This document shows positions 1 through 64,000 of a stretch of 64,000 nucleotides of DNA, one piece after another (the stretch's first letter is position 1; every line of letters starts with the position of its first letter). The notes under the pieces were generated by a model. That model was not told the origin of the DNA and made no database searches. It worked only from the letters and a program-made list of their open reading frames with translations. A program made the translations under genes and the position numbers. The stretch comes from Isoetes taiwanensis (Eukaryota > Streptophyta > Lycopodiopsida > Isoetales > Isoetaceae). Location of the stretch: NCBI GenBank assembly GCA_021234155.1, contig JAJEKV010000030.1, positions 12,956,718 to 13,020,717 on the forward strand, read 5' to 3'.

Positions 1-765
1 AAAGGGAACAGAGGGCTGGCCAGGAAGAGAAGGAACGAAGTGAGAAAGGGGAGCTCCAAGTCCGGCATCCAACACTAAGAATGTGCACAAAAGCACCACG
101 TTCAGAGCCTGGGCCATCTTTCGTGCATTTGGGCCATGGCCATTTCCCTCGTATTTATTTGGCCCATATGGCCTCTCTCTTGCTTCCACGTGGCTCCACC
201 TCACCATATCCATGCATGTCAATGAGAACAAAGAAGACCCCACATACGGTCCAAATATATCCTCAAAATAGAGGTGTACTAAAATCCTCCTTTGTCCCAA
301 GATTAAACGTGGCTATCTTACCTTATGGCTCAACCCTTTTTTGTTCCCAAGTAAAAGCTAGACTGTTGTATGGCAATCTCTCCTCTCAGTGGTTTCATGC
401 ACATCGGCCTATCCACCCTGCATGTGGCACAGTCCAGATCTAGAAGGCGATGGACAAAGCTCCCTCCTCCAGCTAGCTGACCACATGCACGCAACAGATC
501 GCAGTTGCTGAAAATTAGAAAGATGAGAGTTGCTAGGCATATCTAGATCTTCAATGATCTCTAAATATAATCTGCAAATTCAAACCAAAAAAAAAAACTA
601 GAGGAAATGCAGGCTTGGGGCAAAGGGTTGGGTGAGGTTTTTGGACCAAAGTAGGTGGGAGGTATCAAAATAAGAATCTGGTAATAAATTTCCATGCTGG
701 TGGCTTTCTATCATAACCCGTTTGTGAAATCCCAAATTGGTTTGGAGTCTAATAGATTTGCCTGC
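1..765. other. No recognisable gene
   Basis: I see no protein family, RNA gene or transposon end here. The open frames are short and show no family motif. Nothing further can be supported. Confidence 0.5.
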
Positions 766-918
766 TTTGAATTGCACATAGAATGAACCAGAAGATAATT
801 TACCTGTTGGGGTTTCTTGGATCCTTCTTTCAGATTTGCCGAGTTTGAATTGCACATAGAGATAACCAGCAAATAATTTACATGTTTGGATTCCTTGTAG
901 ATCCTTCTTTTAGAAGCG
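766..918. repeat. Two-copy tandem repeat of about 76 bp
   Basis: Two imperfect head-to-tail copies (766-843 and 844-918). Each starts with TTTGAATTGCACATAGA and ends with GATCCTTCTTT plus a short tail. The copies differ by scattered substitutions, so the duplication is not recent. No function is apparent. Confidence 0.75.
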
Positions 919-1798
919 ACTAACAATAAAAAAAAATCCAACAATGGAGGGTTCCAATTGAACTTATCACAAATTTACAAACTAAATGTGGGTTTTCCAT
1001 CTTTACAATCTTAGTCATATTATATAGCCTAGACTAATGTGACACATTATGATGTTAGTTTACACCATGATGTGGAAAAGAAAAAGCAATGTTCATGCTA
1101 CTATTGTAGGTTCCTAAGGCTCACATAATCCCTCATTCAAGGAGTTCATTCAAGGAGTTCAACTTGAATGTGTCGCTTCGTGATAATATAAAATCAAAAA
1201 CCAGGTTGTTCTTAAGTTAAAAGAATGAAGTTCTTACTGGAATGCCATGAAATGCAGCATATTAGCAGTACATGATAAGGGGCTCTAACTTGTATACAAA
1301 AAAAAGCAATACCTTATCCCCATGTTTGACAAATATCAGAAAACTAACATGAGGGCAAATATGAGAAAACCAACATGAGGGCCGAATTGTACGGTGAGCA
1401 AAAAGCTCTTCTAGATGTTTTATTCCACAATTGCGTACTCCAATAGACTTTGCCTTTACACCTTGAAGAAGTGTTTCCATCGCTCTCCATGTCTCTCAAT
1501 TCTTCTACATGGGCGAGTGCACCAGATACAAGTCCTCTATCTTCAAATCATACGAAAATTAATATGACACAACAAATTGGCAATAATTGCTTAGTATATG
1601 ATGAAATTGACATAACAAAACAGAACATATTCCATAAAAATCTAAGTGACTTAAGATGCCAATGCACATAAATCTTGCTATACATGCATACCATAGTCTC
1701 CATACCCAATCCCTTAAGGTTGGGAGTGAAAGCCCTCAGTGTTCCATCATAACCATGATTTGATTTGAGTTCCAAAGCTTAGGAACAACAAACAACTT
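919..1798. other. No recognisable gene
   Basis: AT-rich sequence without long open frames, transposon ends or RNA genes that I can identify. Confidence 0.5.
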
Positions 1799-1936
1799 AA
1801 CTCCGAAGTTAAGTGCGCTTGGGCCGGAATAGTATTGGGATGGGTGACCTCCCGGGAAGTCCCGGTGCTGCACCCAACCACCACACTTTTCTCCGTGGAC
1901 GATAAAAGTACCTTCCTTCCTTCCTTCCTTCCTTCC
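1799..1936 (+). mobile_element. 5S-rRNA-derived SINE-like retrocopy with TTCC tail
   Basis: Positions 1799-1875 match the 3' two thirds of plant 5S rRNA from the AACTCCGAAGTTAAG region, through the internal pol III promoter boxes (TGCGCTTGGGC and GATGGGTGACC), to GTGCTGCACCC. The 5' third of 5S rRNA is missing. A short linker follows, then CTCCGTGGACGATAAAAG at 1891-1908 and a TTCC microsatellite tail ending at 1936. The same motif and tail, on the opposite strand, end the LINE at 3725-3762. This is the arrangement expected of a 5S-headed SINE that uses a LINE's 3' end. A one-off chimeric retrocopy is the alternative. No clear target-site duplication was found. Confidence 0.75.
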
Positions 1937-3724
1937 TAGGTATGCCACTCACATCCTTGCCTGACCAATTCAAAAACCTAATTGGAATTACATAACACAC
2001 AAGCAAACAAAAAGATACCTTTATATCTAAGCTAATGTTGTATAATCTTGAAATCAGATATAAGAAATTTCCAGATAAAAGAAGCCCTCAATGACATAAG
2101 ATCAATAGAATGGGTAACCATCATAATGAACTCTACCATTGGTTTTTCGGCAGTTATGACAAAAAATTCAAGGATCTGGTTAGCAATGTCTTCCTTAGAT
2201 GAGTTGACATAAATAAATATAACCTGCAATGCAAATGACTTCATTGTTATTGCATTATCTTCCTCAAATTATCCCTTTAAAAAATTGCCATATATCTTTC
2301 CTTATTAAAATTTTGCCGCTTGATGGTATGTAAGATATATATCGTTCAACACTTCATGCCCCACAAAAAGTATCAACTAGCACAGAAAACTAATAGAGTA
2401 CCTTCAAATGTTCCAATGCAAAGCTGAATGGAGGGGCCTCATACTTACCTTCTTTGTAACAGAATTACCAAATATCTTTGCGGATTTTTGTTTGTTAAAT
2501 GCCATAACTAATGGTAACTTGTTTGCAGAAACAAAATTCGTAATCTCTCCTCTTTCAAATCTTCCATCTACAAGCAGGTGAAATATAGATGTCAATAGTA
2601 GCAGAGAAATATGAAAGCCTTGCATAGTTTATAAGATGAAAAAAGGTGGTGAGTGCCAAAATAAGAGACTCTTTCTTTGACAGGACTTAAGTTGGACTCT
2701 TTTCTGAAAAGCTCAAACTTGTTCATCTTGTCTTGCAGCAGATGCCTATTCATTAGCCTCAGTGCCATGCTGTAGTCCAAACAAGAACGAGATTTGGAGC
2801 TTACGTCGAACTGGCAAGCATACCCTTGTATCCAATTTATCAAGGCTGAGACTGGGACATCAGTCTATGCGCTCAAAAAGTGTAAAAGTTGTGAAAATAG
2901 TATTTTATACGATATGAATTAGAAGGTTAAGTATGGGTATTCGTAGCAAAAGATCGTACAAAGCTGACTTGGCAGTGCCAATTTGAGAAGATACGAGTTT
3001 GGCATTTTTTTCCTTTTAGAAATTTGAAGGTGGAATGATGTTACAAATGGCGATGCAGGGCCGCGGAAGGAAGCGGCGTGTCTTTCAGGGCATCTTACAA
3101 GGGGAGCCCATGGAGACGGCGCAGAGGGAGTCTACATGGTGGATCAAGAATCCATCATGGCTCTTCTGGATTAAGCAAGGAAGGATTATTTTGTTTTTTC
3201 TACCAATGTGATCTCGATGTGTGTACTGAAGAAGTATGCAGTCACTGGAAAATGGATTAGGGTTTGCCTGAAGAAGATGCCGTAGTTGCCCGTTGTGGGA
3301 TGGAGTTCGGCACGTTTCTTAATACCAAGACCTAACACCTGGAAGCTTTTTTCTGATCTGCAAGCTCTAGTCTAACATAGGACCTTGTATATGCAGATGA
3401 TCCGATGAAGAGTTTTGGAGACGGACAGAAAGGGTTTTCTGTACCATTTTCGTGTTCTAGAGGATGGTATGGCAGTGGATTGAACGATTGAATGAAGTAA
3501 TAAGCATGCAATCCTCATCCTCCACATCTTGGCTATCTTGGAACATCTGCAAAAAAATTTCTCTCAATGAGATTGCCTGCACATCAGGCTGCTCTTGCAC
3601 CTCAGATTCATGTTCAATTGGAATGTCAATTTGTAAATTTAATCCTAATGTAGACTCAACACATGTTCTTCTGGTTTTTTATCTCTCCTTTGCCAACTGC
3701 AACATCATAATCTCCTCATCATCT
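1937..3724. other. No recognisable gene
   Basis: Short open frames on both strands with no recognisable domain, and no structured RNA or transposon termini seen. Confidence 0.45.
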
Positions 3725-3819
3725 GAAGGAAGGAAGGAAGGTTCTTTTATCGTCCGCGGAGGCCAATCGGCCTATGGGACCCAAATTACACAGGTGCAGC
3801 AAGCCCGTTGCTACCCAAA

Positions 3820-4287
3820 TTAAACCCCCTTCCCCCTCCCCGGGGGAGGGAAAACCGCCTGACAACAAGCTTTGTTGGCAGCTATACAAATATACATATA
3901 CACATGAATTCCCGGAGAGGTGAGTCCGCAGATCCAAAACCTCCTGGAGGTAGGAGCCAAGGGATCGAACCGGACGGGCGCATCTTGCTTAGCTTCGGGG
4001 GGCGCACTGTGTCGCACCAAGAGAATGTAGCGAGCCCGAATCTGACTATAGGCTGGATAGCTCTGGAAGGCATGGCTTTCATCCTCAACAACCCCCAGCG
4101 GGCAACACTGACAAAGCCTGTCTTGACGCGGCTCTCCAACCCATCGACCCGTCTCAAGCCGAAGATGGTGGGCCCCTGTTCGAATGGATGCGATGATCCT
4201 GCGCTTCTTCATGGGCAACTGAGAACGCAGGTAGAGCTGTGGGCCTCGAACCAGAGTGGGGTTTATGTGTTGTTTGTAGTGTGCCAT
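3820..4287 (-). pseudogene. LINE ORF2 C-terminal Cys/His region
   Basis: A 155-codon minus-strand frame carries IRTGAHHLRLETGRW, then RLCQCC, EDESHAFQSYPAYSQIR. This is the pattern of the C-terminal zinc-binding-like segment of LINE ORF2 proteins (Cys-x2-Cys then His and a PAY block). The frame then runs into 3' untranslated sequence. It belongs to the same element as the RT at 4836-6020 but is separated from it by frame breaks near 4300-4830. Confidence 0.7.
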
Positions 4288-4835
4288 CTTTACCGTTTTC
4301 GAGCATGGTGGTCTTAGAGCTTCCGTGAAACAAGAGTCTAAGTACCCCCTCGCCTATCCCCGCCCGGCTCGTGTGCACGGGCCTTTGTGGCGTCTACGTT
4401 CAAAGACGCTAGCCACAAGGCTCTCTTTGTCCTTCCAATAAGCCCCGAAGTCGATTGCGGGGCTCATCGCCACATCGTAAGCCAAGCGTCCCCCATCTTT
4501 GGCCACCTTCCGGAAATAAACAATGTGTCTATCAAGGGGCGCATCTTTGCGGGGCATGAATCCGAATCTTCTTACGCAACAAGATCCGATATGGAACGAG
4601 GACTTGACCCCAAGTGCCCGCGTCAAAAATGCCTTCGGACCTGCTCTAAGTCATTCCAAGTCGCCAAAGACACCACTTTGGGCCCCACACCTCGACCCCC
4701 ATACTGGAAGAACTGGCTCCACCGGTGGCCGGAACAAATGTGACTGGTGGCCCCGGTCATACGGCTATGCCCCTGTGGACTATTGTTTTGCATTGCGTGT
4801 CTGGCGCCTTCCAACCTCTTGGCGGTCACCAAGGC

Positions 4836-6020
4836 TTAATGGATGCATCCCAATACATTGAGGGACGGAAATTCCACCCCCGTGTACTTGTAGCCGGGTG
4901 TGACCTCTACTATCGCCCACGATAAGTGGCCAGGGAGGTTTGGATGACGTGAGGAGGATATGAGGACCACCTTAGTCTTGGCCGGTTGACATGCATGTCC
5001 ATCGCTGGCGTAATGTGTCAGTGCATCTAGGTGTGCCTGCATGCCCCTCGGTGTATGGGCCAAGAGGTCCACATCATCCGGTGATAGATGAGCTGCCGGG
5101 TGACTCGGTGCAAGAGCTATATATCGCCCCCCATTGGCGGCAAGCTAGGGTTCCAACCGGTCAATGTAAAGTCCAAAGAGTGTGGGTGAGAGGACAACCT
5201 TGCCTAACTCCAATGCTACCGGGCAAATGACCGGCCCTTCGGTTGCATGCGCGGGTCGCGGCTCTCGTGATACCAGACATCGCTCGCTAGATCCATAGGG
5301 AGCCCCGTGATGGTGCAATCTCGCCCACAACGTTTCCCCGGGAATCGTGGTCGAAAAGCTTTTGCAAAGTCCACAAAACAAAGAAGATGTGTCCTCCCCG
5401 ATGGTTCTTGTTGTCCCCACCGTGGCCCCGAGTGTGAAGATGTGATCAATGGTCGAATGTCTGGCCGGAAGCCTACCCGGGTAAGTGCCCCGACCTCGCC
5501 GCCTGCCCATCCGGGTTACCTCTTTGTTCGAGAATGCCCGCGCCGCGACTTGGCAAACACCGAAATGACCATGATGGTTCCAGAATTGGTCGGACGGTGT
5601 GGATCCCCCGCCTTGTAGATCGGAACAACCCCACGCTTGTGGTCCATGATCGGGAAAACTCTCTTTGCAAATACCGTTGAGCAGTTGGCAAAGAAGGGCG
5701 GGCACCATGGGCTGTCCTGCCCACTTGAGCAACTCCGCTTGCAGGCCGTCCAAGTCTGCTGCCTTCCCATTAGCCAGCGTTGCAGCCCCTCTTCGACATC
5801 TTCTTATGTGATCACCGGCGGACAGGCCATATTGCGGGGCACATCTGTCCAGGTGTTCACGGGGGTCATAAAGGCGCATTGCAGGTCTGCGCTCCCATTG
5901 CACCGCCGTAATATTCCCGTAAAGGTCGCGGCGGCCCGCAAAGTACCAGCGCCGATAGACCGAACATTTCTCCTTGGTGCCTTGCCAGGTACCTTGCCTT
6001 TGTTTCCTTGAGGAAGGCAC
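4836..6020 (-). pseudogene. LINE reverse transcriptase, inactivated
   Basis: Reverse-transcriptase landmarks run across at least three minus-strand frames: GKAADLDGLQAELLKWAG (fingers), STIDHIFTLGA, CFVDFAKAF (motif A, with the catalytic Asp), LSPTLFGLYIDRLEP (motif B region, usual GCPLSP partly lost), and SPDDVDLLAHTPRG near 5070 (motif C). Motif C would normally read F/YADD; here the first two residues are Ser-Pro. Together with multiple frameshifts this shows a dead copy. The C-terminal part TKVVLISSSRH and KYTGVEF follows normally. Confidence 0.8.
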
Positions 6021-6445
6021 GGTAATGGCTGGTGGCCTGAGCTCGCGTGTCCTGATCCACGATGAGGCGGAGTCTTGGCGTTTGCGTTCCTTACAGCGAG
6101 CATCAAACCATCATTCGCAGGGAAGCTTGCGGCCTCGATCTCCTCGGGCGTGGGGAGGTCTCCCAAAGCACACAATGTCCGCCTGTTTACGAGGAGCTCA
6201 ACCAGCTGGTCGGGTTTGTCGCTCCAAAGATGTGGGCATGAAGAATCGTCGGCGAGGGCTTCGCGAGCGTTTCATCGGCGTAACCCTCCACCGCTCATAA
6301 TCAAAGCGCCAATGATATGTGGTTAACCATGTATTTCAATGTGGCAAGATATCGCTTGTATTATATTTATTGGGGGGGCCGTAGCGATAGCGGGCCAGCT
6401 TCACATAGAGTGGGAGGTGATCGATTCGGCCTCCTCGTCCCGAAT

Positions 6446-7150
6446 TTATAATGTGTCTCCGGCGTGAAAATGGCTGACAAGGTGTACATCCTGCGCAGCC
6501 ACTATGACATAATCCACGACACTAGTTCCGCCATCGTGATTGTCCTGTCTGCAAGTGTACCTGTGGGAAGAGGGCCATTGTGGTAGGCCTTTGCATATGA
6601 GCAGGTCAAAAATACCGCACATCGGGAGCAATTGTCTGCCGAAGCGGGTGACCTGACTATCATCTAAGTGCCGTGTGCAAGCTGCCTCTGCGGGATGCAA
6701 CTGCAGCACGTCATCAGCGAGGGGGTCCAGCCGCATGGCCTGTTCCACCCCTGTCCGCCCATTGAAGTCTCCAAGGAGCACGACTCTGCCCATCCGCTTG
6801 TGTTGCTGTATGTCATCATATAGATCGACATATGGGTCCATCCTGTCCACCTCCGGGTGGCTGTGATAGAAGGGACTCTCTGCATGGGGAAAGTAGCAAG
6901 CAGCTAGGAAGAGAGGATCTCCGCCAGGGTGGTGCACTCGGATCCACAAGTAGCGGTTATGTATGTCGGTCTTCTGGAGGGAAACCAAATGTGCCAAGGC
7001 TACCCGGTAGTAGCAGGCAACCCCACCGGTGCCACGTCTCCCTCAGACAACCATTGAACACTAAAATCTTTGGTACCCCGGCAGGTCGGGCAGACAGTAG
7101 CACAGGTGTTCCCATGTCTCCATGAGGAAGATGAGGTCCATGCCCACGGC
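6446..7150 (-). pseudogene. LINE APE-type endonuclease domain, frameshifted
   Basis: The minus strand encodes an EEP/APE-family nuclease that would nick target DNA for target-primed reverse transcription. Visible landmarks are LIFLMETWEH near 7140 (catalytic Glu motif), CYFPHAES in the middle, LLGDFNGRTG (Asp/Asn active-site motif) and SVVDYVIV near 6520. The first part lies in a different frame from the 6446-6997 frame, and a stop separates them around 7060. The catalytic motifs survive, but the reading frame does not. Confidence 0.75.
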
Positions 7151-7261
7151 CTATTGAATTGAGGCTATCGCCCTTTCCGCCACGGGAAACCCCGACAGTT
7201 CTAGACCACCCGGGAGGCACAATTCCTATTGAGCGGCCCGGAGATGCTTGTGTAGTGTGTG

Positions 7262-8680
7262 TCACGGATGGACCAAAGAAGTGGGAGCAAACCGGAAGTT
7301 ATGGGCGGACTTTGACAAGCGGCGGAGGCGAAGGGGCAAGATTTGGGTGGCGCGGGAGCAGACCGAGTTGTAAGGCGATGGCGGAGGATCGAGGGAGGGA
7401 GGCGCGGGGTAGCATTTTGGCGGAAAGGTGTGCGGCTGCAAAGATTTGGTCGACTGCGGGCGCCCCTCGATCTGGCGAGCTCCCTCTGCGTGCCTCCGCA
7501 TATGCCCTCTCGAACTTCGTGCATCCAAGAACCGTGAACACCTCTCACTCGCCGGGTGGCCTAGGTCTTTGGACCCTACATTGGGACTGGTCACGTAACT
7601 GAGCAGTCCCGGACCAGGAAACGTCATGTGCCCAAGGATCTGTGTGTGTATCTTCCGGGTGAGATTCTCTCCCATCTCTTCCGGCAGGCTCCGAACTACC
7701 GGGTTGTGGCTCGTCGCTGCGCTCCGCGAGCTTCGGCGTCCGGTGAGGGCACCGCCCCACTCGGCTTTGGTGGCGGCGCGGCGTGATGATGGTGCGACGG
7801 GGCCGGGGCTGCGGTATCGGCGTTGAGGAGTTGACCGGTGACCCCGATTGACGTCTTGCAGGTTGTTGGGCTTGCGGTACTGGTGTGTCATGTGCTGCAG
7901 CTTCTGTTCTCTGAAGTCTAGAGCTCAGCTCTTGCAAGGTTTGGTCCTGTCTTGCCATCTCCCGCGTGCAGTGCCGCCATTGTTCCGCGCCTCTGCTGGA
8001 GGCCCTTGCCTTCTTTGAGCAGCGACATATCGAAGCTCTTTGCATTTGCCAAATCCTTCTCCCGGCACCGATCTTTGCCTCGTTAACCTCCAAGGTGGCT
8101 CGCAACCTCCGTTTTGCGGCCGGTAGCCTCCTCAACTTCCAACTGGAGTGTGGCTTTGTCTTGGCGCCGTGCCATGGCATTGGCCTCATCAACCTCGATC
8201 ACCGGTGAGGCGTGATTGCAAGTGTCTCTCGCACTCTGCCGGTCCTTGTCTGTCTCGCGGCATCGGGGTTTCCATGCAAGCTGCGTATGTCCGCGAAAGC
8301 ACCGCATTTTTGTTGTCTCTCGAGTGCACCAAGCGGATCTTTGTCATCCGGCCGGTGTGCTTGGGTCTCCAACTTCGGTGATCTGTTGTTTCGCTATCAC
8401 CTGTCTGCGCAACCGTGGGATGTTGGAGACTCCGAGCCCATAATGCGCACACTGTTAACCTCAACCCGGCTTGGATGGCGCCCAAGGTTACGCTAACCGA
8501 GGGGGCTCTATGGGGGCTGGCGGCCGAACTTCGTACGCCGAGCGGCCGGGCCGGGTGTGGGCCTTGGCCGGGCCTCCTTCTTCATGGAGGATGTCTCTCC
8601 CTTGCCCGCTAGCGTGCACTTGACGGGGCGCTTCTTGATGGCCCTTCTTGGTTTTCCCAGGCATGCTCGGCCTGCGGGAG
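7262..8680 (-). pseudogene. LINE ORF1-like (gag) region, broken
   Basis: Minus-strand coding similarity is spread over several frames: a lysine/arginine-rich start near 8665 (MPGKTKKGHQEAPRQ), a charged, probably coiled-coil segment near 8190-7900 (residues such as LEVNEAKIGAGRR), then proline/arginine-rich sequence down to 7262. I see no CCHC knuckle. The position upstream of the endonuclease in the same orientation, and the basic, low-complexity composition, fit a LINE first ORF. The frames shift at least twice, so it is not functional. The assignment rests mainly on position. Confidence 0.5.
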
Positions 8681-8740
8681 GTCAGCAGGTTGTGCTGGAG
8701 TTTGCCCGAGGGGTGCTGTGGTCTGTGGAAGCTCACCTGC

Positions 8741-9168
8741 TAGGGGTTAGTCCGGACACTGGGCTGCTTCTGTGGCCATGACTGGGGGTATGGCACGTCA
8801 AGCAAGGTTTAGGCTATGGCAGGGGCTTGTCAGGTCTGGCAGGGCTAGGCAGGCCTTGGCAGGGCTGTGGCCAGGCTAGGCAAGGCCAAGAGCCGGTTGG
8901 TTGGGCTATGGCAACGTCAGGCACATGTTGGAGCCTAGCTCAACATTATTCTGTACGCTGACTTCCAAAGGCAGCTCTGGCATACAAAATTGCGCTCAGA
9001 ATCCAATTTGGGGACCAAAAACGTATGTCAGAGCACCTTTTAGGGGTTTGGGGGTTTTGGGGCTAGAGGTCGCTGGCTGTCAAAAGTGCGCTCAGAATCC
9101 AATTTGGGGACCAAAAAAAGAGGATTCACACACGATTTTTTTTCTTCTTAATTCTTCTAATTTTTTGC
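8741..9168. repeat. GGCAGGG-rich stretch and a 29-bp direct repeat
   Basis: Positions 8810-8890 hold imperfect GGCAGGGCT/AGGCAAGG repeats. A 29-bp sequence starting GCGCTCAGAATCCAATTTGG occurs twice without change, at 8992-9020 and 9088-9116, in direct orientation 96 bp apart. It may mark the 5' untranslated region of the LINE or a separate repeat. No gene was found. Confidence 0.6.
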
Positions 9169-11051
9169 TCAGCATTTAACTTTTTTCTTTATTCTTTGCC
9201 TGCTCTTTTCTTTCTCCCTTGCTTCTTTCTTCTCTTCTTGAATCCTTCTCTTTTCTTCTGTCTGTTCCTGCCTGATTCTTGATGCCTCCTCATCTTTCTT
9301 TTGTTGTTCAAGTCTAGCTGCCAGAACTTCATCAGAAGTAGCATACAATTTGCGTTTCAAACGTTCTAAAAGTTTGATTTTCCTTTTCTTTTGAGTTTGA
9401 ACTGCAACTGCAAGTGCTAACGTAGACAAACTAGTCTGTTGCGCATTATGCAATAAATCATCAGCAAATTGATTAGCCTCAACACATGTCCTAATGTTTC
9501 GACCAGGCTCCAAAAGTTGAGCAACCTGATCACCTGCAACCTGATCACCACCTTCCCTAACAATTTGATCAGCCTCTAGATTTTGATGTGCAACTGCAAT
9601 CTAATCAGCCACACCATCCTCACCTACATATGGGACTTCACATCCTACAATCACATCATTTGGACTGTTAAGAACTTCATAAGCATTGGAAAATTGGGGA
9701 TCAAGATTGCAAGCTGCTGCAACAGTATTATAGTTGCTTGAATTTAATCTGCACAGCAGCTGAGTTGAATGGCCATATGCCAGTTTTTTTGAAGCCAACA
9801 TTTATATTAGAAGGAGCAAGTCTTTCTTCCAAAGACTTAGAAACTATTGAAGCCAATATCTAAAAAAATACACGTTCTTCTTTATGGGAAGCCAATTTTC
9901 AACACACCATAAAGAATACTACAAGGTTGTTTTATGCTTTTAGACATGTAATGTTTTGAAAAATAATAGGTGGAGAAACAATTGTCTTTTAAAAAGTACA
10001 TTTATTTTAAGATAAGAAAGCCTTTTGGGAATCAAACCCAAACAAGTCCTCTTTTGAAGGTTCTAGTGCAACATGGCTATGCATAAAATGAGATCTTAGC
10101 CTTTTGAAACATGATTTGAATGGTAAAAATACATCTAGATCTGGAGGCTAAAGTCTATGGTAGGTATGTGCTAGCAATTGCAAGATGTGAAGTCCCATGG
10201 CTTTGGCCTTTTTTATGGTTTGGATAGTGACATGGAAGCCATGCGATCCCTCCAGGTACATTCTTCTTGAAATGGTCCAACCAGCCACAAAATAGTACGT
10301 CAGTGATCCAGCCTTTTTTTGATAGGCCATTATTGCTCCAGGCTCACATCCCAAAAAGAGATTTGTATCTCTCATTCTCTTCCCTTTAAAAACAAACAAA
10401 TTAGGCAATTTTCCTCCGTGGGCATTGACACAATAGAGAACAATACGCCATTCCCGATTACAAGATATATTTTTTGTCAGATTTCTGATCCTTTTCCTCG
10501 CAATGACCCTAATTTCATTTCTACTATCAGCTTGCACTCTAGTTTTGTCTGCATTCCAGATGCGAGAGGGATCTAGATTCAATGAATTGTAAATTGACTG
10601 AAGTGTGTCATAGAAATTGGAAATATTGGAGCTAGACACGCCCTTCACTCTAGCAACCTCAACGCATTGAGTCGATCTAAGCAAAACTTCTAGATGCCTC
10701 TGTTTGAATCCCCTCTACCACTTAGGACCAGACAAGCCATCTTTAAAAGCGGTAACACGATTTATAGGCATCTGAGCAACTCTCTCCCTCATAACTCCCA
10801 AGGTTGCACCCCTACCTTCATCACACAATCCAAGACATCAGTTCACAAATGCCTCTTCCTCCTCAATTGTCAAAGCTCCTGGAACACTCCCAAATTTATA
10901 TTCTAATATACATACAAATGATTTCTAAGAGTAGTTGGGGGTATAATAGAATGTCTAGCAGCTTTTTTAATACTAAACACTCCATCAATTATGGAGTCCA
11001 GAGCATACTGCATAGTTTCGTCAGACCAGGAACCCATCATAGGTTGTCTTA
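9169..11051 (-). pseudogene. Pogo-like DDE_1 transposase (HTH_psq + DDE), decayed
   Basis: On the minus strand, 11045-10920 encodes a pipsqueak-type helix-turn-helix (MQYALDSIIDGVFSIKKAAR then PPTTLRNHLY). Next comes a CENP-B-type segment (10905-10690) with stops (for example PKW followed by TAG), then the DDE_1 core at 10684-10148: RIWNADKT (first Asp), VLYCVNAHGGKLPNLFVFKG, and GFHVTIQTIKKAKAMGLH with LLAHTYHRL. The second catalytic Asp block, normally D-G-H-x-S-H, reads LEGSHGFHV. The C-terminal tail continues at 9801-9169 as a charged coiled-coil-like segment (KRKLYATSDEVLAARLEQQ). Nonsense codons and an interruption at about 9830-10140 make it non-functional. Pogo/Tc1-family elements move by cut and paste. 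No terminal inverted repeats were identified. Confidence 0.8.
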
Positions 11052-11163
11052 AATTGGATGAGAGCATTCAGTATCATCAGGGGCAAGGGCAAGGGCAAGG
11101 GCAGGGGCCATAGTCCTGTTGTTCACAAGGTTCATGATGGTAATAACGATTGGAGGAGGTAAG

Positions 11164-11321
11164 TGTAATGGACCCATGGTAGACCGCTCGAGTATTCGAA
11201 CCTTGAATGTGCCTGTGGAGCATTCTCGAGATACCGGCATAAATGAGTAAAAGCGACTACTCATAAACGTCTAGATGGTTTTGCCCAATTGGCTAAGGGC
11301 ATGTCGGTTAGGAACATTACA
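11164..11321 (+). repeat. TRIM 5' terminal repeat
   Basis: 158-bp terminal repeat, TG...CA bounded. It contains the shared block GGCATAAATG...GCGACTACTCATAAA and the end ATGTCGGTTAGGAAC. It is directly followed by the tRNA primer-binding site. Confidence 0.9.
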
Positions 11322-11464
11322 ATTGGTATTAGAGCAGGTCTCGAGTTCGAGTCTCCATGGGTGCCTATATGCATGGGTAATTTGCAAAGACTTGGTAATC
11401 ATTGTGACATGGTATGATATAGCCTTGGATGCTCGAGGACGAGCATAGTTCTAGTGGGAGAGAC

Positions 11465-11586
11465 TGTAACGGACCCCCTATGGGGCATTCCCGAGACATC
11501 GGCATAAATGGGTAGAAGCGACTACTCATAAATGTCTAGACGGTTTTGCCCAGTTGGTTAAGGACATGTCGGTTAGGAACGTTACA
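11465..11586 (+). repeat. TRIM 3' terminal repeat
   Basis: 122-bp terminal repeat, clearly alignable with the 5' repeat over nearly all its length but with a roughly 36-bp deletion near its start. It is directly preceded by a polypurine tract and followed by the GTAAG target duplicate. Confidence 0.9.
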
Positions 11587-11591
11587 GTAAG

Positions 11592-14500
11592 GAATTTTAG
11601 AGGCAAGAACCTGCATGGACAGCAAAATAACATGCAATAAATACTTGATTGAAGAACATTAAGCCATCCTAATAGTTTATTACCCATTTAAAGAAAGACT
11701 GGATACATAAATCTTAGACTAAAATGAAAGAAAATATAACAGTCTAAATTACATATGAAATTGCAGAGAAAGCATATTTACATGCAAAAGTAAATCTGAA
11801 GCTGTACAGCATTCATGCAAAAGTAAATCTGAAGCTGTACAGCATTCATGCAAAAGGATATACACAAAGGTATGCAAAACATCATGTATATAACTCAATG
11901 AATAGCAATAAAAAATGAAGAAAATTGACCTTGATCTGGCAGTTGAACTTCTACCAAAATGAGAGAGCTGCAAAGCACGGCCTCCAAAGATCAAGTAGAG
12001 GAAGAAGAAAGATGAATGAACGGGTATTTTCACTCAAGATTAGCATAGATTTAGGGTTCTTGCCTCTGAATGATCTCTAATGCTTTTATAATATGAAAAT
12101 AAGTTAGAACTGATGGAGGGAAAACATGAGAGATTAAGTGAAGAGATTACCACGAGATAGATGGAAATTTTTGGAGGGACCTCCAGCACAGAAGAACCAG
12201 TTAAATAACTATGACAGTAGGTTTAAGGTCTAAATATGTTGCAAAAAATCTAGAATCTCCCTTCAACCATGCAAAGAAATGACCAAATCGACCACATCCT
12301 TTAGGGCACACAACTACTCCATTTGTGGCCCATCGTGGCTCCATTGGCATCGCTCTGCTGCATAATTAGGGTAAGCAGGAGATTGGTTATGTTGAGGACG
12401 TATATCAGAGTAGGGAAGGATCGTGGGCCAAAAGAGGGGATGTGGCAGTACCATTTTTCCGCGTTGATACCATCGTTGGAGGGCCCATCTCCATTGACGG
12501 GCATCCTCCCTTAACATGGCCATTGTTTTAGTTCCTGCACCTAGTGAAATATAGTATGGAATGTTTTTTTGGCCCCTAAGGGGGGAAGCCCTTGTTCATG
12601 TGAGTTTGTGGCATATTCTTTGTATATGCTAGTATATACTTGGAATATATCAATAACTGCTCCAAACCCATTATTAGTTGTAAATTGGCGGTGGCTTCTG
12701 TTGCTGAACAACCACTCTCGAAATCGGCTAATCGGAGAGCCTTCTTTCCTCATCTTCTTACTTGTAGTCGTCCAAGGGTGTGGCAGGCATTTTTCTCTGG
12801 CTTCTTACATCGTGGCAGGTATTTACTCTGCCTTCCGTGATTGCTTACCTGAGAATCGAAGAAGAGCTCTCTGTAACAGGGCTACCCCTTCATAATTGAC
12901 CAGAAGCAGTACCACTTTTGTAGGGATCCAAACGTCGTTCCTCTTATCTTCTTTAGTATATTGCTATGGCGATGGTATTGGGGTGTCTTGTAGCCAATGA
13001 AACTGCCACATGTATCCCCAATCTGGCCAAACAACTAAAAGAAACATGGTCTGAACGATTCATATATGTTCGCAGAACTTTGAGATAAAGGGCATCATAG
13101 AGCCGAAAAGAACAAGTGTCATTTTTTTTTTTTTTTTTTTTTAATACTGACTCAGAATAAACAAAAGCCCACAAATATGGACGAATTTCAATCATTTCTC
13201 TAAATGGGCGTCCTTAGCCAGGGATCCAGCTACGTCTTCATCCTAATCATGTAGATCTGCCCTGCAACGAATTAAGTGATATCTTCTTGAAATTAAATAT
13301 ATTATTTATAAGAGAATCAATGTAACATGTTAGTGTTTGATAACTTTCTGTCATTTTGCTCACCCATTAATTTGGTGCAGATATGGTTTCAGCCATTAGA
13401 TTGTCGAATGCCCGGGTATATTTCATTCTATCAACTGGTATATCTTTTTATCAAATACCTAATAGATGTTTAAAAAATTTGGCATGATATTGATTTGTAT
13501 ATGAAGCAATGTTATTGGCCACCAAGTATCCACGTATGTGGTTTTTTGTTACAACCAGTTGAATGGAGCTATAGGCAAGGACATGATTTACCTCAGCCAT
13601 GGCTTGAGAATGAAGGCCCAGTTCTTCACCAAATCCTTCCTATTATGCTTGTTGAGTTCATGATAAAAGCTAGGAGTACATGAAGTGAGATTATTTTTAT
13701 TAGTTTGAGCTCCATTGGCAGGTGAAAATCTCATTTAGCAAGTAATAATTATGGCCAATTCATTCTCTCACTGGGAGGGTTATTTTATTGGTCAGCATGG
13801 GGCTTCTTCACAATCGTAGACGGATGTTGGAAGTGCTGAAAGCTGCACTAGTGTTGGCATATTTATGGTAAAATCTTTATGTAAAAATGTCGATCGCATT
13901 TCCATATTATGAGAAGGTTTGAGGGCTCCCTATTTCACATCTTAAGCTTATATAAACGATGAAATGTTGCCTATGCTAGCAAGTCTTATGTTATTTTTCA
14001 TGCTCACGAAATAATAAACCTCACATGGAATGTATAGAAGCTGGCATCTACATGCTTATTTTTTGAATAGCCTATAGGAAGTATGTGCAATATGCTTGCA
14101 GCGTACTCAATTTGTGGATGTTAACTTGTGCCGAGACTATTATAATTTTGAAAAAAAAAAATTGAATTCATATTAATTGGAAGCCAATCCCTAATAAGTG
14201 TACAACATGCATAATAATTTGAAAATTTGGAGACAATACTGCCAATAACTTCTTTGACCACTTACTCCCTTGATTGTTGGTAGTAAAAAGGTCACATCCC
14301 TTAACTTCAGGTTCTGCATGGCAAGAACTTGAAGGAATCTTGATATATCTTTCACATTGGGTGTGCTTCACAGTGAATCTTTGTATAATCTAAAGAATAT
14401 TGCAGTATCTTAGAGAATCTTAATAGATTCTTAGAAAACTTAAAATCTCTTAGGATATTGGGTAGTCTCAATGGAATGTTGATAAGTCTAGAAATTTTTA

Positions 14501-14675
14501 TAGAAGCTTGGGAAATCTATACTTCCCAACGTACATACATTCGGTTTCGTACGCTCCCTCATAGTACAAAGACTTGTATATAAAAATTAAAATAATATTA
14601 CATATTACACCATTGAACATGACATCCCACATATCAAGAAATTGAACCATTGAATTAAACCCCCCCCCCCCCCAA
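11592..14675. other. No recognisable gene; short repeats only
   Basis: A 33-bp unit (CATGCAAAAGTAAATCTGAA...) is repeated twice plus a partial copy at 11781-11857. A T tract at 13124-13142 may be the poly(A) of an old minus-strand retrocopy. Frames at 12569-12895 and 13495-13683 have no family motif I recognise. Confidence 0.45.
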
Positions 14676-14934
14676 AGTTGTGTTTGCTGATATTCGTGTA
14701 GGGAGTCCAGCAGTCGGCAAGGAACTCCAAAGACATACGCCCAAATATGTGTATTGTACGTGTGTAGAATGCACTTCACAACCTTTGGTTTAATCCCATA
14801 TTTGTAACTCATAATTAACTAAAACTTGTTAAAAAACGAGTTGCGCTTAACGATGGCTAAGGTTGTTCGAAATCGACATCCAACGGTCCGAGCCTACCGA
14901 TGGATTGCCCTACACGAATATCAGCAAAAACAAC
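14676..14934. repeat. Inverted repeat (hairpin) with 21-bp perfect arms
   Basis: TTTGCTGATATTCGTGTAGGG at 14683-14703 (given here only by its ends in practice: TTTGCTGATA...TGTAGGG) is exactly complementary to 14907-14927. With one mismatch the arms reach about 28 bp. The spacer is about 200 bp and contains weaker complementarity next to the arms. A run of 14 C lies just outside at 14660-14673. This could be a foldback/MITE relic. Confidence 0.65.
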
Positions 14935-17097
14935 TGGATGAGATTGAAAGGCCAAGACTACTATGTGTAGCAAAAGCAATATGCAAAATCAACCCTCCAG
15001 CACATGTCACGTCATTGCAAGGAAGAGTTTGATCCAAAATTCGAGCAGATATGTGATTCATCATTTCTTGAAGGGACGACTAGAACACTATGATTAAAAG
15101 CAAGTCCAATGACATTGACATGTGACATGACAATCTGTTTTGTAAGTTTCGCATGGAACTATACAGTGGGGAACGAAATATTAACTGCTATTTAGTTAGC
15201 CATTTGGTATGCTATTTCTTGGCAAGTGGTTTAAGTAGAGTTCTCTTTCAAATGAGCTGGAATGCAGATCCTTTTAGCTTCTTATCAATCGGTCCATGTC
15301 AATGGCTAGAGGATGTTATATGTTCTGGTCTAGACCAATCCTAATTAAAGATGCTTTTATGACCGGTAATTTTATTAAACTTGTAACCAAACTGTTATGA
15401 AACCATTTTAGTTTCGATTCTCTATGCCTTGACCTTTATTTTATTCTCTATATGTAGCTTTTCTTTTTACTTGCAGCATCAGATTTCGTCTATTTTGAGC
15501 CATTGATCATAGAAATATTCCATGACTGATTCCAAATAGAGATGCCTTGGCCGTGCCTTGATCGCTTGATGGGATCAAACTGCCATTTCCACGTCAGCAT
15601 ATGATTTAGAACTATGGCATCCAAGTCAATGATGCAGTCAATCACAAACCAAGGCATATTCCTATATTTAATTCAGAGCAAATTAAACTTCCTAGTTTAG
15701 GAAATTGAACTCTCCTACCATAGGCAATTCTAGCAAACTTGAGAAGTTTTTAACAATGTGCAATACAACAATTTTGAGCCAATTCAGCAATTTTGAGGCA
15801 CGACGACTGCAAACGGCCGATTAATTAAACCTGATTGATCAGCATGAGGAACAAGCAAGTGGAAAGAAACATCAAACCAGGTGAAATCAGATGAAACAGA
15901 ACAGAATGGGGAGGCAACAAAGCCGCTCTGCACCCTACGTCCCTGCGTCCAAAGAAGCTTGGACAAAGCGACAGCCATGGCATATGACAGAGATGCTTCT
16001 CTACCATCATGGCTCTTGCATCAATGGCACCATCACCTCCACATTTAGCGCCTTTATCCGTCCCAAGCAAGCAATAGAAATGCAACCTGCATAAAGGCCT
16101 GCACATGCTTGCCTTTAAAACAAACTTTTTCTTCTCTATGATCTGTACACTTAATATAACCTATGCTGCAATGAAGTTATCCCCAAGGAAACAAGCATCA
16201 CGAATGCATTGTGCACAAACACCTGCAGCTCCAGAGAGCACATGCATAAAAACACCAGAAGAATCAGAACTTTTATGCAGAAAGACTCTCAAAACATGTA
16301 ATCATTTGTGGAATATAAGATACTCATGAATGTTCATGGGATGAACATTGCAGACATGTAGCAGGTGAGAAGAAACTTGAAAGTGATATTCCAAAATTTG
16401 GTAGCCCATGAGAATACTGGACTGAACCAAATGGCTATCATGGTAGGGAGTCTTTATCAGCAGAACAACCCAAGAAGACCAAAACTATAAATGATCTCTA
16501 AAAATGAATTGATGTCCACTGTATGAGAAGTATCTAAATTATGAAGGTAAATAGTACTTCTGACATGTTTGTATTTGTTGACTTCAATATGAAACTGTTT
16601 TTATGTATTGTTATCCAGTTTTTCTTATAAAGTTCAAGTTCTCACGATGAGAAGTGCAGTTTGTGATTTCATTTGTAGTTACTTCTTTTTTTGTTTTTTT
16701 TTTTTTGGGATGATCATAAAATCACATCCATTCATGTGATTTATGAGCATCTTAACAATATTTCTGATTTGTTTGCTTGCTTGGATTGTGTGTAGGTGGC
16801 CTAGAATGGTTGTCACCATTCTTGCTGGTTTAGGTTTCAATTCCCTAGCAGGCCATAATTTTTTTTTAGTAGGTTTAGTAGTGTTATTTGCAGAGAAATT
16901 GCATGTTTATTCAAGGCAGTTGTTGCACCATACTGGGGATTTATTCTTCCACAAAGGTAAGTTCATGCTCCAAGTGAGTATTTTATCAGGTCTATGGAGG
17001 TGTACCAGCAAGAAAATTAAGAGTGATGCAGGTCCACAGAGGTTTGCATCTGACTCATTTAGGTGTCTACTAGGTCTATTAAGGGAATTATATGATC
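14935..17097. other. No recognisable gene
   Basis: Several short frames (for example 15891-16094 and 16743-17237) lack family signatures. A pure T tract occurs around 16690. I cannot support any coding gene here. Confidence 0.4.
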
Positions 17098-17210
17098 CAT
17101 TGTGTGCAGGTGCTGCTCCGTCAAGGGTAGTAAGTGTTCCATTGTGTGCAGGTGCTGCTCCATCAAGGATAGTAAGTGGTCCATTGCATACATGTACTGC
17201 TCCATTTGGG
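17098..17210. repeat. 42-bp tandem repeat, about 2.7 copies
   Basis: The unit CCATTGTGTGCAGGTGCTGC... starts at 17098 and 17140 with only three differences. A third, diverged partial copy begins at 17182. The unit length is a multiple of three and the frame is open on both strands, but no gene context was found. Confidence 0.8.
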
Positions 17211-18111
17211 TTTGATCTCGGGTCACTGAGGACATGAAATAGATCCATTCATTACGATTGGTCCACTTAGGTACTCATTGTTGTCCAACATTATTGCTCC
17301 ATTCAAGAACATACATAACCATCTGGGTGCTCAGACCCCCGTACTTTGGACCATTCTAATTTGGACATATTAAGTGTTTTTAATAAAAAAAAATTGTTGT
17401 ATGTTAGTATACATCCTAGGGCACATGATTGTAATTTTAGATTGCAGGTTTGATAGGTTGTTGATGTAGATCATAAGGTTTTTCTGTTAAGTGAACCATT
17501 GGTGGGTACCCTCCCTTGGTTCATCAGACAAAAGGATGGTAGGCCATATTTAGAGTCACAGAGGTAGAGAATTAGACATCATTCACTTTCCATTTCATGC
17601 CTATTAGGAGCTTAGCGAGGTAGCAGCGTAGACCAAGTCGTGCTCTATGACACGAACGACTGATGCAATATTGCATCAAATATCCTATTCAGTTTTAGAG
17701 AAAAATAATCTTAGCAACCATCAGAGGAAGCTAATGAGGGATATTCTGAGCTCTAGCTAATCTTGAAACATCTGTTATATGCCTCTTCACGAAATTAAAA
17801 ATAGAAGCCAGACAAAAAAAAAATCCCTCCTTGCCAACTTTGAGCGCCTAACGTTAGGAATACAAGCAAGCTCTCTTTGATACGTGTACAGGAATCACAA
17901 TATTGAAAAGAGTTTGTAATCTAAATGAAATGTTTCATAAGAAAATGTTAAAATTATGATACCGATCTTTTCCAATCAAAATTGTGGAAAAGAAAGCAAC
18001 CATACGACCTATTGAAAATACTAGCGATGCAGCCGGTTTGCAGCCAAACCATATGAAACTCTCAGTGGTGCCAAATCAGGTTGAAAAAAGCAGCACATAG
18101 ATGAAATAGAT
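17211..18111. other. No recognisable gene
   Basis: AT-rich sequence without open frames above the background or recognisable transposon termini. Confidence 0.45.
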
Positions 18112-18440
18112 ATTCTAAACAAGGTGCACCCTGGAGTACCACAGTCGTCGGATTCATCGATCCTACGACCCAGATCGTACGTTGGGGCCTATGAGCACCT
18201 CTCGTTTCGCTTATAGTCATTTATGATTGGAGGCACCTATGATTTTGAAATATGAAATTTGATTTCACCTAAGGTTTTGAGGGAATATCGAACCTCTATA
18301 TTTAGAATATGAAGTACGGGGGCTCGAAACTCTACCAAAATAACTCAATGTCCTAATAAGACCACTTTAACCAATATATCCAGTGAGCTAATATAATTAT
18401 TTTTTAACTTGAATCTATATATATTTATTTATTTTTATTT
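18112..18440 (-). repeat. Dispersed repeat family A, copy 1 (minus strand)
   Basis: On the minus strand this runs from (T/A-rich) TAGATTCAAGTTAAAAAATA through TTAGCTCACTGGATATATTGG, GGTGCTCATAGG, to CAGGGTGCACC and GTTTAG. The same sequence recurs at 23547-23942 (+) and at 49446-49672 plus 53956-54127 (minus, split by a Helitron). In this copy the block CCAATATATCCAGTGAGC (plus strand) is uninterrupted; it is the empty-site paralogue of the Helitron insertion. A tRNA-like A box is visible but the B box is degraded (GTTTCGAGCCC). Element class unknown. Confidence 0.8.
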
Positions 18441-19962
18441 TTTTTTTAGCACACCAGCCCTATCGGGCTTACAGCCTTTCTTGCAATTGTAGCCTATCCA
18501 CATGTAATTTCCATGTCATCAAAATCTGATTTGACTTATTTTGCACCATCAGATCTTGGCTTTTGCAAATCTAAGGCCAGGGAAATTAGAAAATCTTCCA
18601 AAAATGGGCACGGAGATGGAAAGGGTCACGGAGTAACTTCCTTTTCTTTTTTTCAAGCCTCCTTTGAAGCTCTACCGAAGAGCTTTCGGCGTGGCCCTAG
18701 CACATTGTGTTCTATTGTTCCTTTGTTGTTCTCAACTTGGCTATCCCAGCTTCATGGCATGGCCTTGGCAATTCTCTAAGATTTTAAGCTTTACCTCGCT
18801 CTGCTGTACCAGGGTGGCGAACCAAGTGGTTTAACGGAGTTAAAGGATTTTTTATTTTTTGGCTGCCTATTGCTTCGGAATCTACCATGGCGAGGAGCTT
18901 CGTTAACCATTTTGCAATCTTCCACAGACCTAGGCAAAAGCAAATGTTTAATTTTCATACAGAAGGGGCCAGCCACAATGCCGCTCTTGGCGATGGCGGG
19001 ATTTGCGTTTGGCGATATTTGGTTCCGTGGAGCTAGTTTGGCAAGCACTCTATTGCAACTGGAGCAACTAGATTAAGGCAAGTGGGAGCACTGTACTGCA
19101 ACTGGAGCAACTGGATTAAGGCAAGCGTTTTCCCATCCTTTACTCTGCAAAATCGAAGTTCAATATATGGCACCTTCTTGGTTTATGCTTAAGTTTTGGT
19201 ACTTCTCCAAGTCCGAAGGTTTAACTCTTATTTTTCAGAAGAATCGACCAAAGGGCAGACTAGTCTCAGCTATTTATCCTCAGACTTTTATCTAAATGCT
19301 TGTGAAGACAATAGCCTATGATGCATCTAGTTTCTCGTATGTCACAAAGCAGACTAGCAATAACACATGTAGCTATGGCGAAGAAATATAGAAATTTAAG
19401 TCTAATTTCAAAATGATTTCCCATAAGCCTGTTCCTCCCCTCAGCAATCCTATGCCAGTTTAATTTTACATTTACAATCTTTGACAACATGAGTTAGGTA
19501 CTGCTTACAACACCTTAGATCTAGATGGAGATCATAGTGTACAACCTGTGCCTCTTACAGAATGAGAAGTTGCCAACTCTAGCAGAAAGAGATACAAGTG
19601 TAGAATCTGAAACTCATGCATCATGAGCTTTATAGAACCATATTGTAGATTCTGCAGCAAATAATATAGATTTTGCATACCAAGAGGTCCTCTTAATTGG
19701 AGATGAAAGGTTGCTAGTGTGGTTTAACTTGTATCTTCAATGGATGGTTATTCTATGGGGCACTACCTGTGCACCTGGACCTTAGGGAGACTTAAAAGTT
19801 CTGGGTTTTGTGATGGGATAATATCATGGACTCAAGTGGAGACTGGTTCCTTAATCACATGGAAGTATCAAAGTGTAGCCTTGAAGTGAGATGTACAATA
19901 GGAGAAATTTACTCTGTTGCTCTGATAAATAATAAGCAGCAGGCAGATACATGAACTAAGAT
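18441..19962. other. No recognisable gene; one short duplication
   Basis: The frame 18513-18779 shows no family motif. A 47-bp unit containing GCAACTGGAGCAACT is repeated at about 19046-19130. No other structure is apparent. Confidence 0.45.
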
Positions 19963-20158
19963 GAATATGTAGCATAATAACAGGGGGTTTTTTTGTGTTT
20001 TTGTACGCTTTTCACAAAGGTTTTCCTAAGATTTCATGGCGTATTCGAATGGATGTACTAATGCGTATATCTAGAGTGCACCATTTCTTAGTCGTTGATT
20101 TAGCTTTTTTTTTTCAATGGTCCAACATCCAAGGGCTCACAACAAAAGCCCTCTTTTT
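19963..20158 (+). repeat. Dispersed repeat family B, copy 1
   Basis: Starts with GAATATGTAGCATAATAACAG and continues GTGTTTTTGTACGCTTTTCA, GGATGTACTAATGCGTA, AGAGTGCACCATTTC to CTCACAACAAAAGCCC. A second copy lies inverted at 55362-55625. Its first about 25 bp are shared with repeat family A although the rest differs. Confidence 0.8.
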
Positions 20159-20355
20159 ATTTTAGGGGCTGAACATGCAAGCATTTGGTTTGCATGTGCA
20201 GAAGAGCAGAAAGCTTTAGTGCTTTAGTGTAGAGGATGATGCGGCCGGATGCTTGCTTCAGCAGTTTGTGGTACATATTCAAAGTTTCTATGGCATGGTC
20301 TGGTGGGTTTCAAGGCAATAGTGTATTGATATTCTTATTTACATGTGAGCAAATT

Positions 20356-20633
20356 TTAAGTGGTGAAATTGGCCTGGAGCTTGGCAACGAGTCCAGCAGG
20401 AATATTGAAAGCAAGCTGCAAAACATGCGGAGGGTTTATACCCCCTGCTATGAAGTCAATACGAGCCAACGAGATCCCTAACTTGTTCAGCCCTGCAAAA
20501 GTCTGTACATTTAATCCGTTCACTGCAGACCCCAGCCTGTTGAATGCTGCTGGGTTTCTTAGCCTGGTGGACAAGAAATCTGTGGACACTACTTCCCCAG
20601 CTGGCTTGCACGTCAAACCATTCACAGAGGTTC
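20356..20633 (-). pseudogene. Germin-like protein, internally deleted remnant
   Basis: The minus strand encodes a typical germin-like N-terminal half: NGLTCK, DFLSTRLRNPAAFNRLGSAV, FAGLNKLGISLARIDFIAGG and GINPPH. Directly after PPH the frame jumps to AFNIPAGLVAKLQANF, which resembles the end of the germin fold, then stops at 20356. The central cupin barrel with the HxH...E...H manganese ligands is therefore missing. A 3' splice site (TATACTTACAG) sits just before the exon at 20634, fitting the usual single germin intron, but no signal-peptide exon was found to the right. Functional germin-like proteins are secreted, cell-wall-bound cupins; this copy cannot be. Confidence 0.85.
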
Positions 20634-21299
20634 CTGTAAGTATATGTAAACAGATTCATTCATATTCAAATGCCCTGTTTCTTGCTTGGAATTTAGCAGT
20701 TTTGTTGTTTGATTCCGTCGATTAAGCAGATAGTCGCAATGGGCGGGAAGTTTTAGCCATTTTTATTGAAGCAAAAATAGTGTTCTTCGGGACATCAAGC
20801 AGGGCAAAATTGCGACCGTTTCTGGGGAGAATGTATGTTGGAACCGGACCATTATGTATGGTTTTATAAGTGATGGAAATGGAGGAGGAATAGGAGAGAA
20901 TGGAGCAGGCCATGGAGGTAGAATGTTTAATCCAGAGCTCGGTCTTGGAATGGGCCCTGGAATATATTCTGAAAATGCAGCAGCGTTAGTGTCTCAAGAA
21001 GGGCTTGAAGCAGTGTATAGAACGGGGGCTCGCATAAGAGGGTTTAGGGGATTCTCACTGGAATTTCTTATGTAGACGAACAGAACACAAAGAGAAAATG
21101 GGAGTAATGCAGGACCCTAGCATCGACCGCGACTAAAAATGCTATTCCCATGAATGTCACAATCGGCCTCCTGAATCATATCTTTGTTGAAAGAGAACCA
21201 GATGTAGGTGGTATGTCAATATCATCCCTCCAAAGATAAATGTCTTTGCAGGTAAACAGAGCTTGAGAATGAAGCACACACGCATTGAATGCTACTCAA

Positions 21300-21980
21300 C
21301 ATTGGGGTTCCAATTGTAAAGAATGTGGTAACCATGCCAAGAAAGATTGCATGTTTGCAAGATGCGAGAACTTCTTTGTAAAAGTAGAGGGTTTGACTGC
21401 CCTACTCATGTGAAGAGCACTTGGGTTCCTGCTGTTAAAAGAAGAGAGAGGCAAATATTAGAAGCTTCTGCTGTAGCTTCTGGTTATTTATTGCCAAAAT
21501 CAAAAAGAGCTAGAAGCTTTCAATTTGTTTCTGCTCATGCCAGTGAATCACTAGGGGCCATACCTGCTTCACCTGGCAGTTCATATGGATCAGATGCTCA
21601 GCCTTCTAGATCAGGTCATTTCTCTTGTAGATCTCTTTGTATTCTATTTTGCACTTGTTCTCATGCATTTATTAAGTTGTTCTTGTGTGTTACCTTAAAC
21701 CCTATCCCTTTGGTGCTTCTTTGATAACGTTTATCCATTCTAACTCTTTTATTTAGTGTTTCAATATATCGAGTCCGTCAACTAAATTTTGGTTGCTTAT
21801 TTCAGCATCAAACTGTAAATCTCCTTTTCCTGCTGAAGTCAGGGCACATGCCATATTCAAGTGTATCCGAGTGACTGGAGTTCTTGATGGTTCAGATGAA
21901 TATGCGTACCAGCCTACTGTATGCCATATTCAAGTGTATCCGAGTGACTGGAGTTCTTGATGGTTCATATGAATATGCGT
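21300..21980 (+). pseudogene. SHI/STY-type SRS transcription factor, frameshifted remnant
   Basis: 21303-21440 encodes the RING-like zinc finger of the SRS family ([15 protein letters not shown], then [18 protein letters not shown] and KRRERQ). A one-base loss near 21365-21375 moves the two halves into different frames and removes the usual RCRTCC centre. The frame then runs to TCAG at 21614. A GT-AG intron (21615-21805) is followed by a phase-matched exon 2 with PAEVRAHAIFKCIRVTGV and DEYAYQPTV, the start of the IGGH domain. This breaks off in a 60-bp direct duplication (21848-21907, 21921-21980). Intact SRS proteins activate auxin-biosynthesis genes in plant development. A glycine-rich frame at 20854-21075 might be its N-terminus, but that is a guess. 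Confidence 0.85.
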
Positions 21981-22273
21981 TTTGTAATTATCCATGTTTG
22001 GCCTTTATCCATGTGATTACCCTGCGTATTTCTTTAAATGAATACGACCCTTATTATCCCATTGTTTAGAGTGGAATAAATGGTGTGTTGCATTTCATCC
22101 TTCATGAACTTCATTCTTGTATTGCAATATTCTAATTACTGATAATGAATGAATAATGAATAAACTAAATTGTTTTAAATAAATATATCAGTATAATACT
22201 TATGCTTGCTTTGTTAGGGCCCGAAGGGCCCAAATTTTTTTTTTATTATAATAACCAACACATAACTACCATT
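21981..22273. other. Short spacer with GGGCCC hairpin
   Basis: No gene. GGGCCC-GAA-GGGCCC at about 22216-22230 could form a 6-bp hairpin, followed by a T tract. It lacks a nearby CTRR, so it does not look like a Helitron end. Confidence 0.4.
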
Positions 22274-22678
22274 TACATTAATTAACATAACCATTACATC
22301 AAACACTTTTAAATTAAAACCCCCTTGAAACCCCCTTTGGTTTGGGTGCATATTCACACGGGGGGTGACGTCGGGCAGCGAGAGCCCCTATAATTATGTT
22401 TTGCACGTACAAAATCAACACCATATAGTATATTACCTCAAATCTTATAGTATTTTGCAAATCTTATTATACAGTATAATAAATTCCATACATCCATACC
22501 CCACAAACGAGGAACTTTGTGTACGGTGTAGATTAAGGAATAAGGGGTGAATATGCCTATCCAACAGCTCTCGCTGCCCGGAGTCACTCCCCGTGTGAAT
22601 ATGCACCCAAACCAAAGGGGGTTTCAAGGGGGTTTTAATTTAAAAGTGTTTGATGTAATGGTTATGTTAATTAATGTA
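22274..22678. mobile_element. Foldback element with two 112-bp inverted arms
   Basis: The left arm (22274-22385) and right arm (22567-22678) are reverse complements with only a few mismatches. Landmarks are AATTAACATAACCATTACAT at the outer end, AAAACCCCCTTGAAACCCCC in the middle, and CACACGGGG...CAGCGAGAGC at the inner end. The 181-bp loop contains no gene. A shorter relative lies at 54131-54420 with its loop inverted. Probably a non-autonomous DNA transposon. The superfamily is unknown because no target duplication could be fixed. Confidence 0.88.
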
Positions 22679-23546
22679 GTCAGCAGAGCAGGGGTATTTT
22701 TGCTGATTGCCTATAGTCTCATAAGCCCTCTTGCCTTTTGCCTTTTCTAGTTATTATGCAAAGTTGTGAATTCCACTTATTATGCAAAGTTGTGAATTCA
22801 TCTTTCATTGAAAAGCTATAAGCTCCACAGATTCCATTTGGAAGAAACGTTTTTATTTGAGTCATTGATTTGTGTTGTATGGACAAGTCTCATTCTAGTT
22901 TTCAGGTGCACAAAGAAGCAAGTTATACTTTCACAGTAGCTTCTGGGAAAAAACTAGAAGAGAAGGCACCAACTTACAGTATCAAGTCAGTTCAGTAGTT
23001 TGCTAGCCCATAATCTTCGTATGCATGTGTCCCAAAATGATGGCTCCTCCTTGGTCAAATGCATCTGTACATGATCTTCTGCCACTTCAATGAGTTGCTC
23101 TTCTGCTAACTTGATGAATTGCTCCTTCCTGCAAATCAATAAAATGACTTACATGGCATTCCCGAAGTACTAAGGACATCAAGCATGTAAAAACTTCTAG
23201 CCATGCATGATCATTCTTGTTCTCTACATTTGTTTGTCTTTTTAGTGCAGCAGAGCCGTCAGCTCCCATCCAAAATCATACAAATATATATAGCATTTTG
23301 AAATGTAATTTAACACACCAAACTGACTTCCATGTTCATTATTCTAATGTCTCTACAGTGGGAATCAATTGAATACACAATGCACAAGCAATAACTTTTA
23401 CGTTACTTTTAAAAAAGGGATAAGGGAACCCTTTCATGTTGCATCTGTCCACAAATTTACACAGGCATTTGTTAGTAAGGCCTGTTACTGTACTGCAGAT
23501 ATTTGAAAAGGTGTTTCATCCTGGTCATGACTTCCCTGTTTGCATG
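22679..23546. other. No recognisable gene
   Basis: AT-rich, with only short frames. The 31-bp phrase TTATTATGCAAAGTTGTGAATTC is nearly repeated at about 22750-22800. Confidence 0.45.
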
Positions 23547-23942
23547 AATATGTAGCAAAATAACAGGGGGTTTCAGGGGGATTTGATATAGATATAATTC
23601 TTGAAACCATAGACCATACTAAAACAATTCAATGGGTTATTATAAAAAAAAAACATAGATTTAAGATAAAAAATAGTCACATTAGCTCACTGGTTAGATT
23701 GGTTAAAGTAGTCTTATTAGGACATTGAGTTATTTTGGTAGAGGTTCGAATCCCCGTATTTCATATTATAGAGGCTCGATATACCATCAAAACCTTAGAC
23801 AAACTCGTATTCGACATCTTAAAATCATAGGCGTCCCCAATCATAATTGAGCATAATCGAAACGAGAGGTGTCCAGAGGCTCCAACATACAGTCTGGGCC
23901 ATCAGATTGACACTGTGGTAGTCCAGGGTGCACCTCGTTTAG
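23547..23942 (+). repeat. Dispersed repeat family A, full copy with tRNA-like boxes
   Basis: Begins AATATGTAGCAAAATAACAG and ends CCAGGGTGCACCTCGTTTAG, with AATAT repeated at both borders. Within it, TAGCTCACTGG (23683-23693) and GGTTCGAATCC (23743-23753) look like pol III A and B boxes of a tRNA-derived promoter, spaced somewhat wider than in a tRNA. An A tract lies upstream of the A box. Other copies: 18112-18440 (minus), and 49446-49672 with 53956-54127 (minus). A SINE-like or composite origin is possible. Confidence 0.75.
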
Positions 23943-26900
23943 AATATTATACCAGGATTTATTAGTGGCAGAATGGTGAAATGGTTTGAAAAAGATTGAA
24001 GTTACTTCTGTGACGACTTCTAACAACCACCTTTACAAAGACAATTGGGTTCCTGCTGACATGTCGAAGTGTCAAGTAAATTTTTCTCGGTTTCTTCACA
24101 GCTTCTAGTTAAAGTGCCTTTCACTGTCATTCTCTATTCCTCTTGGTTTGCTGCAGACTGGAGGTATAATCCAAATTACTACAAAAGAATTTCAATATTA
24201 ACTCTGTTATTACCACCTCTTCACCTCTAGATATGCTGCCCATCAATTATGTCCGCTTATAGTTATTACAGTTGTGTACACGCTTAATTAAAAGCACCAA
24301 GTAAACCATCATGACTAGATTTTGCTGTGAATACCCCTCACCAACAATGGAATGTTAAGCGGGCGACTTTCAAATGTAGGCTATATTCTTTTTATCTCAT
24401 TATGTCATTAATCTTTATTTTATGCCATCATGATTGAGCAATTCTTGTTGTTGTACTGCATAAAATTTCTTATGTCTCTTAAAAAGTTTATTGATTTGAA
24501 GAACCTTACTTTTGAGCAGGATTACATGCAGAACATGGATTGATATGATATTTTGCCTGTTCTTTGCCCCATATGTCGTTCTCTTGTCAATGTGTATAAT
24601 GCGCTAGAATCTTATTCTGTTGTCTCTTGAAGGTTGGCAAAGAAAACTATGGGTCATGCTGTGAATTCACGACATTCTATTCACATCTTAAGCTAGTGGC
24701 ATGGCATGCAATGCAATGGCAATGGCAATGGCATGCTTGATTGTGTTGTAAACAAGCAGAAGGAAGTTAAAACTAGGAAGATCTGCAATATGTAGTACTA
24801 GGCTGTGCTACTTTACTCATAAGATATGATAGTACTTTGACCAGCAGGCTTTGCTGTTTGAGCGTCCCTATGATTGTGACCGTCATGGTTAACTAATGGA
24901 AATAGTGCATAGTAGCATGATAATACGATAAAAGAACTTCTAGAGCCACCTCATTGGCTAGGCTACTAGACTATTGTAATAATAGTTTGGAGCCTCCATG
25001 GTCATTTTAACTTTTTAGAGGCGTTGTATCAGCTGAGGATTTTCATGAAATTTGGGTATAGAACTGGGGATTTTCATGAAATTTGGGTATATCTGTATGT
25101 TAAGGATGAGAACTAACATCCTCTTCTAAGAAATGACACAGCTAAAGATAAAATGTGATCACTAAGGCAATGCAAAGGACAAAAAACTATGATAACACAA
25201 ACTAACAATGATACAACTAAAGATCAAATGTGATCATCAGATCTCTATTATTGTTGAAACCATATAGATACTGCAACAAAGCATTTGATCATGTAGAAAA
25301 ATAGTGTCTTATTGGGATCCCTAGTCATTAACGTTTCTGCATATCAATAGCCATTTTCAGCATACTTGTCTTTGCTTAGATGGACAATTAGATTGAACTT
25401 GATGGTTTGTTAAAAGCGTTGCAATTAACACCATTGCTAACTGTTCCCATTTGTAGGAACCAAGATCTAGAGCACGAAATATGCCCCAAATATTTGTTCG
25501 CCCTTAGCCAGCTTGTTTATCTTTCAAGCTCTCTTTCCTGTGGCAGCCATAATGGCCACTACATCTATTTGTGAATAGAGCAAAATATATTTGATGAGAA
25601 ATGCTAAGCAAATGTGTCATTTTCTAAGTTATCCAAGTAGCACCTCCTCCGCAACCAAATCCCATGTGGCAGGCTTCAATGTCGATTGGGACTGTTAGTA
25701 GGAAAAAAGGATGCTCAGTCAAGTAAAATAGAACATTTCTTCTTTAGGGCTCTATCCTTCTTAGAGGTCAATCTGTCATTCTGTAGACATGGTTAGGATT
25801 TAAGATTTCATGGTTCATGCACGAAGAAGCTTGCATGTTGTGCCACAAAAAAGAAAAGACCATTTCATTTTAACCCAATAAGCTGCAATTGCATGGACCC
25901 TCATGCATTTGAACAAGAAGAAATGTTACATTGGATAACACCATTTTCTATTGTGCAATGAGAGTTAAGGAGCATGTGACACTAAATTTATAGGAGATTA
26001 GCTGTTATTGAATATGAAGATCCAATCCAAACACTTATCCCATAGTACAACCAAAATCAATTGAATCTATGGAAGTACTCTTCTATGATAAAGATGACAG
26101 GCCTTGTCTCATCTTTACTAGTAAACAAGCTTGATAGTTATGAACAAACAATGTTTTGGAGGTATAAAGATGGAGGCATATTCTCTTGATCCTTTTGAAG
26201 AACTTGTAGGCAGTTGTATATTTGTTTGCTCTTTAATATATCCACTTACGAATACTCTTCTTCCAACATGAACGTTTCTAGCATCATCCTCATAATGTTT
26301 TCTGTCAACCTATCTAGAAATCCCAGGATAATTCGACAAGCCTAAATCTACTACCAAGTCTTGACCAGTTCGGCCTTTGCTAAAGCCTTCTGGTGCGCCT
26401 TTTGCTAGTTTTTTATTTTTTTATTTTTTTTTATTTAAGCTATTTTGCTTTAATTAAGCAATTTTGCTTGGACAGTCAATAATGATCCAGAGATCTCTGG
26501 TGACATTAGAATTCATGACACTATAACATTTGAGCTTATATCAAACATGTGGTGCTCATTTGAAAAAATAAATTTTAGATTGCTTGACTCCATATTTAAT
26601 CAAGCAATTAAGCTTCAATAATAAAAAACGATCTTGAGATTGTTATTTATGCAATTTTGATTCAATTAAGCAAAATCGCTCGGACAGCCAATAGTGATCT
26701 AGAGATTTCTCATGATACTAGAACATGTGCAGATATACTTTTTAACCTGATGGTATACGGAAATGTTACTGGTGTGTATATTTAGACCCCTTAAAAATTT
26801 CAAGCAATATTGTTCATAAGGGACAGATTTTGATGATTTTCATGGCCTGTGGACCTTGAGAACTTTCAAGGTCGATTTAGGGCATAGGTATTATTGGCTA

Positions 26901-27459
26901 AGGCCAAACAATTCTTCTATCTGTGACCTTAGCGCCAAGCGACTAGTATTGTCGCCGGAAGGCTAACAAATGCAATACTTGGCGGATTTGTCTTAGAGCA
27001 TGTCGGACCTGCCTCCTCCGACCAACATAAGGAAGTTTAAAGCCGATGAAGCCGCTTTTTCTGCCTTGGCCGAAAACAGGTAGGCATCTGTATGTCATTT
27101 CAAATCATTTCGAATCTGCAAAGAATCGATAGGTTTGATGTCTGGTTACATTTGGGGCTTTTGCTCAGCAATACTGAAGCACTAAAATGGCCGCACAAAG
27201 GGCTTATCAGATCACTGAAGCGCTAAAATGGCCGCACAAAGGGCTTATCAGTTCACAGTGATGAAAAGAAAATCGGCTGTATAAGTGGTTGCATGGGCTT
27301 GGCTGAAACAAGCATACAAGTTCTAGCTTGGATTATGGCATATAAAGGAACATGTATCAGTTATCTACCTTACACTACAGAATGATACAGGAGATACTTA
27401 CATGCTGTTAGCTTTGGCATTCATGGCAATGGCATAAAATCAGTAATGCAAGGATGTGA
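23943..27459. other. No recognisable gene; direct repeats near 26.5 and 27.2 kb
   Basis: 3.5 kb of AT-rich DNA without a supported gene. An approximately 60-bp sequence (CAATTAAGCAATTTTGCTTG... with GATCCAGAGATCTCT) recurs at 26454-26510 and 26650-26712. A 41-bp unit containing AAAATGGCCGCACAAAGGGC is tandemly duplicated at 27173-27254. Confidence 0.5.
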
Positions 27460-29499
27460 GTGCGGATAATAGTGCAGATGGGTACTTTGATCTTAGTATT
27501 GGATTTAATCCAATATGACTTCATGCATTTCATAAGAGGCTTTTGGGAAGCTAAGCATCTGCATCCTTCTATAGCTAGTGGATTTATCTCTTTAATCCCT
27601 AAAGTGGACAAGCCTACTGAGTTTTCTGACTGGAGACCAATATCTTTAACCAATACCACCTATAAGATCTGTGCCAAAATTATTGCCTCAAGAATCAAAG
27701 ATTATCTTCAGAACTGTATCAGTGGAAATCAGAGTGCTTTTCTCCCTAATAGGTTTATTCTTGAAAACTATATTGCTGCCATGGAAGGGTTGCATTGGAA
27801 TAAAATCTCGAATCAAAACTGTGTTCTCCTTAAGTTAGATTTTAAAAGAGCCTTTGATAACATTAGATGGGATTTCATTGAATATGCTATGAAAAAACTC
27901 GGTTTTCATGATAAAGTCATCCAGTTAATCAATGGTCTGAATCTTAGATCAAGTTCAGCAATTTTAATTAATGGTTCACCTAGTCCTTTTTTCCCTTTGG
28001 AAAGGGGGGTCAGACAAGGTTGTCCTTTGGCTCCCTATCTATTTATTGTGGTGGCTGAGTTGCTGACTAAGGCTGTCATGCATCATCAAAATGTTGGAAA
28101 TTTGACTGGGCTAAAGCTTCCAAAATCCACTGATTCTATTTGCATCCACCAATATGCTGATGACACTTTCTGCTTCCTGGAAAATAAGGATGATAATATT
28201 AATCTTTTTATGGATATCTTGAGCCAATTTAGTGCAGCCTCAGGTGTGGACCTTAATTTATCTAAGTGTGTTATTATTGGTGATAATGACACTAATGTGC
28301 CTGGGATTAAAGTTATTAAAACCTCTGAAGTCACCAAACTTTTGGGAATGCCTTTATCTTTAAATTCAAATCTTTCTGGTCTGTGGTCTCCTATTGTTGA
28401 GAAAATCAGAGCTAAACTTCATACATATAGAAATTCTCTATCTCTGGCTGGTCGAGTGGTAATTGCTAATCAAGTCCTCACCAGCTCCCACATTTATTTC
28501 TCCACTGCTCTTGTGGCTCCTGCCTGTGTCTATAAACAGATTGAGAAGATCATAAGAAATTTTATCTGGAATGGTAATAACTTAGTCAATTGGAACACAA
28601 TCACCATGAGGAAGAAAGAGGGTGGTCTAGCATGTAAAAACATTCATAAACAAGCTCAAGCTCTTGCTGGTAAGTTTGTTTGGAAAGCCCTCAGTGGTTC
28701 TAATAGTGCTGCTTCCAAATTCATTAGATATTGGCTAAAGGAGAGTTCTCCTCTGGGTCATCCCTCAGTCCCTCATGAGCTGCCGAATTCTGCCTTTTGT
28801 GAAGTCTCCTTGGCATCAAACATGTCTCCTCTTATGAGGAATATTATGAAGGCTTGGAATAATATTTTCTCGGCATTCAAATATGAGCAGGATATAAGTT
28901 TTCATTCTGCCATGTCCATCTTTTGGTCTCCTACTTTTAAGGATCATCCAAACCATGTGCTTGCTCTAAAACACCCTCAAACATACAAAAAGTGGAGTTC
29001 TTATGGTATCATTAATCTGGGAGATCTGTGGCAGAATAACAGATGGGTAACCTGGTCTAATCTCAAATCTACTATTAGGGGTTCCCAAACTGATAAAAAA
29101 ATTTACAAGCACATCAGGAACATTGTGGAAAATTCCAATATTAATCAGATCCTGCATAGTAATTTGGATTGGTGTTTAAATAAGAAGAAGTGCTATAAGG
29201 TAAAGGATGTCTATAATTTCCTTCATCAGAGTCCTCATCCTCCCAAGTCTTCCAGTGTTTGGGGAATTGATCCTACTGCTACCAATTTCATTATAAAAAA
29301 TGTTTGGAATTCTTATGCTGCAAAAAAGGTTTCCTTCTTCATTTGGCTCATTGCAAACAAAAGTGTTCCTTGCCTTCAGGTTATTAACAGCAGGAATCCT
29401 AATGTGTCTCCCAATTGCCCTCTAAATTGTAATAATATTGAGGATTTTGAACACATCTTTTTCTGTTCTAAGTTGGATTCCTTATGGGGTAAAAGCATG
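27460..29499 (+). pseudogene. L1-type ORF2: reverse transcriptase and zf-RVT
   Basis: The longest frame covers an almost intact RT domain. Counting from 27460: SLIPKVDKPTEFSDWRPISL at residues 44-63, LKLDFKRAFD (motif A) near 124-133, GVRQGCPLAPYLF (motif B) at about 183-195 and YADD (motif C) at 232-235, then LSLAGRV and a C-terminal zf-RVT segment (VWNSYAAKKVSFFIWL, then Cys/His residues up to FFCSKLDSLW). The RT would copy LINE RNA at a nicked target. The apparent first codon is not an ATG and the upstream endonuclease is missing, so this is a 5'-truncated insertion. Beyond residue 680 the frame enters the MITE. Confidence 0.9.
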
Positions 29500-29794
29500 T
29501 TAGGGTGTACCACTTTTGGAACCTGCAAAAGTACATACACTAGGTACTTCAGAACTGGGTACTTTCTCATTTTTCTTTTCATTAAAATTAGTACAAAAGT
29601 CCAAAATAAAAGTAAAGGACGTGTTAATATTTAAAGTTAAGATAAATATAATGCTATCGAAGACCAAAATATATATAAAAGTTCTAAAATGTACCTTTTA
29701 TTGATATATTACACAGGTACCCAGTACCCAGTTCTGGGTACCTTTTTAGGTACTTTTTTAGTCACTAAATAATACTTTTTAAGGGACACCCTAA
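29500..29794. mobile_element. 295-bp MITE with CATG target duplication
   Basis: Starts TTAGGGTGT and ends ACACCCTAA, giving 9-bp perfect terminal inverted repeats with weaker inner complementarity (GAACTGGGTAC occurs near both ends). CATG flanks it at 29496-29499 and 29795-29798. Removing the element and one CATG rejoins the LINE ORF2 sequence (FFCSKLDSLWGK to FHRSWINRYFG, apart from a one-base slip in an A run). It is non-coding. A 4-bp duplication does not point to a common plant MITE family, so the superfamily is open. Confidence 0.85.
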
Positions 29795-29798
29795 CATG

Positions 29799-30130
29799 CT
29801 TTCACCGGTCTTGGATCAATAGATATTTTGGTAACATTGATAGATCTACTATAATAAATCTCTTACAAGGAGAAGACACTTACAAAAATACTATTGTCTA
29901 TTTATGCCTATGGAATATCTGGAAATCCAGAAATAGATGTTTATATGGCAAAAAAAGGTTTTCTATTACATGGATCAAATTGCATATTAAGTATGACATT
30001 GAGCTTTGTGCTACTGCACATAGGAAATTATTTGCTGACAATTATGACAGGTGTTGGGATCAAATTGGTGAATTTGTGGGGTATCATCTCTTGTTCATTT
30101 CCAGGCTCACATTTAGAAATGCTAATTGAG
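29799..30130 (+). pseudogene. L1 ORF2 C-terminus after the MITE
   Basis: Continuation of the interrupted LINE ORF2. The frame reads RSWINRYFGNIDRS, then LCLWNIWKSRNRCLYG, then CWDQIGEFVGYHLLFISR, ending with a stop near 30127. The WNIWKSRN block is characteristic of the end of plant L1 ORF2 proteins. It lies one base out of frame with the part before the MITE because of an extra A in GTAAAAGC. Confidence 0.75.
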
Positions 30131-30136
30131 TTTTTT

Positions 30137-30697
30137 TGCTTAGGATACATGGAGTTGTGCAGAGGTCCACATACAAACAGATACTTTGTCAGTAAGGATG
30201 GGGCCTCTTTGAGAAATGAACTGGCCAGATATGGTGATCACAGAATACATGAGCATCAAGTCTGCTATCCTCCACATAATCATTGGACACATAAGCAGAT
30301 AATAGATGATGAGGAGATTAGGACAAAATCGGAAAGGTTATGGGCTTCAATCTTCTCAAGAGAAGTGATGCAAACAGTCTACTTATTTTGGTTCATGGAA
30401 AAGCATCATCATGAATTTACAGAAAGGCAATTCTTGAGGTATAGAGAACTATACTATACACACAGGATGCTAGCTGATGCTTATGGCAATCTTATTCTGC
30501 TCATGGTACAACAAGATTACTATAGACTGATCAGAGACCAGTTGTGGAAGGAATACTCATACACTTTGGATACAACTAGCAATTTCACAACCCGCTTCAA
30601 TATCCTCTTCCAGTCTGATGATCCCAATTGCCCCATTATTCCTACCATCCCATCAACAAGGATCTTAGGAAAAGTCAGCACTTTGGCCTCCTTATGA
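30137..30697 (+). CDS. Unidentified ORF between LINE ORF2 and poly(A)
   Basis: About 185 codons from roughly 30145 to 30697 remain open after the LINE ORF2 stop and before the poly(A). The product is charged and rich in His, Tyr and Arg (for example HRIHEHQVCYPPHNHWTHKQ and ERQFLRYRELYYTHRMLADA). I recognise no RNase H motif and no other family. There is no convincing start codon; a 3' splice-like site TTTGCTTAG lies at about 30135-30143. It may be an extra LINE domain, transduced host sequence or a nested insertion. Confidence 0.4.
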   Translation, partial: CLGYMELCRGPHTNRYFVSKDGASLRNELARYGDHRIHEHQVCYPPHNHWTHKQIIDDEEIRTKSERLWASIFSREVMQTVYLFWFMEKHHHEFTERQFLRYRELYYTHRMLADAYGNLILLMVQQDYYRLIRDQLWKEYSYTLDTTSNFTTRFNILFQSDDPNCPIIPTIPSTRILGKVSTLASL

Positions 30698-31043
30698 TTG
30701 CAATATTTCTGTTTGTATGTGCAGGTTTTAGTAATGACAACAAAAGGGCAATACAGGGATGCATCTCTTTTTCCTATTCAGCAAGATGCTCGGGTCTTCT
30801 ATGTGAATTCTTGCAAAAGTGGCTACCTATTTTGATACATCTGTTGCTGTGAAGAATCTTCATATCTTCAAGCTTATTTTGGCCGGATACTTTTATAAAC
30901 ATCTGTGTGGATAACTATATTGTCACCTACTATCATATTGTGCCTTGTTAAGCCTCTATGGGACTTAACAGGATTTTGTATGTTTTTCCTTAATTAATGA
31001 AAAAATCATCTCGTTCCTTCAAAAAAAAAAAAAAAAAAAAAAA

Positions 31044-33589
31044 GGTAGATGTTCAGCATAACAACATAAATAAAGGGTGCTTTTGGATCACGATTTATGG
31101 TTTTGATATGAAGACCAAGGTGCCATCATCCTATGGTGATGTCATGCAACACGGGGGCTTGAAGGTTGTACAAAAGCAGTAGCTATATCTGAAGTTCCAT
31201 AGTAGTATGGATATGTTCCTATACAAACGGTTGCAGTCATTGGGATAGCATATGTGACTTCAAAATACCAGGTTCTTCATTGTTTCTAGATATTACTAGA
31301 GTGACATTTTTTTGTCTCATATGTTTATACATGTGACTATTTGTTTAAAAGCAACCACATATGAGAAATTGATATTTATGCTTCTGTGGCATTCAAATTG
31401 CAAGGATAATTGCTGGCATGTACGGGTTTACAGGACCATAAGATTTTTAGACCTTATGTTCAAGCCTAGATTATAGGGTTCTATAAAAGCCAAGAATATA
31501 AGATTCTTACTGACTTTTTGGATACATCTTTCCATATCATTCCTTATGCTACCGAGGCTTTTAAAGTGAAAAAAACTTCTCTGGAATAATTCTATATAAT
31601 GCTAGATGGACTATATGTTGCTATATGCTGAGATTGTAAGACTTAAAGGTGGATAATTTAATCTTTTGGGGTTGATTCTGGAAGAGTTAAATGTCTAAAA
31701 TCTTATACATTATGATACAAAACTCGAGATTAATTTGAAAATTTATAATACTAAAAACGTTAATATTCCAGTTTCCATTATTGTTAATGTTCACCTCAGG
31801 GCAAAAGGATACAATTGGTGATCAGTGATAAACTGAGAGACCCAATGTACCTTTTGGCCCTTGCACGATTACCATTATCATGCTAATTGTGTATTGATTG
31901 GCTGCAGGTACGGGTTCTCTCCTCCAATTGTGTTTATTTTGCTGTTAGAGTTGGCTTTAGCTTGAAGGAAGTGGAATATCGAAAAAAGACATGGACAGTG
32001 GTCTGGAGCTGTCTATCCATTGGAATATGGGCTACAATATTGACGATCTATGTATTCAAAGTGATTTAGTAAGACAACTATTTTAGATTACTGATACACA
32101 TGGTAAGATCCTTTTGGCTCAAGTGTATCTATGCCAAGTTCTGGGCATAATGTTCAAACTATGGTACATAGAGTTTATAGTCTATGTAACTGCACATAAT
32201 TCGAATTGAATATTGTAGCAGATGAATTACATCTATTTTATAATGATTCTAGTGAGTAAATAATGGTCTTCAAATTATTTAGGCTTTGGGAAAAGAGGTA
32301 CTAGTCTAGACTGGCTTGCCCAGTTTAGATATTAGGATGATAATACTGCCAAGGGATTGACCGAGGCAGATGCTGGTCTAGCGTTTGCTAGTTTTTTTTT
32401 TTTTTTTTTTTTTGAATAGTATTGCATGTACACTTGATATAGGGGTGTATTTGAAATAAGAATTTGAAAGATATCTTTGAAAAAATCTGAAAGACGGTGT
32501 TTATTTGACTTGTTACACTTGTTCTTAGGTATGAAAATGTGGCTGTTGGGTATCCTTAATGATTTGACGATTTTAGGGATATGAGGCATTTTGGCTTTAA
32601 TACTATGAAGTTTTCAATGCACGTTGCTCAAACAAAGGTATTGTATGACCATGGTTTTCCATTAGATGGATGATGTATACCACTAGTAAAGGTCGAAAAC
32701 ATTTTGAGGGATGATGCATAAAGTCAAGGTAAGAAGCAATTATGAAACTTAGTGCACATTTAATGGCTCTAGGAAGTAGAAGCACTGGCTAAGATACGAA
32801 ATGAACATGGTTAAAAAAGTTCCAAGGCATGTTTTGATTGAACTGGACTTTTGTTAGATGGTGATAATGTAAAATTGCATCTATTAAATGAAATGACCAT
32901 ATTTTTCAGCAAGTTGATAAAGCAAAGAAATAACAAGGGTTTTGGAGGAATTTGTCTTAACCATCTTATTTTAGAGTTTCGACCATGGCATTTGATGGGC
33001 AAACGTAGAGAACTCCAGTACATCTGGCACGATCCGAAACTTAGGTATGGATCTAAATCCCTAAACAGACGGTAGCAAGGGCAGTATCTGGATGTTAAAA
33101 AAAAGGGATTAAAAAAACCATAGCAAGGGCAGCATGCAAGTAGTGCGCAGAGCTGGGCGTTGATTCTTCTCTGCTAGTTAAAGATTCGTTGCTTGATCAT
33201 ACTATGTGTCGGAAGCCTAAACGGTGCTACAAGGAAACGAATTGAGGAAATGACTGAGTCTGCATGATTCCAAGCAATTTTGTGCCTCTTGGCAGGATTA
33301 TAAGCACAACAACACAAGGCATTGTCACCGGGCCTGGAAGCTGCACATTATTTCATTTCTTAAATTCCTTTGAATATTCTTTAAGTTGAGATAAAGACAT
33401 GTCAGGCTGATGCTCAGTAATGATTTCTGCTTTTAAAAGGAGCATAGAATCTATCTTAAAATTGCTGAAACATGCAGATCAGGCTAGCAATGCAAAAGGT
33501 CTAGCAGAAAACTCAAGATATGTGGAAGAACATGTAGATGAGAAAAAGAGTGCCGAAGATGCTGGATATGTTGATCTGTTCATGCAGTA
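31044..33589. other. No recognisable gene
   Basis: AT-rich DNA with T tracts (32394-32413). The frame 32851-33075 has no family motif. It may include degraded body sequence of an older Penelope-like copy, because repeat copy A follows directly, but I cannot show that. Confidence 0.4.
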
Positions 33590-35778
33590 ACACAGTGGCA
33601 ACTCCTGAGGGGAATTTAGATCCAGCTTTGGCATTGAAGAATATGTATTAATGCGATCATATATCCAACTTTATCATTGAAGAAAGTGTGCTCAATCCAT
33701 ATAGCCCAAGATGTTGCTGGAAATTCTAGATCTATGCAAGAGTCTGATGATGTGCAGAAAAGTACCAAGTATACTCCATGTGGAAAAGCAAAACAACCAA
33801 CACAAAAGGCAATCATCTTCGTGCTAATCAGGTTTGGTTAATGTTTGTTTGAATGCAATATTAGGCTTTTGTTTGATGTTCCTTTGACCAACAAACGTAT
33901 TAAAAATGAGCACATAATCACATGATGGCAGTGCCAATAGAATATGAAGCGAGTTTCTTAAGATTAAAATTGGTCAGATATTAAATCTAAGGTTAGTCTA
34001 CTTGGCATGGCTTGAATCCTTGCACCTTGCATTCACTAAGTAGAAAGCTTATTGTTTATTGAATGTTCACGTGCTTCTGCCAGAATTTTTTAACGTCATT
34101 AAGCCTACAGAGTAGACATAATAAAGTATAAATCCATGTTGCTTAACATGTAACATTTCTGATCGTGGAAAATGAGCAAAACATATTGAATTTTCTTTGA
34201 TAATTGATGGCATTACAATGGGTTCATGATGTGGTATGGGGCTCTATAGCGGAAGTATAGGGCTGTCATATAACATAGGAGATAATAGACTAATAAGATG
34301 AGCTGAATTTAAGTACGGTTAATGGTCTTTGCATATGTTGACTGAATGGGAAGAACATTAAACCCACTGTTGGGCTGTAAGTTAAAGAAGTAGATGTACA
34401 CGAAAATTGAAGTGTTTCCAATATTGAAATAAAAGGAAAGTTCAGGATATATGTGTTGGCTTTGGACTGGTAATTCTAAGGCCTAGACACGCCATTAAAT
34501 ATTCTGCTTTGCCAAGTTAGAAGGTTCAGACTCCATCAGACTTCTGTGATGTGAATAATTGCTAAACTAAGTAGTAAAATGTATAGATCTGAGCATTTGG
34601 AGATATTTAAGCCCATTTATAATTGCTTGGGCATGTAGTTATGCATTTACAAATAAATAGCTATAAAAATTGGAGAGGTCTTCTTTGTGACTGCAGGTCT
34701 AGATGCTATAAGGAATGTATTCATTAGATTACCGTGGATTTAACGAATTTATATTTAAGAAACATAAAGGCAAAGTGTGTTGCATAGTAGCTGGTCTACC
34801 GATGGCAGCGACAAATTTATTGGCTAAGCATTCTATACTGATTCTAAAGGGCTCATAAATGTGAAGCTTACGAGACACAAATGAGGGCAGTTTGGAAAAC
34901 AGGCTGCTGCATGAAAATTTGGCATCTGACCTTTCTAACAAGGAAAATTTAGGACTAAAATAGACATCTCTTGCATGCCTATTACCAGGAGAGAGGCCTC
35001 CAGACCTCGTCGTGAATCCTTGTCATTATTTTTTAGCATGCATGCTAATCTAATGGATGCATGTGAGTTAAATGCGTTGGCCAGAGTAAGTCAACATGCT
35101 TAGGTTGATGAATAAACCTAGCTATTATGTTTATGATTACATGCAAGGTGAAGGGCGAAAAGCTCAAGAAATCTAAAGCTTACATGTTAGTGACTTAGGC
35201 TCTTACCCTTCTTAGGCTAACTGTCCTCTGGTTCCACTGCAGGTAACGGGATTTCTTGCTCCTATGTGTGTTTTCCCATTATTTCAGATTGGAAAAGCTT
35301 ACACAACAAGATGGCAAATGATGGAAGATTTCAATGGTTAAGTAACATGGTAGAGACCTTTGGGTCTTGGAAATTAATTTGTATGCAACATGTTGGCTTC
35401 AGTACTTTCATATCAAATGATTCAAGTTTGGGAAGTTGTGTAATATAAATTTGCTGAATATCTTTATCCCAGTTCAGAAAAACAGTCTTTTAGACTTAAG
35501 AAAGTATTTTAAGAGTGGTAATACAAAGGTTTATAGAGAACATTTTGGTTCTAAATGAAATTATGTTTATAAGCTCTATAAGGATTTGAAACTTCTTGTA
35601 AATTGTAGAATCTGGTAATTTCTTTAGCTTGGATAAATGTTGACCATTTTAAGGCTTAAGTCAAATGTACACCTGTTTTGGCTTAAGGCTGCATATTGGC
35701 CCGGAGTGGTCTTTGCAAAAGTCCATGAAAGGTAAAAGTCTGTTTGAACAAATTTAGAAGTTTTTTTTTTTTTTTTTT
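33590..35778 (+). repeat. Penelope-like element repeat, old divergent copy A
   Basis: Patchily alignable with copies B and C in the same order: GATCCAGCTTTGGCATT and GATGTTGCTGGAAATTCTAG near 33620-33730 (ORF1 exon 1 region), CTAATCAGGTTTG near 33825 (splice donor), CAAGGTGAAGGGCGAA...CTTAGGCTAACTGTCCTC and GCAGGTAACGGGATTTCTTG at 35143-35255, and CATGAAAGGTAAAAGTCTGT at about 35726. It ends in a T18 run (35761-35778) that directly abuts copy B. Identity is much lower than between B and C, so this is an older copy in head-to-tail arrangement. Confidence 0.75.
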
Positions 35779-38088
35779 ATTAACATTTGTGGATGTGTTA
35801 TGATTTAGACATGCATTGTTCTAGTGGAAGACACAAGGGCATTAGATCATTACCCTGAACTTGATTGTATAAAACCTTGGCTACAAAGGTAATGGGTTTT
35901 GCTAAGGTTGAATGTTGAAAAACCAATTTTGAAGAAATACTTGTTTATGGTGAAGTGGCGAAATACCCTAATGTAAACATGTTATTAGGGTTTCGAAAAA
36001 TAGCTTACAGTTCCGGCAGTCTTCCGGCAGTCTGGCATAATACAACTGGATGGACTCATCGTGATAGTCTGTGGTAGAACTAAAAGAAAAGTGCAGACGG
36101 TAATAAGGACTCCTGATTCTGTATATAAGATGGAGTTCGATGATAAAGAAAATTCGAGAGGGTTATTCTTCCGTTGGATGGTGTTCTTAGTAGAAAAATG
36201 TTCACAGAAATTAGTTGAAGGGAATGGCCCGGAAAAAAGGTGATCTCAATATGGCAACTAGAAGAAAGATTGAGGAAGAGAAATTGAAGTCTACACAGAG
36301 GAAGAAATTGTTTCAATATCACAAGAAGGTTGTGACCCCTGCTCCTGCAATTGATCCAGCATTATGTGTTCAAAATGCTGGATCTATAGTCAAATCAGCA
36401 CAAGAAGTGGTTCAATGCAGTAATCTTGCAAGTATTGCACAAGAAGTTGCTGGAAATGCTAGATCCATTGGGACACAAGATGATGGGGAGACCAGCATCA
36501 AATACGTTCCTCCTTGTAAAAAAGCAAAGAAGCAAATGCAAGAAGATGTTAGTCTTCAACAAGCTAATCAGGTTTGTAAGCTTTAAATTCAAATCATTAA
36601 TGTAAGCTCTATGATATATGATAATAATTGAGCATAATTTGCTGGAAATTCTATGATCTTATGTTTCTATGGATTGTCTTATGCATCTAGTAATATAATT
36701 GTGATACTGGCTTAATAGATCTTGTGGTAAATGCTGTAGATACTTGTTTATTGCTGGTGAAACCTGTTTATTATGGGAACTTCTGAGAAGATGAGATAAA
36801 ACATTGCTTGCATGCAGCCATCTAAGGCAATCTGTTCTACAGGATATAATATTAGGATAGAAATTTGTTGGCTGGAGGGCGGTATGGTTTACAGGAAATA
36901 CATGCTGGATCAGCTTAATACTGAGGATCTATTAAACTTAATAAGTGAATAAGTAGATAAGGGGATTAAGCAGATTTATATAAATTCTAGAATTACTTTC
37001 ATTAATTTGCAGATCTGATGAGGTTATCTATCTAAGGAAATATTATCCATAGTATGGCCATAGGTCCTAAGATAAGACCCAGGGGTGGATCTTGTGTCTT
37101 ATTACATGATATTTTAGTTTGCTACAGAAAATTGGAAGTGCTTAAAATAAAATGCTGTTGACAGTGTTAATTCACAGGATTTACTTGTTAAGTTTGCAGG
37201 TGATAGAGGTTTTAGATCTTATTGGTCTAAGTCTTGATAGAAGGATCATGGTTGATCTTTGATATAGGGAGTATATCCATTCTGGTTAAGCTATTCAGCA
37301 TGATAGATAAAGGGCTTTAGGAAGTTTATCTTACTGAATAAGCCTTTTTTATGGTATTAGTTTTCTAATGTGCCTGCCTTTAAGGAATATGAAAAATAGG
37401 TAGATACATCCGCCTTGATAGATGCATGGCCCTCTGCTGAAGTTTAGTCTTAGTTGATTTTATTCTTTCACCAAGTGGGGTAATTTATTTTCTTTGAGAT
37501 ATATCACGTGATTGTTTAATGAGATTTGAACAATAGTGGTGGTAGATCTGACCCTTAGATTATAAGGGTATGCATTATGTTATACTTTTCGTAAATTCTC
37601 TACTTTGCTTAGATGTGAAACAAGCAAGGTGAAGGGCGAAGAGCCCAAGAAATCCATTGCTTACCTGCTAGTGCTTAGGGCTTTACCCTTCTTAGGCTAA
37701 CTGTCCTATGGTTTACTGCAGGTAACGGGATTTCTTGCTCCTTGATTTGTTTTTCCAAATATTTTGGTTGAGCATTGTTCAAAGCATGGAGTACAATCAT
37801 CAACTACATGGATATTTTGAGGATTGGATATTATATTTGGTGAAAAATGTGGCTATATTGCCTTTCTTTAAGTTTATGAAAGTGGCTTAGGCTTACTTTG
37901 TTAATCGGAAAATGTGTTTTATGTTAAAAAAAATTTCTTTTTGGAAAAAAGTGGTAACCATTTTAAGGCTTAGATTAAGAATGCACCTGTTCTGGATCTA
38001 AGGCTGCAAGTTGACCTAAAGTGGCCTTTGATAAAGACCATGAAAGGTAAAAAGTCTGTCTGACAGATTTAAAAAGGTTTTTTTTTTT
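35779..38088 (+). repeat. Penelope-like element terminal repeat B (5')
   Basis: Begins ATTAACATTTGTGGATGTG after a T run and ends AAGTCTGTCTGACAG...AAAAAGG followed by T11. It carries ORF1 exon 1 and its splice donor (36571/36572). A palindromic CCCTAATG...TATTAGGG lies at about 35970-35994, followed by a tandem CCGGCAGTCTT. It probably contains the promoter. Confidence 0.9.
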
Positions 38089-39079
38089 CACATATTCAGT
38101 TTTCAAGTTATACTTGAAACCTTAAAAGTTGGTTACTTGTTAATTGCAGGTGTGTTATACAAATTACTAATGGGGTTTGCTGATATATCTTTTTTAGGAT
38201 AACGCCAAAACTGGAATTGAAGATTCTGATCCAAGCAATCAATGGTTAAAAGAGTTGATTCTATTCAACTATAACATATGTGGTATTGATAGCCCGAGCT
38301 TTGCTGTACAAACTATTCTGGCTTGCATCAGAAATAAGGAAATTCATTCCTTCATCACCTTCAAAGAAATGAATCTCATGGATAAAAGTAAGTCTCTTGT
38401 GACTTTCTTAGGCTTTAATGGTTGGTTTAGCCTATATCAGAAAATGAAGAAGGCGAATTTTGATTTTACAAAATGCAAAGAGTTTATCACTTCTATGTAC
38501 AATGATGCAAATGCTATATTCTTTCAAAGAACTGTGTTGGAAGATAATTGGGCTGTGATTTTTATGGAGTGCCTAACGGCATTAGAAGATGCAAATGATA
38601 TTGACAATTCTCTCCAGGAAGACTTAAATACTGCAGCAAGTGAAAACCAGTTGGAAAAAACTGAATGTTTATTTTCAGAAGATGATCTGCTTGAATCTCC
38701 AGTAATGCATGAAGATAACACAGATGTTGATACTTCAAATGAGATCACTGTTGCAGATAACAATGTTTATGAGAAGGTTCCTAATCTCAATCTAGCAAAT
38801 TCTTCCTGTTTCCCTGTTATAACAGAGCAATCAGTAGAATGCTACAGTCCAGTGTATGATCATGCTATCTGGAGGAGTTTGAACTTTGGGGCGCTGGCTC
38901 CAATAAATCTAGAGACTTGGTGTGCCCTTGCAGGGATCACAAAGGAGGAAATTGCAGCTGGGAAGATTGCTGCACATAAGATGGAGAAGTATTTTAATAA
39001 GATTGATTCGGGCATCCCATTTGATATGGAGTTTTTTGATATGCCTTGTACGAAGAATAATGGAATCCAAGTCCTATAA
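36224..39079 (+). CDS. Penelope-like element ORF1, spliced (exon 1 in the repeat)
   Basis: Proposed join 36224-36571 and 38198-39079. Exon 1 starts at the first ATG of its frame and encodes about 116 mostly basic residues (MARKKGDLNMATRRKIEEEK, later CKKAKKQMQEDV). It ends AATCAG before GTTTGT. The intron spans 36572-38197; its acceptor TCTTTTTTAG precedes GATAACGCC. Both boundaries are in phase 0, so the frame continues QQANQ to DNAKTGIEDSDP without a stop. Exon 2 (293 codons) is hydrophobic then acidic (LEDANDIDNSLQEDL), and ends at TAA 39077-39079. The same frame reopens at once (see 39080-39796). I recognise no known domain. By position it would be the element's ORF1/gag-like protein. Confidence 0.6.
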
Positions 39080-39796
39080 AAAGGTCATATGGCGTATCCT
39101 AATATCGAGAGAAATGACTATTATCTGAAAAGGATTTGGAGAACTCATTGCCCTTATTTTACGTGTAAATGTCAAAAGAATATCAAATCCATGAAGAAAA
39201 AGGAGGAGAAATGTGGTACTGGTATTATTTGGTTTGACCATGCAATTTGGTTTGTACTCAATAACCTGGATTTAATCTATCCTGATATTTCTCCTATTGC
39301 AAAAATGGTGGCTCTCACAAAGTGGATTAATGGCCCCCTCAGACCTGCTGTACTTGCATATATCTCCTATCTGGAGGTTAGAAGAGTTATGTTGGAAATG
39401 ACTGCTGCATATGCTAAGACCCCTGATAAAGGTCTAAAAATTCTGTTTGGAAATGACAAGTTGGCAGATATTTGTGAGAAAACCATAAAACCAATTACTT
39501 TCCTGAAGTATCAGAATTCTAATTATAAACCTGCTTTTGCTGCTAAGTCTTATACCAGCAGAGGTGGCTCGTCTAAAGAGGTCAAGAAAATTACACCAAA
39601 ATTTCCTCCTCGTATCACTCAAGATCCAGGGCATATTGGAGCTGCCCTTATACAACCTGCCACACCTGGTATAGTGGCCAGCAGCACCAATGAACAAGAT
39701 GACTATTCTATCACAAAAGGAGGAAACAAGACCAATGTTATAAACATTGATTCTCCCAAGGAGCTTGATATAGTTGTGGAAAGTGCAATAGGATGA
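39080..39796 (+). CDS. Penelope-like element ORF1 continuation after in-frame TAA
   Basis: In exactly the same frame as ORF1 exon 2 and separated from it by one TAA codon. It encodes about 239 residues: RNDYYLKRIWRTHCPYFTCK with Cys/His residues, DHAIWFVLNNLDLIYPD, WINGPLRPAVLAYISYLEVR, then a Ser/Lys/Pro-rich tail (SRGGSSKEVKKITPKFPPR). The block DHAIWFVLNN resembles DHAIWRSLNF in the preceding ORF, hinting at an internal duplication. Either a single nonsense mutation in a roughly 650-residue ORF1, or stop-codon readthrough, or a separate ORF from ATG 39089. No known domain. Confidence 0.55.
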   Translation, partial: KGHMAYPNIERNDYYLKRIWRTHCPYFTCKCQKNIKSMKKKEEKCGTGIIWFDHAIWFVLNNLDLIYPDISPIAKMVALTKWINGPLRPAVLAYISYLEVRRVMLEMTAAYAKTPDKGLKILFGNDKLADICEKTIKPITFLKYQNSNYKPAFAAKSYTSRGGSSKEVKKITPKFPPRITQDPGHIGAALIQPATPGIVASSTNEQDDYSITKGGNKTNVINIDSPKELDIVVESAIG

Positions 39797-40067
39797 ATAG
39801 GCTTATATGCCTTCTTTAACTTGGATTTTGCATATACCAAGTTGAAAGATTATGAACAAACCAGAAATATATACATATGCCATTTGGCTTGGTTCTTTGA
39901 ACCAAAGGAAACTTTTAAGTATTAACAAATACTATGTTGTGGAAAACCATGATGAATAACTAATATTGAAGTTTTTGTGGTTGTAATTCCATATGCTGAA
40001 TACTGTAATTCTTTAGCAGAAAAATAAAAAACTCATTGTATTAATTTTGGTTTTATAGGATGACAAA

Positions 40068-42131
40068 ATGGACAAGACCAGAAGGATAACCAGAGATATC
40101 AACATGAGGAAACATCTGACTATTGAAAAAGAAAAAAATGATACTCGTATCATTCATCTCACATTCTTTTCTAAAGCTCTTGACAAATTCAAGGTAAAGA
40201 AAATCTTTTACACAGTTATGTTTGAAGCATTAGGTGAAAGAGGAGTGGAATTGGTCCATAAAACCAAGTTTGCTTGGAAATACATAGATCAGATTAGGCA
40301 TAAGGTGTGTAAGCCTTACAAAATATTTGCAGATGGTACAGTGAATCATTGTCCTTGCAGAAACCCTAATTTGAAGAAATTTATTGATCCTACCATTAAA
40401 CATATCAGGACTACAAATCTGGAAATTATTCATAATACAAAACTTAGAAATGCTTTTTTATGTGGCCTTAACCACATTCCAGATGATGGTTTAAGTATTC
40501 AGGAATTTATGGACGATTTTATCCTTGCGAGCCAGCAATTTATCAATGTTCATAAATTTGATTTACTAGATTTATGTGATTTGGACCTAAAGAACATCTG
40601 TGACATGTTGACTCAACTAGCTCATTGTGAGATTACTGAGTTCAAAACTTCTCTGACTACTAAGAGGTTTCTATGGACTGATCCAGATGTCAAGAAAAAT
40701 GTACAATGGATTACACGTAATCTTTTTGTGGCTGAAATAGACAAAGCTTGCAATAATGCAGCTTTTATTTGTCCACTGCATATAGCTAAAGCTGCCATTG
40801 ATAGACTTAATGGAGAAGACTTTGAGAAGGTAAATTCTACACCTCAGGAAGTCATAATGGCTTGTAAGAATGAAATTTCAGAGTTTATTGGGACTGGAAA
40901 CATTGAATTCCTTAAACTCCCGTATCTCATGGCAATGTACAAGGCACATAAACAGGAGTACAGATGGATTACAAATGCCAATAGTACTCTGTTCTCTGAA
41001 ATATCCAATTTTATTACATCTATTCTAAATTGCTGCTTGGAAATTTGGCCTGCTATATGTCATAAGAAAACAGCCATGTTAAAATTATGGGGACAAAATA
41101 AAATCAATCCTTGTTGGATTGTCAATTCTGTTTATGATGTTGTTCTGAATTGTCCATTGAAAGTCCATGATGTATTTTCTGCAGACATAACAAAATGTTA
41201 TGAAACTATTCCTTTATTTGGTGAAGAAGGAATTATAGAAATCATAAATGGGATCGCTGATATGGTATGGGACCAACAGATTGAAAATGGGAAATTTGAG
41301 CTTATATTTAAGCATAAATCAGAGGGAATCATTACTAAATGGGTCAGATCTGCTAAAGACAAGGAATTTGTAAGTTGGAATAGTGTGAGCAGGGACAAGT
41401 TCAAAAATATGAATAGATGGCTCCTATCCCATTGTTTTCTGCAAATGGGAGATAAAATATGGAAACAGATAAAAGGAATTCCTATGGGGTTTTCATGTAG
41501 CCCTGCATGGTGCAATTTATATCTAGCTTGGTATGAATTACATTTTTTGCTTAAACTTGCTTGGGCTGGAAGAATAACAGATATCTACAGGTTTCAACAT
41601 GCATCTAGGTACATGGATGACCTGAATATATTAAATGGAGGGGATTTACAGGAATTTTTTGCAAAGGACTCAGAAATTACAGTTTATAATATGAATTTTT
41701 TGGGCATTAAAAATGAAACCCTGTATTCTGAACTGAGCAATACACGTGGTTATGAATGTAATTTTCTTAATATAAGTATCCGGGTACTGGATCATGACAG
41801 GGGCATATTCAATGTGACCAGGTTTGATAAAAGGAGAAAGTTACCTTTTAAAGTACACAAATTCATAAAAGCTCAAAGTTGCCGACCATATGCCCAGGCT
41901 TCAAAAGTAATTATTTCTCAAATTCTACCATATGTGTATACTCATTCGGATGCTAATGAGGCTGCAAATGATATTTATGATCTCATATGCACATTCTGTA
42001 AAAATGGGTTTGCCAGAAAAGACATAATCAATGCAGTAATGACCACATTGGAGAATGACATGTTTCCAGGTACATTGTATAATCTAAAGGATATGCTGGT
42101 ATTTCTTAGAGTGCTGGTATACCAAAAGTAG
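40068..42131 (+). CDS. Penelope-type reverse transcriptase, no GIY-YIG domain
   Basis: 687 codons, uninterrupted, starting at ATG 40068; a 3' splice-like TTTTATAG lies 9 bases upstream. Landmarks: a Cys-rich N-terminal block HCPCRNPNLKKFIDP (94-108), NTKLRNAFLCGLNHIP (123-138), the fingers segment MAMYKAHKQEYRWITNANS (288-306), motif A FSADITKCYETIP (370-382, catalytic Asp373), motif B GIPMGFSCSPAWCNLYL (470-486), and motif C RYMDDLNILNGG (514-525, catalytic DD at 517-518). The order and the forms A and B follow Penelope-like RTs, which are related to telomerase RTs, rather than LINE or LTR RTs. The protein ends 160 residues after motif C without a GIY-YIG nuclease, so it may prime on existing DNA ends. 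All catalytic residues are intact. Confidence 0.88.
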   Translation: MDKTRRITRDINMRKHLTIEKEKNDTRIIHLTFFSKALDKFKVKKIFYTVMFEALGERGVELVHKTKFAWKYIDQIRHKVCKPYKIFADGTVNHCPCRNPNLKKFIDPTIKHIRTTNLEIIHNTKLRNAFLCGLNHIPDDGLSIQEFMDDFILASQQFINVHKFDLLDLCDLDLKNICDMLTQLAHCEITEFKTSLTTKRFLWTDPDVKKNVQWITRNLFVAEIDKACNNAAFICPLHIAKAAIDRLNGEDFEKVNSTPQEVIMACKNEISEFIGTGNIEFLKLPYLMAMYKAHKQEYRWITNANSTLFSEISNFITSILNCCLEIWPAICHKKTAMLKLWGQNKINPCWIVNSVYDVVLNCPLKVHDVFSADITKCYETIPLFGEEGIIEIINGIADMVWDQQIENGKFELIFKHKSEGIITKWVRSAKDKEFVSWNSVSRDKFKNMNRWLLSHCFLQMGDKIWKQIKGIPMGFSCSPAWCNLYLAWYELHFLLKLAWAGRITDIYRFQHASRYMDDLNILNGGDLQEFFAKDSEITVYNMNFLGIKNETLYSELSNTRGYECNFLNISIRVLDHDRGIFNVTRFDKRRKLPFKVHKFIKAQSCRPYAQASKVIISQILPYVYTHSDANEAANDIYDLICTFCKNGFARKDIINAVMTTLENDMFPGTLYNLKDMLVFLRVLVYQK

Positions 42132-42273
42132 TGAAAAAAAGAAAATATAGTGGAACATAGGATAGGTAGGGCCTTGTAGTGCAACAAGGTCCTACTTTCC
42201 TTGTTGTCACTACTAATTTTTGTCAAAAGGTCCTCCAGGTTTACCTATTCTACGGTAGGAGGCAGGGTTTTTT

Positions 42274-44594
42274 ATTAACATTTGTGGATGTGTTATGATT
42301 TAGACATGCATTGTTCTAGTGGAAGACACAAGGGCATTAGATCATTACCCTGAACTTGATTGTATAAAACCTTGGCTACAAAGGTAATGGGTTTTGCTAA
42401 GGTTGAATGTTGAAAAACCAATTTTGAAGAAATACTTGTTTATGGTGAAGTGGCGAAATACCCTAATGTAAACATGTTATTAGGGTTTCGAAAAATAGCT
42501 TACAGTTCCGGCAGTCTTCCGGCAGTCTGGCATAATACAACTGGATGGACTCATCGTGATAGTCTGTGGTAGAACTAAAAGAAAAGTGCAGACGGTAATA
42601 AGGACTCCTGATTCTGTATATAAGATGGAGTTCGATGATAAAGAAAATTCGAGAGGGTTATTCTTCCGTTGGATGGTGTTCTTAGTAGAAAAATGTTCAC
42701 AGAAATTAGTTGAAGGGAATGGCCCGGAAAAAAGGTGATCTCAATATGGCAACTAGAAGAAAGATTGAGGAAGAGAAATTGAAGTCTACACAGAGGAAGA
42801 AATTGTTTCAATATCACAAGAAGATTGTGACCCCTGCTCTTGCAATTGATCCAGCATTATGTGTTCAAAATGCTGGATCTATAGTCAAATCAGCACAAGA
42901 AGTGGTTCAATGCAGTAATCTTGCAAGTATTGCACAAGAAGTTGCTGGAAATGCTAGATCCATTGGGACACAAGATGATGGGGAGACCAGCATCAAATAC
43001 GTTCCTCCTTGTAAAAAAGCAAAGAAGCAAATGCAAGAAGATGTTAGTCTTCAACAAGCTAATCAGGTTTGTAAGCTCTAAATTCAAATCATTAATGTAA
43101 GCTCTATGATATATGATAATAATTGAGCATAATTTGCTGGAAATTCTATGATCTTATGTTTCTGTGGATTGTCTTATGCATCTAGTAATATAATTGTGAT
43201 ACTGGCTTAATAGATCTTGTGGTAAATGCTGTAGATACTTGTTTATTGCGGGTGAAACCTGTTTATTATGGGAACTTCTGAGAAGATGAGATAAAACATT
43301 GCCTGCATGCAGCCATCTAAGGCAATCTGTTCTACAGGATATAATATTAGGATAGAAATTTGTTGGCTGGAGGGAGGTATGGTTTACAGGAAATACATGC
43401 TGGATCAGCTTAATACTGAGGATCTATTAAACTTAATAAGTGAATAAGTAGATAAGGGGATTAAGCAGATTTATATAAATTCTAGAATTACTTTCATTAA
43501 TTTGCAGATCTGATGGGGTTACCTATCTAAGGAAATATTATCCATAGTATGGCCATAGGTCCTAAGATAAGATCCAGGGGTGGATCTGGTGACTTATTAC
43601 ATGATATTTTAGTTTGCTACAGGAAATTGGAAATACTTAAAATAAAATGTTGTTGACAGCAGTAATTCACATGATTTACTTGTTAAGTTTGCAGGTGATA
43701 GAGGTTTTAGATCTTATTGGTCTAAGTTTTGATAGAAGGATCATGGTTGATCTTTGATTTAGGGAGTATATCCATTCTGGTTAAGCTATTCAGCATGATA
43801 GATAAAGGGCTTTAGGAAGTTTATCTTACTGAATAAGCCTTTTTTATGGTATTAGTTTTCTAATGTGCCTGCCTTTAAGGAATATGAAAAATAGGTAGAT
43901 ACATCTGCCTTGATAGATGCATGGCCCTCTGCTGAAGTTTAGTCTTAGTTGATTTTATTCTTTCACCAGTAGGGTAATTTATTTCTGCTGAGATATATCA
44001 CAGGATTGTTTAATGAGAGCTGAACAATAGTGGTGGTAGATCTGACCCTTAGATTATAAGGGTATGCATTATGTTATACTTTTCGTAAATTCTCTACTTT
44101 GCTTAGATGTGAAACAAGCAAGGTGAAGGGCGAAGAGCCCAAGAAATCCATTGCTTACCTGCTAGTGCTTAGGGCTTTACCCTTCTTAGGCTAACTGTCC
44201 TATGGTTTACTGCAGGTAACGGGATTTCTTGCTCCTTGATTTGTTTTTCCAAATATTTTGGTTGAGCACTGTTCAAAGCATGGAGTACAATCATCAACTA
44301 CATGGATATTTTGAGGATTGGATATTATATTTGGTGAAAAATGTGGCTATATTGCCTTTCTTTAAGTTTATGAAAGTGGCTTAGGCTTACTTTGTTAATC
44401 GGAAAATGTGTTTTATGTTAAAAAAATTTTCTTTTTGGAAAAAAGTGGTAACCATTTTAAGGCTTAGATTAAGAATGCACCTGTTCTGGATCTAAGGCTG
44501 CAAGTTGACCTAAAGTGGCCTTTGATAAAGACCATGAAAGGTAAAAAGTCTGTCTGACAGATTTAAAAAGGTTTTTTTTTTTTTTTTTTTTTTT
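42274..44594 (+). repeat. Penelope-like element terminal repeat C (3')
   Basis: Near-identical to repeat B. Preceded by GGCAGGG and T6, ending in T23 (44572-44594). To its right the sequence ATAACAACCCATTCAATTC is shared with dispersed repeat family A, where it also follows a T tract (54002-54035), so the element appears to sit in the T tract of such a repeat. Confidence 0.9.
42719..43081 (+). CDS. ORF1 exon 1 copy in the 3' repeat
   Basis: Duplicate of ORF1 exon 1, starting at ATG 42719, with only two amino-acid changes from copy B (VVTPAPAID becomes IVTPALAID). The donor AATCAG/GTTTGT is also preserved at about 43066. No element body follows, so this copy has no exon 2 in cis; it is an ORF only by virtue of the repeat. 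Conservation of the frame argues that the sequence was coding until recently. Confidence 0.6.
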   Translation: MARKKGDLNMATRRKIEEEKLKSTQRKKLFQYHKKIVTPALAIDPALCVQNAGSIVKSAQEVVQCSNLASIAQEVAGNARSIGTQDDGETSIKYVPPCKKAKKQMQEDVSLQQANQVCKL

Positions 44595-47500
44595 AATATA
44601 ACAACCCATTCAATTCTTTTCTTAACATATATAAGGCAGTCCCAACTTTTGTTTGATTGTAATATTTTTTCTCTAGCAATAAATTTGGGGGCGACACGTG
44701 GATGACTTCCTAAAGCGGCGACACATGGATGACTTCCTAAAGCGTTAAAAAGGAAGGCTAGAAAAATTTCGTGAGACGCATTTATGGCTACGCCTGAATT
44801 CCCCTGTTACGCCGGATTCTATTTAGAGGAGCCGCCTCTCTTTCTCTGCATTCCTGCCCTGGCTCTGTATAATTTCTTGCTCTGCAAGCAAATGAAGGTA
44901 AACAAAGTTTGCAGCATCTGATGGGAAGAGCGAGCATGGCGGGTGGGCTATGGCGAGCTATGGCAGTATGCAAGCAATTTGCTAACGGATTTGCAATCCA
45001 GCATAAATCCAGCAATTTGCTAACCGATTGCAATCCGGTTCAAATCCGGCTGATTTCGCCCCCCAAACCTTTGTTTTCTTCTAATATGTAGAGGGAAAAA
45101 AACCATACGCCATATTGCGGACATTTAAGTCCGAGAAAGAATCAAAGATTGAAGCACGGAGCGGGCTTGACTTAAGAGGGGCATTTTGCCCAGGCAAAAA
45201 CAAGGCTGGTTTTATTTGGAAGTGGAAGCGGTCTATCAAAGAAATATGGAGGGGGGTAACTATGGTGGAAAAACACCTAACAATGGTAACCGGCTGGGGT
45301 GAGGCGCTAGCATTCGGGTTCGTTTGTGCTATTGATCCATGCGCATATGATCTTTACATAAATAGTTCAAAGTTGTATTCGTTCTAGAAGGCAATTGTGT
45401 TTTAAATGGCCATGTGCGTAGGCGGTCGCCAAAGGAGTTTTCTACCATGGGAGTCCAAGATGTAAAGACTACTACCCGTATTCGGTCACATTAAGGTTCT
45501 CTAATATATAAGGTTTAAGTTTGTGTATTGTTCTCCATTATGTGTGCCATGGAGACTATTTTCCACCGATTATTGGTATTTCATTTTGCAGAGGGTCCAG
45601 TGCAAACACAAAGAGTACTCAAGGGCATCTTGACCATATCACCTACAAAGACAAATGCCAAGATATCTAGGCCAGCCCCAACAATGGATGTCCGGTCAGC
45701 CCGTGGTAATGCATCAACAAATCATCCATGCAGTACCAAACTCGGTTCACAAAGCAGCAAAAGACAAAGGCGAAAGAATTGCGTCAAAACCCACAAGTAT
45801 GTTCACCAATAACAATATCAACAACCACTTTCCCGGCAAGTACGGCCCGAATCTCTTGCTCAAAAGAGCTCGGGTTTCATGGGAACCCAACCTGGTGTAT
45901 CCGGTGTGAAAAGTGTTGGGAAGGCTTCGAACCTAGTAATCGCATTTTAGGAAAAGCGAAGCATTCAAGAAATCGTTGCTCGTGCACGCTTCTTACATCG
46001 ATTATAAAAGCATAATCTGGGGTTGGGAATACCACATGATAATTGGAATTAGATTGGATACGAATAGTGCAATTATACTTAGTGGACATGGGCGACCCTA
46101 ACATCTCGACTAGATATCTTGAGACATTTGCGTGTAGTGTATGCATGGCAACATGCTCTTTGGTAGGATCAAGTGACTCTATATCGAGTATCATTGCTAA
46201 AGCAAGCATCACAACATAGTTGTCATGAATAAAATAACACCGCAAGACAATACTAAAATATCACTTATCCGTTGTTGCATAAATGGCGGATGCTATTAGA
46301 ATTAGAAGAAATTTATTTGGCTCGTCCCGGTTTTTACAAAGTGGCATCTTGTTTCGTGGTTGTGTGTCTAATACGCTTCTTTCATTGTTATTATAGGTCG
46401 ATCCACATGAGAAGTTGGATCCGGAAGTTAAAGGCGTCTTCTTTGGAAATTGGCGATGACTTTGTTGAAACAAGAATGATCTTGCATGCCTCAAGTTATG
46501 ATAATTTCCCATGTTCTCTTTATAGCTATGCAATAAGTATTAGGTGATGCACAAAGACTGCTTTGGTGAGTCCGGATTTTGGATGTTTTGGGTTTTGGTG
46601 GATGGTTTTGTTGGCTTTTTCTAAGTCATCTTTGGCGGTGACAACGCGTTTGCTTGTGCATTGGCTAAGCATCGAAAATCTTCTATTTTGGAAGCAAAAG
46701 ATGTTACGCTACATTTGGGTGAGATGGCGGTATAAATTTCTGAACTAGCGATTATGTTTCTTGCTAACTTCATTTTTATGAATTTGCTATAGAAAGGAAT
46801 TGGAACATGACAATTCGGATTTGGAGGAGATGAATACCGATCATATAAGAGGCCGGTGAGTAAAACTTCAGTAAAAGTACATAATATTGATCTTATCTTA
46901 TTTCAATTAAAAACATTATAATGTTTTTTTTTTTTTGTCTTTGGTTTGCCGGTCAAGAAGTGAGCTGCATAGGCAACGGCTTGCCTCGGTATGGTTTACA
47001 TCATTATATGCTATGTTCTTGGTGTCTTGCTAAGTCGGGTTCTAATGTTCTTGCATGACTTCTCGGTCCGTCCAGTCACTAGCAGCAGGATCGGATGGCA
47101 TCACAATGAATGCCTCTCAAAACAACCCACAATATGGAAGCTGAACATTGTCACATGTATATGTCCACTTTCCCTGTATATTTTCCATGAGATGAGATGA
47201 AATCAAGATGGGGTGAGATCAGATGAGATGAAAAGTTTATTATAAGGTCTTTGAAGATATTTAAATGATCATTCATAGCCATCAATGTGCAGCCACATTT
47301 TTGTCCTCCTTTCAAGTGACCCAATTAGAGGTGCATCTGCTCTTCTGTCGAACAACAATTTTCATGCCCACAAGAAGAAATATATTTTGATAAGCAAGGT
47401 CCATATCTCACTTTATATGGTGCGTCTGTTCTGTGCATAATGGCATGTTTGTGGTGTTTGAAAGAGTGGAAAGTTAAGATTGAGGTTGTTAATATTGTTT

Positions 47501-47712
47501 GTTGGTTTTCAAATATGTCCAAATGATCGGACATGGCCCAAATAAGCAATGGTGTTCTGAGCATTTCAGAGGCGCTCTTTTTCTTGGTTCTTGGCCCATA
47601 GAAAATTTAGACGGTAGATGGCTTCAGTCTTGCAGAGAAACCCTTGCATGTAGGCAGAACCTGTGGTTGATCTGTTTGCTGGAATAAGGGTTACGTTCTT
47701 CGATGATAATCT
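44595..47712. other. No recognised gene; small duplications
   Basis: A 28-bp unit GCGACACRTGGATGACTTCC... is duplicated at 44690-44744, and AGCAATTTGCTAAC recurs at about 44970 and 45013. Frames at 45655-45909 (Gln/Asn-rich) and exon-like pieces near 46396-46460 (VDPHEKLDPEVKGVFFGNWR) and 46793-46857 (flanked by TATAG and GTGAG) may be remnants of a gene, but no family is recognisable. Confidence 0.4.
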
Positions 47713-48500
47713 AGGGTGGAGGCAGCGTGCCCAGGCGTGGTGTCGTGTGCAGACATTGTTGCTTTTGCAGCGCGTGACATTGTTGCTTTTGCTGAGCCTG
47801 GCGCTAACTTACACAAGTGGTAAAATTGTGCAGTCTGGCGGTCCTTCCTGGAAGCTGAGATCCGGTAGAAGAGATGGCACCTTTTCATCCGATGCTGTTG
47901 CCAATGCTAACCTCCCTCCTCCCACTTCTAATCTCACCCAGCTCACCCAACTCTTTGCCTCCAAAGACCTCTCCCAAGCAGAAATGCTCATTCTTTCCGG
48001 TGGATTTTTTCAGACTTTAGCCTACTTATTCAATTCATATCCTCGTTTATAAAATATTCTTAACCTGAATGAATCCCGTATTGGTAATTGCAGGTGCTCA
48101 TACGATTGGCTTCTCACACTGCAGCTCCTTCACCAGCAGACTCTACAATAACAGCTCTTTCGATACGGACCCTTCCCTCGATTCCAACCTTGCCCAAAAA
48201 CTTAAACAGTCTTGCCCTAGTCAGAACACCGACGCCTCCAAATTGGTGGACATGGACGAATCTTCCACCACGTTTGACAGCAAGTATTATATTGGATTAA
48301 CCCATCACAAAGGCCTCTTCATTTCTGATGCAGCTCTTCTCACAGATCCCTCTACTGCCAACTTAGTCCAGCAAAACACTAATAAGAAAGTGTTCTTTAA
48401 CAATTTTGTTAATGCCATGATAAAGATGAGCGAGATCGATGTGAAGACTGGTCAAGATGGCCAGATTCGCAAGAATTGCCGTGGCGTCAATAGCACCTGA
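47713..48500 (+). pseudogene. Class III peroxidase, 5'-truncated and frameshifted
   Basis: The remnant starts in the middle of the family: VEAACPGVVSCADIVAFAAR (about 47717-47775). A 24-bp direct duplication (GACATTGTTGCTTTTGC... at 47752 and 47776) and a frame change follow. The frame resumes with SGGPSWKLRSGRRDGTFSS, FASKDLSQAEMLILSG to 47999. A GT-AG intron (48000-48093) leads to GAHTIGFSHC, which holds the proximal haem His, and the normal C-terminus (FDSKYYIGL, FVNAMIKMSEIDVKTG, GQIRKNCRGVN) with a stop at 48498-48500. The exon with the distal-His motif RLHFHDC and the signal peptide is missing. Class III peroxidases are secreted haem enzymes that oxidise phenolics in the wall; this copy is not functional. 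Confidence 0.88.
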
Positions 48501-49216
48501 TGACTTCTCCATAAACAAATCTTAAATGATCATTGAGCATATGATCATTGGGCAAACTGTATATAGATACATTGAAAAATTGATATATACATTGAAAAAT
48601 TGATTATGGAATTAAACAAAAGAAAATTCTTTTACCATCGCTCTTTTTCTGAGTTTGCTTCAGATAATTGTATCAAATCTTTGCTTCGGATTTTTGCTTG
48701 TTGCAAATCTTTACATCAAATCTTTACTGTATATCAGATGCTCTCTCCACTCGACACCCTTGTGTTGTTCAATTTTTGCATTGCATTTGTTGTTCAATTT
48801 TTGCATTGCATTCGTAGCCAGTACACAAAAGAACCACATACGCTTAAAACGGATGTTATTATAAATAATTAGACATGACTTTTATTATTGCATCTCAGCC
48901 TTTTGATTCTTCTTCCTGTAAACCAAATTTGTTAGATATTTGATCATAAGGTAAATCTGTCCTATTTGTTCCAGATTATTAGTATAAACGGCATCTGATA
49001 CATTACATCTTAGATATATTCCTTTCTTGATTATCAAAATAGACAATAGAGGCTCATTAGAGCTTATCAGTGTGGCCTGGGTAACGCCAGGATGGATATG
49101 TGTTGCGTTATCTTTGCCTTGAATGAATGCGGTATAATATGATGTATTTATATTTAACTGTTAGTAATCCTGGCAAAGATGTGTTGAAGAAGAAAAAAAA
49201 ACCGGGAATCCTATAG
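48501..49216. other. Peroxidase 3' flank, no gene
   Basis: Short direct repeats: ATACATTGAAAAATTGAT at about 48567-48602, and GTTGTTCAATTTTTGCATTG at 48764-48812. No coding signal. Confidence 0.5.
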
Positions 49217-49365
49217 TCGTTATGGTCAGCATCCTTCTATCGTGCGGGCACTAAACACACGGCAAAAAAATGCAGGTTCAAATCCTGCGTGTTCTAGCAT
49301 CTATAGACTATTTGGGGAAGAGAAACGTTCGCGGCGGCCTTGGCCGCCGCGATAAGTTTCTTGTA
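49217..49365 (+). mobile_element. tRNA-related SINE-like repeat, copy 1
   Basis: The start TCGTTATGGTCAGCATCC resembles a tRNA 5' half, and GGTTCAAATCC (49275-49285) is a good B box, here closed by the T-arm-like GCAGG...CCTGC. The 3' part holds a near-perfect GC palindrome with arms CGCGGCGGCC and GGCCGCCGCG separated by TT (49330-49351), then ATAAGTTTCTTGTA. A second copy lies at 58907-59100 with the same end. It interrupts a family A repeat on its right. Confidence 0.6.
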
Positions 49366-49672
49366 GGGATATATGGTCTATGGTTTCAGGAATTGTTATT
49401 TTTTACATCCATATCAAATCTCCCTGGAACGCCCTGTTATTTTGCTACATATTCTAAACGAGGTGCACCCTGGAGTACCACAGTCTTCGGATTCATCGAT
49501 CCTATGACCCAGATCGTACGTTGAGGCCTATGAGCACCTCTCGTTTCGCCTAAGGTTTTGAGGGAATATCGAACCTCTAAACGGCTTTGCCTAAGATTTT
49601 AGAATATGAAATATGGGGGTTCGAACCTCTACAAAATAACTCAATGTCTTAATAAAACCACTTTAACCAATA
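49366..49672 (-). repeat. Dispersed repeat family A, left part of a split copy
   Basis: On the minus strand, 49672-49446 holds the 3' part ending GTGCACCTCGTTTAG. It is joined without a gap to AATATGTAGCAAAATAACAG at 49445, the 5' start of a second family A unit that continues to 49371. This is a tail-to-head junction. The missing upstream part of the first unit lies at 53956-54127, beyond the Helitron. Confidence 0.8.
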
Positions 49673-52600
49673 CTAGTTATGGTGCCCGGCGTTGCCGGGC
49701 CTAGTAACAATCTGAAAGGTGGTTGTTTATTGCTAAATAAAGATTTGGAGCATGAAAATATGCATATTGCATCTACAACAAATTGGCATTTCCACTGCAA
49801 CTACTGGCATTGGAGGGCTTAGCAAGAATCTTCTAGCTGAGGATCTTTCATTTGGCCTAAGTTTAGAGTGGATATTCCATTGAAAAGAAGCCATATATAC
49901 ATGACCAATGTTTGCAATATTGAGAGGGAATCCGCTTCCTATGTTTTTTGAAGCATTAATGTTTGCAATATTGAGAGGGGAACGCGCTTCCCATGTTTTA
50001 TGAAGCATTAAAGAAACAACTGGATAGGTGTAATGTGATAATGCAACATACAATGTACTTCCAAAGGCGAAGTTTCAATAAGAATGCAATGCTCATTTAA
50101 ATAACAATATAAAGTTGCATCATTATTAAAAGACATATTTACTTTGGTCATACAAAACTACAGAAGAGTTTGGCGATGATCTTTCAATGCTATGAATTGG
50201 ATATGAAGACATGGATGTCGCATCTGTTTATCTGTTTATTGCAAAGTATGTTGAATTCAAAAACATCTTGTCTAGCAATGTTGTAAGACATTGATAAATG
50301 TGGTGTAACCCAAACCCTTCAAATGCCAATGTGAAATGTTAAGTGTAGTTAACTTCCATGTTGATTGCAAGAATATATGCAAGCAAAACATAACATTTGG
50401 CCTACGTTTAAAGGGGGTATTTCCTTGTGCACATTAGAAATATCAAAAAAGTGTCAATGGATTTATTGATAACATTTGATGATCATGATGATACATATTT
50501 GTTCTATGTTCTATATAACTTATCATGTTCAAAAGAGCCTATCTCATACAAAGCTGGCTATGTTGTTGCATTGGCATCTTGACAAAGTTTGTTATAACAT
50601 CATGCAGTGATGATGCTATGGTAGTTATTTGTGTGGACGCCTCTTATTTTGTTACAATGGCATTTCTTGCAAATGCATAAACAGGAATTTGTTTTCTGAT
50701 CATTAGTTCAAGGTTACGGTACTTCAAGGTCTCATTTCCATCAACAGAGAGATTACCTCCATTAAAACGATGCTTATCTCGCGTGCTAGTGCGACCTTGT
50801 TGTCAGGATCAAATTGCAATGTCTGTTCATAGGCCTTCAATGCCTTTGCCCACTCTTTCTTTTTCTCATAAGCATTCCCTAAGTTATTCCAAGCTACTAC
50901 ATATCCTGGGGAGAGTTTCACAGCCTTTTCATACTGGACAATTGCTTGCTCAACATTTTTACTACTAAAAAATGTAAATCCGAGGGCATTATAAACCTGC
51001 CAATAAAACGGACAGCATCAGCATTGTCTATTCAAGCTGGTATTAACATATTTTCTTGTGGTACAAAGGTTGCAAATATGAGCCCTGAGTGAGAATCCTA
51101 TTGTGACCAAATGAAACCAGATTTTAGACCTACAACATACTAACTAATGTTTATGTGGACAGTTTTAAACATAGATACCAAACACGCCTTACCTGAGCAA
51201 GATCTTGTTCGTCTCCTTCCCAATTTTTGATTGCATGATCCAAATATTTTGCAGCCAAAGTGTAAAGCTTTTTACACAACATAACATCGTCTAATTCAAA
51301 ATATTCTACAGAAGATGCTTCACCAGTTCGAGCTCGTTCCTATAGTTTGCCAAGTTTCAAATATTAGAATATTTGGCAAGTCATTGGTAATTTACAATAG
51401 CTTGAAAACACTCCACCAAATTCCATTCCACGTATCAGAAGGACTTGACGAATGACAAAAAAACCTCTAGCACAAATCAATGCCAGCAGAGCTCCTAAGT
51501 AAATCAATTATGCACCATATCTGTCAGATGAATGTTTGCAATAATTAAGAGGGACATGTGCTTTTTACATCTTGTGCATAAGCCATACCAATGTGTTTCT
51601 TACATCTTGTGGCTAAGCCATACCATATCTGCAGGATCAATGTCTGGAACAATTAAGAGGGGTATGTGTTTTGTGAGGCACTAAAGAATCATAAGTCCAG
51701 AGCACAAATCACTTACACCATCATTTCTCCCTGTTGTAGACCTCCTAGTTTCACGATGCAAAGATTGGCAGCACAAAGATCTTAAAAAATGATGCCTAAC
51801 CTGGCTTTTGCACTACCTTTGGAGCATATTGTTGCAAATGCCTGAGAATGATGCATACACCATGGGATTTGTGACGTTGACCATGTGATTTGTGACGTTA
51901 AGAGCAATGAAGCAGTGAATATTAGTGAAGGCCCATGCCGCCTGCAGAGAAAGCCGCATGTAAGAAAATCCAAACTATATGTAGCAGCACCCATCGCTGC
52001 ATGCTCTATGCACTTATCTATACCAAACTGCAAGTCAAATCCCTAATAGCCACATCATAACATCTCTAAGCACTTAAGACTAAAACTAAAACAAACTTTG
52101 TTTCATATATCTTGCATACATGACTCAACCTTTGTAAACCATGCATGCATGTGCCAAGTAAGGAACCTATTTTAAGTCGAGCGTAAACACCGCAATGCAC
52201 ACCGCCACACACTCACACAACCTAAAACATGCGGTTATAACTCAACACATGCACTATTCTATTTTAATCGAAATCTAACAATTAACAACCCCCTGTTCCC
52301 AAGCCAACAAACAGGATAAGGCTGGCCGACGACTTTTATACAGGCAAGCATTGAAATGTATAAGCAAAGGATTTAAGCAACCATATTATGGACAGAAGTA
52401 AATAGACAAAATCAACAGATGGTAAATAATTTTGCTATTGAACCATATCTTTCTGAGAAATGAGTAGCCTTTGACATAGGATGCAGTGTGGCACACGGGC
52501 ATAGGCTAGGACAATCAATTCACCTAAATAGAAGAACAGAAGGATATCTCTTCTAGTCATTGCTATATCTTTTATGAAAGCATGAAAATTGTAAATATCT

Positions 52601-53955
52601 GTTATCAAGTAGCTAGCATATAACATCCTTGCTGCAATGAAAGTACACTTGGCAACAACTCTGTATATAGAATTTTTTATTTATCTACTCAATGAAAACC
52701 ATGCACGACTAATTCAGTTAGCCAAATAAGAATCAATCTTGTTTTCTAGAAGGTCTTTAAACTTTAGATCTTTTACCTTTAGAATCGTTCTTCAAAAGGC
52801 TATTCGGATATGGGATTGGATTGATCAAATAAAAGATGAAGCTTAACATGCATAAGGTAGAAAATTTACCTAGGAAAAGGGCTATTCTTTGCGTCCTTTT
52901 TTCCCATATTTTCTCCATCGATCTGTTATCCAGAAGGTGCTAGAGGAACCTGGGAATTGGCTTGGAAACATAAAAATAGAGGTGTTACATTCTATAAAAA
53001 AAGTTCATCAGAATGGACTTACTCAGAGATGTCCTTCTGACCAAGCTGTCCAAATTTGGGAGCTCCCCATGATGCCGATTCCCCTGTATCTACATCAACA
53101 AAAGGCCTTCAGGATATCAATCATAAGAAATACAATCAAATAGCTAATCATCTAAGCTCTTACAAATATAGAAAGAGCTCCTTCAACCAGGATTACTGAT
53201 TACGGGAAGATAGATGCCATGCATAACTTGCAGAACATGATTATCTTTATATCTCCCTAGCTGGATGAATAACCTAGCAAGAAAGACAAATGCCTCCTTC
53301 TGATAGTTCTCAGAGCAGAGAAACCCTACGGCCAAATCCATAATCTCAAGCCCTTAATGCAACACACTGTTTTACCTGTGAAAGCACCCAAACGCTTCGA
53401 TCCTGAGGGATTTCTCGAAGACCCAATTCCGAAAGAAGAAGATAAGCTAGCTCCAGCTTCCACAGCATGCGCCATAACAGTCAGGCGAGCAAATGGGCAG
53501 GAAAAAATCTCAAAAAATACACACTGCGAGCATCATGTGCCGCAGATAAGCAAAGCGGCCATAGCTAGGATTGAATTAGAGGCATGGAAGGCATGCATGG
53601 GTAGAGTAGAACGGAGTGAGAAGGGGCTCTGATAGTTTGGAGCAAGAATAGAAATGCTGGAGCAAGCCAGAACCTGGAAAACTTAGACCCACTGTAATCA
53701 CTGTAATCAAACTCTGCTTTGTGATGATGCATGCCGCCTCGACAGCTGCAGGAAGGGCCGCTAAACGCTCCGCATGGATAAACCAACGCCAAAATCTAAA
53801 AATTTCGAAATCACAGGAGAAGCCATAAACGATTTTTAGGATACCCTTAAATTTTTTCAGGCAGCCAAAACCCTCCAAATCTTATGAAATCGATTAAAAA
53901 AAAATTCCAAAAATGTTTTTTGCCATGCCGGAGAATTCCAAATTAACAAAGTAGA
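49673..53955 (-). mobile_element. Non-autonomous Helitron carrying a captured gene
   Basis: On the minus strand the element begins TCTACTTTG (5' TC at 53955-53954) and ends GCCCGGCAACGCCGGGC (hairpin, 7-bp GC stem), ACCATAA, CTAG at 49673, followed by T. These are the standard Helitron termini. It sits exactly between A and T of a family A repeat without a target duplication: joining 49672 to 53956 gives CCAATATATCCAGTGAGC, identical to the uninterrupted copy at 18112-18440. Length 4283 bp. It encodes no Rep/helicase, so it needs an autonomous partner. Its cargo is a PYG7-like gene in the same orientation. Confidence 0.92.
50724..53475 (-). CDS. PYG7/Ycf37-like plastid TPR protein, captured by a Helitron
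   Basis: Exons on the minus strand: 53475-53376 ([16 protein letters not shown]..., Ser-rich, transit-peptide-like), 53089-53023 ([20 protein letters not shown]), 52922-52870 ([18 protein letters not shown]), 51339-51193 ([20 protein letters not shown]... DEQDLAQ) and 50996-50724 ([40 protein letters not shown], two TPR units). All have GT-AG borders, and the first three join in phase. At least one linking exon between 52870 and 51339 is unresolved. The TPR part and the QVYNALG / AWNNLG context match PYG7, the thylakoid assembly factor for photosystem I (cyanobacterial Ycf37). After NKVALARE the last 17 residues look unrelated to the family, so the end may be truncated by capture. Function of this copy is uncertain. 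Confidence 0.65.
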
Positions 53956-54127
53956 TATCCAGTGAGCTAATATGATTATTTTTTTAACTTGAATCTATGT
54001 GTTTTTTTTTTTTTTTTTATAACAACCCAGTCAATTCTTTTAGGGATATATGGTCTATGGTGTCCGGAATTGTTATTTTTTACATCCATATCAAATCCCC
54101 CTGGGACCCCCTGTTATTTTGCTATGT
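53956..54127 (-). repeat. Dispersed repeat family A, right part of the split copy
   Basis: Upstream (5') part of the family A unit interrupted by the Helitron. On the minus strand: AATACATAGCAAAATAACAG, ATTTGATATGGATGTAAAAA, ATTGACTGGGTTGTTAT, an A tract (complement of the T18 at 54001-54019), TAGATTCAAGTTAAAAAAAT, AGCTCACTGGATA. Confidence 0.8.
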
Positions 54128-54130
54128 ATT

Positions 54131-54420
54131 GTGGTTTGGATACATATTCACACGGGGGGTGACTCCGGGCATCGAGAGCTATTGGATGGACATATTCATG
54201 AGTTATGCTTTGATTTGGATCGTAGATAACGATCCTCGTTTGTGGGGTATGCTCGTACAACTTTTTTATACTGTATAGCAAGACTTGTGAAATACTATAA
54301 GGTTTGGTGCAATATACTTAATGGTGTTGATTTCAAACATGTATTATACCATTTTAGGCAGTATAAAAAGGGCTCTCGCTACCCTACGTCACCCCACGTG
54401 TGAATATGCACCCAAACCAC
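54131..54420. mobile_element. Foldback element, second copy with inverted loop
   Basis: 49-bp arms (54131-54179 and 54372-54420; GTGGTTTGG...CATCGAGAGC against GCTCTCGC...CCAAACCAC) match the inner part of the 112-bp arms at 22274-22678. The right flank also continues like the outer arm there (AGGGGGTTTTAGGGGG). The loop is homologous but reversed relative to that copy (TCCTCGTTTGTGGGGTATG, AATACTATAAGGTTTG). The left arm is bordered by the family A end. Confidence 0.8.
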
Positions 54421-55361
54421 AGGGGGTTTTAGGGGGGATTTAATTTTTATATGTTGGATGTTAATGGTGGGACTTTGAATAAAACAATTTAAACTTAATG
54501 ACATGAATTTTCAATAGTGCAAATGTGTTTTGCTTTAGCACTAAGGCCTTTGAGTCCAACCATTTAAACTCAATGAATGTGAAGCTACATAAAACTAAGC
54601 ATTTGCTTGATAATAAGAATTTAATTTGAAACAGCTTTAAGCAAAGTGTGAACCTGCTCATTGCAACACGCCAAATTATATACGTTTCAAGCTTTCTTGC
54701 CAATTCTAGTCCCTAAACATTAGGCGGCCAACAGATAAGTCATGACTAAGATCCAAATGCGAGATGCATTAGTGAAAGGACAGAAAATAAAGAGGCACAA
54801 ACAAAAATTTTAGAATTCAAACCAGAAAAAAAAAACTAGAATTCATTTGAGGCTTTCATCACCTGTAGCTTTTGAATTTGATCACAATAAAACAAATAGA
54901 ACATAAGTAAAAGTTACCATAAAGATAGAGCAGATTGATCCCATTATTCTAAAAGTCATAAAGTTTACAACACCCATACACAAACATTTTTCAACTGGAA
55001 TTTAACAGCAGCCTTTGGCCTCCATGGATTCTTGTGGTGAGAAACCAAAGTGGGAAACTTTTCTGCTTGTTAGCACAAGGATCTAGAAGCCTTGGAATTT
55101 GCTTAATAACTGCCTCAAAATCTAAAAATGCGTGGTAATTTTTTGCAAGCTTCATTCAAAATGAGCCATAAAACAATATCCAATAGCGCAATCTTGTATT
55201 AATCAGCTGGTAGGATGTGAAAGCCTACCAAACCCGGCCGAAAAATTGCTGTTTTAGCATAGATCATACACTATCAAAAATATCTCGGAGAGAGCTTTCC
55301 AACGCAATAAAAATCATCTCAAACAGAGCTCTGGATCAAAAGTTATGATAAGAAATGTGTT
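54421..55361. other. No recognisable gene
   Basis: AT-rich DNA with no supported coding sequence or transposon end. Confidence 0.45.
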
Positions 55362-55625
55362 GAGCCATTGATTATTGACCATTGAAAAAAAAAGGCTAAA
55401 ATCAATGGCCCTTCACGTACCACATGCACAAAAAAAGGGCTTTTGTTGTGAGCCATTGGTTGTTGACCATTGAAAAAAAAAGGCTAAAATCAATGGCTCA
55501 GAAATGGTGCACTCTAGATGTACGCATTAGTACATCCATTTGAATACATCACGAAATCATAGGAAAACCTTAGTGAAAAGCGTACAAAAACACAAAAAAA
55601 CCCCCCTGTTATTGTGCTAGATATT
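55362..55625 (-). repeat. Dispersed repeat family B, copy 2 (inverted)
   Basis: Reverse complement of 19963-20158 with roughly 80 per cent identity by eye. It ends CCCCCCTGTTATTGTGCTAG. It contains an internal duplication of about 48 bp (GAGCCATTGATTATTGACCA... at 55362 and its variant at 55450-55499) that copy 1 lacks. Confidence 0.78.
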
Positions 55626-57222
55626 GAAAACCTTTGCTTGCACTTCGACTAGCTGAGGAAGAAAAGTCATTTGAAATGGTAGGGTAAGATCTCCCATGTC
55701 TCCCCGTTGGCAAAACTATATCTCTTATTCATGGCCTATGTTGTATTCATTGGCGGATGGACAAACCCTTGTTTCTGTGTAAACTATAGAACAAAAACTC
55801 TGTCGCATACCCATCTGATTCCCTCGATTGAGCATTCGTGAGGGCTGGTTAGACGGTATGAAAAGCGGCGACAAGGCTCACCCAACAACAAGGGTGGTCG
55901 AAAAATTACTGGCCATACCAAGTTTGGGCCAGTTTCTGGAATATTTTGGGTATATACCGGCATATGCCCAAAATATGCCAAAAACCACATAATCCAAGGT
56001 TTGCCCCTTTAGGCCTAGGGGCAACCCCATAAGGTTTGCTATAGATGTTTCGCATTGGTTTTTTGAAGGTTGGGAGGTTTCTTGATGTTTTCTTGTAGTT
56101 CGAAGGATTATTTTTAGAGAGTCACATGGGCTTCCTTTCTTGGCAGAACCTAACTTTCTTGCAGAGCGATGGCGACAGAACCTATTTTCCTAGGAGAGGG
56201 CAACGAATGTGTTGAGAAGGGATTGTGTGGCAACGGTTTCACTGGGGTTCTTTCCCTTAGACCGTAGTTTAGCGATAATTTCTTCTTCCGTTTCATCGAG
56301 ATAGATACGTTGTGCATGTGTAGGCAGATGCTCTCTCTACTTCGTGCCGTTCTTTGCGATTCAAAAGCTTGCTGTCTGCATCCAGAGCAGAAAGAATCGA
56401 TCATTCAAGCTTTCATTCCTCTTCCATTTATGTTCATCCTTGGAGATTTGTGTGCATCCACTTCTGTTGTTGCTTCTACCTTTGAATCTCACCTTTGGTT
56501 GTGGCCATTGCATGTGCTGTAGCTGCCAATGCATATGATTTAGCTACACATGCTTCATTCGCCAGAGCTTATCAGGTTCAGGCTTCATCGAACCACTGAC
56601 TTGTGCATGTATTTGCACATTTTGGTGTATTCATTGTTTATATGTGACAATTCAATGGTTTAACAATGGTTATCACTACCTATATAAAGCAGTATAATTA
56701 ATTCTCGTAAAAATTCAAGTCTAATATTCCTGGGCTGAGAAGAGCCCACAACTTGACACGTCCACTAATTTTGGTCTTCCTAAAATCAGAAAAGGAAAAA
56801 TTTTCACTGCCACACGTGCATTTATGGCATTTATGGCACCCTGCAGTCCATCCTTCTGCTCCAAAATCCATCTGAACCTCTGACCCCTGATCCAAGAGAA
56901 CTTCAAATAGGAGCTTCAAATCCAATTTTCTCGACCAAGCTAAAGTGGGCTCCGGCTCCTGCTTCCAAGTTTCAAAAAATCGCTTCCAAGCTTCAAGCTT
57001 CTGCCTAAATGAGGCATTCTGGAATTCCGGCAAGAGCGCTTTTCTGCATATGTGATATTGCTCTGGTTGTGTCTCTGTACAGGTTTTCGACTGCCCCAGT
57101 GCAGCAGGTTCTTCAACCGCCCCCCTGAAGTTTCAGATATGGATGCAATAACGCAGGTGTTTCTTGGCTATGGCAGAAAGGGCACTACAAAAAGCTCTGT
57201 TTTTTTCCACAAAGGCAGGGCG
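55626..57222. other. CYP74 upstream region, no gene recognised
   Basis: Short frames only. Around 56940-57005, CGCTTCCAAGCTTC is repeated. A polypyrimidine/CAG sequence (CTCTGTACAG at 57072-57081) could be a splice acceptor if the CYP74 copy once had an upstream exon. Confidence 0.4.
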
Positions 57223-58267
57223 ATGGCAGCAAGTAAGCCAGTGATGGATCTATCAGGCAGCTACGACATACCCATACTTGGTGCCCTCAAGGATCGGCTG
57301 GATTACTTCTGGTTCCAGGGCCACATGGAATTCTTCCGCAGCAGAATGTGTAGGTATAATAGCTTTCCTCCTGGCTTTCCAAATTATAACGGCATCGCCC
57401 TGCTCGACAACAAAAGCTTCCAGATCATGTTTGATAATGAGAAAGTAGATAAATCTGACGTTTTTGTTGGTCCTTTTGCACCCAGCACTGCCTACACAGG
57501 CGGATTCCGGGTTCTCTCATACCTTGATCCGGTGGAAAAAGACCACGAGATCTTAAAGAGCTTTGCATTTGAGATCCTTCGGAGAAATGGGCCGAAATTA
57601 TTGCCGGAATTTGCCACAGCATTTGCAGAATCGTTCAAGGAGATTGATGGGGCGGTTTCAAAAGGGGAAAAAGGGGATGTGGTACTGTGTGCCAAAGAAA
57701 TGGCGTGGAATATTTTGGTGAGGAGCATAGTGCACAGAGATCCGGCTATGGCAGGTCCGGCAAGTTTAGGTCCGAAAAGGCTACTCCAAATTAGAGCTCT
57801 GGATCGTAACACAGTTCGGCACCATAGCCGAAACAGGATTGCCTCATTTGGTGGAAGAAATGCTTTTCTATTCGTTTCGCCTTCCCGCCATTTTAAGCCG
57901 ATGTGGCTACTCCGACATGGCTAACTTTTTCCGGCTCTATGCCACGGATGCACTCGACGTGGCAGCTAACCAATTTGGTATCAACCAAGACAAAGCCATC
58001 CGTAACCTCATCTTCATGGTTGCCCTCAATGGTTGGCTCGCCTTCACCCGCGTCTTCCCCTCCCTCATCTTCTTCATTGGCCACACCGACCCTTCCTTCC
58101 ATGTTGCCCTCCGCGACGAGATCCGTCAATCCATCAACTCCAACGGTGGCCTCACCCTTACTTCCCTTTCTCAGATGCCCCTCCTCAACTCCACTATTCT
58201 TGAAATGTTGCGCCTCGCTCCCATCCGTGGACTGAGCATTCTATCTAAAAATTCTTTTGCAAGCTAA
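57223..58267 (+). pseudogene. CYP74-family P450, frameshifted and missing the haem-binding end
   Basis: Start chosen at ATG 57223 (MAASKPVMDLSGSYDIPILG), which aligns with family N-termini; an upstream in-frame ATG at 57139 is possible. Visible CYP74 landmarks: DRLDYFWFQG, EFFRSRM, FPPGFPNYNGIALLDNKSF, KVDKSDVFVGPFAPST and TGGFRVLSYLDP. A one-base insertion at about 57783-57796 shifts the frame. It resumes with LELWIVTQFG, GLPHLVEEMLFYSFRLP, FMVALNGWLAF (I-helix region) and MPLLNSTILEMLRL (K-helix ExxR). It ends 20 residues later at 58267, so the C-terminal Cys loop that binds haem is absent. CYP74 enzymes (allene oxide synthase, hydroperoxide lyase, divinyl ether synthase) rearrange fatty-acid hydroperoxides; subfamily not assignable. 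Confidence 0.88.
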
Positions 58268-58906
58268 TGGCAATTGCTTGAATGATCTGTGCTATGGGAC
58301 GCTTGCTATGGACTCTGTAGATCTTGCTCATAATATCAGTAATGCCTTCAGATAATGCTTCATCAGGTTTGAACATAGGCGCAGTAGATTTCTTGGCAGA
58401 GAGATCATGATGGCATGGGGTTTGATCATGAATGCTCTTCTACTCGAATCGAATCGAATTGATCTCTGCTATAATCGAATCTGCTCTTCTATTCTTCTAC
58501 TGTCCGGATGCTCTAATCTGAATTCCCTGCTCTGCTCTAGATGATGGTCAGCCGCTCATGAATCTTCCCTTAAATCTGGTCGGCCTCTTCCCTAAATGCT
58601 CCCTGAATCCGCTCTGATCTGGAATGCCCTTCTGATCTGCTTCCCTGCTCTGATATGTCCCCTCCTCCAACTGTGGCCGCCCTAATCCGTGTCCTCTAAT
58701 ACATATCTTTGTGCACTTTCCATTCAAAAGAAGCTTTTGCTCCTAGCCCTTAGATCAAACTTTTTTCCAATCTCAACCCTTAAATTAAATAACCATACTT
58801 TCCCTAAACTTGTATTAATATTGTGCATATGTCTCACAATATATCCTACCATTGTTTGCATTGTCTTTGCCCCTCACTCTTTATTGTTAATTTTCGCTAG
58901 TGGGAA
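58268..58906. other. CT-rich spacer, no gene
   Basis: Repeated CTGCTCT, CTTCTACT and TCGAATCGAATC motifs at 58430-58660. No sign of the missing CYP74 C-terminus. Confidence 0.5.
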
Positions 58907-59100
58907 TCTCGTGGTCATCTATCATAGTAGCCATCTATCATACGGGCACAAAAACACACGGTAATAATACGCGTTCGACTCCCGAATGTTCTCTGATTGT
59001 GTTCTTAAATTGATACATACAACTCTAGCAGTTCTAGCATGCCTGGAACTCACATCAAGCAAGTAAAGAGAAATGAGGCCGCCGCGATAAATTTCTTGTA
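58907..59100 (+). mobile_element. tRNA-related SINE-like repeat, copy 2
   Basis: Starts like copy 1 (GTGGTCATCTATCAT against ATGGTCAGCATCCTTCTATC), shares ACGGGCAC-AAAACACACGG, carries a degraded B box GCGTTCGACTCCC (58971-58983), and ends GGCCGCCGCGATAAATTTCT. The left arm of the GC palindrome of copy 1 is missing here. Confidence 0.55.
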
Positions 59101-60533
59101 ACTTTTAAAAAATACAAAAGGTTGCATTTAGATGATAAGGTTGCACTTGGTCCCAAAAGTAATCAAAGGCTGTGATTTTTCTGGATTTTTAGAAAAGGTT
59201 CAAACATGCCCTTTCTGTGGACGTATAACCTTTCTGCTTATAATGTCCAGAAATAAATCTGTTGTTCTATGGTCCCAAAATAATCAAAGGCTGTGATTTT
59301 TCTGGATTTTAAAAAAAGGTTGAGAGAAAAAATGCATGCCAATGTCAATGGTGTAAAACGAACACATGGTTGAAGCAAAAATAAAAAAGAAGCAAAATAC
59401 AAAAAACCAATGGTGCCCATGAATTTTGCTGCATCCACTCCTCCCATCTGCCATACTATAAACCAGCGTAGCCTTTTGCCATAGCGCCTGCCCTGTTCAA
59501 AGCTGCCATAGCCCACCGAATCCCTACAATGGCCTCACCACAAGCCGCAGAATCATCTGTTGGTCTTCCGGAAGAAGCAATCTCAGGCCTCACCGATAAA
59601 TATTGGATCAGAAATCGCCACTTGCAACTGCTTCTGCTCAAATGGCTGTTTGCAGATCAGACTTAGGAACAGCCACCAAAAGCAGGGTGTCAGCTGCCGG
59701 AATTGCAGTCAGGGGTTCTCACCATGCCGGATCTGTGCCGATATCATTCTTTTATAGCAATCTGCCCCTTCTTCGATCTGCTAAAAGAATCGTTACCAGC
59801 TATTCTGGTTGCTGCCGATTTCTCCCTTTTTGTCAGAATAACTGTTCGAGGAGAATGCAAGGCTGATAGAAACGCAGGTCCGCTTCCAACCTACAAATCC
59901 GGCATGTTCACAGCCACCTTGTACGCTCCTATCCGCTGCCCAACGCCCTTCACATGCTTTCTAAATTCGAGTGCTGCATTCGTTACAATCTGCAATTGAA
60001 CCTTTGCAAAAAAATCCATGAAAAAGGGGAGTTGCCAAGCACCCAAAATAGCAATAACCATCCAAGCTCCTCTCACATGGCAAATTATACCATTTTTCAT
60101 ACAATACGATACCGAAATCATAGTCCCCACCATTGCCAAAATACCCTCCCCAAACCCAAAACGAAATTAGCACAGCACACTATATTGAAAATAAGCAGAG
60201 GAAATGTTTGGACCGTTCATGCGCTCCGTTGAGATCTAGACCAGAATGATGAGGGGAAGGTGCGACTAGCTATGGCGCAACTACGAAGCCCTCGTCTATG
60301 CTTTGGTACCTGCTCAGCATTGCCTTTTTAGAGGTATCATGATCTGCAGAACTCTCCCTTCTCTAGGATCGGGGGCGTTATATGGTAAAGGATTTTTCTT
60401 GCTGAAGATTTGAGTGTCGGACCTTGAGCTCTTAAGTCTTTGAAAATTTGGGCGAATCTCAGCTGGGCGCACCTGCAAAGTTAATTACAATTTAAATTTG
60501 GCGTCAAATTATGATATTGATGGTATTTTAGGT
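59101..60533. other. Spacer before the PSP gene; a 52-bp direct repeat
   Basis: TGGTCCCAAAAGTAATCAAA...CTGGATTTTTAGAAAAGGTT at 59150-59198 recurs with few changes at 59271-59322. A short ATG frame at 59530 (MASPQAAESSVGLPEEAISG) ends after 45 codons, and a minus frame at 59891-60139 shows no family motif. The promoter and 5' leader of the PSP gene probably lie in the last few hundred bases. Confidence 0.45.
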
Positions 60534-63500
60534 ATGGGTTCTACAGCAGAGTGTGAACACATTTGTAAGAAGGAATTGAGTGTAACCCACGAGGCAGGGG
60601 AGATTGTAAGCTCACCAGAGAGCAACGGCCAAATTTTTAACTATAAAAGACAAGAAGATGGTGAGCTGAAGCCATTCGATAATTCTCGACTTGATGAGAT
60701 TGCTAGAAAGCATGAAGAGTTTTTCGAACATCAGTTACATGAGACAATCAATGAAACGTTAGAGGATGGGGAGATGGCCGATGAAGATAGTGCAGCAAAT
60801 GTTCCTACAATATCGATTGAGGAAAGCACTATCAGCATTGAAAATAGGGAGCTACTCATTGAATCTAAGGATGGTGGGTCGGGGCTTCAAGCGACTGAGG
60901 ATATTATATATCTTTCAGAAGAAGCAGTGCCAGATTTGAATGAAGGAGTGCAAGATGACACGATGGAGGTAGAAACAACCTATTATCAAGAACGTGAAGT
61001 AACAGGAACTGTAGAACAAGATGATCTGCATGTGATTGTTGAGCATTGTTTGCAAGAAAGTATCCTTTAAGCCCTTATGCCTCTGTTTTGGAAGACGCAA
61101 AGTCTGTCATGGCATTTAGTATTGGGATAACTTGCGCTAGACTTCCCAATCATTTCTTAACTTGTGATTTGTAGTTTTAATTTTGGTCTGTATTTCCCCA
61201 ATCTTCCTGAACATTTTTATAGCTGAATCAGCACGGAAGCGCAAGCGAGATGCTGATAATGGGCCATCTGTCCTGGTGACATACAAGGGCCTTACTAGGT
61301 TGCCTCTCCATTTTCTTTCTCATAAACTTGTTGTTAATTCTTACATCTTTTGGGGAACTGTTTTGTAAGAAAATGAAGACTTATCTTAGAGAATAGTAGT
61401 ACAATATGAATTTCCACTGTCTGTTTTTCTTCTTCTTAGAGAAGCCTAGGAGTTCTATAAATGCTTATTCAGACAGCACGTTTGGCTAAAATCTTAATAT
61501 GGAATTTTTTTCGTGCTAATTTGACACCGCAATAGCTGTATCATGTATAGAATGATGATGGAGGACTTTACTAAGAAACGTGATGTCTTTATGGGTTCAT
61601 GTATAGAGTGTTAATGAAGGACTTTACTAAGAAACGTGATGTCTTTATGGGTTCTTGTATTTGCAGTGAAAGCCAAAGGAAACTACAAGACTTGCTACGG
61701 CAATGGGCGGAATGGGATGGACATGAGCAGGACTCTCAGAAGGTACAACTATCTGAAAAGTGGTGCTAGCATTTAGCACAATCTTCATTTCAGCATAAAA
61801 ATTGCTAGATATTTGGGAATGATAAATAAGAGCTCCAATGTCTTTGGCACTTATCAGAACCATGTGAGGGTCAATGTCCACTGGGCAAACTCACGTTCTA
61901 CCTAGAATGAACATTGCCAATGTCCAAAACCATTCAGATCAGCTCAAAAGGGGCAATGTTGTATGGTGTTTGAATTTCCTGAAGTTAATGCATACAGCCA
62001 TTGGAGTCCCCTTGAAAAGCATAAAATATGAATATAAGAAAAGGAAAATTTTCTCTACATCAAGGGGAACCTATTTTATTTTGGGACTACCATCACAAAA
62101 AATATGGAAACGTAAAGAGCAAAGAAAATGCATCTTTGATAGATTGTTGCTGTTGTCTATTAAGTCTTATCTTTCCTGCCACGTTAATGTTTGTACCGCG
62201 CCAATACTAAATGCTTGTGTTTTAGAGATCTATAATGGATGGGCTCTCTGGGAGCGAGATGTATTTTCCTGCACTAAGAGTTGGCAAAACAAATGGTCCC
62301 ACAGTGGTAGGTGGAAATGGATTTTCACTGGATTGTGGTTGTTTTAACTTGTTGATTTTTTTCTTTTTCTTGGATGATATGATTAATCAAATTTCCTGAC
62401 TCAGTCTCGGAGAACAATATTTAATAGTCATTGCTAGCTTCTATAGAGCTCTTCACCCAACTGCCTTTCCATAAGAGGATTCTGGCAAGGTACAAGAAAT
62501 AGGTTAAGGCCCTAATGGAAATATCACGTCAAGGCAAACCTTTCAAACCAGCAGTAACCGCAGCCGAACTATCTCAGAGGAGCTGCTAGAACAAGATCCA
62601 GACCGCTGTTCTTTATGCGACAATTGTCCTGTAGCTTAGAGGCATGTAACAATTGTTCGCTTAGGCGAAACATCTTGGCCTTGGTACGGCCACATGAACT
62701 CTGTGCGACAGTTCTGAAAAAGAGATATACAGCTGGCAATTGAATCCAGATCATGCTAGCTGCCTCTTTTTATAAGAGGTCTCCCCTTTAATTAATGTTT
62801 GCCTCTTTTGGTGTTTGTTAATAGTAACCTATTCCTTTGTTAACCTTTACCTTTTCCTTGCCTTTCCTTGTTAACCTTTAACTTGGTTAAATAACCCCTT
62901 GGGTATTTCCTCTGATCCCACCAAGTAGACAACTTCCTGAGCTCGTGCCATGATGTTAAATTTGTACCATAGCAGTGGAGCCAATATTTTTCCATCATTC
63001 TGTTGCACGGTTTGATTACCCTCCTTTGAAGACTAAGACCTTGATAATACTGTAAATTATAATTTCCTGTTAAATAATATACAAATCACGTTAGCCTTCT
63101 CTTTTTAAAACATCTTGCTGTTTGTTCCCAGCACTTTTGGATGGATAGACCTGCAAAGCGTCCACGCTTAGCTGATGATGTAGAAAGTCAAGAAAAGGAA
63201 GCGGAGGTGCCTCTATATGATCGGGTCTGCAATAATACATTAACAGCTGAATCTTCTGGTTTTAATAATGAAGGGTATGCTTTATGTATCCAAATTCATC
63301 CAACTCACTTGCTCTACAAGTTTGAATATTCTTAACCTTGCTGTTAATTTCATGTAGGTACTTGGAGATCCCAGAAGAGGCATCTAGGTGCTTTAATTGT
63401 GGATCTTACAGTCATGGATTGAGGGATTGTCCACGCCCACGTGATGCTGCTGCTATTTACAGTGCTCGTAAAATGCATTCATCAAAACGGCCACAAAGGA

Positions 63501-64000
63501 CTTCACGATACTATGAGAGCTCCCCTGGGGGCAAGTTTGACGACCTGAAGCCAGGAATTTTAGGAAGTGAGACTAGGCAATCGCTTGGAATTGGGGTCAG
63601 TGATTTGATTATCAAGGAAAGTTCCTCTCAGTATAAATGAAAAAGTGAATTAACATCTTCAATGAATAAACAGGAATTGGACCCACCTCCTTGGCTAAAT
63701 CGGATGCGTGAGCTTGGCTATCCACCTGGATACATTGGTCTGTTTCTCATCGCTATGTTTTTTTAAGCTGTACATTTCTTTATGTTAGCTATACTTTCAC
63801 TGACCAGTTCTTAATGGATTATAGACGAAGATAATGAATCGTCCGGCATCTGTATATTTGGTGGGGACGATGAGAATAACACTAATGAGGAAGGTGAAAT
63901 TATCGAAAAGAAACCACCACCTGTAAGGGAATCTTCATCAAATAAAAAAAAGCTTGTCGACTTTCCAGGTATAAATGCGCCAATTCCAGACAATGCAGAC
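60534..64000 (+). CDS. PSP-domain/CCHC zinc-knuckle protein (ZCCHC8-like), incomplete at right edge
   Basis: Exons: 60534-61059, 61223-61298, 61667-61742, 63132-63274, 63358-63595, 63674-63737, 63825 to beyond 64000. All introns are GT-AG and all joins are in phase. Exon 1 is acidic (NETLEDGEMADEDSAANVP). Exon 2 has a basic patch RKRKRD, exon 4 PAKRPRLADD (likely nuclear signals). Exon 5 carries the zinc knuckle CFNCGSYSHGLRDC (C-x2-C-x4-H-x4-C). Exons 5-6 carry the PSP domain LGIGELDPPPWLNRMRELGY and PPGYI. Exon 7 ends with FPGINAPIPDNAD, a block conserved in plant homologues. The human relative ZCCHC8 is part of the NEXT complex that feeds nuclear RNAs to the exosome; PSP proteins also associate with spliceosomes. 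The frame is open upstream to 60444 without an ATG, so 60534 is the first usable start unless an upstream exon exists. Confidence 0.88.
61743..63131 (+). other. Large intron of the PSP gene
   Basis: 1389-bp intron between the exon ending SQK and the exon starting HFWMD. No gene is visible inside. CTTTTCCTTGCCTTTCCTTG-type pyrimidine repeats lie at about 62840-62890. Confidence 0.75.

Follow-up and report, generated by a model that had tools for sequence, protein, structure and literature searches.

We analysed a 64,000-nt stretch of the Isoetes taiwanensis genome assembly (the window), located 13.0 Mb into a 17.6-Mb contig. It contains a reverse transcriptase (RT) gene placed between two 2.3-kb direct repeats (pLTR1 and pLTR2), together with a further reading frame, ORF1, and two conserved RNA sequences (Table 1). 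The RT reading frame is uninterrupted over 687 aa and has motif A SADITKCYETIP, motif B GIPMGFSCSPAW and YMDD. A preliminary description of this DNA had reported an intact RT with these motifs, near-identical repeats and an internal plant locus, and all three were confirmed.

Table 1. Features of the element and its upstream neighbour, in window coordinates.
Feature	Position	Strand	Remarks
3' end of older related element	35139-35778	+	Same orientation; ends in T run 35761-35778
Whole element	35773-44594	+	RT between two 2.3-kb direct repeats
pLTR1	35773/35779-38088	+	Starts T6-ATTAAC, T11 at end, then runs into body; 98.5% identical to pLTR2
TATA-like box	36122-36128	+	102 nt before exon-1 ATG
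Exon 1	36224-36574	+	117 codons, shared leader in repeat; phase-0 splice donor at 36575
Intron 1, predicted	36575-38197	+	Spans rest of pLTR1; donor and acceptor in phase
'mot' RNA	37617-37762 (pLTR1); 44111-44256 (pLTR2)	+	About 330 nt before T tract
ORF1 exon 2	38198-39796	+	Conserved CPYFxCKC region; aligned to relatives
RT exon	40059-42131	+	690 codons; ATG-initiated part 40068-42131
Boundary RNA	42157-42277	+	After RT stop; ends GGAGGCAGGG-TTTTTT-ATTA at repeat boundary
pLTR2	42268/42274-44594	+	Ends T23, then unrelated flank
Terminal T run	44572-44594	+	Putative reverse-transcription start / target A-T tract

Across 2308 aligned sites the two repeats share 98.5% identity, with 23 transitions and 11 transversions (K2P 0.0149), and they recur with a period of 6494-6495. 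In pLTR1 the T run leads into the conserved body sequence, a pattern shared with other internal copies. Direct pLTRs derived from tandem or partial-tandem units are a feature of Penelope-like elements (PLEs). The 98.5% identity agrees with the earlier view that the copy is young, and would correspond to an age of around one million years with generic plant substitution rates and on the assumption, unproven for PLEs, that the repeats were identical at insertion. Repeats within one element were generally more alike than repeats from different elements, indicating that they were made together or homogenised. The window pair was about 99% identical, the next locus 97% and others 87% and less; elsewhere the identity was 98% for the pair on contig C919 and 92-100% for the array on C963, which has four repeats in tandem. 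The older element upstream is about 79-86% identical to the 3' part of the repeat and bears the 'mot' RNA, and the younger element begins on its T run. At two other loci (G000:C907:7984785-7991276 and G000:C1071:3069599-3072905) 'mot' was found at a spacing of 3.16-3.18 kb, shorter than the 6.5-kb unit; these are probably non-autonomous tandem units. Around 1173000-1182900 of G000:C919 (L039) the elements are embedded in satellite-like DNA that contains CACAGACGCTG repeat units and T tracts.

A TATA-like sequence was found also in six other copies, at -86 to -101, and may serve as the promoter. The repeat contains exon 1 and the greater part of intron 1. Exon 1 is kept in most copies according to tblastn, and its donor AATCAG/GTTTG is conserved among close relatives. 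The acceptor at 38196-38197 opens ORF1 exon 2 in phase 0. ORF1 had no Pfam or PDB relative, the PDB profile search giving one chance-level match. An in-frame stop (39077-39079) is present in the window copy, and the other copies aligned there are open at this codon. The large novel ORF1 proposed earlier held as regards its novelty, but it consists of two exons with an in-frame stop and is not one intact frame. Because of this interruption, the suggestion that the window copy is possibly active as an autonomous element was weakened.

The RT exon is preceded by a TAG/G-type splice acceptor (40056-40058) in the copies examined. A stop codon usually stands directly before the exon, and in many copies the first methionine is only at RT-exon residue 54-169, with the preceding residues still conserved, so the RT exon must be spliced to an upstream start. 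A donor at the end of ORF1 was considered for this and rejected, as no conserved GT was found there. As exon 1 is in the right phase, splicing of exon 1 to the RT exon is preferred, and from the genomic sequence we infer that exon 1 is alternatively spliced to ORF1 or to the RT exon. Retained spliceosomal introns, a known feature of PLEs, are thus indicated here by genomic evidence. Between ORF1 and the RT exon (39797-40058) there is also a short conserved sequence, GCCATTTGGC(TT/AA)GGTT, which recurs in distant copies.

A profile of 23 family RTs was compared with shallow profiles of telomerase, LINE, group II and gypsy RTs. Telomerase was the top match (score 40, E 1.2e-4) and was in register over motif B, in an alignment of 44 columns. 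Group II (24) and gypsy (21) RTs matched out of register, and LINE RTs scored 11. The telomerase-like character of the RT implied in the preliminary description was thus recovered, and by this ranking, based on a short match, the RT is nearer to telomerase than to LINE, LTR or group II RTs, as in PLEs. The K-x-H-K sequence preceding motif A (YKAHKQEYRWIT), motif C with RYIDD and the FLN..ISRYDKR..SCRPY block resemble PLE RTs, and we used them as a lead and not as a test. Pfam gave only a weak RVT_1 match on the RT, the PDB profile search with the RT gave no match and no relative was found in viral contigs. A single-sequence AlphaFold model of the RT was set aside (pLDDT 34.5). A long open plant LINE-type RT frame in the window (27460-29634) served as a comparison sequence. 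In the same genome a second match to the telomerase RNA-binding domain was noted (L068, G000:C1062:4065477), which differs strongly from the plant-like match located on C1056 (L067). Its coding sequence has many low-complexity runs, and it may be foreign DNA or contamination inside a large contig.

No GIY-YIG domain was detected in the element with Pfam. In a six-frame search of the whole genome (1,658,258,908 bases, 1110 contigs) 121 GIY-YIG matches were found, the nearest being 121 kb from any of 65 listed copies. The preliminary description had stated that the domain was absent and that its presence in full-length copies would speak against the proposal; none was found near the 65 listed relatives. 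The element thus lacks the N- or C-terminal GIY-YIG of canonical PLEs (Penelope, Poseidon, Neptune, Dryad, Naiad, Chlamys), and shares with Athena and Coprina the absence of an RT-fused GIY-YIG in intact copies (65 listed, 49 with an open RT). An endonuclease could act in trans, with an enzyme of another element or of the host cutting A/T-rich targets. The 121 genomic GIY-YIG matches could be sources of such an activity, and a canonical PLE enzyme cuts AT-rich ATT sites (PMC11167929), comparable to the T-ATTA of the insertions studied here. We regard this explanation as unlikely, since both GIY-YIG loci that were read had no adjacent RT frame, one having a PIF1/Helitron-like helicase frame upstream, and since the two insertions read at both ends showed no target-site duplication beyond the T's. 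The loci in question, L065 (G000:C1030:3966149) and L066 (G000:C1034:33957369), have the best GIY-YIG matches of the genome. In L065 the GIY-YIG frame is preceded by the helicase frame, and loci of this type, if general, could be Helitron-like elements with a GIY-YIG domain.

To define the 3' ends, 24 repeats were read, 7 internal and 17 terminal. In all seven internal repeats a run of T6-T11 leads into the same body sequence. Of the 17 terminal repeats, 16 stop at the T tract and continue into unrelated DNA. The terminal ends therefore equal the internal T-tract site, and the insertion end corresponds to a site within the tandem-unit transcript. Internal initiation of reverse transcription is reported for a canonical PLE (PMC11167929). 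T runs at terminal repeats measured 5-28, with a median of 14.5 as compared to 8 for internal ones (p=0.018), homopolymer lengths being uncertain in this nanopore-based assembly. Alternatively, slippage of the RT, and not the target, could account for the long T tails.

The 5' ends are known for only about eight repeats. Body-to-repeat junctions read GGCAGGG-TTTTTT-ATTA or close variants, and outer repeat starts are preceded by a longer T run than these junctions. T12-ATTAAC was not enriched genome-wide (35 occurrences in 1.66 Gb vs 31 for the reversed control). Seven repeats have it at their predicted start (C1035, C919 twice, C963, C1034, C1067 and C589; coordinates compared by eye), and this coincidence with known repeat starts is the sole informative point about the motif. 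Two heterologous junctions on T tails were found, one in the window (35761-35784) and one at L044, where the T tail of the repeat directly abuts the start of a repeat of another family. Both are explained by insertion at T/A tracts, including the tails of earlier copies. Solo repeats can also arise by recombination. The starts at a T run plus ATTA and the ends at a transcript-internal U tract suggest priming on genomic A/T tracts without an endonuclease.

Two structured RNAs lie close to these ends. The boundary RNA stops exactly at the 5' boundary of the unit and has three nested elements (outer helix, middle helix and long hairpin) with a pseudoknot pairing of the loop to the 5' strand. Among 28 distinct sequences the covariation was 0.187 as compared to at most 0.106 with slid partners, and 15 pairs were changed on both sides; the structure was first scored without the middle helix, which was added later, and the evidence for the loop pairing consists of two covarying pairs within a single sub-branch. 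The 'mot' RNA is 88-99% identical across repeats, where the remaining repeat drops to about 60-75%, and it folds better than shuffled sequences (z -4.2), with compensatory changes present. Rfam contained no family for either RNA. Both may be bound by the RT or take part in the formation of the RNA 5' end. Hammerhead ribozymes in or near the pLTR are common, though not universal, in PLEs. Here a hammerhead was rejected, with no Rfam match and 3 matches in a pattern scan as compared to 4.2 in shuffled sequences.

With a protein search of the host genome we found at least 65 near full-length relatives, 49 of them without internal stop. Excepting the window copy itself, the listed relatives are 55-85% identical. 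The dN/dS was 0.06-0.14 for the RT, with one pair at 0.04 and saturated dS, and mostly 0.04-0.20 for ORF1, which indicates purifying selection on both proteins. The tandem array on C963 and the neighbouring elements on C919 could also be read as an old tandem repeat family, no longer mobile, spread by recombination and segmental duplication. However, the copies are spread over dozens of contigs, their flanks are unrelated and start at the T tract, and they have open frames with dN/dS about 0.1, which makes this reading extremely improbable.

On large contigs the distance of the copies from the contig ends is 0.5-24 Mb, and the copies are at least 98 kb away from the telomere-like arrays listed. 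No telomeric repeats were found beside the T-tract ends in the 24 repeats read, so the telomeric 3' attachment and location of Athena and Coprina were not seen. These observations, and the lack of a hammerhead, make it very unlikely that the family is a telomere-targeted, endonuclease-lacking PLE of the Athena/Coprina sort with arrays later internalised by chromosome rearrangement, even though Terminons likewise form head-to-tail arrays without endonuclease (PMC6431247) and the genome holds interstitial TTTAGGG arrays.

Based on these sequence features we classify the element as a putative endonuclease-lacking PLE, young and from a large non-telomeric family. Penelope is not named in the main text of the Isoetes taiwanensis genome paper (PMC8566536). 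Endonuclease-lacking PLEs are listed for Selaginella moellendorffii, Pinus taeda and Picea abies in PMC9033089. Compared by description, these are alike in having a plant PLE-type RT, no endonuclease and pLTR-type repeats, whereas T-tract ends and two conserved RNAs are not described for them in the text consulted. Athena and the Terminons of bdelloid rotifers (PMC6431247) also have an RT protein without GIY-YIG, extra upstream ORFs, head-to-tail arrays and, near the 3' end, an RNA sequence with possible pairing to the target. They differ in having a 3' end of hammerhead and telomere-complementary repeats at chromosome ends, where the Isoetes element has a U tract, no hammerhead, internal sites and 2.3-kb repeats. 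Penelope and Poseidon PLEs (PMC11167929, PMC3846280) share tandem or partial-tandem units, pLTRs, possible introns, internal initiation of reverse transcription and a preference for AT-rich sites, but carry GIY-YIG and a hammerhead, often have target-site duplications, and have pLTRs of roughly 0.2 kb in A. vaga families. Telomerase RT, the top profile match, shares motif A DxxxxYxxIP and the context of motif B. The element RT differs from it in having no telomerase RNA-binding domain in Pfam and no telomere link, and in being encoded by a repetitive mobile unit. The endonuclease-lacking kind of PLE is therefore already known, and new here are the T-tract ends, the long exon-carrying repeats and the two conserved RNAs.

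The anatomy is well supported, and the action of the element is an unproven proposal. RNA polymerase II would start at the TATA box of a pLTR and continue across the body and into the following pLTR. Splicing would link exon 1 either to ORF1 or to the RT exon, so that two proteins sharing a basic N-terminus are made, and unspliced RNA would be the template. The RT would bind the conserved structured RNAs and begin DNA synthesis at the internal U tract that closes the pLTR. The primer would be the 3' terminus of an A tract at a break or nick that was there beforehand, with no nuclease of the element involved. On its upstream side the new copy would be bounded at U6-AUUA, just past the pseudoknot RNA, by an RNA cut or by annealing of the cDNA A6 to the target T strand. 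The T tail of each inserted copy could then be the landing site for the next, giving head-to-tail arrays. We consider it probable that the locus is an endonuclease-free PLE and a member of a large Isoetes family, with this scheme of transcription, splicing and T-tract priming. More speculatively, and with clear doubt on our part, this may be an endonuclease-free PLE lineage in which U tracts at unit ends pair with genomic A/T tracts by microhomology to colonise chromosome interiors, and in which a pseudoknotted boundary RNA, possibly self-cleaving, supplants the hammerhead in forming the RNA 5' end.

PLEs are the sister group of telomerase, and their best-described endonuclease-lacking members occupy chromosome ends. 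The present family is large, non-telomeric and apparently of recent activity, and its defined ends and conserved RNA structures make it possible to test concretely how a telomerase-like RT that does not cut DNA achieves integration. The conserved structures are also candidates for the RNAs that such an RT may bind. The Isoetes family thereby offers a way to study how endonuclease-free elements spread inside chromosomes.
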